Assembly (NCBI GenBank): GCA_900617975.1
Contig: UZAE01012081.1
Coordinates: 1 to 64,000 of the forward strand
Source of the DNA: Rodentolepis nana
Lineage: Eukaryota; Platyhelminthes; Cestoda; Cyclophyllidea; Hymenolepididae
Length of the DNA stretch: 64,000 bases
Direction: 5' to 3'
In this document: piece after piece, positions 1 to 64,000 of the stretch
How positions within the stretch are numbered: the stretch's first letter is position 1
How the letters are laid out: each line of letters begins with the position of its first letter
The notes under the pieces: model-generated
What the model saw: the letters and a program-made list of their open reading frames with translations, nothing else
The model's database searches: none
What the model was told of the DNA's origin: nothing
Position numbers and translations under genes: made by a program

Positions 1-28
1 TACTGATGGAACCCATTGGTGCGTCATA

Positions 29-352
29 TATTTATATCAAATGGCAAGCGTTTTGATGGTTATCATTAACCCTTTAGTTAACTTCAGGCTTCACAGAGGG
101 GAAGGGAAACATCAAAGTGAAAAAAGTAGAGAGTGGGGGGGGGAGCAGAAGAGTGTTTCAAAGATGCAAAAGAGACAGCCGCAAAGGTAGAAAAAAGGTG
201 AGGTGAGTACTGTGGAAGTGGTCGAATATGACATACAGTGGGGTGATGGTAGTTTGAAGTCAGAAGTCAACTGCCAGTTAATAGACTTTTTAAGCGTATG
301 CGTACACATTGCCCAGGGTGCACCACGTGGAGGTAAGTCTATAGCACACCCC
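29..352 (-). mobile_element. Ribozyme-bearing SINE-like element, copy 1
   Basis: The antisense copy has its TA-rich tail at the left and its 5' end (GGGGTGTGC on the minus strand) at 352. Flanks repeat imperfectly (ttggtgcgtcat at 17-28, tcgttgcgtcat at 353-364), as expected for a target-site duplication. The ribozyme region (352 down to about 281) keeps P1, P2, P3 and the L3 loop TCCACGT. The joining segment before the 3' strand of P2 is altered (CTT where other copies have GCA), so activity is doubtful. Confidence 0.85.
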
Positions 353-3099
353 TCGTTGCGTCATTGGGAAGCATGTGTCACTTCGGCATAATTATGGGGT
401 ATAATAACGATTTTTCTTAATTCAAAAAAGAGTGAAATCGAACTTAAATTTCTTTTTAATTATCCGTTATTTTTTTTCCAAATCAAGACTAAATGAACAT
501 AAAACCGTCAATGGACGAACTTTTGCATGCAAAATTTGGCTTGAACAAACATTGAACTAATTGAAACACATTTAAATAAAAATATTATTTGAAAAATTGA
601 TGTTTTCAGGAGCAGACTGTTAAAAGTCCTTAATATTGGCAACGGGTTTTGGCTCAAAAGTTTGGGATCAATACCGATTCTCTATAAACAATGGCAAAAC
701 TGGTGAACAAAAAAGTTTTTCAAAAGGTTGCATAGATACAACCTCTTAACTTGAATCATACACTGGCTGCATTTTCGAGCACTGAATAGACCAACCTGAA
801 TTCAATTTAATTAAATCTATAAGTACTTAAGGTAACGCAAATTTGGCATTTATTTCATATGCAATTTTCCTTTTATGACGATTTAAGCGATAATTAAGGT
901 AAAAGTTCGTCCAATTTTCAAAGAACGATCAAGTTTTGTTGTTTTTTTTGAAAGATCATACTTAGAAATATTGATAATTTCTACTAATGTTGAGATCAGA
1001 CGGTCTCCTGGTGTTTCCAAAATATAAAATCACCTTTTTCAGCATTCTTTTAATTTGCTACTCGTCATTTTTTTTCATACTGCTTGCGATCAATGCTGAA
1101 ATAAAACTATACCTATCAGTGTATGATAACGTGAAACCAACGAATTTTGCGCAAATTATGAAATACTATATGCCTTAAATTATTTGACCCAGACTTATTT
1201 CTGACAACCCATGCCATACAGCGGTCAATTTCATCATCCGGTTTACTCAATGACTATGGAAATCAAGTGATTCGTTTAAAGCCACTTTATCTCCACTCCC
1301 TCTCCCAATTCCCAGACATTTCACCAATATCAAGCATTGAAATGTCTTGGTCAATGTGACCACTTTTGAGTTGCAACCCATATTTCGTTTGCTCTCCTAA
1401 GCAATCGTGCTGAGTGATAATAAATTTAAATAGCCTATGGAAATAGGCCACAGCAAGCCTTGTTTACCGCGAGGATTGAATAGAGCCAAACGGAGTGAAC
1501 GCGATTTAAGAGGGGGTTGCACTATCTTATAATCAGGATTTCTTGCTCAAAAACTAAGGCTCTGTGGTCTTGCAGTGACTTTAATCTTGCTGGAATTAAC
1601 GCCTTATTTTGGCGTATGGTTCGATATCATTCTATTAGGTTCATTACAGACACAACAGTGATCGATATACTTAACTATACATTTTAATCTATGAATTGTC
1701 GAAAACCATCCTAAGCAATGGGGGCGCATATTGATCTCGAACCCCTTTCAAGACTTTTGTTGGACTCATTCTATAACCACACACAGCTCGCTTCCTCTCC
1801 TTTAACGCCATGAAAAAGTTACCCCTGGATATAGTGATTAAGCTAAAAAGGGAGAATAGTTTCTTAATTTTAAAAGTTAGAAATCCGATTTCAAATTCTA
1901 CTTCACAAACATCTCCATTCTCGGTTTGTAGATGTGTCTTTCAAATAAGAGAAATGAAGAAATGAAGCCACTCTACATTTATATGCCAAATCTCCAGAGT
2001 TTCAGCTTGATCGTCTCTTCGATCATTAATTTGAAATCCTCAGAAGACCTTAAACATAATCATGAATAACTTCAACATTGTGAATGACTTAAAACAGGCT
2101 TAAGTGCGTATTCGTTACCCAATATAACTTTGGAGCATGTCCTGCCTTAAAGGCACCTAGGCTTTATCATCGAGTTCCGACTTCCAGAGAAATATTGGAA
2201 AATACTAGTTCTGATTCAAAATAGGTGGGCTTTTGTGGAGTAACATAGTGGGCTTTAGTAGGAAAGCATACACAGAATATAGTAGGGATAGTGAGTAGTT
2301 TAAAGACGTATGACGCCAATTCAGTTTTCTAGGCGCATCTTGACAAAAAAATCAAAATATTTGAAGCCATGTACTTCAGTTATTAATGTTCTGTAAATGT
2401 CTTTTTTCTCTGCACCGAGAATTCCGTCAAGGGAAAAGTATATTTTTATTTTAGTCAACTATGCAGATTAATCATTGAATTAGAACCGTGTGAGCTCTGT
2501 CAAATATCTTCGCTACGCCTGCTCTTGACTGGAAAAAGAGAAAAATTCTTTCAGAACGGGTTTAAATAATTATATTTGAAACCTTTCTATGAAGAAATAG
2601 AGTATTGAAGCTATAAAGTGATGAAAGTGATTGAGAATCATATGAAATGGTTAAGAAGATGGGCCATGATTATTTCTATTCTTTTATTTAACCTATAAAA
2701 TTTAAATACGAGATGGATGGTCAAAAGAGCAATCGAGTCAATGTTATCTATACCAAGGGAAAAGTTAGGAGTAGAAAAATTTTCGTAAAAGGTGAATGTA
2801 CCAAGGGAATAAACTTGATCACGCAAATACTAACAGCTTTTGGCTTGTTTCTTCTAAACTTTTCTCGCCACTGGTTTAACTTTTTCTTTCATTTTTTTCT
2901 TGACTTCTCCTCGGAGTTTTTTAACGTTAAAGAGCTGGAAATATGGCAAATTCGTGGAGGACATTGACTGCGAAGCAACCATTTTATAGAGAGAAAAAAT
3001 GTATTTTTAATCATATGACTACTTATTATCGAATCTCATTATTTTTGGAGTGGTATGTTTACATTTCTGACATTTTTCTAAACTAAATACTATTGAGTG
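353..3099. other. Intergenic, no gene recognised
   Basis: AT-rich sequence with only short open frames that show no recognisable protein, no convincing splice-bounded exon and no RNA gene. No known repeat was identified inside it. Confidence 0.5.
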
Positions 3100-3111
3100 A
3101 AATTGGAAGTT

Positions 3112-3600
3112 GGGGTGGGCAATAGACTTACCTCCACGTGGTGCACCCTGGGCAATGTATACTCATGCGCCAAAAAGTCTAGTAACTGGCATTTGAGCTA
3201 ACCCTAACACGGCAAAAAGTCTATAAACCGGCAGTTGACCTCTGACTTCAAACTACCATGACCCCACTGTATGTCATATTTGGGCAACAGACCCATACGG
3301 CAAAAAATCTATTAACCGGCAGTTGACTTCAAACTACCATCACCCCACTGTATGTCATATTCGTCTACTTCGACTTCAAACTACCATCACCCCACTGTAT
3401 GTCATATTCGAGCCCTTCCACAGTACTCGTGTAGCCTTTTCTCTGCCTTTGTGTCTGTCTGTCTGTCTGTCTTTTACATCAGCGAATCCCCTGTCGAATT
3501 TTTCTCACTTTAATGTTTCTCCCTTCTGTGAAGCCCGAAGTCAACTAAAGGGCTAATAATAACTAACAACATGCCAGCCATTTGAAATAAATAAATAAAT
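3112..3600 (+). mobile_element. Ribozyme-bearing SINE-like element, copy 2 (expanded)
   Basis: Begins with GGGGTGGGC at 3112 and ends in an (AAAT)n tail. The flanks aaattggaagtt (3100-3111) and aaattagaagtt (3601-3612) form a 12-bp duplication with one mismatch. It is about 170 bp longer than the norm because a unit carrying the motif TTCAAACTACCATCACCCC is repeated in tandem around 3230-3410. The seventh P1 pair and the last P2 pair are lost in its ribozyme region. Confidence 0.9.
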
Positions 3601-3853
3601 AAATTAGAAGTTAGTGTATTGAGCGTAAATAACAACTAGTACTGAAACATTCACTCTGTAATGATTCGAATTCAGTTTAATTAACGATGCATCGAAGTGC
3701 GGAAAAGCTATGAGTTAAGTGTGAATATTCAAAAAAGGTATCATTGGCGAAATATATGTGCAGTACTAGCTTTCTATTTCTGAGATCTTTAATGGAGTTA
3801 AAAAATCGTTTCATTGTGTTTTGCATTACGTAGATATAAATAATCTCAAATGC

Positions 3854-4164
3854 GGGGTGTGCGATAGACTTACCTCCACGTGGTGCACCCTAGTCAACGT
3901 ACGCTCATACGGCAAAAAGTCAATAGATCGTCAGCTGACTTCTAACTTCAAGCTACCATAACCTCATTGTGTGACATATTCTACCACTTCCACAATACTC
4001 ACCTTAACTTCTCCATCTCTTTTGCATCCTTGAATCACTTTTCTGTTCCTCCTCTTCTCAAATTTTTCCCACTTTGCTGTTCCACCTCCCCTCTATGAAG
4101 CCCGAAGTCAACTAAGGAGCTAATGATAACTATCATAAAGCCTGCCATCTAAAATAAATAAATA
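3854..4164 (+). mobile_element. Ribozyme-bearing SINE-like element, copy 3
   Basis: Starts GGGGTGTGCG at 3854 and ends in an (AATA)n tail. A perfect duplication aataatctcaaat flanks it (about 3838-3851 and 4165-4177). P1, P3 and L3 are intact, but the joining segment after P1 reads AGTCAAC instead of GGGCAAC and the P2 3' strand has one mismatch. Confidence 0.92.
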
Positions 4165-4177
4165 AATAATCTCAAAT

Positions 4178-4779
4178 ACCCGAGATTTTTTAACATCTGC
4201 AGAATTGTAAGAAAATTACCGTCACAAATAATGCATTTTTGTTAAAGAGATCAATATCAACAATGTTCATTATTATACATCGTTTAGTACTAGGCCTAAA
4301 ACTACTGAAAGTTGGGTAAAATCAAATTTTGCATATTTATATTTTGTGTCACATTGAAAATCATCAACAGGAAGCGTTTTAACATTTCTATATTTTGCTT
4401 ATTTCGTGAACCAGGCTGTTTCACTAAAGAATGATGTAGCAACATATTTTACATATGAATAGAATGTCAATAGCTGTAAACTTCCAGCTGAAAGGTTTAA
4501 GACAGTGAAAGGGTTTTTAAAAGGGTCGACTACTCTATAGATGAAAACTTGACGTTTTTACCATTCATTAGTTATAATTGTCATGAGTGTCGCTATCTCA
4601 AGGACGTGATCTATAATTATGATGGAACAAAAATGGATAATTAAACAGAGCTACAAATTAACACTCAGTAAGCATTTTTTTAATTAAAACAAAAGTTCAT
4701 TTCTTAGCTCTATACATTTAAAAGTCATGAAAGTTAGAACTCGGTATTACCATAATTTCTTTTTATTTCAGTGAAACGA
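4178..4779. other. Intergenic spacer downstream of ankyrin gene
   Basis: No gene seen. On the minus strand an AATAAA hexamer (plus-strand tttatt at 4762-4767) lies about 13 nt beyond the ankyrin gene stop and may be its polyadenylation signal. Confidence 0.45.
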
Positions 4780-6222
4780 TTAATCCTCGTGTAAAGCCTT
4801 CTCTACAATCTCTATAATCTCCGGGTCGTCATAAAATTTTGCGATAGACAATACCGTGGCAGTACCATTGGCTTGAGAAGCATTCACATTTGCGCCTGTA
4901 GAGTATGAAAAATAACGAATTGCATCAATTATTTACCCAAAGCAATAAAGGTTCGGACAAAATTTGCATTTCCTAAGGCAATTGCTCTCATGAGTAGCGT
5001 GTACCCCGTGCTATCGCGTTCGTCTATATCAGCGCCCTTTAAAAGCAGCTGGCGGACGATAAATTCACTCCCTCTGCAAAGAGGAGAGATTATAAGAGGG
5101 CTTCCGGCCATATCTTTAATGTTAGGATCAGCTCCGCTATCGAGTAAGATTCTCGTGATTTCTATATTGTCAGCATTAACGGCAATTCGTAACGCTTGAT
5201 TGAGTTCATCAATTCGATCTTTTGACGGATCACCTTCAGCTAATAATAGAGTCACAATATCAGTATGACCCTAAAAGATTAAAAGGTAAATCTCCTGACT
5301 GATTATCAGAAACGAATAACCTTCGCGGTTGCTAATGTAAGCTCGGATCTTCCTTTCACATTCAGTTGGTACATCATGGGTATATTCTCACTTAGGAAGT
5401 ATTTGACAATTTCAGTGTGACCATGCATAGAAGCGATCATTAATGGGGTATCATAATTACCGTTTCCAACAAAGGCGTGACTTCCTCTTTGCATGAGCAA
5501 CTTTACACTTTCCAGATGCCCTAAGCGAGTGGCTCTGTGAATGGCGTAATTTCCATTCATATCAAAACGATGCCTTGAAGCACCGAGGAGAAGCAGCAGT
5601 TCCATCATTGCTAGATCTCCTCTACCCGTCGCTACTAAAAGTGGTGTTTCACCATCCGCACCTCTGACGGCATTTACACTGGCCTACAAATTATAAAGAA
5701 TAAATTAGCAGTTATATTTACTAAGAAAGTTAAGGGTTTTTTTAAGAATTCAAAATGTCCACTATAACGTTGCGAAGACAGCTCCATGGAGTGAAAGGGA
5801 GAAGATTGTACATAACAATTATTAAAAATTTCGATTCTACCCTCATTTGAATTATTTTTAATTCAATTGTTCAAAGAGAAAGGAAAATAAATTACAAATA
5901 ACACTAAATAATCGTTTTTTTCAAACTAAATGCAGTTTCATTGATCACGATGCCACCTGCATGAACCAAGTAAGGAAAATTAAATCGCCCTTAAATAATC
6001 AACCTTACGTTCAACCTCAATAATAGTAATCAGAAGAGCATATTAAAATGCCAATTTAATCATTACAAATATAAACTTACTCCCATTTGAATAAGCCGTT
6101 CCACTTCATAAATATCACTCTTCTCCAATGCGTGAAACAATCGTGCATTTAGTGGCTCAGTCTCCAACTTCTATGGAATTTCAATGCACTCGTATGAGGA
6201 AACGCATTACCTGTACATCCAT
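4780..6222 (-). CDS. Ankyrin-repeat protein, five exons
   Basis: Seen: five frame-keeping exons at 6222-6211 (ATG GAT GTA CAG), 6170-6081, 5683-5321, 5270-4937 and 4895-4780 (stop TAA), all with GT..AG introns of 40, 397, 50 and 41 nt. They total 915 nt, or 304 residues. The product is almost wholly ankyrin repeats, about eight or nine, with helix signatures such as GHTEIVKYFL, GHTDIVTLLLAEG, DNIEITRILLDSGADPNIKD and IVRQLLLKGADIDERD; no other domain, signal peptide or membrane segment is visible. Known: ankyrin repeats are protein-binding scaffolds. Inferred: a soluble adaptor whose partner cannot be told. The 12-nt first exon is the least certain part; its ATG has an AAAAATGG context and the exon ends at a GTAATG donor. 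The exon 3 donor (GTTATT) is non-consensus, but the join restores a perfect repeat. Confidence 0.8.
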
Positions 6223-6934
6223 TTTTAGGCATAAAACTGACCAAAGTTCATGCCTGATATGTAGTTGGATTAACAACTTTCAGAACGTCAAATGCATCAA
6301 ATTCTTTAATTCACCAATAAATAAGTAGAATTTAAATTCGATTTAGTAAGTTTGAAAATCGAAATCTGCAACAAATGTTCATATCCACATTTATTATAGC
6401 GTGAGTATTTGGCAGACCATTAAGACAAAATATTTTAATGCATTTATACTACAAATCGTATAAAAACTGAAATTTTTTACCATAGCAACTCAATTGATTA
6501 CTGTAAGACAAAGTTATAAGCAAATTGATCAACGAGCTTGAATTTCGGTTACAAAGAGAAGCATTGGGTGTTTCTATAGTCTGTTAGCGTAGAGTTCTTG
6601 AATATAACATGTGGATTCATATAAGATAATCAAGTTTATTTCCTTAAAAAGCATCTGCCAACTGCGTAATACTATAAACTGTTCCACATGTATCGTGTTC
6701 CCATGTTAAAAATGTGAAGTTGATAGTTTCTCTACGACGCAGACTTATATCATCTTTGAGATTTAAAATTGCGCATTTAACAATCGTACAAAGGTACTTA
6801 CGATCAGTGTTTGTCGATAACATTTTTGCCCAACATCAGACTGACAAATTAAACAGTTACATCTCATAACTAGCAATGGAATAAAATTTGCTAGCAATCA
6901 CTGACTCATTAAAGCGTATTTTCTACTAAAATAT
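6223..6934. other. Upstream region of ankyrin gene
   Basis: AT-rich sequence expected to hold the promoter and 5' UTR of the minus-strand ankyrin gene. No specific regulatory motif could be assigned and no other gene was seen. Confidence 0.35.
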
Positions 6935-7289
6935 TTATTTATATCAAATGGTAGGCGACTTGATGGTTATCATTAGCCCTTTAGTTGACTTCAGGTTTCA
7001 TAGAGGGGATGGAAAATGAAATTGTAAAAAGTCGAGAGGGGGGACAGAAGAATGTTTCAAAGATGTTAGAGAAAAACACAAAGGTAGAACAAAGGTGAGG
7101 TGAGTACTGTGGAAGTACACAAAGGTAGAACAAAGGTGAGGTGAGTACTGTGGAAGTGGTCGAATATGACATAGAGTGAGACGATGATATTTTGAATTGA
7201 GAAGTCAACTGCCAGTTAATAGACTTTTTGCCATACGAATATACGTTGCCCAGGGTGCACCACGTAGAGGTAAGTCTATCGCACACCCC
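6935..7289 (-). mobile_element. Ribozyme-bearing SINE-like element, copy 4
   Basis: Antisense copy with a perfect 13-bp duplication tctactaaaatat on both sides (6922-6934 and 7290-7302). A stretch of about 40 bp beginning acaaaggtagaacaaag is tandemly doubled near 7078-7156. Its 5' end at 7289 carries the second-best ribozyme of the window, listed separately. Confidence 0.93.
7219..7289 (-). ncRNA. HDV-like self-cleaving ribozyme, near-intact
   Basis: Read on the minus strand from 7289: P1 GGGGTGT with GCACCCT, P2 ATAGACTT with AAGTCTAT, P3 ACC with GGT, J1/4 GGGCAAC, a short P4, and the J4/2 segment GCAAA with the candidate catalytic C at 7230. Differences from the best copy are one L3 change (TCTACGT for TCCACGT) and P4 changes that keep pairing partly through wobbles. 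The L3 change may lower activity. The fold is by eye. Confidence 0.72.
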
Positions 7290-7851
7290 TCTACTAAAAT
7301 ATATGCATCTTGGATTGGATAGGCTATCATTAACTGGGGTATTTCTGTTAACTGGTTTAAAGGAAATTGTCGTGTGACGATAAAATGGATCAAAACTAAT
7401 TTGAACACATAGACACCTTAAGTGAATATGATTTGCCTTTCTGCAAGAGTTTTCAAATGACTAAATGTAATAAAATAACTATGATAAAACTAAAAGATAG
7501 ATTATTTTTTTTACTAAGAATCTGCTTCTCTGCGCTAACTCGCATTAGACATATTGTATATTAATATTCCTAATATACATAACGTAGGTCGTAATAATTA
7601 TGCAAGGAATTCGAAATCCATCGATAATGTACGTCGGTCATCCAAGTGAGGCTCGTGCTACACCCACAAGTCAAATTTTTATCTTATCTATGCTTTTAAT
7701 CTAATCCTAATAAGAATTTTATTATTTAAAGAAATACACTTATTTAGGCATATAGGCATATCGAATAACTTTTAATCAAACAAAGATAATATATAAACCA
7801 TGCCAGCTTGTATTCATAGTTTTATTACTTGAAGGTCAAAAACCAGCTGCA

Positions 7852-8114
7852 CTAGTAACACTCTTCCTCTATAATGACTGCCGACCAATCATGAGCGGTC
7901 TGAGATCGCACATTGATTGGGGCAATGGATGATTTGGTGACAGCCTGCATATATTGTTCTTTCTGAAACAAAAAAACAACTCTTTTCCATTTTGATGCCT
8001 ATTATGTCTGCTTCCCGTGAGGAACCGTGCTTTAGAGGAATCGCTAACAGTTGGTGGTAATTCGGTTAAATTGAAAATTCTTGTCTTGGTATAAAGCCCT
8101 TTCAATCGATCGAT
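7852..8114 (-). CDS. 3'-terminal exons of an unidentified gene (partial)
   Basis: Seen: a probable last exon at 7962-7852 preceded by a long pyrimidine tract ending tttgtttcag, coding KEQYMQAVTKSSIAPINVRS and 16 further residues to a TAG. A minus-strand AATAAA lies 26 nt after the stop (plus 7821-7826). A penultimate exon at 8114-8049 is plausible, coding IDRLKGLYTKTRIFNLTELPPT in two halves either side of K/T, and it joins in phase 0 through a GTTAGC donor. I do not recognise the protein and could not find its upstream exons. The tail is hydrophilic, with no domain visible. The acceptor plus polyadenylation signal make the last exon credible; the penultimate one is weaker. Confidence 0.45.
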
Positions 8115-11100
8115 CTCGTTTAGAAGTACAATCAAAATTATGTCAGAGACTGATGTTTCATTTTCCTTTTTTCTACCGATAATGGTAATGAAATATACAG
8201 AGGCAATACGTGAACGCTCAAATGAATAGATTTGACCAGTATCCCATTGTTATTCTTGAATTATTTGAAATTCATGATATTAAGCATCTTAAGTAGATGG
8301 ACAATTATAGGCTTTGATTAGAGAAACCTCAAAACTCAATATTTATGGATAAAAACGTCACCTTTACCCTGTTGGAATGATTTCTTGAACTTTCTTTGAC
8401 TTTTGAAGGAATAATTGCAGCATTGATTCCCAAAAAGAGTGACTTTAAGTAGTAAAACGATAAGAGAGGTTTTCATTTCTTTATAATTTTACTTAATAAG
8501 AAATGCTGCAGGTAAAGACTACTGTAAAATCCCATTTCTATCTTGAAATACTTTACGTCCTATAAGAAAGAATTTTGAATACCATAAAATCAATCCAATT
8601 TGACTAAGTAAAAAGGCACGTGATGAGTCATCCTGAGCTAAGCATAGAATGCCATGGTGACTATTCTTAACACTTACCATTTATAATTGAGTATATCACT
8701 CACGTGATCAAAAAGTAAAAAGCCCTTTTAAATTAAATGGGCAGGTATGGAAAACGGGAAATAATAAACTATCCAAAATAGAGTAGGTCATGAAGGCGCC
8801 GAGGGGTACTTTATGATGGATGTTGCTATTGAGTAATTTTGAGAAATCCACGGAGGGTCATGTAGTCTACCCTGCCTTAATTTTTCTCTTTCTCATTTTC
8901 CTCTCTTTTGTTTGCTACTTTTTATTGAATGCATTGAAATGTCATAGGGTACGTATTTTGAATGTGGTTTTGATTTTTTTATATTTTTAGAAAAAGGTGA
9001 AAGACAAACAATAGGCTCCTTGAAAAATAAGGATGACTAATGAGCTTGAGTAGCAATGTATTCCTTATTTCCTTAGCAACTTCGGTATAGCGACTAAATT
9101 TAGCTTTGATTTGCATGAAAAAAACTTTTAATTCCTAATAATTCAAGTATTGGCAAAGGGATTAATGCCTTTTAATAAACGTGAGGCAAATTTTCAGCTT
9201 AATTATGCGTTTTCGATGAAGGAAATTTCAGCTTAACTGATTAAAGCTTTCCCATTAATCAAATTTATGACTTTTGGAAGCGGAGAGAAACCAGTCTGTC
9301 ACAATATCCAGAGAACTTATTGCTAACTGTTGGTAATAAATTATATTATTGACAACCAGCCCAGCTTTAGGAGGATATGGAGGAGAAGGAAAATGCATAT
9401 GCCCCGAAGACCTTAAAATGTGGAGTTTAATTACCACGAACCTGGCGACCTAGATTGAGATCTTTAGTGACCTAGCGTCATCTAATAGAACACACTGGCT
9501 TGTTGGGGTTGGATTTTATCGTTAATGACCTTGGTTTCTTTACCCTTTTGCCTGTAAGCCTACCACACACACAGCGCTATCAAAGAATTGAAGAAAACCT
9601 TGTAACTTTGTTAACCTATATAGAAGCACGTAGCCTATTAAGGAGATTTTAACGATTAGGCTTAGCTAAAAAGTATCACAGTGGCAAACTGATCACTTCC
9701 AAGTACACTGTTATCATTTAGTTGCTTCTATCTAATTTATGCAATCTATGGCTTAAATACCTCTTGTTGATTTAGCTTGTTGATAAGATATTATTTATTA
9801 ACAGCTTCTTTAAATCGCACTCAAACTTGCTCTTATATAAGTTCTTCAAAAAGTCAATTTTCATACTGATTTCGTTACCATTATGATATTTTGTCAAATA
9901 CTAAATAGTTTTTGTTAATTAACATCAATTGATGGTTTTGGCCAGTTTCTTAGAGCTACACGAGATTGGTACCTAATTAATTCAATTGAAAGAAATTAAA
10001 TTGACAAAAAATTATTACAATGCAAATTTAGTAAAGAAGACAATTTAGATCATATTTAAAATACTTCATTAATTAGTAATCATTTAATTTGTTATAATTT
10101 GTATATAAAAATCATATATTTAAATTTTACTAATTGGCTAATTGTCTTATTGGTTAATTTTAACAAAATCGAGATGGAAAATTGATGGGCTCACTCAAAA
10201 ATTGCTCGAAACATTGATTATTTGCAAAAAAATGGGCCATAAATCTGTGATAGTGAAAGAGCTCAAAGAAATTCGCAAAAGATTGAGAGCTTTTAGGGTC
10301 ACGCGTTTTGATTTTCCATTAAAATAGCCGATAGGCTCAATTCAAATAGTATGAAGAAATGCAGAATTAAAATTAAATTTTCTACTGTGTAAAAACACAC
10401 CTGTGTCGTAATTTCCATTTCCATTTCTCAATCTCCACCTCTAATTTCTCATCTTCTACTTGTCACAATGAAAAATCCTATTATTATGAAAGTTCTTAAT
10501 TGCCAATCCTGTGCATTTGAACTTTTGTGTTATTTAGTAGTTTGGAAGCAACTGAAATCGTTCGACAAAATCGCAACAAATTTTTAATTTTGGGAAAAAT
10601 CAACGGAGTGCTAAGAATGTCGCAAATTCAACAAGGGTCTCACGAAGTTTGCTATTTGTGTAAAATCCACAATAATTCTTTTTTCGAAATTTTACTTTCA
10701 TGAAGCTTTCACCTTGGCAACAGCAAGCACTCATCTGCAATATCCAATGCTAAATGTTCAGTTATTTCATTTGATTAATCCATCTTGAAGCTTTGATACA
10801 TGGTATTCTCCCACTTATTTCACAAGCCAACTTACATTTTTATCGAAGCGAAGTAAAATTTCTAAATAGTAAATCGAAAAGGCTCATGTAGGAGATGAAT
10901 CGTTAACATCAAACGAAACAAAATGGTACTATCAATTTATGTCTGCTTCAACCATATTTATATTCACTTTCATTTTAGTGCTGTCTTATTTCATTCTATT
11001 TCAGTCTAAAGTAAATTTAACTTTTGTAAATTGACTTGAACACGTCTTGAACAATATTGCTGTGCAAGCTATTCGTAAAATTGAAAAAAAATTCTTTTAT

Positions 11101-11808
11101 AAATATATTAGTCATCCAAAGAGGTATTTGGTAACTGCTATGGATTTTAGAAATATCCCATTCAGAAGGAGCAGAAACTAAAAAGTGGTAAACCGAAATT
11201 CACAATTAAAAAATTGACTTTTTCTATTTTTTTCAGAGCAGAACATTTTAATCAGTTGCAAATTGGCAATCAAATGTAAACCGTTGAAGGAAAGTATCTT
11301 CAAATTTAACGACTTGCCTTTCCGCAACTGAACAAATCCAAACTTACTTGAAGCCACAATTATAAGTTAGTGATTTACGGTAAAGATACTGACTCACGCA
11401 CTTAAAAGTTCATTAAAATTTTGAGGTAAGAAATGGTTTAGTTCCATTTGCTATTCGTTAGGAGCTAAATTTTCATTCTAAACATGAAAAATTTATTCTA
11501 GAGCATTTTATCTGCCAAACCACGATATAAAAAGAGGTAATGATTAGGGGAATGATTTGTTAGATTGTTGGTGAATCGCTCACAAGTCAATTCGGCTCTA
11601 TCCTTGACACTTTTGCAGTTAACAATGATATGTTGGCATATAAGTTACATATTACTGTTTTAAAGTACTACGTTGAAATTACTATCTTTAAAAATGAACG
11701 AAGAAATAACTAGGTGCCATTTAGCTCATATTCAATCAACAAAAAATCAATTCTAAAACCACCTATTCTTTAACTTCCATAAGCAGTTAACAATGTAATA
11801 TTATTTTA
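8115..11808. other. Gene-poor region
   Basis: AT-rich. It may contain upstream exons of the partial gene ending at 7852, but none could be delimited with confidence. No transposon termini or RNA gene seen. Confidence 0.4.
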
Positions 11809-11810
11809 TA

Positions 11811-13072
11811 GTGGGTGGGCAACTAAGTCATTGCCGATTTCAAATAAGAAGGCAAATTCGGAATTTTTGTTTAAAAATATAACTTTATTCAATTAGATAT
11901 TGGCCGTTCTTGTCGATGACCTTTTTCCTTCGTTCTGGCAGGGTAAAAATTCCCCGTTCGTAAAATGTCTGGTCTTTGCTATTAAAAAACTCAATTAGGT
12001 GTGATCCGACATCATCCGCGTTGTTAAAAATTTTACCATTTAAAGAGTTTTGCATGAAACGAAACAAATGGTAATCCGAAGGCGCAAGGTCAGGGCTATA
12101 TGGTGGGTGTGACAAAACATCCCAACCCAGTTCCAATAATTTTTGCCGAGTAACCAAAGATGTGTGGGGAGGGCCTTGCGTTATCATGATGGAAAACAAC
12201 ACCCTTCCGATTTGATAATGCCGGCCGCTTATCTTCAATTGCATCCTTCTTTCAGTTTTTCGAGTTCTTCAACATACACATTTGAATCTATCGTTTGGTT
12301 CTGCGGCATGAGTTCAGAATACAAAATTCCTTTGTGATCCCACCAGACTGACAGCATAATCCTTTTTTGGTGAATCTCTGCTTTTGATACTGTTTGGGCT
12401 GGTTGATCTTGCTTCACCCATGATCTCTTGCGAGTNTAACTAGGTTCTTCAGAAATGGATCATTCTCATTGCGTTTCAGTAGCGGCGAATCACAGATGCT
12501 AATCCGTTGCGTCAAATGAATTTCCTTTAACTGGTGAGGGATCCATAAATCAAGTTTCTTGACATAACCAAGGGTTTTTAATTTTTTTCAATGCATGTAT
12601 GCGACACATTGAGCTTCTCTGCAATATCTCGTGTTGTGCTGTGACAATTTGAATCGATAATGGCCTTGATATGGGTTTCATCCACTTCGACTGGGCGGCC
12701 AGATCGTTGTGAATTTTTCAGTGAAAAATCACCGGAACGAAATCTTTCAAACCAATTTCGACACTGCCTTTCTTTTAAGGCTTCATCTTTATATACGGCA
12801 CATAACTTCTTTTGTGCTTGCGATGCGTTCTTGCCTTTTCGGAAGTAATACAATAAAATGTGTCGGAAGTGCACGTCCTGTTCTTTCATTTTTAAATTGG
12901 GATAAAAACAAAACTAAAGAACTAAACAAAAAACATTTTTTACTAATTAACCCAGAAGCCCATACAGTAAGAAAAAAATATAAGTTAGATGCTCTGGCCA
13001 CGTTAACAAAACAAAAGAAAGTATAGAGTGAATCCGTTAACAAAAACGGCAATGACTTAGTTGCCCACCCAA
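11811..13072 (-). mobile_element. Mariner-family DNA transposon
   Basis: About 1,262 bp bounded by near-identical inverted ends: GTGGGTGGGCAACTAAGTC at 11811 and, on the opposite strand, TTGGGTGGGCAACTAAGTC from 13072, both continuing ATTGCCG. A TA dinucleotide flanks each side (11809-11810 and 13073-13074), the mariner target duplication. Size and structure are typical of full-length mariners. The internal transposase is broken, so the copy is immobile unless mobilised in trans. Confidence 0.93.
11885..12889 (-). pseudogene. Mariner transposase, frameshifted and internally deleted
   Basis: The N-terminal frame (12889-12578) holds the helix-turn-helix DNA-binding region, including RNWFERFRSGDFSLKNSQRS and the RSGRPVEVDE linker. 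The middle frame (from 12417 down) holds AEIHQKRIMLSVWWDHKG, and the C-terminal frame (12244-11885) holds HPPYSPDLAPSDYHLF, which carries the third aspartate of the mariner D,D34D triad. Between them the block around the first catalytic Asp (T-x-D-E-K-W in the family) is missing close to the ambiguous base at 12436, and the block around the second Asp is out of frame. At least two frame breaks plus the deletion mean no active enzyme. The wording resembles mariner transposases common in insects. Confidence 0.9.
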
Positions 13073-13074
13073 TA

Positions 13075-13790
13075 CAATGCTAAATTTCTACTCTCTTCAA
13101 CAGGTTTGATTCTTTAAAAATATTCGTGTACCATTTCAAATTTTAAACTTTCATTTCCATTTAGAGTTCCATCATTAGCATTAAATTGTCTAGACTTTAT
13201 AATTTACATCAAAACCTATTGATAAATGTCTGCGAGAAAAGGTAAATTAAGTTTACTTGTTTAGTTATGTCAACTTTATCAAATAATTTACGTGAACACG
13301 CTATTAAACATCAAATTTAGCATTACTATCGATGTTGATATGGACAGAAAAATGAGCATTCGCGGTGGTGACAGTTGCTTCCCTAGTCAAAGACCGCAGG
13401 CTCTTGCACGGAAATATTCAGATGCAATGGCAGTGACATGCCCTCAGTGTCTGGCCTATCTTTGCTGTCAATTATGCACGACCCACTGTCTGGCCTGGAA
13501 TATCCGTCTGTAAGTTTAAGCAACTTCAGACGAACATTGTCTACCCATTGCCATTCAGAAATTCATATGTATAATCGGAAATATCCATTTAGAAAGTAAT
13601 TTTAATTTATGTTATCTATTTCACAAACTCATCCAAGAGTTAAAATAGAAAAGACGTCAGTAGTTAAACCTTTCAAACCAGCACTTCTAGTTTCCACCAC
13701 AGTTTTTAAACGGCATATGTTTGGCCAATCTTTATCAAGAAATTAGATTTTCTTATCTATTCGTGAACACTATTAAAATGAATTAAATTT

Positions 13791-13829
<39 letters not shown>

Positions 13830-14457
13830 ACGGGTGTGAAGACGTGAACGACTTAATCATGCAGTTCCAATTCTTTTTTTGACGTCCGGCAAATTAAAGC
13901 AGAATTTCGCAAGGTAATACTGCAAAACAATTCAAATCTCATTCTACGATGATCAGCAAAAGTGTTCCTCGTTTATTGTGCAAACTTATTTCATTGAAAT
14001 GATAACTATCATAAACCTGTTATTTTATACGAAATAAAGGTTTCGAAAGCTGAAAGGCCTTTACGCTGACCGACCGAAAGTATATTTATTCCTCTTATTT
14101 CCACTGTGCTGTTAAAAATCATTCTAATTAATAAGTCTATTTTTCATATAACAGCATTTAAATTTAAATTTTCTGCTGCTATCTTGATTAGGAATGTGAC
14201 TTTACATTTTTGCGTTACCTTTCTTAAATGCTTTCTTCAAGTTCCCTGCGTAACCTGAGTTCAACAGCCATTTGGAACTTTTCTTGAAAATTTAGTCTGC
14301 ATAACTATGAAATCACTAGATATTTTATGAAATGTCCACTAAACTCAATAAGAAAGCTTATTCCAGCATGTTTTCAAAGGCAAAACTTGCAGCCATTTCA
14401 TAAGCCATTATAATGCAAAATTGTTACACGCTAGTAAATAAATGATGTTGCTTAACG
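13075..14457. other. Intergenic with TA microsatellite
   Basis: Contains a (TA)n run at about 13795-13824. A GC-richer patch at about 13350-13515 has an open frame ending near a GTAAGT, but it is not convincing as an exon. No gene is called. Confidence 0.4.
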
Positions 14458-14766
14458 TTTTTCAATTGGTAGGCGTCTTGATAGTTATCATTAGCCCTTC
14501 AGCTGACTTTGAGCTTCACAGGGAAAAGGAAGAACACCAAAGTGACAAAAACTCGAAATGGGGGAAAGAAAAATGATTCAAAGATGTAAAAGAGACAGGC
14601 AAAGGTAGAGAAAAGTTGAGTTGAGTACTGTGGAAGGAGTCGAATATGGCATACAGTCTGTTCATGGTAGTTTGAAGTCAGAAGTCAATTGCCGGTTTAT
14701 AGGCTTTGCCGTATGAGTAAACGTTGCCCAGGGTACACCACGTGGCTATAAGTAAATCGCACACTC
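14458..14766 (-). mobile_element. Ribozyme-bearing SINE-like element, copy 5 (decayed)
   Basis: Antisense copy recognised by the internal block tgatagttatcattagccc and the end containing ccacgtgg. The 5' end reads GAGTGTGCGA, so P1 and P2 are disrupted. Target duplication is unclear; at most atgatgttg/gtcatgttg near the edges. Probably one of the oldest copies. Confidence 0.75.
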
Positions 14767-15739
14767 AATAGGTAGTCATGTTGAGGCGATCGAAAATTGC
14801 GAGAGAAAAGTCTAAAATTGTAAAGACCTTATTTTCATTGACATCTGGATTTGAAGTTTAGAATACGCAATCAATGAGAAAGGTAAGTCTCAAGATTCCA
14901 AAAAAAGGGTCACAACCAAGATTTCCAGATCTTAGTGACCAGATTTTTAAACATAATGAATGATCTTCCCACTTCGATGTATTTTCAATTCCTAAGACTG
15001 TGAAAGCGAAATGATCTTGCATGATATTAAGCGGCCTTCTTTAATTCATCTTTCTTGGAATTGCTATTTAGCATCGTTCAGGTAATAATTTTTATCAATG
15101 AAAACATTATTTTGAAATTTGTTCTTTTATTCCTGCATGTGCAAAGTTCTATCATTAATAAAGATCTTCGACTCCGCATCTAAATCCAAAAATATTGCGT
15201 CTCCTGAATTCAATTTAAGTCAAAGCTTCTTGCTTTATATGCGTTGACTGACTTTTCTTTATATTTCCATATTTGGCTTCGTGTACACATAACTTTATTC
15301 TTCCTCACAAGTTTAAATTATATTCCTTGTTTTTCTTTCAAAAAATACCGCGCATTGACGGAGATTTATGGGAGGATTTAAGCAAATTCTTGTCCACTGT
15401 ACAAACAACCTTACTATGCATAAATATATGATTTATATGAAATCATTTAAATTCACAAAACAACAAGAAAATTTTCTTATTGAATAAATTAAGTTGATGA
15501 TAAATTATAGCAATTTAATAATTTTTCACCATAAAGAGGTTTAGAATGGAACGAACTTTTAGAGATCTAAGCAAATTTTAAAAAATAACCTAACATTTTC
15601 AACGAAGTGACCAATGGGTGGACTGGACATTTGGTGTGTGTTCTATGGAAAATGTATGGAGAATTGATTTAATAAGACTAACCGCCGTAATTTTAATCTC
15701 CTTCCATTTCAAATCTTTCTTTTCATATTTTACGCTATA

Positions 15740-15786
<47 letters not shown>

Positions 15787-18700
15787 AGTTATTTATTCTC
15801 TTTCCATTAACATTAAAATCTTGAATTTTACATTTGGTATTTTGCAATGTTTTTATTGCTTTAATAGTAAAGAGAAATGCTTTGTGTTATTTTGATGATT
15901 TTGTTTCCCTAATAGTGGAACTTTTAACTTTCATTGCTCATATGCGAAATTATTGATAATTAAATTATTGAAGAAGCAGTCACTGCTATTAAATGGCTTA
16001 TCAGGTAATCAATCAGTTATTAACTATTCTAAATTACACTAATAAGCAAGGTTTATGAAAATCCTTATTTTAGGTGCAAGTCTTCTCTTTTTCTTCCCTT
16101 TGAACCTCAATTGCTCAACAAAAGGCCACTTATGTTGCCCCTTTTTTTAACGCTACACCATGCACTACAAACTTAACGTTGATTTTTTTCATTGTGGGAT
16201 ATTTGAATGACATTTGAATAGTAATGTTCACTTAAATCAGTGGACTTTATTCATTTTATTGAAGTAGAGTGTGTTTCAAAAAAATTAAGAAGCACATTTT
16301 TAAAGCCTTTATGCTTCCTTATCAATCCCATAACTAATATTTGACTTCAACTAATACTTAGAGAAAAAATGAAATTCAAGACTATTTAATTTATTTATCT
16401 TGGCTGTAAGTATGACTAATCGAACCCGAAAGACCTTCTTCTTGTCGCATAAGGATAAAGTGTGATCACGAGTACAGAGACCTCTCAACCAGCTACCAAT
16501 CAATAGACCCTGCATTATTTAACATTACTTTAATTGCATTTTAATTAATAGGCTCCATGTGAAACATATATAGCACAAACATAGGTATACAACGCCATTC
16601 ATGGGTTTCCCCTTTATTATTGAGACAACATAGGTACCTTGAGTATCACATTATTTCTTTCACATCAATTCAGAGTAATTTATATTGTCTCGTTGCTTTA
16701 TAACATCATAAACATACAATTTTTCATTAGAACTTAAAATAATCATCGACTAGCAAAAATTTTGCATTTTTTTTGGAAATGACTACATTGATAGTGATCT
16801 ATTTGTCAGTGGCTTTACGTCTCATGCGCGTTTAGGGAGAGTCAATGCCAAAGAATTTCAATAGAAACAATTTCTTTTTTTTACTCCAATCCTTTATTTG
16901 TGACTGGTAGGCCACTAACAACGGGTTAATATCTTATTTGAATTTCGCTTCAACATAGATCTACCTGATTTCTGCCCCTTGAATGAGAAGCTTCAGATTA
17001 ATTAATTAGCTAATTGAATCTTCATTTGAAATTTCGATAAAATTCACAGAGTTGCATTGCATCTCTCTTCTATAGGTCTGTCCAGGAAATAAGTAGATGA
17101 TTCTGTAATTGGGTGGTGATATTTCTCCAGGGATACTTATCTGCTGACAAGCCAGAAATCATACTTCGAGCTCTGGGTTCTAAAAGTCTTAAATTTATTC
17201 TCATTTAGCTTCTGATATGCTATGGCATGCATGATTTAAAGAAAAATAGATTCAGTGAATACCTCCAATGGTTTCTTGCTTTAAGCAAATACACCTTTGA
17301 TCTTGAAATTGGCTATAACTACGCAATCTGTGTGCTGGTTCTTTTTCGAAATCGATTAGTTCATTACACTGTACGTGTTATTATTCAAACACATTTTTTC
17401 GCTGGTCAATGCAGAGAAACACACTGGCATAACTCACTTGAAGCAACATTCTAAAATTTTCTGAAAAAAAGATTTAATTAGTAAATTATTTTATTTATAG
17501 ATTTTCTTTAAGAAAAGTCGGGATCAACTGAATTTGTTCATTCTAGTAATGGTCCAATAAATCCAAAGAAGCATGGAACTTTTATTCGATAATCTAAAGT
17601 TATCCTATGCGGAATCTTATTACCCTCCTGACTGTAAGTTAAAAAAGTTGCAGCCACTCAAGCCATATTCTTAATATGAACATTTACTAAGCCAGCATCT
17701 TCTTTATTAAGAAAATGAAAATAATAAGGTAGTCTTCTCACTCTCTCACACTCGACGAGGAGTGTAATACGCTTTCAATGTTAATGAGCCTGCCAAGTGA
17801 AAAAATCTAATTCGAATGACTACTTTTGCGATGTAAGTAAAGAGAAATTGAAAATTACTGAAGAGGCACACGTGCGCACCCGCACATGCACATGCACCTT
17901 GAAAAGTGAAGCACGCATTCCACCGTCTTTGATTTCTATACGGCCTCACTGCTGCCACAATTTTAGATGCAGTTATAAATGATTGCCTTGTGAATATTGC
18001 AAATAGATATCAGAAGATCACAATTTAATTATGTGCATTCAATACACCATCAGCCAATGAAATTATTTTTCACTATTCGGTAAAATTGTTACTGCTCCAC
18101 TATGCTTAGATGGTGCAAGTTATTTAGTAGTGCCTACGTTCATGATATCTTCATAGTCCACAAGAGAAGGAATTGATCCCAACTGGCTAGAACTACAAAA
18201 TACGATGTAGAGCTTAGTTAAGACTTCAATCCAGGAATGAACTAAGCAAGTGGAATTTTGGTTCATAAATGCTGCTTAATTCGATTCCAAAAGATTTTAA
18301 TTGGTAGTCTTCTATACATCTCATCTTTCTTCTAAATACATTATCTAATTTTTCCCTGTACCATTTATTCAACTCTACTTAATTGATTCAGCTTATTAAT
18401 ACAAAATATACTATTTAAATAATTATTTGTAAGCCAATAAGCCTAGCTATAAATTGGGTTTAGATTAGAAGGCCTTTTGTGATCTCTTTCTTAACAAATT
18501 AGTTACAGTTAAAGACCTTTAAGTTGAAATTGTATGCTGGCTCAGTACTTTAAAGCAGTTATGACTTAAACATTGTACAAATAAAAATTTGTCCTTTAAC
18601 ATCGATTAAGATTAGGATCAAAGAGTATATATCACTCTGGGATCTCATTTTGGAAAAAAAACCGGTAAATTAATATTATTTGAATTGAAGCATCGTTGAG

Positions 18701-19111
18701 TAAAGAAGAAGGATTCGTCTTAGCTCTATGGTTCCAAATAGTGATGTAGAAAAGTCGGAGGAAAATTCAAATTGACGGAGGGTAATTAACCAGATCTCTC
18801 AACTGCCAATGACTCTGTAAGGGTCATGTAAAATATCGTCCTAAGATAAAAAAGTGATAGAATTGCAAAAAAACATATTTTAGACCATTAAGTTTGCTCC
18901 TAAATAGCCCATCACTAATTTATGCTTGGGTATTCATCTTAAAATACTAGTCATTTTTCGAACAATTTTACTTACTTCGGAAATACATCTTTTAAAACCT
19001 CCCTAAAACTTTTATAGTTTAAGGCTTGAACTAAACCAATTCATGTTTCCTCAGGAATCACCGTATTCCCAACATTTCAATTTAACAAAAAGTTGAAAAT
19101 TGTTCTCGGTC
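14767..19111. other. Gene-poor region with microsatellite
   Basis: Holds a (TA)n tract at about 15743-15782. One segment near 16450-16520 has a diverged relative near 20860-20935, and one near 18098-18165 has a relative near 61003-61070. No protein-coding exon or RNA gene recognised. Confidence 0.4.
15743..15782. repeat. TA microsatellite
   Basis: Uninterrupted (TA)n of about 40 bp, not attached to a recognisable ribozyme element. Confidence 0.9.
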
Positions 19112-19128
19112 AATATTTAGAGCGGCAT

Positions 19129-19443
19129 GGGGTGTGCGATGAATTTATCTCCACGTGGTGCACCCTGGACAAAGTATAATCATAAGACAAAAATGTCTAT
19201 AAAACTGCAGTTGACTTCTAGCCTCAAACTACCATGACCCGACTGTATGTTATATTCGACCACTTTCCCAGTACTCACCTTTCCTTATCTCTTCGCGTCT
19301 GTCAATTTTACATCTCTGAATGATTTTTCTGTTCTTCCTCTCGACTTTTGTGACCTTGATGCTCCTCCCCTCCGGGTGGCCCAAAGTCAACTAAAGGTCT
19401 TTTGTTAACTATCATAAAACCTGTCATTTGTCATAAATAAATA
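19129..19443 (+). mobile_element. Ribozyme-bearing SINE-like element, copy 6
   Basis: Perfect 14-bp duplication aatatttagagcgg (19112-19125 and 19444-19457), with three extra bases before the GGGG start. L3 TCCACGT survives, but P2 is degenerate, so the ribozyme should be dead. Confidence 0.92.
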
Positions 19444-19457
19444 AATATTTAGAGCGG

Positions 19458-20257
19458 AATTTATATTAATATTACACGTGCACATTGAAGTTTTTTTTAG
19501 TGAATCAAACTAATTTACAGCATTGGGTAGAACAGTAAAGTGTCGTATTTAGATAATCATCTTCATGTTAACATCGCATTTTCTCATGGGCTTTTGATCG
19601 CTTATTACTATTTCATCTCAACCCCAGATGTCATAAAAATCATATTTCCTCATGTTTACAATCCTAGCCTCACATACCTACCTCCTTATTTTAAATTCTT
19701 ATTGGTTGGCAGGTGGATGTTCAGCTTGTTGATGTAGTGTCATACGATGAACTAGGGTAGGGGGGGAAGTGGGGATTTTATTAGCCTACCCTTAACGGCG
19801 GTCTTGGGGTCAAATGTGCGTTCTTTCTCTGCCTCACATCTGTCCCACCGATCATCAGGTGACGCTGCTACCGTAACCTAATTCTGAGGTTAGAAGCTTT
19901 ATTAAGTATTTTTGTATAAATATTTACACATGCGCTTTTGTGGTCACGAGAATACGTATAGCTAGGTATTTGAAGTCATTTATACTCTTTACTCTCTGTC
20001 ACATAATAGTTTGTTATTCCGATTCTGGTACAAATGTGTTTGCAAAAAGTACAGCTTTGATTGAAGGGAAAGTAATTTATTAACTCGGAAGCAAATGTCG
20101 ATGAATCAAGGTTTTATTCATATCCAATGATTCTTTGGTTAATGCGTGATTTTCAAGGTTAAAGGACCATAGACTAAGGATGAAATCAAGATTCATTTGA
20201 AGACTTCGCATGCAATTTTAAATACATTTTCTTGAAAAATTATCTAATAAATCTCTT
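19458..20257. other. Intergenic, no gene recognised
   Basis: Nothing supported; short open frames only. Confidence 0.4.
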
Positions 20258-20270
20258 TTTCTACTGATAT

Positions 20271-20620
20271 TTATTTATATAAAATATCATGCGTTTTGAT
20301 ATTTATCATTAGCCCTTTAGTTGACTTCAGGCTTCAGAGAAAGGAAGAGGAACACCAAAGTGGCAAAAAGTCGAGAGCAGGAAGCAACATCAAAGTGAAA
20401 AAGTGTTGAGAGGGGAGTGGGGCAGAAGAGTGCTTCAAAAATGTAAAAGAGATGGACGCAAAGGTCGAGAGTAGGGTCAGGCGATTACTGTAAAGTAGTC
20501 GAATATGACATAAAGGGGGATGATGGTAGTCTGAAGTCGGAAGTCAACTCCCGGTTAATAGATGTATGAGTATACGTTGCCTAAGGTGCACCACGTGGAG
20601 GTGGATCAATCACACACCCC
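20271..20620 (-). mobile_element. Ribozyme-bearing SINE-like element, copy 7
   Basis: Antisense copy. Flanks tttctactgatat (20258-20270) and tttctactggtta (20621-20633) are a diverged target duplication. A block around 20350-20420 with the motif caaagtg is partly doubled. The J4/2 segment and the 3' strand of P2 are deleted from the ribozyme region. Confidence 0.88.
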
Positions 20621-20633
20621 TTTCTACTGGTTA

Positions 20634-22208
20634 TAACGCAGGAATCTCAGCTCTGACGGGAATAAATTAAAAAAGAGTGTGAATTGAATGTTGTGTAATC
20701 AAAACTCCACTTTCTTGTAATTTGAATTAACTTTGTTATTAAAAGTTACTTCATTCATTTATGGCGTAGAGAATAACATCAGAGTAGACTCTCTATGGAC
20801 TCTATGGAATGCACAAAACTGTGCTGCCTGAACATGGAAATCCCACGTACATTCGAAAAGAGTCGAAGGTGTGGTCGTGAAAGTAGAGACCTTTTCAGCC
20901 AGCTACCTATCAATAGTGGCTGCTTTTTAACAAACGATTCTTTGTATTTTATTGATTCTCCTCTATGGCATACACAACCCAAACAGGCATGTTCCAATCT
21001 CATGCGTGTTTTTACTCTGTACTGTAGAGGTAAATAAGTTAATCCCATAACTTGGCATAAGGAATACTGAGCATAGGTCAATCAATGCACAAATGAAAAA
21101 GAAAGTTTTTTAGAATAAATTTAATATTATTACCCTTACAGGTGCCTGAATAAAATAGTACAGTTGCGAAAGTTTGATAAGCATCCTTACGAATTCGAAA
21201 CAATAAGCACGTGGGTTCTCTTCTTTCAGACACCCACATTCTAAGCTTTTGAACTATCCAAGAAGTGATTGAATCTGTAAGAGAAGGCTAGGAATGCAGA
21301 GTGATTAAGTAATAGTGTACAACGATAATGGAAACATGCAAGGGGGTTTTGGCAGTAGGAGAATGAGAAAGAGAGCAAGAATCAACCTATTCCACCTCCA
21401 TGTCCTCAGTTCTATTACCCGAATTCCAGGCAAAGTAGCGGATTCAAGACGGTAATCCTTACTCTCTAACTGCGTCGGTTGAAAGTAGTTTAAAAGAGAG
21501 CAATGAAGGGAGCATAATCTTTAAGAAAAAGTTTCGGGTGATTCATTACATTCATTAATTCTTGACGATAATCTCAAATTTCACTACTGAACACGCATTA
21601 GAGATAACGAATCGTTCAGTCCCCCCCCCCAGGTTGTGGTTATTACATTAAAGTCATTTCTTATAATCATTACCTATTATGTATTCAAAAGTTACGTTAA
21701 ATAAATGAAATAGTCATATATCACCACCAAACTGCGATATATTATATACTCCAATTCAAACATTTTTAGTATCTTCCTCATACTATCACCTTCAGGTTGT
21801 AGTATAGAGGTTTCTTTAGACGCCTAAACGAATTGATAAAGTTTTATTTTCTAGGGTTCAATTAATATTGAGAGTCCCATGACTTCTCAGCCACCCCTTA
21901 ATAAAGCTAAGTCTGTTCTTGCTCCGGAAAGAAAAAAGTAAAAGAGAAGGTCATTTGTTCAATTGACGGTTTTATTAAGAAAATAAATTTTTGTTTATAT
22001 GAACCTGAATGGGTGATAAATAATCACTAACTCGTTTGCTACGAATTGCCGTGATAACTTCCACACAGGTGGACTTATCTACCCACGTGGAAGCGTGAGA
22101 ATTCAATTATCAATAAACCAGTTCATGGCAAATGAAGCCCGCGAGTTCCTCCCAAGTGCATCGAAGATGATCGATTATAAATCCTAAAAAATTATTAATC
22201 CTCATGTT
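20634..22208. other. Intergenic with old repeat and C tract
   Basis: Contains the second member of a diverged repeat pair (about 20860-21015, compare 16450-16550 and 16820) and a run of ten C at 21621-21630. No gene seen. Confidence 0.4.
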
Positions 22209-22222
22209 ATATTCGGTAACGA

Positions 22223-22533
22223 GGGGTGTGCGGTAAACTTACCTCCACGTGGTACACCCTGGCCATGTATACTCATAAGGTAAAAAAGTCTATAGACCGG
22301 CAGTTGACCTCCAACTTCAAACTACCATGACCACACTGTATGTCATTTTCATCCACTCCCGCAATGCTCACCTTACTTTATTTCTCTACCTTTGTGTCTG
22401 TCAGTCGCTTTTCATCTGTGATTCATTCTTCTATTTCCTCTCTCGACTTTTTTTCACTTTGATGTTCCTCTCCTCTGTAAGGCCCGAAGTCAGCTAAAGA
22501 GATCATGATAATTATCAAAACTCTTACCATTTG

Positions 22534-22561
<28 letters not shown>
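22223..22561 (+). mobile_element. Ribozyme-bearing SINE-like element, copy 8 (TA tail)
   Basis: Flanked by atattcggtaacga (22209-22222) and atatttggtagcga (22562-22575). Its (AATA)n tail has become a (TA)n microsatellite of about 30 bp. P1 pairs fully, but the candidate catalytic C of J4/2 is T here and P2 has mismatches. Confidence 0.9.
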
Positions 22562-22568
<7 letters not shown>

Positions 22569-22575
22569 GTAGCGA

Positions 22576-23686
22576 ATCGAAATATTGGAATATACACTGG
22601 TGCAAATAATTCGTAAAAGATTATCAGTATTGAATGGAAGGATTAGTCACTTTTTCTTTCTAAATTTAGCCACTTTATTCACTGCATTAAAATAGTCCTA
22701 CACGCTGAATAGTTAACTCTTGACCTGAAAGTTGGGTTTTATATCCATGCTAATTTATTGCGCATATACACCGCACCGTATCAGTCAATTTCTCCAGAAC
22801 ACTTATATATCGTTCTTGTCTAGTATTTCATCCTCTTAAATGTCACCGATCTATATCGATCTTATGGGGTGTTTGGTTTTCACAAACGCTGTCAGTTTTC
22901 ACCATTAAACCTTAACAAATTGACTTTGAATCATGGTGCTCTGATTTAACTTACCTAATAACTGCAAATTACCTTTAGATGAAATTGTACAGATGTGAAT
23001 TGAAATAAAATAATCTATCAATCGTTTATCACTTTTAAAAACTTCAGAGGGATGGAAAACAAGTTCACATCGTCACTCAGTAAAGATACGATGAATGCTA
23101 AAACTGTCGATATTGCTCAGTACGTTAATGAATTTTAGTTGACTAAATCGCCCTAGTATTACTCAGCAAACAAAAAATCATTGGTACAAAGCAGCCTCTT
23201 TTCAGAATCTCCAAAACATATTAGCATGTTTCCTCGAATTTTTCGAATAAAATTTGCATAAGGCAACGATAAACATTGCAAAAGGCATTCATGTAGTTTA
23301 TGGCAAAGGATTTCCTTGGGGGTGGGGTGTGTGTGTGTGTGTGGTTGCTGATTGCCAAAAAAGGCGGCTCGCTGATAGAAATTAGCTAATGCGAAGATTT
23401 AATGTGTGCTTATATTTTCGTAATAAGTGAAAGCGTTTGAAAATTACTCCTCCTTCTCTCTTAATCTCACATTGTTTCCAAAATTCGTACCACTACAGAC
23501 CTTCCCCCCCCCCCCCCCCCCACCCTAAATAGCTAATAAATTCAGTTTAATTGTTATGCTTTCAATACTTGCTTATTCCAAATGATTCAGAATTTGACAT
23601 ATCTGATTTCTGACAAGACGTCACGTCAAAGATTCCCTAATTTTGAATATAATGCTCGATCTGATGGGGATAAGGTTCAGGAAATC
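22576..23686. other. Intergenic with C18 tract
   Basis: A run of 18 C at 23504-23521 and a short GT run near 23325-23342. No gene recognised. Confidence 0.4.
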
Positions 23687-23701
23687 AAATATTTATATAA
23701 A

Positions 23702-24010
23702 GGGGTGTGCGATAGACTTAAATCCACGCGTACACCCTGGGCAATGTATGCTCATACGGAAAAAGTCTATAAACCTGCAGTTGGCTTCTCACGTTAAACT
23801 ACCATCACCCCACTGTATGTCATATTCGACTGCTTCCACAGTACTCACCTCACTCTTTTTCTACCTTTGTGTCCGCCTCTTTTTCATCTTTGAAACACTT
23901 TTCTTTTCCCCCCTCAGGACTTTGTTCACTTTGATGTTTCTTCCCCTCCATGATCCCTGAAGTCAACTAAATGGCTAATGATAACTATCAGAACACCTGC
24001 CCTATTTTAT
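23702..24010 (+). mobile_element. Ribozyme-bearing SINE-like element, copy 9
   Basis: Perfect 14-bp duplication aaatatttatataa (23687-23700 and 24011-24024). Base changes in P3 and loss of the J4/2 cytosine should inactivate the ribozyme. Confidence 0.92.
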
Positions 24011-24024
24011 AAATATTTATATAA

Positions 24025-27000
24025 GGGCATATCCGCTTATCTTTTCAATGAATTTCAAAATGCCTAAAATCTCTTCTGACCCATTTTGTTTGAATAATAA
24101 ATAATAAATCGTATTTTTAAAATTAATTTCTTTTTTCTCTCAAACTAATTTTGCTCATTTGATAATGAGTTATGAATATCTAATTGGGTTGAATAACAAA
24201 AATCACTTGAGCATCACGAATTCTCGAGCCATTTTCATTTGCCAAGCGTACATACCAAGAAAATTTTATCCTTTGGGAGACATCCATTTTAGAAGTAACC
24301 TTTTGGGAATAAAATACATAGAAATCCAATGGAGTATTTAAGCGAAAAAATTACCCGTTATCTTTAGCAAAGTTATTTCCAGTTTAATATGCGTATTTTA
24401 ATAATGAAAAGAATCCTTAACGGAGAAAATTCATAATTATTGAATATTGGACCATATCTATGCGTTGTGATGAAAAGGTATGATTTTCGTTTCATTTTGT
24501 GGGGCGTTGACTCCAAAACCCACTTTGTGAAAGCGTTTTCCAACATTTTTCAACCAAGATATTAAAACCATGGTGACTCTTCTTTTAAGCTAACAGACTT
24601 GATCAGTGCGCTTGGATATTCCGCTCACTGGTTATACATTGACGGACATCGAATATGCATATTAACGAACCCCGAATTGCTGAAAATCATTGTCGTAGTT
24701 ACAGTTGATCACAACCTTCAAACAAACTAATTTTATTTCTCGCGCGAGAGAGAGGGAGAGAGAATAAATAGAGGGAAAGTGGGATTTAAGAGTCTGCTTC
24801 ACAAGTTTTGAAATCGATTTGCCGTTGGACGTTAGGAACAGAATCTGGATTATAAAAAAAGAGGCTGTCACAAATTTCTGATTAGTGTTCACCAAGTGTA
24901 TCGATTGAAGGCAGTACCAGCATGCGCCAAACCATAAACATGATTTGTCATCAGAATTTAAACTGATTGAATGCTGTCAAAAATACTTTTACAAGACGGT
25001 AATGAAATATTAAAGACTAATATTTCTTCAAATTTAATATTAAATGCAACCAATATTTTCTCAATAATGTAATTTCAATATAGTGCCACATCTGTGGTCA
25101 CCCTCGACTAACCACAAGCCAATTCTCATTAAGACAATTCAATTTCTACCATGTGTCTGTATTGACAAAATTTCTGATAACAAAAGCATTTGAAATAAAT
25201 CATTCTAAATGGGAAATAATGAAATTTCCTTGGGACTTTTCTTGAACTTTAGTTAATCGGAACTTCAAAAAAAAGTTTGCTCTTAAGATTTAGATTCGTT
25301 TGATTCTAAAATAAATCGAAAAGGACTTATTTTGGCTATTTTTGCCATATTAATCGAATAATAACGAAAAAGTGAAATATACGATGAGGAACTCGGTTTC
25401 AAATTTATTCTTGAAATTTATCAATCAATATTTCTAAATTACTTTGATGCACAAAAATGTTTTTTTATGTTATCTTTTAAGGTGTGCCTGGAACCTAGAA
25501 ATTAATTTCTCGCTTTTTTAAGGATAAACTTTCTTCGCAAAAATGATGCGATTGATTAAAATAGGCCGTTATCCAAACCCATATCAAATTAAATTTATCT
25601 TGAATTTACTATATCATGAAATAAGTAAATCGCGCCCTAACTCCACTCCGGAGAACTAGAACGGTCCTAATCTTTCCAAGACTCGATTTCAATGAGCTTT
25701 TATTCAATCAAACTTTCCGCCTCTATTCAGCAAATTAAGTTTAAAAATTTTTGCTTACACAATCTTAAACATTTAGTTACAGTCATCATCGGGTTTATTT
25801 AGCTGGTAAATATTCCTGACTGTTCCTACAGTTCGTCACCTGAGGGTGTGGGATATATATATGACATATAATTAAATAGCCTGAACTGCTTTCATCAAGG
25901 AGTCAGAACTCTATGACTGAACGAGCATTTACAATCCTTTGTCATTTATTTACATTCAATTCTAGATTTTTTAGATCCTCACTGCAAATCTACTCAACTT
26001 ACTGTCATTTCAATTTAATCCTCAAAGTTCACTGCATTTGTCATAGAGGCAATCACCTTCAACAAAAGAGCCATCTACATTTTCTAATCACCTCTTTCAT
26101 AAAGCAATCTACAATAACGTAATCTGGATAGTTACAACTCTTTCTCTATTCAGTTTTTGTATTGAAAATCGTTAGAAGATACTGGCTTAGTCAAGTATCA
26201 ACATCCCAACTGCCTGAGTGGCACTAAGAAGACAAAAGCACGAGGTACGTGAATAGGCTCATAAATCGTAGGAAGTATAAGGTTCAAAAATAAGGACGCA
26301 AAAGAAGCAATGTAAGTTTCTTCCTATTTTGCCTATTTTCACTCAAATTGATAACAACCAATGGCTAGGTAGGTCGATACAGAAAACGACAGTTCAGAAT
26401 TTCAAGTTCAGCCTCACTATTGGCCTATTTTGTGTTCATCGTGTGCCTCAGTTTGACCCAACGAATTTGGAAACCTACATCTGACACACTGTGGGTTAAT
26501 ACCAGACCACATACATTAACTCTAAGTCGTGGGTTAATAAATGCATTCCAGAACAGATTTAAATGAACAGAGTTCAAATATTTCATTCGACTTGGTTACA
26601 CAAAATGCAGTCTAAAGTGCTTGCGAAAAATAAATACCTAGACCACATTTAAGACTATTTATATGGTTTTATCCTCGAAAGACCTCAGCTAGAATTGAAA
26701 AATGTTGTCACAATATATGAATCAAACGCATTAAATGACCATAATCATATTCCTTACGCAAATTGTTTATACCTACAAAGTCCTTAGACCTTAGACTTGT
26801 TATAAATAAAGCTATAAAGTAATTTTTATAATTAATTTTCTAATGACTATAATAGAGAGCGCGTTTGGTTTACAACTTTATTCAATATTCTCAGGCGTTT
26901 TATGAAGTCTGGGAAAGTTCAGCCAAATTATTAATCGAAGAAGTAAGGTGTTTCAGGTGCTTAAAACAAATTGTGGGATAGAGAATGTCAAAGTAGAAAT

Positions 27001-27362
27001 TCTCTTCAACCTGATAAAATTCAAGCCATAAATTATCTGCAATATTTAAGGACATATTTACTTTAAACTACCGAATCGAAGCTGATAAATATCAGAAGGA
27101 AAAAAGCAAAAGCATTGAAATAGAAAATTTTTTCATTTCAAAAAAAACATTTAGTTTTATACTGCGTAAATCATGATAAAGCAACGTGAAAAAGCAGAAA
27201 TATCGTTGCCTCCTTTTGTTGAATGACAAGAGTAATCTGTGCTGGTATTTTGTGTGAAAAGCAAAGGTGTTGCCTCATTCCGGTGCAGATTTGTGTGCAG
27301 TTGCGAGTTGTTTGATATTTACACATTTGAGGGGGATGTTAACAAGCCGCCAATGATTATAA
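24025..27362. other. Region 3' of the kinase gene
   Basis: No gene or ribozyme element recognised. The part next to 27363 should contain the kinase 3' UTR on the minus strand; a minus-strand AATAAA is present at about 26877-26882, roughly 480 nt beyond the stop. Confidence 0.4.
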
Positions 27363-29563
27363 TTAATGGTATGGGGGGGATTTCTTATGCTTGGCGCTCT
27401 TAATTTGAGATTCTGTGGAGCTATTGAAGAAATTTATTCTATCCGCGACGCTACCTCTCTGCTTATTCAAAGTCACCATCTTCAGTAGTATCGGCTTATC
27501 ACTTGATTTCAGTTGTATTGATTTTCCACTCATGTTTACAGAACTGTTAGTTGTTGAGTTACTGGGTGATGTCGATAGTCCAGGAGAGTTGGGATTTGTG
27601 GATTTTTTCTGATCTTTAGCCTCCGAAGGGTTACCAATTGTTGGCGATCTCATTGGAATAGAATTCTGTTTGGAAGCTGGTGGTGATTTGGCTTCCCTGG
27701 GTTGTTCACCTGTCGTTGGCGATGGCTGTTTAGTGATGTTATTTTGTTTAACACCAGTTGTGGAGATTTCCTTAGGTGTATTGTTAGTTTTTATGGGAGA
27801 TGATTTATCTGATTTGGCTGATAATATTTTCTCCTCCTTAACAACCGCCTTCTCTGTACTTTTGGCTACATTTTTCTCAATATTTTTCGACTCTCGCTTA
27901 GTTGTGCTAGGGGATTGGGGTTTGGAGACGTTGGAATTATTCAAAGCCGGTATTTTGATCTCTTTTTGAGTGGGTTTTGTAACCTTAATCTGTGGAGGTC
28001 TCGTCATATTGGAAATCGTTTCTATATCCGCTCGACTGATGGACCTGTTTCCCACATTAGTTTGTTTATCAGCTTCACTTGCCGTGCTAAATGAGAAGTT
28101 TCGTTTCATATCTTGAGGGTCAGGAAGTGTTGTAGGTTTGCCTCGGATGGAAGACTTCTTGAATAGAGCTGCCGTCTTTGCACTCTTAGCTTGGAGAATT
28201 TTACGATATTCACGGTCTTTGTTTTGAGTATGACATAAAACTACACCCATCCGCTGGAGAGCAATTATTGCATTAACAGCTTTCTATAATTAAAAATGTG
28301 CTTGTCTTTAATTGCATAAATTGTTTTTGCATTTGCATTATGCAATTGAATGGAAATCGCTCTCACCTGCCACTTCCGTCGGTAGACGAAATGCCGAAGT
28401 CGCTTTTTGCTGACTGTTGCAGTTCGCTTCAATTTCGGCGCCTCCTTTAGCAGCATAAATATTTCCGTAACAATAGGGAGTTGAGGGAAAAATTTTAATG
28501 TGGGCTTGCGGTGGTAAATTATAATTCAATTTTTTCTACTTATACTAGCACAACTTTAACAGTCTTGATATTTGTAAATGAATTTTTGAAGAGCCTTTTA
28601 GTTGAGACATTATGGTATTATTTTGAATGGTTTTATGCGTTTATTGATCTCAGTATTAATGCTAGAAGCTCTAAGAAAATCCAAATACTTTATAAGTTGT
28701 TCCGGTTTAATTATTACTATTAGGTCGACGATTATAAATTTTACTTCTTTCAATTTCCCTAAATTGAAGATTATGTAGATAGACTTATTGTTGTGGTTTA
28801 CTTCAAAATTCTCAACTGAACTATTCATGATTCCAGTTTCAAAATAAACTGCCTTTTTTTGGACCACATAAGTTGCATGGCACATATTTTGCCATGTAAG
28901 TCTGAATGTCTGTCAAAATGAAATAGCATCCGATTTACTTCAGAAATAAATGGATTTAAAGTATTCCAAAATAAATTTAATAGACGATTATCCGAAAGTG
29001 CCACGTATCACTTTTACAGAATGTATATTAATGATTTGTGTATTGTCAGGTTTCTAAATGACATTTTTTCCCTGTTTATATACAAAACCCATTCCCAAAT
29101 TACCTTTAACCAGGGATGAGAAAGACATTGGGTTGCAGTATTTCTCTTTCTAAAATAAAAAGTAAAAAAGCAAATAAAAATAAAACATAAATACCAATCT
29201 TAAACGATAGTTAGAATGTATTGCATACTGTGAATTTTTTGTTAACAGAGCTTTTATGAAATCTTTCGCATCCGAAGAAATATCTTTGAACTCTGGATAG
29301 TTGAAGGTATAGTTGCAACGCATAATGTTGCTCAAGGTTTCGCCTTCATTATCGCCCATGAAGGGTGATAAACCAGATAGTCTAAATTTAAATAAAATAA
29401 AAGTTTTTTTAATATTTTGGTCACAGCACTAACCGGAGGTGATAACATGAGAAAAATAATGAGATTATAAATGGTGATAGTCAGGAAGCCTGACAGTGTA
29501 AAATACTTTAGGTAAAATATTCTTTAATAAATCAAAACTGTCAATTACGTTAGTCTTACATTC

Positions 29564-29607
<44 letters not shown>

Positions 29608-29609
29608 CG

Positions 29610-29651
<42 letters not shown>

Positions 29652-32600
29652 GAATAAAGAGTTTACTAAGAAATATAGATTCAGGTAGTCGGAGACACAG
29701 CTAAGTCGTACACAATTCATTTAGACTTTAGTTTGAAGGGATGTACTTTGCAATACAGACATATCTCGCATTTTTCAGTTATGAGAGTTTTAAAAATGAT
29801 AATATATGCAAAATAACAACTGTGATACTTTATATGCATTACTGGTTTTAACTTTACTATTATGCCCGTTAATATTCAAAAACTTACAACTTCAGAGCAG
29901 TCAATTGACTTAAAATCAATGCGTTAAATTAAATTTCTTCTTGCTGATAGAAATAATAATAAAATTTCTCTTCCGCTGAAAACAAATCATTAAAAATTAA
30001 GATGGTGCATTAGAAAAAGCTTAAAAATCGAAATATTCATTCAAATGGATTCAAAGCAAAAGATTTGCCAAGTCATGTATCAAATTAATTGCATTCCCCA
30101 ACACTGAACGCAAAGACATTTACCTTCGGAACTAAAATTCTTAACTGGAAAATAGTATTTCCATATTGCAATCATGTTTTCCCATATTTCATTAAATTTC
30201 AACTCACTCCCATTCAATTTTAATCCAATCATTTATACTTGTTTATTGAAATTACTTCAGAGACAAGCCCATCTATCTTTCACTTACAAAAATCATAATA
30301 TAATTTCAAATGGGTTCTTCTTGTCTATTACGCTTATAGTAAACTATTCTATTGCATTGTATTGTACTGTAATACATTAGTCTGCCAATCTTTGCTAATA
30401 AACTTCTAACGTTCGATTACTTGTATCACTACATATGTGAAAACATTCACGTGCTTTTAAAAACTAGGATCCCCTATGTAGTCCGTTTTGGCTCAAAACT
30501 AGGAAAATGCATTCGCTTTTCACTCTCTCCTTTTTTCCCGTATCGTTGGAAGCAGAATGGAACTGTCAAATTGGTGGTCATGAGGTGGAATTTTACCCAC
30601 CTCATGCTTTTCAGTTAGCAGTTTTAAACAGCGGACATTTCAGTTAGTAAAACGAAGCGCTATTCGTTAAAAACCACTTGCACTTTAATGCCTTCTTTAA
30701 CTATGCATGTTTGTGCTTTAATTTCATTCCCTGACGTGCACAATTTTATAAGATTTAGAAATTATTCACAGGAAGTAAAGATACTTACATAGCTCTAGAC
30801 TTCACATTCTTAATGCAGATTTAATTTCAGAAAAGGAATTGTAAAAATTAAAAGGATATTTGGCTCGATTTCAGTTGCATTAATGAACTTTCAAGCGTAT
30901 AAAAATAGTAAATCGATGAATTCAACTAGAGTGCATTAAAAGGATTTGCTGTAAGACTGGTTGAGGACTACGTGAAATCCATTCAATCAGGAGGGCTCGA
31001 TTTTATTCAAGAAAATAAATAAAATGTAATTATTTACAATATTATAACTCCAGAATTGGTATTTATTTTTTTCTAGTTCATGTTAAAATGTTCTTTAGCT
31101 GATTCTATTAAATTGAGATTGATACCGGTGCAATTTAGTTTAAATAATGGTAATTAATCAGATTTTAACGAAATTAAAATAAACTTGTTCATATAACTTA
31201 AATTATGTCTTTCTGTCCTTCGTTTATATAACGCTATCAAATTTTAGCGTCACCATCATGTGATCTAAACTTCGACAGCCTACATTGGATAAAGTAATTG
31301 AAAATTTCTATTTCGACACGGAAAATAGTGAGCCAACCTTTTTCATTTAAACTTTTAAATTAATTAGTCACGAAAACAGATTTAATCTAATCGAATTTCA
31401 ACTGGTTCGTTCTTTAGACATAGTCGGCCTTTGGAATGCAAATACCGAGAGGGAGGGAGAGGGTGGGAGATGTCAGAAATCTAATTGCTTTTTTAAAATG
31501 TTTTAGTTGCCATAATACAGCATTCCTTAATTTAGAATCGGCTACTGGGAAGTTAAGAAGATTAAGTAAATGGGGGGGGTATTTTGTAGCTGGTTATTTT
31601 GATTTTTTAATTGAATAATAATTTTACATGATTAATATGAACACTAAATTATTTCATTTTTCCCCGTTAAAGCCCAGATTCCATGATTTATAAAATGCCT
31701 TAATATCGGTGAGTCAAAAATGAATGCGCATTTAAGAAAATCATGCTATTGGCTTAAATTAAGCTTGAAAGGATGTAAGTATTTGTATATTTCTCGAGTT
31801 TTAATAGGCCATACTAATTTTTAATCAAAAAAAGAACTAACTTTAAATATATTCATATTTCATCTAAAGCTATTATCCTATCCTAAAATTAATTATGAAG
31901 GCCAAAATATATTTAAATGAACTTTATTTGCTAAAAGTATCAATAATTTAAAATTTTAAAAATTTACTATTTTACGATTATAAAACTTAGTTTTATCTCT
32001 CTTATTCAAATACCCTTTTAAAATTTGAGGAATTCATTCACCTTTTCCAAAAAAAGTTATTGATTTAAGTATTTTGAGAAATGCATTCGTTATTTATGAA
32101 TGCATATATATATTTATTTATACATATTATATTAAATGCTTATTCCAATCCAAGAGAAAACTGCACAATCGTTCTTTTAAAAGTTCACCGAATTTCTATA
32201 TTTAATATTTTTTCAATCCATAAAAGTTCAAGAGCCAACTCCGTATTATATTTGCAAATGCGCACAAAAATTAAGTTGTCCCCACAAAATATTCAAGCCA
32301 AGCGCTTCTCAATACTCGTACAAAATGAAATAGTAACATTATTGCGTTCCTATTGCCATCATTAGCCAAAAGGAAGTTTTGAAACATTTACTGCCTACGT
32401 GGACACCGCCTGTGTTAATTCCACTAAGAATTCTTGTTTATTAATAATAATTATAATACAATAATGATCACTTACAAAACATAGCAGACAACACCAATTG
32501 ACCACATATCTGTTGCATAGGTTACGGGCTCAAAGGAGATGACCTCTGGGGCAACAAATTCTGGAGTGCCAAACATTACGCGAAGTTCTCCTCCGGTCAC

Positions 32601-35600
32601 TTCTCGTGCCAAGCCAAAATCGATAATCTTAATCTTGAAACCGGTTTTTGATAAACAGAGAATATTTTCGGGCTGTGGAAAAGGGAAAAAATAGATGCAA
32701 TTAAAATAAACAATACGGCTGTTTGAATAAAAATAAGAAATCAACCAAATGCAGACAACAGTAAGAGATTTTGTAATCAAATTACATTTTGCTCCTGCAA
32801 ATCTTTACATAGGGACTCTAAATAAATGTTAAGTACATGAATCAGTTTTAAATGAGTATAGATATTTTCTTAGGAAAGTATATTCTCCAGACTTTAAGCC
32901 AGCAGAATAAATGGTTTTCAATCGATACGATTCGACTGATTTTTTCCGATAATATTGATTTTTTCGGTAAACGAAATGGACTTTGTGATGACCAGTCGAA
33001 AGCTTCCTTCATTGCAATAGAATGTGAAAGCTATTTGTCTGACTCCCCAGTCCGCATTATTGATCCGATTTTTAAATTTATTAAGTAAGTGGAATAGTGT
33101 GCTCAATGTGGCAAACGAGTTAAAATTCCTATTTCTAATATACTACCTTGAATAACTTCTTGGGTTTGGTAATATTAAGACTTAAAAATGATTTAACCGA
33201 ACTTATTTTGACATTTTTCATTCAGATTGATCGCTTTTATTAACGATGTAGACTGAAATAGGCATTTACATAAATATTTCAATTTTACAGAGAGAATAAG
33301 ACTAAATTTACCTTTAAATCCAAATGTACAATGTGTTGGGAATGGATATACTCAACGCCTTGAAGTATTTGACGCATAAATTTCTCGCAAGTTGCCTCAT
33401 CCAATTCGAAGCTTTCGTCGATGACGCGCTCGAACAACTCCCCACCAGTTATTCTGAAATATTACGCTTTTGTAGACTTGAAGGAGGTTTTATTGGGATT
33501 TAGCATAATTATCACTTGATAATGGCATAAACTTCAACGTATTCAAGACATTAATCGTTTGCATTAGTTTGAGCTTTTCCCCCAATTTTTTTTTAAATTA
33601 CAAAAAACCAAGTTTCTATTCAAACAATTAACTCTTATTTGTACCGATTTTTTTTAAATTCTACATAATAAACTTAGCACGAATGTTTTTACCGTTCCAC
33701 TAATTTGGTACATTCATCGACATTGCATTTGATCTCTACGGTTAATAAAATCAAACCTGACAAACACCAACTCGACCGTATTTATATGAAATATTATGTA
33801 GTTAAAACAACAAAAGCTAAAATTTATATTGGTGACTAAATCTTCATCCCTTCGTTTCCTAGTTACTTCGCTAAATCCATTTTTTTAATTCTCCCCATTA
33901 GATGTATTCGTGTCATAGGAACTTGGAGGCAATTTTGCGGAATTTCATTGCGTTCACAAAGCCAAAATTATTAATTTTAGGAACCTTGTTTCACTTGAGA
34001 GGGAGAGTGATATATCTTCCAATTTAATGATAAAAGGCTTGCATGATTTTCATTTAATTATTTTAAAAAGTCCTATTTCAAAATAAAGGTGAAATCAGAC
34101 GAAGACTTAATTGTCCCAGTTAGCTTTACCTCTCGCTTCAGATAATTCAAATCTTTATTTTTTTTATTTTATTTAATTAAAACTACAGGACTCGTTATTG
34201 CTTTGACAAAGTACTTCTTAAAAGAATTTTCATACAGTATAACAGCATAATCAATCATTCAACTCCTTAAATTGGAAATTACTTCACTTAGTCTATAACT
34301 ACAAATCAAAACTAATTCACCTTGTTTTCTATGCTAAACGACCGCACCTAAAATCTTTCCGTTTCGCGAAAGGTACAATTTACTTCTTTCCCTTTAAAGA
34401 AATTTAGCTTTTGCCCTTCTACTTCTTCACCTAAAGGACGCGCAGAATTGCCGACCAATACAACGCCTGAAGACCAGTGGTCTTAATGCCAAAATTATGA
34501 TTCACGTCCACCCCCTCCCCCTCCCCAGTTAATAAAATTTGCTTCATATAAATACCCATTCACTATGGCTAAAACAGGTATTGTTCGAATCTATTTCATT
34601 GGCGTCTTGGGTCAGAGGCTTTAAGTCATTGCGAAGTATTGATGTATTCAGTGGAAAATGATAGTAATTTAGCTATGATTGCTGTCTTCATTCATTTTAA
34701 TCATACGCAATAATTAAGGCAAAAGCATTAAAGCCTTAAAGAGTTCAATATTTCCGCTTTATGTTATTTTGAAAAATTTATAGGATTTCATTTTTTTGCA
34801 TTTATCTTTGAGGTAGAACCAAATGATTTTGATAGTTCCAGATGGATAGGTATCACTGTCCCTTGAAGTCTCCAATGTCAAAAGACAAATGAGGAGTTTA
34901 TTAGCAATTCAATCCTAAGGTATTGGTGTTATTATTTAAACGATTTTCGACTCTGGAAGGGTTGCAGTTTGTGTAATAATTAACTTTTATTTCAAGATCT
35001 AACTTCAATTCGCCCTAGAATGGGCTATAAATGAATGAACAGCGGTCTTCTCTACAGGGTGGCTAGATATTCAATTGGTCCATTAATCCAAACATGGAAT
35101 CTTCCTTTCTTTTCTCAGTTATTATCATATTTTCAAAGCTAGACTTAATAAGGACTTGGAACTAACAAAATAAACTATTGCAAATGATGGGAATTTTATT
35201 TAAAAATTTGTTTTTAATGAACAGTAATTTTGATTAAAAATATATATTACCACCTATGACTTTTGGAAAATTAATTCTTTCACAAGAGAGTAAAAAGCAT
35301 GAATTTTACTCAATTAGTAGACAGACCAAGAACCAAAGTTGCAGATCCACTTTATTTTTGAAAAAAAAATTCATAAAACAATCCTCCCAGTCTTACTGGT
35401 TTGTACATAGGACGCAAGAAATTCCCAATTTTCTTCCAGACACTAAAATAATTTCCAGAAATTAATCACGGAAAAAAATCATGCCTTTCTTATTAAGATG
35501 GTGGTATTATTGGCGTCATGAAATAATGTCTGTATTTGTAAATCCATATCTGGTGTTTTGCTAATTCTATATAAATATATATTCCGTTTAAAAAAGATTT

Positions 35601-38600
35601 TACCTAAACACTTTTGCTTCACTTCTGAAATGTATCTATTATAAAACTACTCAATTCAAATATTAATTAAAACAATGAAATTGAGGTATGATTAACTACT
35701 TGATCTGATTATCATAGAGTCGATTCAAGAAAGATTATGTGAGGCTTTCATTATTACATTTTATTGAGAGAGTTTGAAGGAAAAGGAAGATTATCATCGT
35801 GAAAGTTAAAAATTCGGTCATGAGTAATATTGAAAAATATAACCCAGATTGAGGTTTAAGTTAGAGAGCTGTTCCGAGATCAATTTTTATGGACGATTCT
35901 TCAAATTTAATTACACTTTTGGGACCATTCCATTTTTAAATTTGCTATGATTCCCTAAAGTTGAAAGCCAAATTTCTGAAACTGTACTTACAGTGCTTTG
36001 ATTTGCCCATATTCAAGTGATCAGTAAGACAACTTAGCCAATAACCAAAAGACGAATGGTTAATGAAAGCCTGATACCTTCAATCGAGTTAAATTCTGAT
36101 TCCTCATCTCATACAATGAATTAGCGATTCGGTAGGATTCCAACAACCACACGTTAATTTTTGAAGCCAGTCGTGGTGAAACAATCCCTAAAACCATTGC
36201 CTAACCAGACAGCCAGACACTTACAACCCCCCCCCCATTCGAGAACGAGTAGGAAAGGTAAATTTCCTAAAAATGAATCACAATTCGAGTGGTAATTCTA
36301 CTCCTTCCCCCAGCATTGAGTCTGAATGACTGAGAAGTTATTATTACATTATTATTAAATTGGCTGTTTGCATTATCTAACCATTACCTATCCAGAATAG
36401 CATTCCATTTCATTTCTAAAATTGAAATGCAGTGAAAAAGAAATTGTGAATGGAAAGAAACTTCGAAAAAAAGGCGATGCAGACAAATCGCTCTTGTCCA
36501 AAAGGTTATAAGTTCAAAAAGAGCAAAATATACTTCACTGCTGCATCTAGAGCCCTATCGCACTCTCTTCGCAATTCAACTTAAGAGGCTTGCTTAAAGA
36601 GGAATTTACTTCTATTTTAGCTAATAAAATGCGAATGATTACGATTTAATATGATATTTGTTAGGAATAGATTTTCCTCTATGTTTAAATGGCATGCATA
36701 AATATTGTATAAAATATTCACCTTGTAAATTTTAATAGTTATTCCAATTCTGAAACTACCGCTTTCTAATGGGCTCTCTTTTGAGTAAACAAAAGGAAGC
36801 AAATCATGTAATTAATGGTAATAAGAAACTCACAATTCCATGATGAGAGTGATTCGATCGGGTTGAACGAAGACATCGTAGAGTTGAATGAGTCGCGGAT
36901 GTCGGAGACGACACATTATTTCCACTTCATTCATCACAGCCTCCTTCTCGTCACTCGAGTAATAGGGAACAACTTTTGCCGCCAACTCATAACCTGTTGA
37001 CTTCTCTTGGCATTTATTTACATCTCCAAATTTGCCGCTATAAAAAAAACACTTGAAGTGAGTGGTTTATTAATCCCGATGGATTGCTGCCTAATCTGAC
37101 CCATCATCAAAATGTCATATGACATAGATTCGAAATTATCATTATCAAATGAATTTCTACTTCTAATCATATCACGTTGGCCAATCCTCTCATTAGTTAT
37201 AAGCATATGTTGAATAGATGAAATTAAATTGTTGTCACGAGAACGAGTTGTATTCTGAAAGCACCAAAGTCAGTCAGCCACTAGACTTCTGTCCCTGAAG
37301 CTACTGCTAAGTTTGCAAATCCCCGAAGTCAAAATGGAATAATAATTTTAATGGCATGTTCATTTTGTGCCCTCACAAGAATGAAATACAGCATACAAGG
37401 CTTTAATACCCCCCAAATGGTACAAAAATATCGAATTAATTGAGATTAGCTATAAAAAACTTTCATGCACAATAAGTTGAACTAAATACTATTCACACTT
37501 GTTCCCATCAGCTAAGCAAAGTTTTCACAAATTGAATCCAATTTCAAATCACTACTTTATAGACAGAGTTAGAGATAAGAGTGGCAAATGTGTAAGAACT
37601 CAATAGTATGCAGAGTATAAGCAAACTAGTGAAATTCCTACCCAACTCTTTTTAAACAATTATAACTACTATCAGATATATTGGTAGAGAGCATTCTAAA
37701 ATTATGCACACATACATACAAGCACACTCGCACAATAAGGAAATTCCTTGCAAATAATCGTGCATTAATTACTACACTTGGCATTTCAATTAACGGATTT
37801 CTTACTGGCGCGCACCGAACCAATGCCAACTGTTTTTATTTCAGACATGTTGGCCCTTGGGTTTACAAACTCCCAGCGTAGTGTTTTAAAACTCCTAAAG
37901 GCCGTTGGAGTTTACATTAATAAACCAATGAAATTAGATAATCCCTACGCAATTCAAGAGACCGATCCAATAAAAGGTGACGTAAACGTTTGTTTACATT
38001 TAAAAGCGGCGAATTTCTTATAAAAAAATTAATTCAGGGTCTACAGTGAGTGGAATCTAATGGGTTTTTTACAGTACGAAAAATGAAAGGGGGATATACC
38101 AATAGTGAAAATGAAAGTAAATAGGAATATTAATTATCCCCTTTCTGATACAGTGAACAGAATGTATTTAAAATAGAAATTTTGGCTCATTGTATTCTAT
38201 ACACACTCCTCCGCATTTACAAATTAAATTGAAACTTTTTAATATCCTAATATTCATGAGATTCACAGTGGCCTTTTGTACCGACACAGACAATAAAAGT
38301 AAACTTAATTTTAAGGGAATTTAATCAAAACTTCGAGCTATTTTTGTTAAGAGCATTTTTCTTAGCTTTTAAAACTAATGTTGCAAATTGTGTAACGACT
38401 TTAAATACACAACATAAAAGTATTTTCTTACCTGCCAAGAAATTCAAATATTTTATATTCCTTGTCGACATTAACGTTTTCTTTTATAGCCACTTTACGA
38501 TTGAGCAAAAATTCCTTCGTATCGTCTTCATCGTCTTCAGCTAAAGTTAATATATAGATATAAAATATACCACTCGTTATTGATAATATTGACGTAATGT

Positions 38601-38774
38601 GTTTTAATACACTTCAATATTCATTTCATTTATCAAGAAATTTGCTGTTGAGGTAAAACCGGATAAAGATAATGTGAATTAAATGTGAATCATTAACAAC
38701 AATTAAATATGACGAAATGAACCCAACTCACCTTTCTTAGCAGTCGTCCGTCTGTGTTTAATTTTGGAAAGCAT
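27363..38774 (-). CDS. Myosin light chain kinase-type Ca2+/calmodulin-dependent protein kinase
   Basis: Nine exons: 38774-38732, 38540-38432, 37037-36834, 33453-33312, 32672-32476, 29381-29229, 29149-29104, 28444-28367, 28283-27363; 1,893 nt, 630 residues, all GT..AG and in phase. An in-frame TGA 15 nt upstream of the ATG supports the start. The kinase domain spans about residues 43-298: GSGKFG loop 50-55, Lys72, HLDLKPEN 162-169 with Asp164, DFG 184-186, APE 207-209 and a terminal SHPWLK. HLD for HRD is typical of MLCK/titin-type kinases. Residues about 313-336, joined across an intron, give FVYRRKWQKAVNAIIALQRM, a classic calmodulin-binding autoinhibitory segment. A roughly 290-residue Ser/Thr/Lys/Pro-rich, probably disordered tail follows. 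Known: MLCKs phosphorylate the myosin regulatory light chain. Odd: no Ig or Fn3 domain at either end. The exact substrate is inferred. Confidence 0.9.
29382..32475 (-). other. Kinase intron 5 with TA repeats
   Basis: A 3.1-kb intron. Near its 3' end (29565-29650) are two long (TA)n blocks separated by TTCCG and followed by CGGAATA, which makes a large inverted repeat, then a 45-50 bp motif also found at 46966-47011. No ribozyme element is present. Confidence 0.6.
29565..29650. repeat. Paired TA microsatellites, palindromic
   Basis: Two (TA)n arms with TTCCGT between them and CGGAATA after the second. The whole can form a long AT hairpin within kinase intron 5. Confidence 0.9.
33454..36833 (-). 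other. Kinase intron 3
   Basis: A 3.4-kb intron with a C10 tract at 36227-36236. No coding exon, repeat copy or RNA gene seen in it. Confidence 0.6.
37038..38431 (-). other. Kinase intron 2
   Basis: A 1.4-kb intron. Short open frames on both strands look non-coding. Confidence 0.6.
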
Positions 38775-39856
38775 AGTTATTCCTGTTCAAGTCTGTCTAT
38801 TAAACTGAGGTGCATTTCTGAGTAACAAATTCCAAATGCAAAGGGGGAAAATATCTCCGCAGAACGTGATATTCAGCTTGGCTCTTGTTCGCAAGTGTGA
38901 ATCGTGAGTGTGCTTGGGCTTTTTACACAGTGTAACATTTTCGGCCACTCATTGATTGCTTTTCCCGCGCTTTCTACGTGTATTAGGGTGAAGGGTATTG
39001 CGTGCTACCACGGTACGATCTCATTGGTTAAATGATAATTCTGGGCTCGTGTGTTGTCTTAGGGCACAAGCGCATATGCCGTATTCCCTTCCTGAAATGT
39101 GCTGCCAATGCTTGGAACAGTGTTTACAAAAGGTGCGGGAAAGTCAAGACCAGCAGAGGAGGATTATATTAATAACAATCAATATTAATGACAGTAATAA
39201 TTACTAATTTTTCATTGTATTGTTAATATTAATATAATCCTAAACAAAGCAATTAATTGTATATTTTCATTTTGGGAAAGCACTAAGTCAAAAAATAGAA
39301 TTCTCTGTTCACTTTAGTCCCAGATTTAGGCTGGTGGTTCTTGCTCCAACATTCTAACTAAGTGCTTTATTGCCTTAATCACTAAGCAAATTCTTGACCA
39401 CAATGTTCAGGCTTAAGTTTAGATTCGAATTTTGAGTTAATTAATTTGGGTGATTGTATCGAGGTGAACTGATAGGTGTGAAAGTTAAAAGGTGGGATCC
39501 TGCAGCTACGTTCTGAGAATTTGTTCGTATTGGTTAGATGACTAATGTCTATGGAAAGACTGAATATTCGGCAGTTGTAGTTGAAAGTATTGTACACCTG
39601 AATTCGTGACAACCAGTACCCATTTTTGTTGTGTCGCTCTTTAACAGCCAATCAAACGAAAATTCGTAAGCAATTGAACAAATGTTAATAGTGTAACAGG
39701 CACTCCGCCTCCTTCCCGCCTATTTCACAAGATCTTATTCAATCTTAGCCATTGCTATATTTCATCGTATCTCCTCGGACTTTAAATTGTCAAATCAAGT
39801 AAAGGAGCCTCCAACCATATTTGCACTTTATTAACACATATCTTGTACCTTACTCT
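38775..39856. other. Upstream region of kinase gene
   Basis: Somewhat GC-richer than average between about 38930 and 39150, as often seen near promoters. No core promoter motif could be assigned. Confidence 0.35.
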
Positions 39857-39869
39857 ATATGCTCTACCT

Positions 39870-39940
39870 GGGGTGTGCGATAGACTTACCTCCACGTGGT
39901 GCACCCTGGGCAACGTATACTCATACGGCAAAAAGTCTAT
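39870..39940 (+). ncRNA. HDV-like self-cleaving ribozyme, intact fold
   Basis: All elements of the HDV-type double pseudoknot can be placed. P1 39870-39876 (GGGGTGT) pairs with 39901-39907 (GCACCCT), seven pairs including two G-U. P2 39880-39887 (ATAGACTT) pairs with 39933-39940 (AAGTCTAT), eight Watson-Crick pairs. P3 is ACC 39888-39890 with GGT 39898-39900, closing the seven-base L3 TCCACGT. P1.1 can form between L3 C's and GG at 39908-39909. J1/4 is GGGCAAC. P4 39914-39918 pairs with 39923-39927 around ACTC. J4/2 is GCAAA with the candidate catalytic C at 39929. Known: HDV-like ribozymes cut 5' of the first P1 base and occur at the 5' ends of several LINE families. Here that base is also the first base after the target duplication. 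Not computed or tested. Confidence 0.85.
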
Positions 39941-40178
39941 TAACCCGCAGTTGACTTCAAGCTACCAAGGCCCCCTGTATGACATATTCGACCACTTCCA
40001 CAGTGCTACATCACATTTTTTCTGAATTTTCAACCTTCGTCTTTGAAACACTCTTCAGTTCCCCTCCTCTCGACTTTTTTCACTTTGATGTACTTTCCCC
40101 TCTGTGAAACCTGAAGTCAACTAAAGGGCTAATGATAACCATCAAAACGCCTGCCATTTGATATAAAAAAATAAATAA
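39870..40178 (+). mobile_element. Ribozyme-bearing SINE-like element, copy 10 (best preserved)
   Basis: Perfect 13-bp duplication atatgctctacct (39857-39869 and 40179-40191), with the GGGG start immediately after it and an (AAAT)n tail before it. Ribozyme region fully intact (listed separately). After the ribozyme come a GACTTCAAGCTACC block, a pyrimidine-rich central part and the conserved 3' block ggctaatgataaccatc. It has no open reading frame of note. Confidence 0.95.
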
Positions 40179-40191
40179 ATATGCTCTACCT

Positions 40192-42948
40192 CAGAACTAA
40201 GAGAGAAGGCCTGGGAAATTTAAAATTCGATCGCACTTCTATTGTTATATTTTAAAGGATATTAGGAAGTCTCACTACTTGTTTAACCTATCAATCGGAA
40301 GTCCACTTGGGGGAAGACACCTTATCGTTACGATGTTTTGCAAACTGAAGAAGAAATAATAGTTGTTTTATTATCATGAAGGTAAGTTTAGGAAACTTCT
40401 CGTTGCACATTTGATTCGATAAAGTCTTCACTTTCTCTTGAAACACCTGTAAGAGTCCAGTTAGCAAATTAAATGAGAAAAAAACAATAAAAATTTTTTT
40501 GAAATGCTTATCTAACTTATTTTTATTTTCTATGGTTATGTTTTATCCACAGCGCATTTATTGTCTTCAATTTAAAATGGAGTAATTTGTAATTTCAATA
40601 TGTTATTTTTTGAGGATGCATGCGCGCTATCAACACGACGAAGGGACTGATCTTGAAAGACAAGAGGTGATGCTCAATCTAATCTGTGACAAAGTACAAT
40701 TGTTTCTCTGCACTTGTGCTATATATTTCTTGCCAAATTTCACGCATTTTGTAACTGTCACTTCAAAGGTTCCAGTAATTCGGCGAAAAATCTAACTTTA
40801 TGATATATCCCCGACGCATAAATGTTTCTTTTTTTCCTATGTTTACCAAATGTGAAAAAGTGACTGAATTCATGAACAAAGAAAAGGTCAAACAGTATGG
40901 CCAGGTTATCAGAATTTGCAGGCACAATTGATCTGTGAGGTGGTGGAGTGGGGGCTAACAAAACAGTCACGTGATCTCGTGTTTAGTAAAATCAGGTTTA
41001 CTGTTTCAATCAATATCAGATAATTTAGGTTGGGGAAAGTGAGATCACAAGAACTGTTACCTTCAACTCCCATGCTGGTGCCCATATGGTTCAGGTTTAA
41101 TTGAATGGGATACTCTAAAAATTCAAGCCATTAAGTCTATTTTGATAAAGTGGCCCAACCGCTTTAATTAATAATTTTTGGTTCCAGAACCAAAACCATC
41201 AAATTTCCAAGTCCGTTTCCCTTTTCCCAGTATGCTTCTCTATATATGCACCCCGTCCCGACCTTTTCTTTAGTAAAACCCCTTAAGTTAATGTCCGTAA
41301 AAGAAGATTACTCAATAGTAGTTCAATCAAACCCGAGTGCTAATAACCAAGACTTCATTTTGTGCAACTAGATTTCTACCAGTATCCCTCTTGCTCAAAA
41401 AGGTCACGGCACTAACATCACTGTAAATGTGTTGACCAGACTAGATAAGATGACCTTTGACATAACAAACTTACACATACACGCACATTCACGCATTCAA
41501 CATTTGGGCTTCTTAACACAGCAAAGGTGTATGATATGAGCCCATTATAAATAAAATTACTTTACTAATTAAACGCACTACTGAAATGAGATCAATATTT
41601 CTTAATTTTTTTTCTAATTTAAGAGAGTAATTTCCTTTTTTCATTAGTCAACTTAGAGTCAGGTATTGTACTATATTTGACTTTGAGGCTGCGAAGGAAT
41701 TCAAATCCCTCATTTTAAAAAAAGCTTACTTTGAAGCATTTGTCCCGACAACTTTTCTTCAATTGGAATTGACAAGGTGAAAGTAATATTGTGGAAAATT
41801 GTTTGTTAAATATCTGCACTTTGGGAAATAAAATTTTTATCGTTTAAATCTCCTATACTTCCTCTCAACATTATATTTAATATCCACTTGCATATTTCAA
41901 GGCCATACTTTAAGTTCGTGTTGTGCCCTCATCTCAAATCTGGTAACTTGGATATCGGGGCTTGTAGATTGTCAAAGGAATGAACTTTACAGTTAACCCG
42001 AAAATGTTAAGGACAAGGATGGGAAAATTGCGGCAGAACTTCAGAGATACCCTCAACTTACTAGAAAGAGGTCTCCATTTTTCACCTTTCTCCCATTGTT
42101 GTAATTGGAAAATTTAAACATTTTTCATTCTTGCCTCAATTTTTTTCCTAACGCAAACATTAACTGAAAATTGTTGGCCACACAGATTTCAACTCCACTA
42201 GCCCAACACACAAAGGTAAGAGAGTAAATGAGAGCAAGAACAGTAAATGAAATATGATGGTCACTGTGCATTCCTTTATTTAAGCAGGTAGATTTTAAAG
42301 GCGAACTTCTTCTTTGTTCGTTCAGTTAAATTAAATGAAAGGAAAAATTCTCGAATAGTCAGCTTTTTAATCAACGGGCGATTCAACAGAATTCGTAGTT
42401 AACGTATCATTTTTAAGAGAATGCTGTAAGGTGATTTGAGCTTATTCTATTTAGAAACCTGTGCCTAATCAAAGGGTTATACAGATTGGAAATAGTTACC
42501 GCCATTCATTGCAATAATCCGTCAGGTTGAAGATATGCAGCCTAACGCAAAATATTCAAACTGTGCTCAACCAATACTGGGACTCTGTAGGATTTTATAT
42601 GCGATCTACTGAAGGGTACTCACCTTTTGGCAAAAGGGGTGTGAGGATTCTTGTAGTTCAAAGCAGATCTAAACACCGTTGAGAAATGTGTGCCCATGTT
42701 AACTTACAACAGAAACAATTCTACACTTCTTCAGCTGACTATTTTTAAATGACAGCTTTATTCTCTATTTTTATTACATCTTTTTAAATTCCTTTTGACC
42801 AAGTTGTGTGGAACCATTTTTTCATCAAAACCATACTTTCCTCTGAATGACCGTTGATTATAAAACTGGTGAAAATTGCTTACGCAAGAATTCTCCCCCA
42901 CCCCACCCCCGACACCCTAAGCCCGTACACTTCAAAGGTCAGATGATT
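40192..42948. other. Gene-poor region
   Basis: No exon, RNA gene or repeat termini recognised. Confidence 0.4.
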
Positions 42949-42962
42949 ATATTACTTGGAAT

Positions 42963-43303
42963 GGAGTGTGCGATAGACTTACCTCCATGTGGTTCACCCT
43001 GGGCAACGTATACTCACACGACAAAAAAGTCTATTAACTGGCGGTTGACATCTGACCTCAAACTGCCATGACCCCACTCTATGTCATATTCGACCCCTTT
43101 CACAGTACTCACCTCACCTTTTCTCTAACTTTGTGTCTGTCTGTCTTTTACATCTCTGAATCGCTCTTCTTTTCCCCTGTCGAATTTTACTCACTTTAAT
43201 GTTCCTCCCTTCTGTGAAGCCCGAAGTCAACTGATAACTATCAAAATGCCTGCCATTTGAAATAAATAAATTCATCAAAATGCCTGCCATTTGAAATAAA
43301 TAA
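42963..43303 (+). mobile_element. Ribozyme-bearing SINE-like element, copy 11
   Basis: Perfect 14-bp duplication atattacttggaat (42949-42962 and 43304-43317). The last 30 bp (tcaaaatgcctgccatttga plus AATA tail) occur twice in tandem (about 43239 and 43273). P1 has a mismatch and L3 reads TCCATGT. Confidence 0.93.
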
Positions 43304-43317
43304 ATATTACTTGGAAT

Positions 43318-44277
43318 TTGAAGTTGGCCACTTCAGCGGCATGACTTTCCACAAACCCATGATAGTATTGTCTGCAATTTATTTCCCTTTATCGATTCTC
43401 AGAAAATAATGAGATATTCTGGAAAAAAGTGTTTTCAAGATAATACAGCTGCATCCTTAAATATATTTATATTTATTTATTCTATTTCCATTTTGGAATC
43501 AATAAAAGGGGTGAGTATGGGAGGCTCTATCGGTAAACAACTTCTAACCTTCAGGTCAAGGACCTAAATTGAGACTAAAAACATATATTATCAGTACTCC
43601 TTTATAGGCTAAGTAGAAAGCTGACTATATTCTTGCTACTAAATGAATTGATCTTTTGAATTTTGCGATTGTAATAAAGATGTTGTGCATTAGCTAGATC
43701 TTTGTCAAAGTTAGTGGCATATTTCAGTGGATAGAGTAGTATTTCAATGTTATCATCAGAAATAGTAGAGAATATCGCATTCAAAATCTTGCTTACTTTC
43801 AATTTCGCAACAAATGCTCAAGTCTAAACTTATTCTTGGCGATTTGAACCATCTGACCAGTTAAAAAATTACGCGATCACTTTCAAACATGCGACAATAT
43901 AATTGGCACAACGCTAGCAAACTTGCAGTGTCCCCAAGGCGTTTTATTACCATTTTGTCAATAACGTTTAGTGTTGATAAAGTAATATTTCCATCTGAAT
44001 GCTTGGTGAAATCAACGTCTCAACAACGTCACTTAGCTCAGACGTCGTGTCTTGGTTAAATTGGGAGCTATCAATTGGAGATTGTCACTGTTTAGTGATA
44101 ATGGTAAAGACATGACACGGGAGTAAACCGTGGAATAAAAAAAACACCCTATCACAAGACTTACTCCTTGTTTATTTGCATTTTAGCAGGTGATCAGAGT
44201 TAATGTGAGCAGTTGATTTGTAAAGTGCATCAACGGGTTTAACTAAATTTTGGTCTCAATTTGTAGAAGTGACATTT
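43318..44277. other. Intergenic, no gene recognised
   Basis: Nothing supported beyond short open frames. Confidence 0.4.
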
Positions 44278-44583
44278 AAATTTATTTATATCAAATGGCA
44301 GGCTTTATGATGGTTATCATTAGCCCTTAAGTTGACTTTAGGCTTCATAGAGGGGATGGAACATCAAAGTGAAAAAAGTCGAAAGGGGGGACAGAGGTAA
44401 AAGAGACACAGACACGAAGGCAGAGGAAAAGTAAGGTGAGTACTATGGAAGTGGTGGAATATGACATGCAGTGGGGTCATGGTAGTTTGAAGTCAGAAGC
44501 CAACTTCAGGTTTATAGACTTTTTCCGTAGAAGTATACATTGCCCAGGGCGCACCACGTGGAGATAAGTCTATTGCACAGCCC
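44278..44583 (-). mobile_element. Ribozyme-bearing SINE-like element, copy 12
   Basis: Antisense copy with recognisable ends (tttatttatatcaaatggcag left; ccacgtggag with a degenerate GGGC start right). Target duplication is not clear. The J4/2 cytosine is absent, so the ribozyme is probably dead. Confidence 0.85.
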
Positions 44584-45723
44584 GTAATTTGCAAACAAAA
44601 TGCAATAAAGCTTTTACTCTAATGAAGAGATTAAAAATTCTTTCACAACCCATTTACTTGGAGCATAAGCGTAAATAATTTTGATTTTGTAAAAATTGTT
44701 AACTGCAATAGAATGAGAAGCAGGAGAGACTCGTTTTTGTGCCAATCAATGACATCGCTTAATTTAACTATCCAAATTTATCAAATATTTATAGTTAACT
44801 AGGAATTCTCCCCTAACTTATGCCTAACAAAGTTAAAATACCCCTTATCTCTGCAAGATGTTTTTGTCAGCTTACCAATTTGACATTTATCATTAGCGAA
44901 TAGAAATTATGGCACAACTAGAAATACAGTTGATAGGCCCTCTTCTCGGCTGTGATTGCGAATATTTGCGCATTTAAATGGAGGCGAATGAAACGCAGCA
45001 TAAAATTTCCAATAAAAGAATAGAACAAATTGCTAATAATTTTGTGCTCCCCCCCCCCCCCCCAAAAAAAAAAAAAATTAACTTGTCTACTTTTAATATA
45101 ATTTATGCAATTTTAGCGTTTATATAATTAAGTTCAATTTCATAAAGACAATCGAAAGTAATTATGTTTGTGTGCTATTAACAATAAATTTTTAATTTAG
45201 GGAAAAATAAATTGACTCTTTCTATCATATAGTTTAGTCTGAAAATGGTTTCGAATGCAATGCATTTAGTTGTTGCCTGTAGACAAGATTATGCATTCAC
45301 GGGTCAAGTGTGTACAAATTGAGTTTATTGGAATAAATTAGGCTTGCGAATTTGCCCATTAAATATTCAAGAGAATATATAATAAGCTGTCTCAAGTGAA
45401 CCTAAATAAATAGAATTTATAAATCGTGTCATGCGCATATAATATTCAATTTGTCTATCCCATCTCAGTGTAGACAACTTGGTGAATACAAGCACCAGCA
45501 GATGAGAAACAATCGCATTAAATTAAGTTCCAATCATGGCTTCATATAATTAGCTTCTTAACTAGAACAAGCCAAAAGCTGATCGGCTATTTCTGCTTGC
45601 CTGGTTTCTTCCTCAAGTTCCATATCAATGAAAACGAGCGCTTTATGAAATTTACAGTGAAAAGTCATCTGACTCAAAACAACGTTTTAAAGTTAAAGAG
45701 AACTCTTAGCTATCGATAAGCCA
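44584..45723. other. Intergenic with C15/A13 tract
   Basis: A run of 15 C followed directly by 13 A at 45049-45076. No gene seen. Confidence 0.4.
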
Positions 45724-45727
45724 TTAA

Positions 45728-47197
45728 GGGGGTATTCTGGTCTAGAGGCATGAATTTTAGGTCATTTTTGAAGTGCTGTAAAAAAGCAAGCAATATTTTT
45801 ACTATCAATTTTTTATATATTATTTATTCACCTTAGAAGCATACAAAAAAAACTAAAAAGTAAAAAAATTTTAAATTTGTTATTTATCAGCTGATGGAGT
45901 GGGGCGTCCAAAAAATATGGTGCATGATCATACCCACGATTTTAGCTCCCCAAGCAATCTGAAATCAAAAAATAAAAAAGATTATCAATTAAGCAATCTG
46001 AAATCAAAAAATAAAAAAGATTATCAATCTACAATGATGTCGCTATGTCCGGAACTACGGAAAAGTTTAAGCAATATTTATTTACAAAGTGGCGACTGTC
46101 TAAAGGAAAAAACCATTTTTGTACCACTTTTTTGGACATTCTTCAATTTTTTAAAAATAATAAAGTAAAACATTTTGCAGTCTAAGTCATAAAATTATAT
46201 ATTTAACTTACATTTATTCAATCTGCCATTCCTGCTGCATACATCGGACCTTCCTCGACTTCGAAAAAACTATTTTCGGAGTCTCTGTTTTCTATTCGAG
46301 CCGTTCTGGCCTCCTTTGATGCGCTTTAGGTTCATATCTCGGAGCGGTCAATCCGAGTGTTGTCTCGTCTGATAGCAAATGCATGCGCTTCTAAACCAAT
46401 TTTCACTCCCATAATCGTCATTATCTTCAATATTGGTATAAATCCTCCATTAAAATACACACAGCAATAAATATTGCAATTTCAATGATCTGACACCCGG
46501 AATGCAGACCCGGAATGGATATGCTTTGGAGCGAAAGTCCATATCAGCGAAATTAGAGACTCATTATTATTTAGAGTTTCTGAACCCAAACATCGATTCA
46601 ATAACTATTCTGATAAACTTTGAATGGATTTGTCAACGAATGGACATGATGGAATGTAGCGTAGACTATTGCAACTGCATTGTAATGCAATTTTGAACCC
46701 GAGTCTGCGTTGAGCCGTTCTTGAAAATATAATCTCGTTGTTGTATGTAGTACACGAAATAAACGAAGAAATTGCAGAAAAGACCGTGAAAAACTCCAAA
46801 ACACATTAGTCGTAATTATTATCTATAATTACCTCTTCATCATTTGATTTCCTCAATTTTGCTGCTAATGCACTCGTAAAACTGGTGTTTTCCTGTTCCG
46901 CAAATCAATTGCCGTGCAAATCAATTGCCGTGAAATATATATACAGAAATATATGTATATATAACGGAACAAAAGGGATTACTAAGCAATATAGATTCAG
47001 GTAGTCGGAGAACTCATTATGTCTTGTTCGATTAGTTGCAGCCCAACTGATTTGGATGCCTGCTCAGCAAAATATTTATATCTCCAAAACTAATTTGAAT
47101 TTTGGAAATCCTCTCGTAGACATATTCTTGAATAGTTGAACTATGAAAATGTGCGAAAAAAATAGTCGAAAATTTTTTTCTAGACCAGAATACCCCC
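45728..47197. mobile_element. TTAA-flanked DNA transposon, Kolobok/T2-like ends, non-autonomous
   Basis: A perfect 19-bp terminal inverted repeat, GGGGGTATTCTGGTCTAGA at 45728-45746 and its complement at 47179-47197, with TTAA directly outside both ends (45724-45727 and 47198-47201). TTAA duplication is known for piggyBac and Kolobok-type elements. Ends beginning with a G run after TTAA fit the Kolobok/T2 pattern better than piggyBac, whose ends begin with C's. Inside, a 39-bp unit starting aagcaatctgaaatc is doubled (45952-46029), which gives a 13-residue peptide repeat in one short frame. No transposase is recognisable, so it is presumably a deletion derivative. It also contains the motif shared with 29650-29694. 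Confidence 0.8.
46905..47011 (+). repeat. Short duplicated unit and shared 45-bp motif
   Basis: caaatcaattgccgtg occurs twice head to tail near 46903-46932. The segment at 46966-47011, containing actaagcaatatagattcag and gtagtcggag, closely matches 29650-29694 in the kinase intron. Both copies sit beside TATATA sequence. Confidence 0.7.
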
Positions 47198-47201
47198 TTA
47201 A

Positions 47202-47969
47202 GTTTGCATTAGGTTGCTTGAATATGGAAGTGGTCTTGAATCATTGCAGAAACACATGTTCCAAACAATAACTGTCAGGCAAAAGCCATGGAGGCAGATT
47301 CTGTAGGAGATACTAGAGCCTCTGGGCAACAGATGGTGAATGTCTATGTATGAATTCAATCTCTTTTTCTGCAAAAATAAATATCCTTGGTCATTGAATT
47401 ATTTGATGTCCACACTTGGCGCCTGTCCTAAATTTGCTATTAGCTATAATAAATGATAACTTTGAATAATTTGTCACTGTTATTTAACTCCTATTTTTCT
47501 CACGAATATAGAATGGACCACGTAGCTTCTTTTAGTCATTTGACTTATTAAGTTGATACAATTACCTATACCTTTTAGAAATAAAATATTGCAGATTAAA
47601 TTGACTAAATTACTAATCCATAAAGTGACTTTTAAATGGAAAATTATGTAATAGGATTAATAAATGGAGTAGACAATAGGAGAATTCTAGGTTCATTCGA
47701 AAAAACACAAGCGGGTTATGATTAATATGCATAATACCATTCACATTGCGTCGGAGTTAAGCTGCTGACATTAAATTTTCATGAGGCAACTGTGGCGTAT
47801 CTTTAGTTCCCAAAATTCGTATTCGAAGGGAGTTTGAATACATTGAAAATAGATTAAGTGTTCTGAAAAAAAGGCGCCCCCAGATGCTTCGTCTTATGGC
47901 AAAGAAAATACTTTTTAGTCCATATATCTAAGCATAATTTAGACTGATCGGTAGATTGGGAGTATGATT
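47202..47969. other. Intergenic, no gene recognised
   Basis: No supported feature. Confidence 0.4.
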
Positions 47970-47982
47970 TCAATCGAAATAT

Positions 47983-48398
47983 TCATTTATTTATATCGAA
48001 TGGCAGGCGTTTTGATAGTTATCATTAGCCCTTTAGTGGACTTCGGTCTTCATAGAGAGGAGGAGAAACATCAAGGTGACAAAAAGAGGACTTCAGGCTT
48101 AGGCGTTTTGATAGTTATCATTAGCCCTTTAGTGGACTTCAGGCTCCACAGATGGGAAGGAACACCAGAGTGAAAAAAAAGTCGAGAAGGGGGGGTGGAA
48201 TAGAAGACTGTTTCAAAGATGCAAAAGAGAGACACAAAGGTATAAAAAAGGTGAGGCGAGTAATGTGGAAGTAGTCAAATATGACATACAGCGGGATCAT
48301 GGTAGTTTGAAGTCAACTGCCGGTTAATAGACTTTTTTGCTGTATGAGTATACGTGGTCCAGGGTACACCAAGAGGAGGTAAGTCTATCGCACACCCC
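47983..48398 (-). mobile_element. Ribozyme-bearing SINE-like element, copy 13 (duplicated 3' part)
   Basis: Antisense copy with duplication tcaatcgaaata on both sides (47970-47981 and 48399-48410). The 3' block gcgttttgatagttatcatt occurs twice (about 48007 and 48103). P1 and P2 remain pairable, but L3 reads TCCTCTT and J1/4 is changed. Confidence 0.92.
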
Positions 48399-48410
48399 TC
48401 AATCGAAATA

Positions 48411-51400
48411 CTGGAATAGTACTTCGTCGCTGATGGGAAAAGCTACTTAGATGAGAAAAATACTAAGTTACATGTCACTATCGTGAATATCATTTAGACA
48501 TATGGAGTTGTAACTAGCTTTGTCTCCTTACACGACCAAAAAGCACATAGAAATTGATTAAATGAAGTTGGCCTATTTTTGCAAACACATTCCCACCTTT
48601 CCGTGGGTGTTTGCACAAAAAACGACAACTTTATACTTCAACATTAAATAACCAAATAACTGGCAAATATTTTGCATTAAATAGCTTTCATTCCTTCTGG
48701 GAGCTAGCTTTTAGAAATCGGTAAATTTTAAAAATTTGGACAGAAAATCAACTTTCATTTTCCCGATTAAATATGCAAAAAATGAATGCCTCTGTTGAAA
48801 TGATTTTAGACACAACAGTTTATTTTATACCTCTCACCAAAGTATTTTGACTAATCAAATTGCCTGTCATATTTTTTTCCCTTAATTTCAAAATCCTTTT
48901 TACATAATAAAAGGCAATTTTTTGATAATATTTACCAGAAGAAAGGCGAACATTAAATATTGTAATATTGAGAAGGCATCAAGATAATTTGGACAATTCA
49001 AGTATTAGTGAAGAACAAATCTTGTTGTCCGATTATTTCAAAAAAACACACTAGATTATTAAACCATTCTCAGCAATTAGACTCTGAATTATATGTCTGT
49101 TGTGCTCCGAAATTTATGAATACATTAAGTACATAATCAGTCAACCTAGTTGAGCATATCTTAATTTACAGGAATTTGCAATAGCCTCGTTTTCTTTCAT
49201 GCTCCATTGACGCTAGTTCCTTATTCTACCAAATCGTTCTAACTCGTCTTGCTTTCTCTTATTTCGCACCCACTGTGAACTACATAAACTCCAGGCATTT
49301 TAAAACAGGGCAGGCCTAGTAACTTGCCAGCATTTGGGGAAAAAAACTTAGCAGGATCTCTTAGTCCGACTAGACTGGCACTTCATTGTATGAATTTAGG
49401 CCTACTTTACGTTATTATTATTATTATTATGACTTAAAGTTTCATTAACTTGGTTGACTTCACTGCCATGAATACGCGATCCCAAGGAGGTATAAGAAAA
49501 TATCATCGTTCTTATCAAAACAATTTGTTTCATTACCAACTTTCCAACAATTGAAAATGATTCCAACTTTAGTTCCTCTAAACACAATTTAAATAATTAA
49601 AACATTTCTATATTCAATAAATCGGAATTCATCAAGTTCTCTGTTTTTCGGATTATTCGTCATCTAATTCAACTAATTGATGATGGAAAGGCTGCGCTAT
49701 ATTTTGACAAGCCATTTTTTCAACAAGAAATGTAAAAACAGCCAACATACTGTGCAGCTAAATTTGAAGCTCATCACATTAATGCATTCGCCAGCATTTT
49801 CTTAACATTCTCCAGACTGCCATATATTATAGTATGATAGCTGCTTGCGTTCATTCCAACAATCTGAGCATGTCTCATTTAGTTAGTATTCACAAAAGTC
49901 AACTGAGAAATTCATTGTGTGCATTTAGTACACAAATGTTTAGGTGTCTCACAAGGGGTGCTAACTTCTGAAAAGCATGGAATTTCCCCAGATAAGGATA
50001 TCTATAGTGTATAGGAATTAAAATAGAAAACAATGACTTTAATCATAAGAATATACAAGAATAAATTGATACAAAAGTCATTGTGAGTCCATATAAAGAA
50101 GAGAATTCACTCACTGAATAAGAAACTGGGTAAATCAGGAAATTCTAACGGATATGAAATGATGGAAGTAGACAACTAGGCATGTAATGTGTGGTCAACC
50201 AAGTCAAAGCTGGCTTAAAATCAGCACATTATTTCATTAATAAAAAAAACCATTGCCACAAAATTGAAATTGAATGCATGAAACACAAATGACAGATCAA
50301 CTCACCAAAGAAAATTGCTTTTCAATCCCCTTACTTAAACTGTCATAATTTTTAAAAAAATGCCACGAATTTGTTATTTTTCATCGATTCTTTGATTACC
50401 AATGAAATAGTAGTCAATCTGCCAATACTTTTCCATCTCAAGGCCATGCGCGAACACTAGAAGACATGGAGCATTTAGACAAACTGTCTGTCTTTCACAG
50501 AAATATCTTAAATTGGGTTTGTTGCCAATAATGCAAGAAGCTGGCATCGTAATTGGATATCAGTAACCTACTTGGCACACTCCCTCACCGAACACCTGTT
50601 TAGCGCATCTGCATTGCGTGGAGGCATAAGAACGTTTAGGTAAATATTTGTAACCTTTAAAATATTTTTATTTAATGTAAATACATCCTTTCATAATCAA
50701 TAAGGCACAAAAACAATAAGAATTAATATATTTACCTAATCATAAGTGTTAGCAAATAGAGTTTAGTTAGGTTGCCTTTTATTCTTGTTAAATTCAATTT
50801 TGGATTTTCCTTCCATTGTGACACAAGTTTTAAACAGGAGTTGCTTCGATATACTTCACCCAGAAAAGGGAACGAATTCATTTTAATCTTTGCAGAGGGA
50901 AAAGTGTGGGAGATTTTGGTGGCATGCGAATTGTTGTTTATGCTAGCGTCATTGCCTTAGATAAACGTAAAATATATATATCAAATTAGAGAAAAATTTA
51001 AGAGGCATAGGAACTTGAAAAATAATAAAACTGCCCCCCCCCCCCAAGCACAGTAATTCAGTTAGAGCAAGACAGCTTACAATTTGAATATTGCCCATTG
51101 AGTGTGAGTCCATACCGTTATAGCACATATGGTCACTAGATCAAAAATTAGTTTTAAATAAAAAGCGTTCACCCCAGGGTACCATTCTTCAATGAGTTGA
51201 GTTAAGTTTGTAGTTTTTGCCGTCACAGGTCAATCATCCTGAGATTTGATGAACTCCTTAGCATTAGTTTAGATCATTTATCATTCGCAAATTTCAAAAT
51301 AAAAAGGACATTTTTTTCAAACCAACTTGAGACAGACCCTTGCGCCTTGTGAGCTTTAGGAAGATAACTAGTTCTATAGAAGGGGGTAGGTGCAAAAATT

Positions 51401-51970
51401 TGATGTGGCTCTTATATTAGCAATACAATCATGGAAAACTCCTCCTTATTGGTGAGCACGTCGTTTAATGGAATCAACCTACACGTTTAAAACTTTTCGT
51501 CAGCTATCTTTTTTTAAACTCCAAAAACAATACTAGTAAAACAAGACATATGCAAACTCACTCTCATCTTCTGATTTTGATCAAAAAGAGTCTGGTAATT
51601 CTGTGGCCCCGTGATGAGAAACAGATTTTGGAGTTCTGCATTCCAAACTGCGAGCATTATCAAATTCACTTAACAGTAGAATTAACCGAACGGTCGTTCA
51701 AGCAGTTTTCTTAGTTCCAAATGAATTCGGTTGTTACATTGCTTAAAAAGTTTTGCTCGAAATGAAAACTTCTAGAAAAAAATTCACGATTAACATTTGA
51801 ATAAATAATGGCATCAATTACTACCCAGTTAAATCAGTAGTATTTATTTTAAAAGTGAAGAGAAAGATTCTGGTAAATATTGTGGGCGGAAGAGGGGAGT
51901 AAACTTTTTCGGAGAGCCCGAGGTTGAAAAAGAAAAATAGCCTGAAGAGGTAGTGCCACTTTATCGTAGC
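48411..51970. other. Region 3' of the R3H gene
   Basis: No gene seen apart from the expected R3H 3' UTR at its right edge; a minus-strand AATAAA at 51843-51848 is about 120 nt beyond that stop. A C12 tract lies at 51034-51045. Confidence 0.45.
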
Positions 51971-54097
51971 TCATTGCTTGTTCTGAGAAGCAGCCATCAT
52001 GCTTTGCATAGTTTCATAGACTGTTTTTACTAAAGACTGTTCAGGAGGATTGAATGTACCGCCTTTCCCATCTACCCAGAGTTGACGAATCCTTGAGCAC
52101 ACATCCGTATGACCTGAGAAAAATGGAAGCCCAATTAGTAATTTTCCTCGTACCACTAAAATAAATTCTGAAAGAAACTGAATGTGATAAAAAGCTTGTA
52201 AAGAGATGTAAATCAATAGACATGAGCTGCATCCCACGAGATAACAATTATTACTTAAAAATAACTATGGAAACGTATAAACTGGCATTTGAATTTGGAC
52301 GCTGATCTATCCAGCTCAAAGTATGTCAAGCCTTATGCACTGTAAAGGCAAAAAAAAAGAGTAAAACCGCAACTCAAGTAATATGGAAATCTCTGGTCTC
52401 AAAACTGAAAACAGAACATTTTATTCTCTTCAGTTATTGCTTAATTTAAAGGCAAATACTTAATCTAATTTTGGATACGACCTTTAGGATAAAATACATT
52501 AGCCCTAAGTAAGAACATATTAAAAATGTCCACCATCATTGGCTAAGCGAGACCAATAAAAGTGTCCAATTTCGGGTTTTCACAAGGAAAGTTCCGCAGT
52601 ATACCCTCCCAATCTAAGATGACTAAAAGCAATTTTCCTGAACCGGCTCCAGATTTTGATAAGCAATTAAAAAAGAGAACATCGAGACATTCATTTAAGT
52701 AGGATACAAGTTGAAACTAACACGAGAGAACATGCAGAAAGGTAAGGATTGCATCACAGTAATATGATCGCCTTAGCCACTGGATACGTTAATATTGCAT
52801 CATATCTTTTCACATACCTACCCACTCATAAAGCAACCATTTTCAAAAGATTGCTCGCAATGTATTCCCATAAAGACAAGGTGCGATAGTGAAATTAACT
52901 TCTTTACTAGAATTCCATTAATAAGCCATCTAAATGTATCAAAATCACAAGAGTAAACTGAAATAAATAACCCGGTTAAGCTCACCGCTAAAAGTATATT
53001 TAAGAAGTAAGAAATATTTTCAAAACCACCTTATAGAAGCCCAGGTTATTTTGAAAATTATTAATTCACTACAGGTATATTATTCAGGTCAATAAAGAGA
53101 ATAACAAAGCGATAATATGAACCTGTTTTTTTCGAATCCATATCATTCATTATGGTTTGATTAAAATTCTGAAAATGTTTATAACTATATGCTCCAATTT
53201 ATAGTGATTCGTTCAAATTCTATTAAAGGAAAACAACTGGAAAATCTCATTAAGTTTCAGCGATTAGCATGCGAAAAGCTGCCAAGGTTTTGATAGACGT
53301 CGATGAACACCCAATGAGTGGAGTGAGCAGCCATATTGATTTGCAACGGGAAAGAACTATGATGGTAATGTGAAACCAAAGATAAGTGTTATAAGACGCT
53401 TTTCAAACTGTGTTTAAAAGTTAATTACAATGGAGAGAAGACATAGCAAAAAACTTTAGAAACAGAATAAAATATTAATTTATTCAAGGACAAACATATT
53501 GTACTTACTGTACGAGTGCAGTCCCAGATAGGTAGCAGAGGCATGCACAAGCATTCTCTGAAAACCACTAAGAACCAGAGAGCGACCACGAATCCATCTA
53601 TTCTGCGAGGAATCGTGGATATGAAGTAGGCTCGTTGATGGCGTCCACATTTGATTAGAGGCAGAGAAATTCCCAAACACCCATCGTAACTCCGATTCGA
53701 CTCGATTGAGGAGACAGAGATCTTGCAGGCAAAAGAATCTACCTTTGCGCCTCTGCTTACTCCTTTCATCCTGAGCTTGAGTATAGAAGTTAATAGAAGA
53801 GCGGATAAGATCAAGGAGTTTTGGGGAAAGACAACCAGGAGTCGGAAGACTAGTGGGATCGGTGAAATCCATCACCTCATTGTGAAGAGCAATTGAAGGT
53901 GGTGAGGTAGTTAGAGGGGACGTTGATGTCCCAAGTAAGGCTGTTTGTAGCTCCTCACAATTTTGAAGGGATTCTAAGAGAGAAAGGAATAAATAACGTT
54001 CTAACAACAAGATCTCAAAAGAATAAGACAAATTTAATAATTAAATAAACTTAATGTGTCTCTTAGCATAAGAAAAGTCAAAATACTCCTTAGACCA

Positions 54098-54132
<35 letters not shown>

Positions 54133-55208
54133 TTATTTATTTATTTTTTAAAATAACTTAGGAATAACGATTACATGCAATCAATGTGTAGTCATTACTC
54201 AGAAGATCTAACCAGAAATCACAATTATTCACTCACCAAATGCATCTATTGATTTGTCTTCCATATCTTCGCCGATAGTTTCCAGAATAACAAGGGGTTT
54301 TTGCCTTCGATGTCGCTTACTTCTATGTCTCTGACGCAAATTATTTTTGTTATTTCGGGGACTGAAATCAAACCCACTTAGGCTACCATCCTCAGAAGAT
54401 TCAGAACCATCAAGTGTGTTTGATGAAAGGCAGCTCAGAAGTTCGATTTGACTCTTTTCGTCAAGGCAAATAAATTCATCCCAGATTTTACGAACACTAG
54501 ATAGTGACATCAGGGGATAAAGAGAGTAACATACGTATCATCATTAAAAAGAGATGAAAACCCCGTCATCTCTGGGTCTGTTTCGGTTATACTGAAATCG
54601 AGCTCTTCGTTGCTCTCATCAGTAGGAGTAAGGATACTTAACACGATATTCAAGTATGCCTCTGAAATCACAAATATGAAAATGATCAAGAGACAGATGA
54701 AGTGTTCAAAAGCGAAATGTTGCTGAAGATACCATTGTTTTGACGGCGCATAGCCCTGGAACCAACTTTTTTCTTACGAGGTTCCTCATTCTCAAGACGG
54801 GCGGATCGGTTATTATTTCTCGTACGATTAGAGTAAGGTGGTAGGATCGAGTAAACCGAAGATGAATCACTTTCTGAAGTAGTGCCAAGATCAGAATAGT
54901 GTTGAAGCTGTTGTGTTTGCAGTCTTTGCAAATGAAAAACAAATATAAAAAATATCTGAAGCCTTAAAATTATACTAGGAAAAATTGTATTTACGAAAAA
55001 TATACATTATGATTGCCTATATAAAAAAGAAAAAGATAAACATAAATTTTTATTCTGCAGTGTACTTGATTCCCGCTTAGTGTTGAAATAATACAATAAC
55101 TTTATTAAATTCCACGATAATCAAATCAGCATTGGCGGTAGGAATTATAAAAAATTATTTATAAATACATCCAATGTGATGTAATAAATAAAATCCAACT
55201 TACGGCAT
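51971..55208 (-). CDS. R3H domain-containing protein 4-like (R3HDM4 family)
   Basis: Six exons: 55208-55204 (ATGCC), 54923-54733, 54661-54535, 54496-54237, 53973-53509, 52113-51971; GT..AG, phases consistent, 1,191 nt, 396 residues. The R3H motif R-x3-H is at residues 334-338 within FQRMLVHASATYLGLHSYS. Upstream are KKKVGSRAMRRQNN, which matches the basic start of the R3H-associated N-terminal domain, and TVRKIWDEFICLDEKSQIE, the family's conserved W-x-(D/E)-F segment. A basic patch RHRSKRHRRQK near residues 160-175 could be a nuclear signal. Known: R3H domains bind single-stranded nucleic acids; the function of R3HDM4 is poorly defined. Longer than vertebrate relatives (about 270 residues) because of Ser/Asn-rich inserts. 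The five-base first exon is tentative; its donor GTAAGT is ideal. Confidence 0.82.
52114..53508 (-). other. Intron 5 of the R3H gene
   Basis: A 1.4-kb intron between a GTAAGT donor and a ttttctcag acceptor. No other feature seen. Confidence 0.65.
54103..54131. repeat. TA microsatellite
   Basis: A (TA)n run in the intron between R3H exons 54496-54237 and 53973-53509, followed by an ATTT-rich stretch. Confidence 0.85.
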
Positions 55209-56157
55209 CTAAGCAAACGAACGAGAATCCAGGTAGTAAAAAGAGGATTAAATCGACAATTACCTAGACTGATTGGTAAAACCATTTTTCAAACTCAATA
55301 CAAAATAGGAAAAAATAAATAGTGGCTTGAAATGTTAAAAAATATTCTAAAATTTATTATGTCCGAAGTACGCTTACTATAAATTACAAGCTCTATTTTC
55401 CGTCTTCGGGTATTTTAGCGATATATCTTTAAATAAAATTGAAACATCTTGATAAGTGTAGGAAAACTTAATTTTATATCAAGTACTACAAAATATTCCA
55501 TTTTTAAAGCTTATTAAATCTAAAGGATTAAACTCAGTGAGTAAATTGGATCCTAACGTAGCAGGTAATCGCATTGCAGCCGGATAGAAGTCACCTACAT
55601 TTCTGAATCTAATATTATAATCATTTTTAGCTCATGAATCGAGTATTCTCTGTCTTTTTTCTAGTTTTGCATATGACAATGCAATCACAAGCACGATTAT
55701 CTTTGTTTAAAATTAATCTCACTGAATCTTTCTATAGGATGGAGTGAAAAAATATCAGTATCTCCAATGTCAAAGATAATGAAAAATCGCAACAAATCAG
55801 TAATAGTGCTTTGAGAGCAACAATATGGGTCATAGTTGATGAATCAAAGGCAGTATTATCACTTCTGGGAAGATGAGGAGGTCATATTATCATGAATAAT
55901 GATATTTTATTATGGCTGATTATACATATAAATGATATGATAGACAGAAGAAATTGCCGACGTAAAATGCGTTCAAAACACAACGAAACAATTTTAAAAG
56001 AGCAAGTCACATTTAATGTGGGTTCGCAGTATTAAAGCTGTCTTCTCAGAACCGATGATCATATTTAAGTTTTAAAGAGCTCTAAACGAGCCTTTATTTT
56101 CCATCAGCAAGCAATTATATTCTCATTTTGCTATACCTAACATTATATAGTGTCAAA
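55209..56157. other. Upstream region of the R3H gene
   Basis: Expected promoter side of the minus-strand R3H gene. No motif assigned and no other gene seen. Confidence 0.35.
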
Positions 56158-56575
56158 GGGGTGTGCGATAGACTTACCTCATTGTGGTGCATCCTGGGCA
56201 ACGTATACTCATACGGCAAAAAGTCTATTAACCGGCAGTTGACTTCTAACTTCCAACTACCATCCCCCCATTGTATGGCAGTTGACTTCTAACTTCCAAC
56301 TACCATCCCCCTACTATATGTGATATTCGAGCCCTTCCACAGTACTCATCTTACTTTTTCTCAGCATCTGTGTCTGTCTGGCTAATCACATATGTTAATC
56401 ATTATTCTGTACCTCCTCTCGACTTTTTGTCACATTGATGTTTCTTCTTCTCACTGTAAAGCCCGAAGTCAGCTAAATGGCTAATGATAACTATCAAAAC
56501 ACCGAAGTCAGCTAAATGGCTAATGATAACTATCAAAATGCCTCCCATTTGAACTAAATAAGTAAATAAATAAAT
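56158..56575 (+). mobile_element. Ribozyme-bearing SINE-like element, copy 14 (duplicated blocks)
   Basis: Starts GGGGTGTGCG at 56158 and ends in an AATA-type tail. Two internal blocks are doubled: ggcagttgacttctaactt (56235 and 56277) and a roughly 43-bp block with accgaagtcagctaaatggc (near 56463 and 56504). P1, P2, P4 and J4/2 are intact, but L3 is TCATTGT. No clear target duplication. It lies about 120 bp upstream of the Bax inhibitor start codon. Confidence 0.88.
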
Positions 56576-56695
56576 ATAATATCTATACAAATTATATAAA
56601 AAGCAATCAAAAGCCATACTTAAGAATATTAATCCAAATAATATAAATTTAAATATAATATATAAAATCTGATGAGATTTTCAACATTAAAATAA

Positions 56696-57983
56696 ATGAA
56701 TTTTGTGTTTCAACGAGTTAAAGGAATTTTAAGGTGGTTTCATTATACGTCAGATACCAAGTACTTCTAGAATTATTATGACACCTTCAATGACTTCACG
56801 TTATTTCGACCCGAACGTCTTGTTCAGATTGAATGATATGTTAGTATTTTAACCTAACCCTTTTTGGATTTACGTATATTAAACCACTTGCTTATTGTCT
56901 AACGAAATACCAACTTACCTTTTAATTTTTGTGCATTTCCCTTTACAACCGCAAATTATGGTTTTATTTGGCTGTTTTGCAGAGATAAAAACGTTCAGAT
57001 TCACCTTAAGAATGTTTACTCTCTCCTTTCAATTGGCTTGATTGTGGCAACGATCGGTTCGTACATTTTCACCATTTCTTCACTTGTTCAGGTAGTTATT
57101 ATACTTTATCAATCGATGTTTTTTTCAACTACTTTAAAATTTTTTAGTCATGGGCCTTTGGGGTGCTTATAACGTCTGCGATAGCCTCTATTGCCTCGTG
57201 CTGTTATATCGTGTTCACTCAGCATACCGAATCTCAGATTTTTAAAAGAATGGTTGCTTTTGGTATTTTCACATTTTCTTCTGGTGAGTCGCCTAATTTA
57301 TTACTGTTTGTTAAAGTGATATTTATGATCATTACATATTTTTTTCTTAGGCATTGGTCTTGGACCTTTGGTTAAGTTTACCCTACATGTGAATCCATCG
57401 GCATTGCCAGCTGCTCTTTTCGGAACTGCTATCATTTTCGTTGCATTCACTTTTGCCGCTTTGCTTACTCGCAAGCGCGTGTTTTTCTATCTGGGAGGTT
57501 AGTTTGTCGAAAAAATATACCTCCTATTCGAATTTTTTATCTAAACTTTGCTTTCATGTAGGCATTTTGGGTACTGCTATTAGTGTCATTTCTGCATTCT
57601 CTTTGATGAATCTGTTCATTCGCTCACCAGCACTTTTCAGTGTCGAGCTCTATCTATCCTTTTTAATTTTCTGCGCTTTCGTTGTCTATGATACTCAACT
57701 TATTGTCTTCAAACGCCAAATGGGTGATTCCGACTTTATAAGGTAACTAGGCGGTTTTCCGTGTTATTAGTTTTATTTTCTTTACTCATTGTTTCTTTTA
57801 ACTTAGACACGCATTGGATCTATTTGTTGATGTTATCGAACTATTCCGTCATCTTCTGATTATCCTAAACTCAAAGAGAGTGAGTTTTTCTATATCACCT
57901 AGCTTTAAAGTTGTTACTGTATATTTTTCTTTATGGTCTTTTCATTTGCATTTTAGGAGCGCAATGAACGCAATAGGGAGTAG
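56696..57983 (+). CDS. TMBIM6: Bax inhibitor-1 (TMBIM6) homologue
   Basis: Seven exons: 56696-56733, 56983-57091, 57148-57283, 57351-57497, 57562-57742, 57807-57879, 57957-57983; 711 nt, 236 residues, against 237 for the human protein. Hallmarks are HLKNVYSLL at the first membrane span, GIGLGPLVKFTLHVNPSALP, GTAIIFVAFTFAALLTRKR, VVYDTQLIV and HALDLFVDVIELFRHLLIIL, ending in the charged tail KRERNERNRE typical of BI-1. Six or seven hydrophobic spans are visible. Known: BI-1 is an endoplasmic-reticulum membrane protein that lowers ER calcium and suppresses stress-induced cell death. Introns after the first are only 56-77 nt. Exon 1 (13 codons) is inferred from an ATG, a phase-2 GTGGTT donor and the right total length; the rest is certain. 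A possible AATAAA at 58438-58443 would give a 3' UTR of about 455 nt. Confidence 0.93.
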
Positions 57984-59309
57984 GAAGACGTTGAAGTGCA
58001 CTATATCGTCAGACTAAATCTTATTATTCCAAATGCACTTTATTCTCATAAATCGACTAATTAAATTCATTATGTCGCTTGAACCATTTTAATTTTAGCA
58101 AGTTCTGTTTTATTTTTTTCGTCTTAGTGGTGCATGTTATCTGCATTTTATTAGTTTTAAGTGGAATTAATGGTATAGTTGGGAAATTTGCGGTACCCTA
58201 AATGTCTAAGGCTTTGGTGGTTTACATCGCGGGCGTGTTCATGCGTAGACGCTGTTCGGTTAATGCTAAATTTTAGGTTTGAGTACCTGGTTACTTGATA
58301 TGTGTGCTTTGGGTTCTTCTCGTGAACTATATGCTACCGTACTTGATTTTGGTTATCTTTTCCATATATCTGCTTTACAAATGCTTTAGTATCTGGTCAT
58401 TATTCCATCTTTGTTAATTTTATCTTTGTAACGACGAAATAAAATAATAAGATCCAGTTCGATTGTATCCTTCTGAGTAAGGTTGCTGCTAATGATGACT
58501 TCTCTATTGAAAGGTCATCCTACCGCCTTGGAGAAAGTGTTCAAATTAATGTTTTATCTTCACGTGGGAATCCGCCATTTGCTGTTAAAAGTATTAAAGC
58601 TTTGAGGCAATTTCTAATGTTTGCTTTATAACCGAAGAGCATTGTGACCTGGCACATTCATTTGTTTGGGCTACACCCAACCCTCTGTACATAAACCAGG
58701 ACGCCTGCGTTTTTTAACGAGTTTCTATATTTAGTACCGCTGCCGTATAATTTAAAGCTAGTCCAAATACCTATTTATCTTTATTAGTAACTATATTTGA
58801 AATTCACTTTCTGTTTCTTGACTACCTAGTGTTTCAACTGTTGTTCTGACTGCTGGCATAGACTGACCTACTGGTTATGTCATCTGATTTCTCTTTGCCT
58901 ATGCACTAAAGGCTGTCTATAATGCCGATCATAGTGATAGGCAGATTACCATTGCTGATAGTATTAGAGATATTGTGTCGATAAAATGTATATGCAGATT
59001 TTTAACCTTTGTAGCAACTTACTTTGTTAGGGACGTTTTCTAGTAGATGTCTGGTTTTATTACCATGGAAGGACTCTTCAATTTTTCGTGACAGACCTAG
59101 CAGTTATACCACTTCTAATCGTTTCTACTAATTGATGCGATTTTCGTAGACTTAGATGCCTGTTTCTTTAATGCGAATCAACTATGCAATAAGTTCAAAA
59201 CAGGTGTTCGCCATAATAAGAAATCGGACTTATTTCCACTGCCTTATCATCTATTAGATCAGAGCAATATAAATTTATCAAGTCGAATTAAATATTAACC
59301 CTAAAATGA
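57984..59309. other. Bax inhibitor 3' UTR and unassigned sequence
   Basis: The first part, to about 58460, is probably 3' UTR. Beyond that some stretches look faintly protein-like (short open frames near 58500-58610 and 59140-59220), but none could be identified. They may be decayed transposon. Confidence 0.35.
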
Positions 59310-59610
59310 TCTATTCGGGCATATATGAATTGCGCTATTTCACCGATTGGTCGAGTAAATTTTCTATATAAGTTCGACTTATAGACTGAAAACTATTCAT
59401 TCTCACTGTCGAAATGTTTGCTTTTAATAATTAACAGGCCCCTCTTTGTGAGTTGTAATATTGTGCTTGAATATTTTCCCATGGAAATAAGTAAGTTTAA
59501 TAACTGTTCGCGATCTTTCTAATGTGATGTCAATGACAGCATCGTCAACATAAAATGGTGTGAGGAGAAAGATATAGTTTCGTTCTTTAACATTGGATCG
59601 CCTTTTCGCT
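59310..59610 (+). repeat. Diverged direct repeat, left member
   Basis: Collinear with about 61288-61640. Shared anchors include ttcctatataa-type sequence, cgacttata, ctattcatt, gcttttaataa/gcttttagcta, taactgttcgc and aatggtg(t/c)gaggagaaag. Substitutions and indels suggest an old duplication or two copies of an unknown element. Confidence 0.6.
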
Positions 59611-60419
59611 TTCGATCACAGGGTATCAACTGTCATCTGCACTCGTTATGAAGCAAAAATTATTACCATGTGCACTAGGCCCATGTTAATAGGTAGATCG
59701 TCATCTAACGTAAGCAAAATGTCATAAAGAAGGCATATGAACAGTAAATATTTAAATCGCGAAGTAATGACAAAATGAAATATTTCTGTAATCGAGTAGG
59801 AGTCAAGAGGCAGATAAGGTAGATACACGAAGAAGGAATTTGGTGAGATTAACTTATACCTCAAGGAGTGGGAGAGGGAGAGAGAGAGTACTTGTCAGGT
59901 CCGGACAGATTGGTTTAAACACATTAAACATGAACGAAGTATTAGCCTCTGCTTATTGTCGTAAGCATATATTCAAAACTAGTGTTACTAACTAACGCTG
60001 TCAGCTAAGCGCTTTTCTGATGATATCACAATTGTCTTTATAGCCCATGGCGCTACATAAAAATTTTGTAAGTTTAAATTGGGGGAAAAAATCTGCATAA
60101 ATGGAGCAATGGGCAAGTTCACTAAGATTCAGGTCACTGGATGATAGGGCAAACAATCAGGAAGTGAAGTCAGAACTTGATGCTATTGCATTTCTTTAAT
60201 TCTGGGAGTATTTAATTGCCCACTTCCCATGAGGAGTAGAGTTCCATTAACTCATAAATACACCGATGAGTAACTCAATCTGTTGATATAAATCCGTCCT
60301 TGGTCACGCCATTCCAATTCGTTTATCATCACTTACAGTCGTGAACAATGTTTTCAATTAAAGAGGCCTTGCCAGAGTTCATTCATGATGACCTTTCCTC
60401 AGGTTTATAAAAAGTCATA

Positions 60420-60740
60420 GGGGATGCGTGATAGACTTACCTCCACGTGGTAAGACCTGGGCAGCGTATACTCGTACGGTAAAAGGGTCTATAAACCGGC
60501 AGTTGACTTCTCATTTCAAACTACCGTGACGCGACTGAATGTCATATTCGGCCACATCCACAGTACTCACTTTGCCTTTTCCCTCTACCACTACATCTCT
60601 CTCTTACCATTGTGAATCGCTCTTCTGTTCCATCTCTCAAATTTTTTGTGACCTTGTCTGTTCCTCCCTTATGTGAAGCCCGAAGCCACCCTAAGGGGTA
60701 ATGATAATTACCATAAAGCCTACCATTTGATATCAATAAA
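60420..60740 (+). mobile_element. Ribozyme-bearing SINE-like element, copy 15
   Basis: Starts GGGGATGCG. The flanks share agtcata (left about 60411-60419, right about 60743-60751). P1 is disrupted and the J4/2 C is T, so the ribozyme should be inactive. L3 TCCACGT is kept. Confidence 0.85.
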
Positions 60741-60751
60741 TTAGTAGTCAT

Positions 60752-61287
60752 ACATGTTCTGTTAGGTTTCACTACTAAGCCAATCAATGTAAATTACGAT
60801 CAGCTGAGAAATTAATGTAATTAATGCCGTATATGCTTTATAAGTGGTTCTATTAAAAGAGGTAGCTGTTTTATCCCCACGGTTTTGAACGAATATTAAA
60901 AGCTCTACATAAAATATGTTGCAGCTAGGGTAACTTCAGAATCAAATTTATTTAGTCAATTTTTTTAAAGTAAATGAAATAAGGCATTAAACTACATTCG
61001 TGCTACTAGCTTAGATGGTGTCAATTAAGGTTAAGTAAGTGGACACTGATGACAGGATAGTCCACAAATGCTTTATGATATGAAGATATAGTCTGATTAT
61101 AAGCCTGAAATTGATTGACTGCACTAATTTAATTTTGTTTTCCATCGAACCTTTGAATTCTAACGTGCGGCAAACAGTCCCATATTTAGCCACTTCTATT
61201 TGGTAATCCAGTATAGTCTTAATATTTCCTTTAATTATTATCTAAAATAAGATTAATCCTTATGTAATCCATGTGGATCTATATATG
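60752..61287. other. Intergenic, no gene recognised
   Basis: Contains the relative (about 61003-61070) of a motif near 18098-18165. Nothing else supported. Confidence 0.35.
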
Positions 61288-61640
61288 TTGCCATATTTCA
61301 TACATAAATCGATTAAATTTCCTATATAACAGCGAAAAGTTATTGGCTTTCCTTCTCACCTTGAATATCGACTTATATATGGTCAGCTATTCATTTTCAT
61401 TGTCTAAATACTTGCTTTTAGCTATGAACATGCACCCTCTATGTAATTTATAGCATACTGTGTTTGGATATTTTGTCTTGGAAAAGTAGGAAACCTTTTC
61501 ATCTGCTATGGTAAATAGGCAAGTCCAGTAACTGTTCGCAGTTTTCTTTCCAGTGTGTTGTCGATGGCAGCATTGACAATATTAAATGGTGCGAGGAGAA
61601 AGAGCATGCTTTGCTGCTTGTTTCACATATGATCTCATTA
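61288..61640 (+). repeat. Diverged direct repeat, right member
   Basis: Partner of the repeat at 59310-59610, about 50 bp longer through insertions. On the minus strand both members contain a short similar peptide frame (PFYVDDAVIDITLER versus PFNIVNAAIDNTLER), which hints that the ancestral sequence coded for protein on that strand. Not identified. Confidence 0.6.
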
Positions 61641-61921
61641 AGAAAGTGTGACCTTGTTTACCGGTAAGAATGTCACCCGACTTGCTGTTGACTAGTTTTG
61701 AGCACCGTTTGGTTAATCATGTTCATATCAAGTCATTCGTAATTGGTTAGATCATTTTTGTGCTTTCCTTCGTCATCTCCTATGCTTAATTGGTGGTGTT
61801 ATGAGAATAAAGGAAGCCTTCAGGATATCGCCATTCTTCACCAGTTGTTGCTGCATGACAAGCGTATATAATTATAAAGACACATTTTATGAAAATGAGA
61901 AATGTGCTTTCCCTCAAATAT

Positions 61922-62232
61922 TTATTTATATCAAATGGCAGGCGTTTTGATATTTAACATTAGCCCTTTGGTTGACTTCAAGAAGGGACATCAAAGTGAA
62001 AAAAACGTCGGGGGGGGGGGGGGGGGACAGAAGAGTATCTCAAAGATATAAAAGGACAGACACAAAGGTAGAAAAAGGTGAGGTGAGTACTGTGAAAGTG
62101 GTAGAATATGACAAACAGTGGGGTCATGGTAGTTTGAAGTGAGAAGTCAACTGCAGGTTTACAGACATTTTTGCTGTATGAGTAATCGTTGCCCAGGGTG
62201 CATCACGTGGAGGTAGATCTATCGCACACCCT
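61922..62232 (-). mobile_element. Ribozyme-bearing SINE-like element, copy 16
   Basis: Antisense copy flanked by ttccctcaaata (61909-61920) and ttcctcaaata (62234-62244). It carries a run of 17 G at 62010-62026 (C on the sense strand) in the pyrimidine-rich middle. P1 can pair with A-U in place of G-U at its first position; P2 and P3 have mismatches. Confidence 0.9.
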
Positions 62233-62245
62233 TTTCCTCAAATAT

Positions 62246-64000
62246 ACTAGTGCAACAGTGAGTATAAAAGCAAATATCCGAAAATGCAAAGGCTATATTT
62301 TACTGCAATGCCCTTGTGTCATGGTCCTTATTATCTCTTTTCGATAGTCAGAATAAATTGCCCAGTCACTGTAGTCAAGTACAACAGGTTTTCTTTAAAT
62401 GGATCCATGGAAAGCATAACTTCAAGTAGCATCCTTTGACCAGACGCTCTGACCGTTTTAGTCTACCTGTTGCCCTCTGATTTAAGTAAAAAATATTTTT
62501 GTTTTTAAGTATTATTGCAAGATTGCAGAGACATTTAACGAATGTGTGCACTTATGCCAAGCATTATGTATTGTTACATACGTCTATCCTACCCTTAGCT
62601 GCGCAATAAAACTACCCCAGATTCTTCTTGAAAACGGGTGAATGACATTTTCCGCTACTATGTTTACATCAGAGATGTCAATGATACCGATCATTCTGCT
62701 AAATTAACGACTTTCAAAGCCATGGTCGTGGATTTAGATTGCCCAAAGTGGCTCTATTTTCTACTATTCCTCCTAGCCGTTTCATTTTTACACTCGGCTT
62801 AAAAAGGCTCTTCTGGGAAGAGAGGTATATATTCAGTGGTTTTACAGCAAGCATGGCATTTGCAGCACTTGGAGCTGAGAATATTATAACCCAGAAATAA
62901 AATCTCTCAAGTATCGAATTTCCATAATCAAACTATTCTGCCTTTATTAATGGATTTCCAACCACCGTGCTAACCATTCAACGTGGTCCACCTCTCCGTT
63001 TAAAGTAACCCTTATCATGAGGCCATGTTATTACATATCATCATTGTGACAAAAAGGTGATGTTCGGTATGATCTGAGTCAAGCGAACTTAGCTCCAGCC
63101 AAAATTTGATTTCACCAACTTTTGAATTATGCATAATTACGGCTTTTATTCACACGTTCAGTTCTTAAGCATACTTTATAATACCATATCTCATTCGCTT
63201 TGGACGAGAGTCGTTCAGCCTAATGACAGTGTAGGATTACGGATGTGGAGAGAAAGGGGTGGTTGAAAATGTAATCTTACGTTCATCTTGAAGTGGATTT
63301 GCTTTCCCTCATTTTGTATGACCACCCCCATATTTTTCTACGCATAAGTCTATTTCAATTTGATTACAATCAACATCAATGTCACTTTATTGACAGCCTC
63401 AAATCTATGGAAAATGCATGATGGTTGACAAGCGCATCCTTATTTAAAGATGGACAAATAAGTTATCAGCAGCTGTTTCAACAATCAGAACGTAAGAATA
63501 CTCTTCTGAAAGTAGAACATTTGTTCGACTACTGTAGACGGCCATTAAATTTCCTCAATGATTCATTACTGTCCATGTTCTCAAGCAAATGCTTTCAAAA
63601 CTCCATAATATCTCGAACACATACACGATCGAGGGTCTTGATTATCCTCTGCACTAAATGAAGAGATGAAGACCAATGCTTTATTATAATAACACTGATC
63701 AGATGACGAGTAGGCTATAAACGTGAGAATTTTTATAAACAATAAAAAGGGAGACTTTTAATATAATCTGTTATTCATGTGAGAATGCTTCGCCAGCTGA
63801 AAATGGACATAGCCAAGGAAAAGCATGTCTAACGGTGACAATATATCAATACGAGGCATAGGTTTCTCAAATCTTAACTCAAAGAAAAATTCTGCAAATC
63901 CAGGTTAGCACTGTCGACTTATAATCAAAATGTCACTAAAATCATAGTCTAGTTACTAAAAGACATTTTAAATGGGAAATATGAGATGCATTAAAGATAC
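62246..64000. other. Unassigned right end of window
   Basis: No gene called. An open frame at 63425-63661 (about 78 residues, with the motif QQLFQQSERKNTLLKVEHLF) is not recognised and has no clear splice or start context. Confidence 0.35.

Follow-up and report, generated by a model that had tools for sequence, protein, structure and literature searches.

The window analysed here, a 64,000-nucleotide stretch of contig UZAE01012081.1 of the tapeworm Rodentolepis nana, carries on its plus strand a 309 bp element (39870..40178), which belongs to a young subfamily and is called the reference copy below. The element is enclosed by a 13-bp direct repeat, ATATGCTCTACCT, present once on its 5' side (39857..39869) and once on its 3' side (40179..40191), both on the plus strand, as a target-site duplication (TSD). 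Its first 71 nt (39870..39940) are predicted by Rfam models, base pairing and a sequence descriptor to form an HDV-like ribozyme, and it closes with a LINE-like 3' end and A-rich tail (40104..40178). Between them lies a middle segment of about 144 nt (39960..40103), in which no similarity to the LINE described below was found. The duplications and the tail were located where the sequence-only reading had placed them, and this copy is confirmed as a retroposed element.

The same reading had counted at least 16 copies of an element of about 310 bp with a common 5' end. We searched the window by BLAST with the family consensus (E ≤ 1e-4) for copies possessing the 5' part and found 16. Besides the reference copy, copies are present on the plus strand at 3112..3602 (with an internal rearrangement), 3854..4169, 19129..19447, 22223..22550, 23702..24024, 42963..43271, 56158..56569 (with a short tandem duplication) and 60421..60741, and on the minus strand at 26..352, 6932..7289 (with a short tandem duplication), 14462..14764, 20268..20620, 44280..44583, 47980..48398 (in two pieces) and 61919..62231. 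Alignment to the consensus began at nt 1 in 14 of the 16, at nt 2 in one (61919..62231) and at nt 4 in one (14462..14764). Since all 16 begin within nt 1-4, none of these copies is 5'-truncated. By simple arithmetic (16 copies of about 310 bp), the short family makes up about 8% of the window. An ankyrin-repeat open frame is also present in the window, on the minus strand (5306-5683; Pfam Ank, E 7.5e-18).

We extended the search to the genome assembly (107.1 Mb in 4,701 contigs). Its COX1 translates cleanly under the flatworm mitochondrial code and proved to be cestode, so that Gyrodactylus, suggested at first by that code, was rejected as host; the top match stood at 91% and the top named one, Pseudanoplocephala crawfordi, at 89%, with taeniids and further tapeworms behind, and none of the 120 entries listed out of 8,000 bears the name Rodentolepis or Hymenolepis. 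A 32-nt core from the second half of the ribozyme was found, allowing up to 3 mismatches, at 3,148 places, and the reversed 32-nt pattern, used as a control, at none genome-wide. Three of these places fall in the window, among its 16 copies, and simple scaling of this ratio therefore suggests 10,000-20,000 copies in the genome, a rough figure derived from a single window. The young subfamily to which the reference copy belongs is rarer, a 39-nt piece of its middle being present at 128 genome places. In older subfamilies (L087-L093), the ribozyme is followed by a duplicated TGACTTC motif, as in GTTGACTTCTGACTTC; several of these copies outscore the reference copy in the HDV model. Element copies repeatedly show tandem duplications of about 39-41 nt, at differing internal places (L014:2496-3148 and L014:2265-2469, L094, and window positions 7076-7157 and 56463-56538), and locus L014 has 16 tandem repeats of a 39-nt ribozyme piece (about nt 22-60). 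These duplications may be due to slippage, template switching or assembly artefact. A tRNA gene was seen near one element copy (L006:2830-2902; Rfam, 65.5 bits).

Of 48 distinct short copies, counted after removal of those near a locus end or devoid of the 3' end, 33 had TSDs of at least 8 bp, ranging in length from 8 to 18 bp; the other 15 had no TSD of that length. By exact matching, the TSD ended directly at nt 1 in 18 of the 33, 1-6 nt upstream in 13 and 1-2 nt downstream in 2. The tails of the elements are AATA-like, and the short family carries both TSDs and an A-rich or microsatellite tail, as target-primed reverse transcription leaves them. The 5' edge was also sharp in the alignments. 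Column information rose from 0.19 bits at position -1 to 1.54 bits at +1 among 51 short copies, and from 0.19 to 1.17 bits among 22 LINE 5' ends, in rows selected beforehand, bar one, for alignments beginning at nt 1-3. No conserved sequence was present upstream of nt 1 in these 51 short and 22 LINE rows, and the 16 window copies, for which no such selection had been made, begin at nt 1-4. The expectation of the sequence-only reading that 5' ends elsewhere would coincide with the first base of helix P1 thus held good. The TSD of the reference copy ends at 39869, directly before the predicted cut (between 39869 and 39870), so that the predicted HDV-type cleavage site coincides, as had been proposed, with the 5' edge of a high-copy, short, non-coding retroposed family.

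We verified the double-pseudoknot pairing proposed for the reference copy base by base, and it was found to be complete. P1 comprises 7 bp (39870-39876/39901-39907) and has a G.U pair where cleavage is predicted. P2 comprises 8 bp (39880-39887/39933-39940) and P3 3 bp (39888-39890/39898-39900), the latter closed by the loop L3, TCCACGT (39891-39897). P1.1 is formed by CC/GG (39892-39893/39908-39909) and P4 by 5 bp (39914-39918/39923-39927), and the candidate catalytic cytosine lies in J4/2 at 39929. The nested arrangement of P1, P2, P3, P1.1 and P4 is thus accompanied by the J4/2 cytosine. Of 15 window copies, 36 other short copies and 22 LINE copies, 9, 35 and 18, respectively, retained this cytosine; by our criteria, all parts of the ribozyme were intact in 4 of the 15, 26 of the 36 and 12 of the 22. 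Loss of ribozyme parts is expected of decaying copies, but equally of a fold that is not under selection.

Comparison with the covariance models gave a divided result. The reference copy matched RF02682 with 40.2 bits (E 7.2e-6 over all Rfam families), below the gathering score of 44, RF00094 with 31.7 bits (E 0.014), below the gathering score of 50, and drz-agam-1 with 14.6 bits (E 5.7), and a search of the whole window at Rfam gathering thresholds returned no match. In the genome scan with RF02682, the first look gave 25,212 candidates, of which 61 were scored; 37 of the 61 exceeded the cut-off of 44, the best with 54.5 bits, and all 8 of the best matches were members of the short family. 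None of 14 control genomes was positive, the named controls being prokaryotes. Locus L012, with 45.7 bits, also lay over the cut-off when 20 of the 30 short-copy loci were searched. Among 20 LINE 5' loci, 15 reached E ≤ 0.1 with RF02682 (highest score 40.9 bits; highest with RF00094, 39.7), and none of the 20 passed any Rfam cut-off. The covariance-model check suggested by the sequence-only reading was therefore passed by family copies (L012 and the 37 of 61) but not by the reference copy itself. A strict descriptor, composed after the site had been seen, matched the window on both strands solely at 39870, and matched none of 20 dinucleotide shuffles.

Across 73 aligned copies from one genome, covariation did not support the helices (2 double-changed pairs versus 2.3 in shuffles), in a test of low power because a single species was represented and mean column identity was 89%. 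In this alignment, 93.1% of cells paired as compared to 33-49% when the partners were slid, a contrast that is weak evidence because the structure was derived from the same sequences. The minimum-energy fold of the whole RNA was uninformative; it was not outstanding (z -0.44) and extended P1 into P3, with a program that does not handle pseudoknots. In sum, the head of the element looks like an HDV-like ribozyme by its motif match and by the position of the element edge at the predicted cut.

The models differed in the register of P1. RF02682 places P1 of the reference copy two nucleotides further in, starting at 39872 and pairing nt 3-9 with nt 32-38, whereas RF00094 pairs nt 1-7, the register of the sequence-only reading. 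The nt 1-7 register gave more pairs than the nt-3 register in 64 of the 73 aligned copies, an equal number in 8 and fewer in 1. The RF02682 alignments of the 8 best genome matches were evenly split, 4 beginning at nt 1 and 4 at nt 3, and the two best-scoring genome copies, L087 and L088, formed 7 of 7 pairs in the nt-3 register as compared to 6 of 7 in the other. As these two pair better from nt 3, the copies with the very highest scores are not those that best support a cut at nt 1. Since the elements have their edge at nt 1, the first register is favoured for the family overall.

Searching the genome for reverse transcriptase gave a list of 150 matches, of which 30 loci were examined, and among these was a LINE whose last ~75 nt resemble the tail of the short element. 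Its frames contain the domains Exo_endo_phos_2, RVT_1 and RNase_H (endonuclease, reverse transcriptase and RNase H), a set that fits several clades. Many named relatives of its protein are from Rodentolepis nana or Hymenolepis microstoma, and in a PDB search it matched only LINE-1 and R2 proteins. The same ribozyme lies upstream of the LINE open frame, directly adjoining it. It was present in all 22 LINE 5' ends studied (20 together with L063 and L066), aligning from nt 1 in 17 and from nt 2-4 in 5; as these were chosen for reaching the 5' region, the count of 22/22 is uninformative on truncation. The ribozyme is followed by the exact continuation TTTGACTTCGATTTATTATG in 12 of the 22, and the ATG opening the LINE frame lies at nt 100-105 in 20 of them. 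A 28-nt LINE-specific stretch near this ATG was found at 449 genome places. Three other loci, L033, L034 and L051, have long reverse-transcriptase open frames (473-1109 aa), translations of which look like LTR retrotransposon polyproteins.

Since the LINE 5' ends carry the same ribozyme before their frame, about the first 91 nt of the short element, its head, correspond to the LINE 5' UTR. Its tail (about nt 238-312) aligns with the LINE 3' end; of 13 LINE tail rows, representing 11 distinct copies, 12 aligned through to the A-rich tail, the 13th ending with its locus. Head and tail are 80-94% alike between the LINE and the short family. The 144-nt middle gave no match better than E 0.76 when compared with five LINE copies. 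At L032:3291-3363, a LINE tail reads GAAGTCAACTAAG, as in the short family, instead of GAAGTCAAAG(A/T)TTAAG, and this LINE subfamily is perhaps the nearest to the passenger. With the head as well as the tail of a LINE, the short family looks like a non-autonomous passenger, and target-primed reverse transcription of such a passenger would account for the shared LINE ends, the TSDs and the sharp 5' edge.

A possible long-range helix was noted as a secondary lead. Its 5' arm, AGTTGACTTCA (39949..39959, plus strand), and its 3' arm, TGAAGTCAACT (40112..40122, plus strand), may form 11 bp, corresponding to consensus nt 81-91 with nt 246-256; 11 bp between nt 1-110 and nt 201-312 were attained by 7 of 2000 shuffles. 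The equivalent in the LINE has 9 Watson-Crick pairs, or 10-13 with G.U pairs included. For the four subfamily combinations compared, 12, 97, 146 and 169 out of 1000 shuffles reached it, without significance in 3 of the 4. On our reading, one pair is changed from U-A to G-C between the LINE and the short family, and 61 short copies, judged by eye, showed little further compensation.

The best explanation, to which we give a probability of about 0.8, is that these elements constitute a non-autonomous tapeworm retrotransposon family whose RNA is cut by its own HDV-like ribozyme and is then copied by a LINE of that genome acting in trans. The common head and tail, the 5' edge, the TSDs, the copy number and the match to the HDV models are the evidence for it; cleavage, the source of the transcripts and mobilisation by the LINE are what we infer, the last from the shared ends only. 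RNA of the element would be made within a longer transcript, and the ribozyme would cut it directly before nt 1, thereby restoring the exact 5' end irrespective of the promoter used. The LINE protein, with its endonuclease, reverse transcriptase and RNase H, would recognise the common 3' end, and target-primed reverse transcription would proceed up to the ribozyme-made end. The outcome would be copies of full length, flanked by TSDs of 8-18 bp, and each of them would again carry a ribozyme and be able to free itself from any transcript in which it lands.

The sequence-only reading had called the family SINE-like. It is indeed short, high in copy number and non-coding, but it is not a stand-alone SINE: its head and tail are those of a LINE, and Pol III boxes are not above chance (on the plus strand, 7 A-boxes as compared to 10.6 expected and 1 B-box as compared to 1.2 expected). 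The length, the LINE-type tail, the TSDs and the abundance would suit a classical SINE, the Pol III promoter of which stems from a tRNA, 5S or 7SL gene. With the boxes wanting, the family is not a classical SINE; moreover, runs of T lie inside the middle (6 T at consensus 149-154 and 7 T at 208-214), Rfam gave no tRNA, 5S or SRP match at the site of the element, and the window contains no tRNA gene. A Pol III SINE is thus very unlikely. It is also improbable, though less so than a Pol III SINE, that the resemblance to HDV ribozymes is due to chance and that the head is conserved for other reasons. The scores of the reference copy and of all 20 LINE 5' loci below the Rfam gathering values, together with the lack of covariation, are as such a resemblance would have it, but the E value of 7.2e-6 over all Rfam, the 37 genomic copies above the cut-off, the failure of 20 shuffles to yield a descriptor match and the element edge at the cut predicted by the perfect P1 register all stand against it. 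An internal Pol II promoter in the element is possible. The motif CGTG at +26 to +29 (39895..39898, plus strand) lies nearly at the position of the CGTG (+25 to +28) reported as an essential downstream element of Pr77, within ribozyme DNA (PMC4748587), and Pr77 is described as promoter and ribozyme at once (PMC8190864), which makes a promoter role plausible. We consider it improbable, though, that a Pr77-type promoter in the first 71-91 nt, with transcription starting at nt 1, explains the head while the HDV-like fold is inherited and idle. The want of covariation support for the helices agrees with an idle fold, but a promoter has no need of P1, P2, P3, P1.1, P4 and the J4/2 cytosine jointly, the strict descriptor matches only this site in the window, and the Rfam HDV families match it; the CGTG is itself part of the ribozyme core and hence not independent evidence for a promoter. 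Both roles may be combined in the same sequence.

In a plain SIDE, the whole element, inclusive of the middle, would have arisen from the LINE by internal deletion, the corresponding LINE copies having drifted or escaped sampling; this differs from the best explanation solely in the origin of the middle. The 5' end, ribozyme included, does come from the parent LINE as in a SIDE, the LINE-derived head and tail have the architecture of NARTc or the R2 SIDE, and the tail at L032 is partly like that of the short family. Because head and tail are still 80-94% alike, however, a LINE-derived middle should be recognisable, and the five LINE copies gave nothing better than E 0.76. The family is thus not a proven SIDE, and we hold this origin to be rather unlikely. 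At a little under even odds, the element would be a chimera of LINE ribozyme head, a middle of other origin and LINE tail, in which the ribozyme would take the place of a Pol III promoter. The long-range helix, possible in LINE and passenger alike, would then label the two RNA ends for the LINE protein, and the passenger would display the minimum needed for mobilisation in trans.

LINEs with HDV-like ribozymes are already known. To our knowledge, retention of the ribozyme in short passengers has been described only from trypanosomatids and from Drosophila rDNA. Among the best-ranked papers of open-literature searches we found no flatworm case of a ribozyme-headed short element, an absence only weakly tested, and no open-licence paper joining the subjects of ribozyme and tapeworm genome. 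A short family with such a ribozyme, which the sequence-only reading thought possibly undescribed, has precedents: NARTc, RIME and SIDER of trypanosomatids are reported as short families with an HDV-like 5' ribozyme (PMC4035085), and R2 SIDEs of Drosophila as combining an HDV-like ribozyme at the 5' end with the 3' end of a LINE and as copied in trans by target-primed reverse transcription (PMC3414825). In addition, drz-agam-1-like genes are described from a mite genome (PMC6275457). The trypanosomatid families belong to the L1Tc-ingi clade, with Pr77 as the hallmark and L1TcRz as the ribozyme, and they resemble the tapeworm family in having CGTG near +25 in ribozyme DNA (PMC4748587). They differ in host phylum, and the tapeworm family has a middle that is not recognisably LINE-derived. 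The R2 SIDEs and R2/R1 hybrid SIDEs of Drosophila are alike in the joining of a 5' HDV-like ribozyme to a LINE 3' end, but they occupy fixed rDNA sites and are called rare in that account (PMC3414825), whereas the tapeworm family is dispersed and abundant and contains its own middle segment. Metazoan hammerhead retrozymes are likewise non-autonomous ribozyme-bearing retroelements of animals and have been likened to SINEs, but they are described with hammerhead ribozymes and RNA circles (PMC7761336), in contrast to the one 5' HDV-type ribozyme and LINE tail found here. Classical SINEs with LINE-type tails agree in length, shared tail, TSDs and copy number, and differ in that their head is a tRNA, 5S or 7SL promoter and not a LINE 5' ribozyme. 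The tapeworm family thus differs from NARTc, RIME, SIDER and the R2 SIDEs in its phylum, in its abundance and in a middle that, judged against the five LINE copies compared, is apparently not LINE-derived.

An animal family of thousands of copies would demonstrate that success on the scale of SINEs is possible with a ribozyme head and without a Pol III promoter. The family also constitutes thousands of natural ribozyme variants of known genomic fate, and makes it testable which RNA ends a LINE protein requires for copying in trans. For tapeworm genomics, it gives a name to a repeat that accounts for about 8% of the window.
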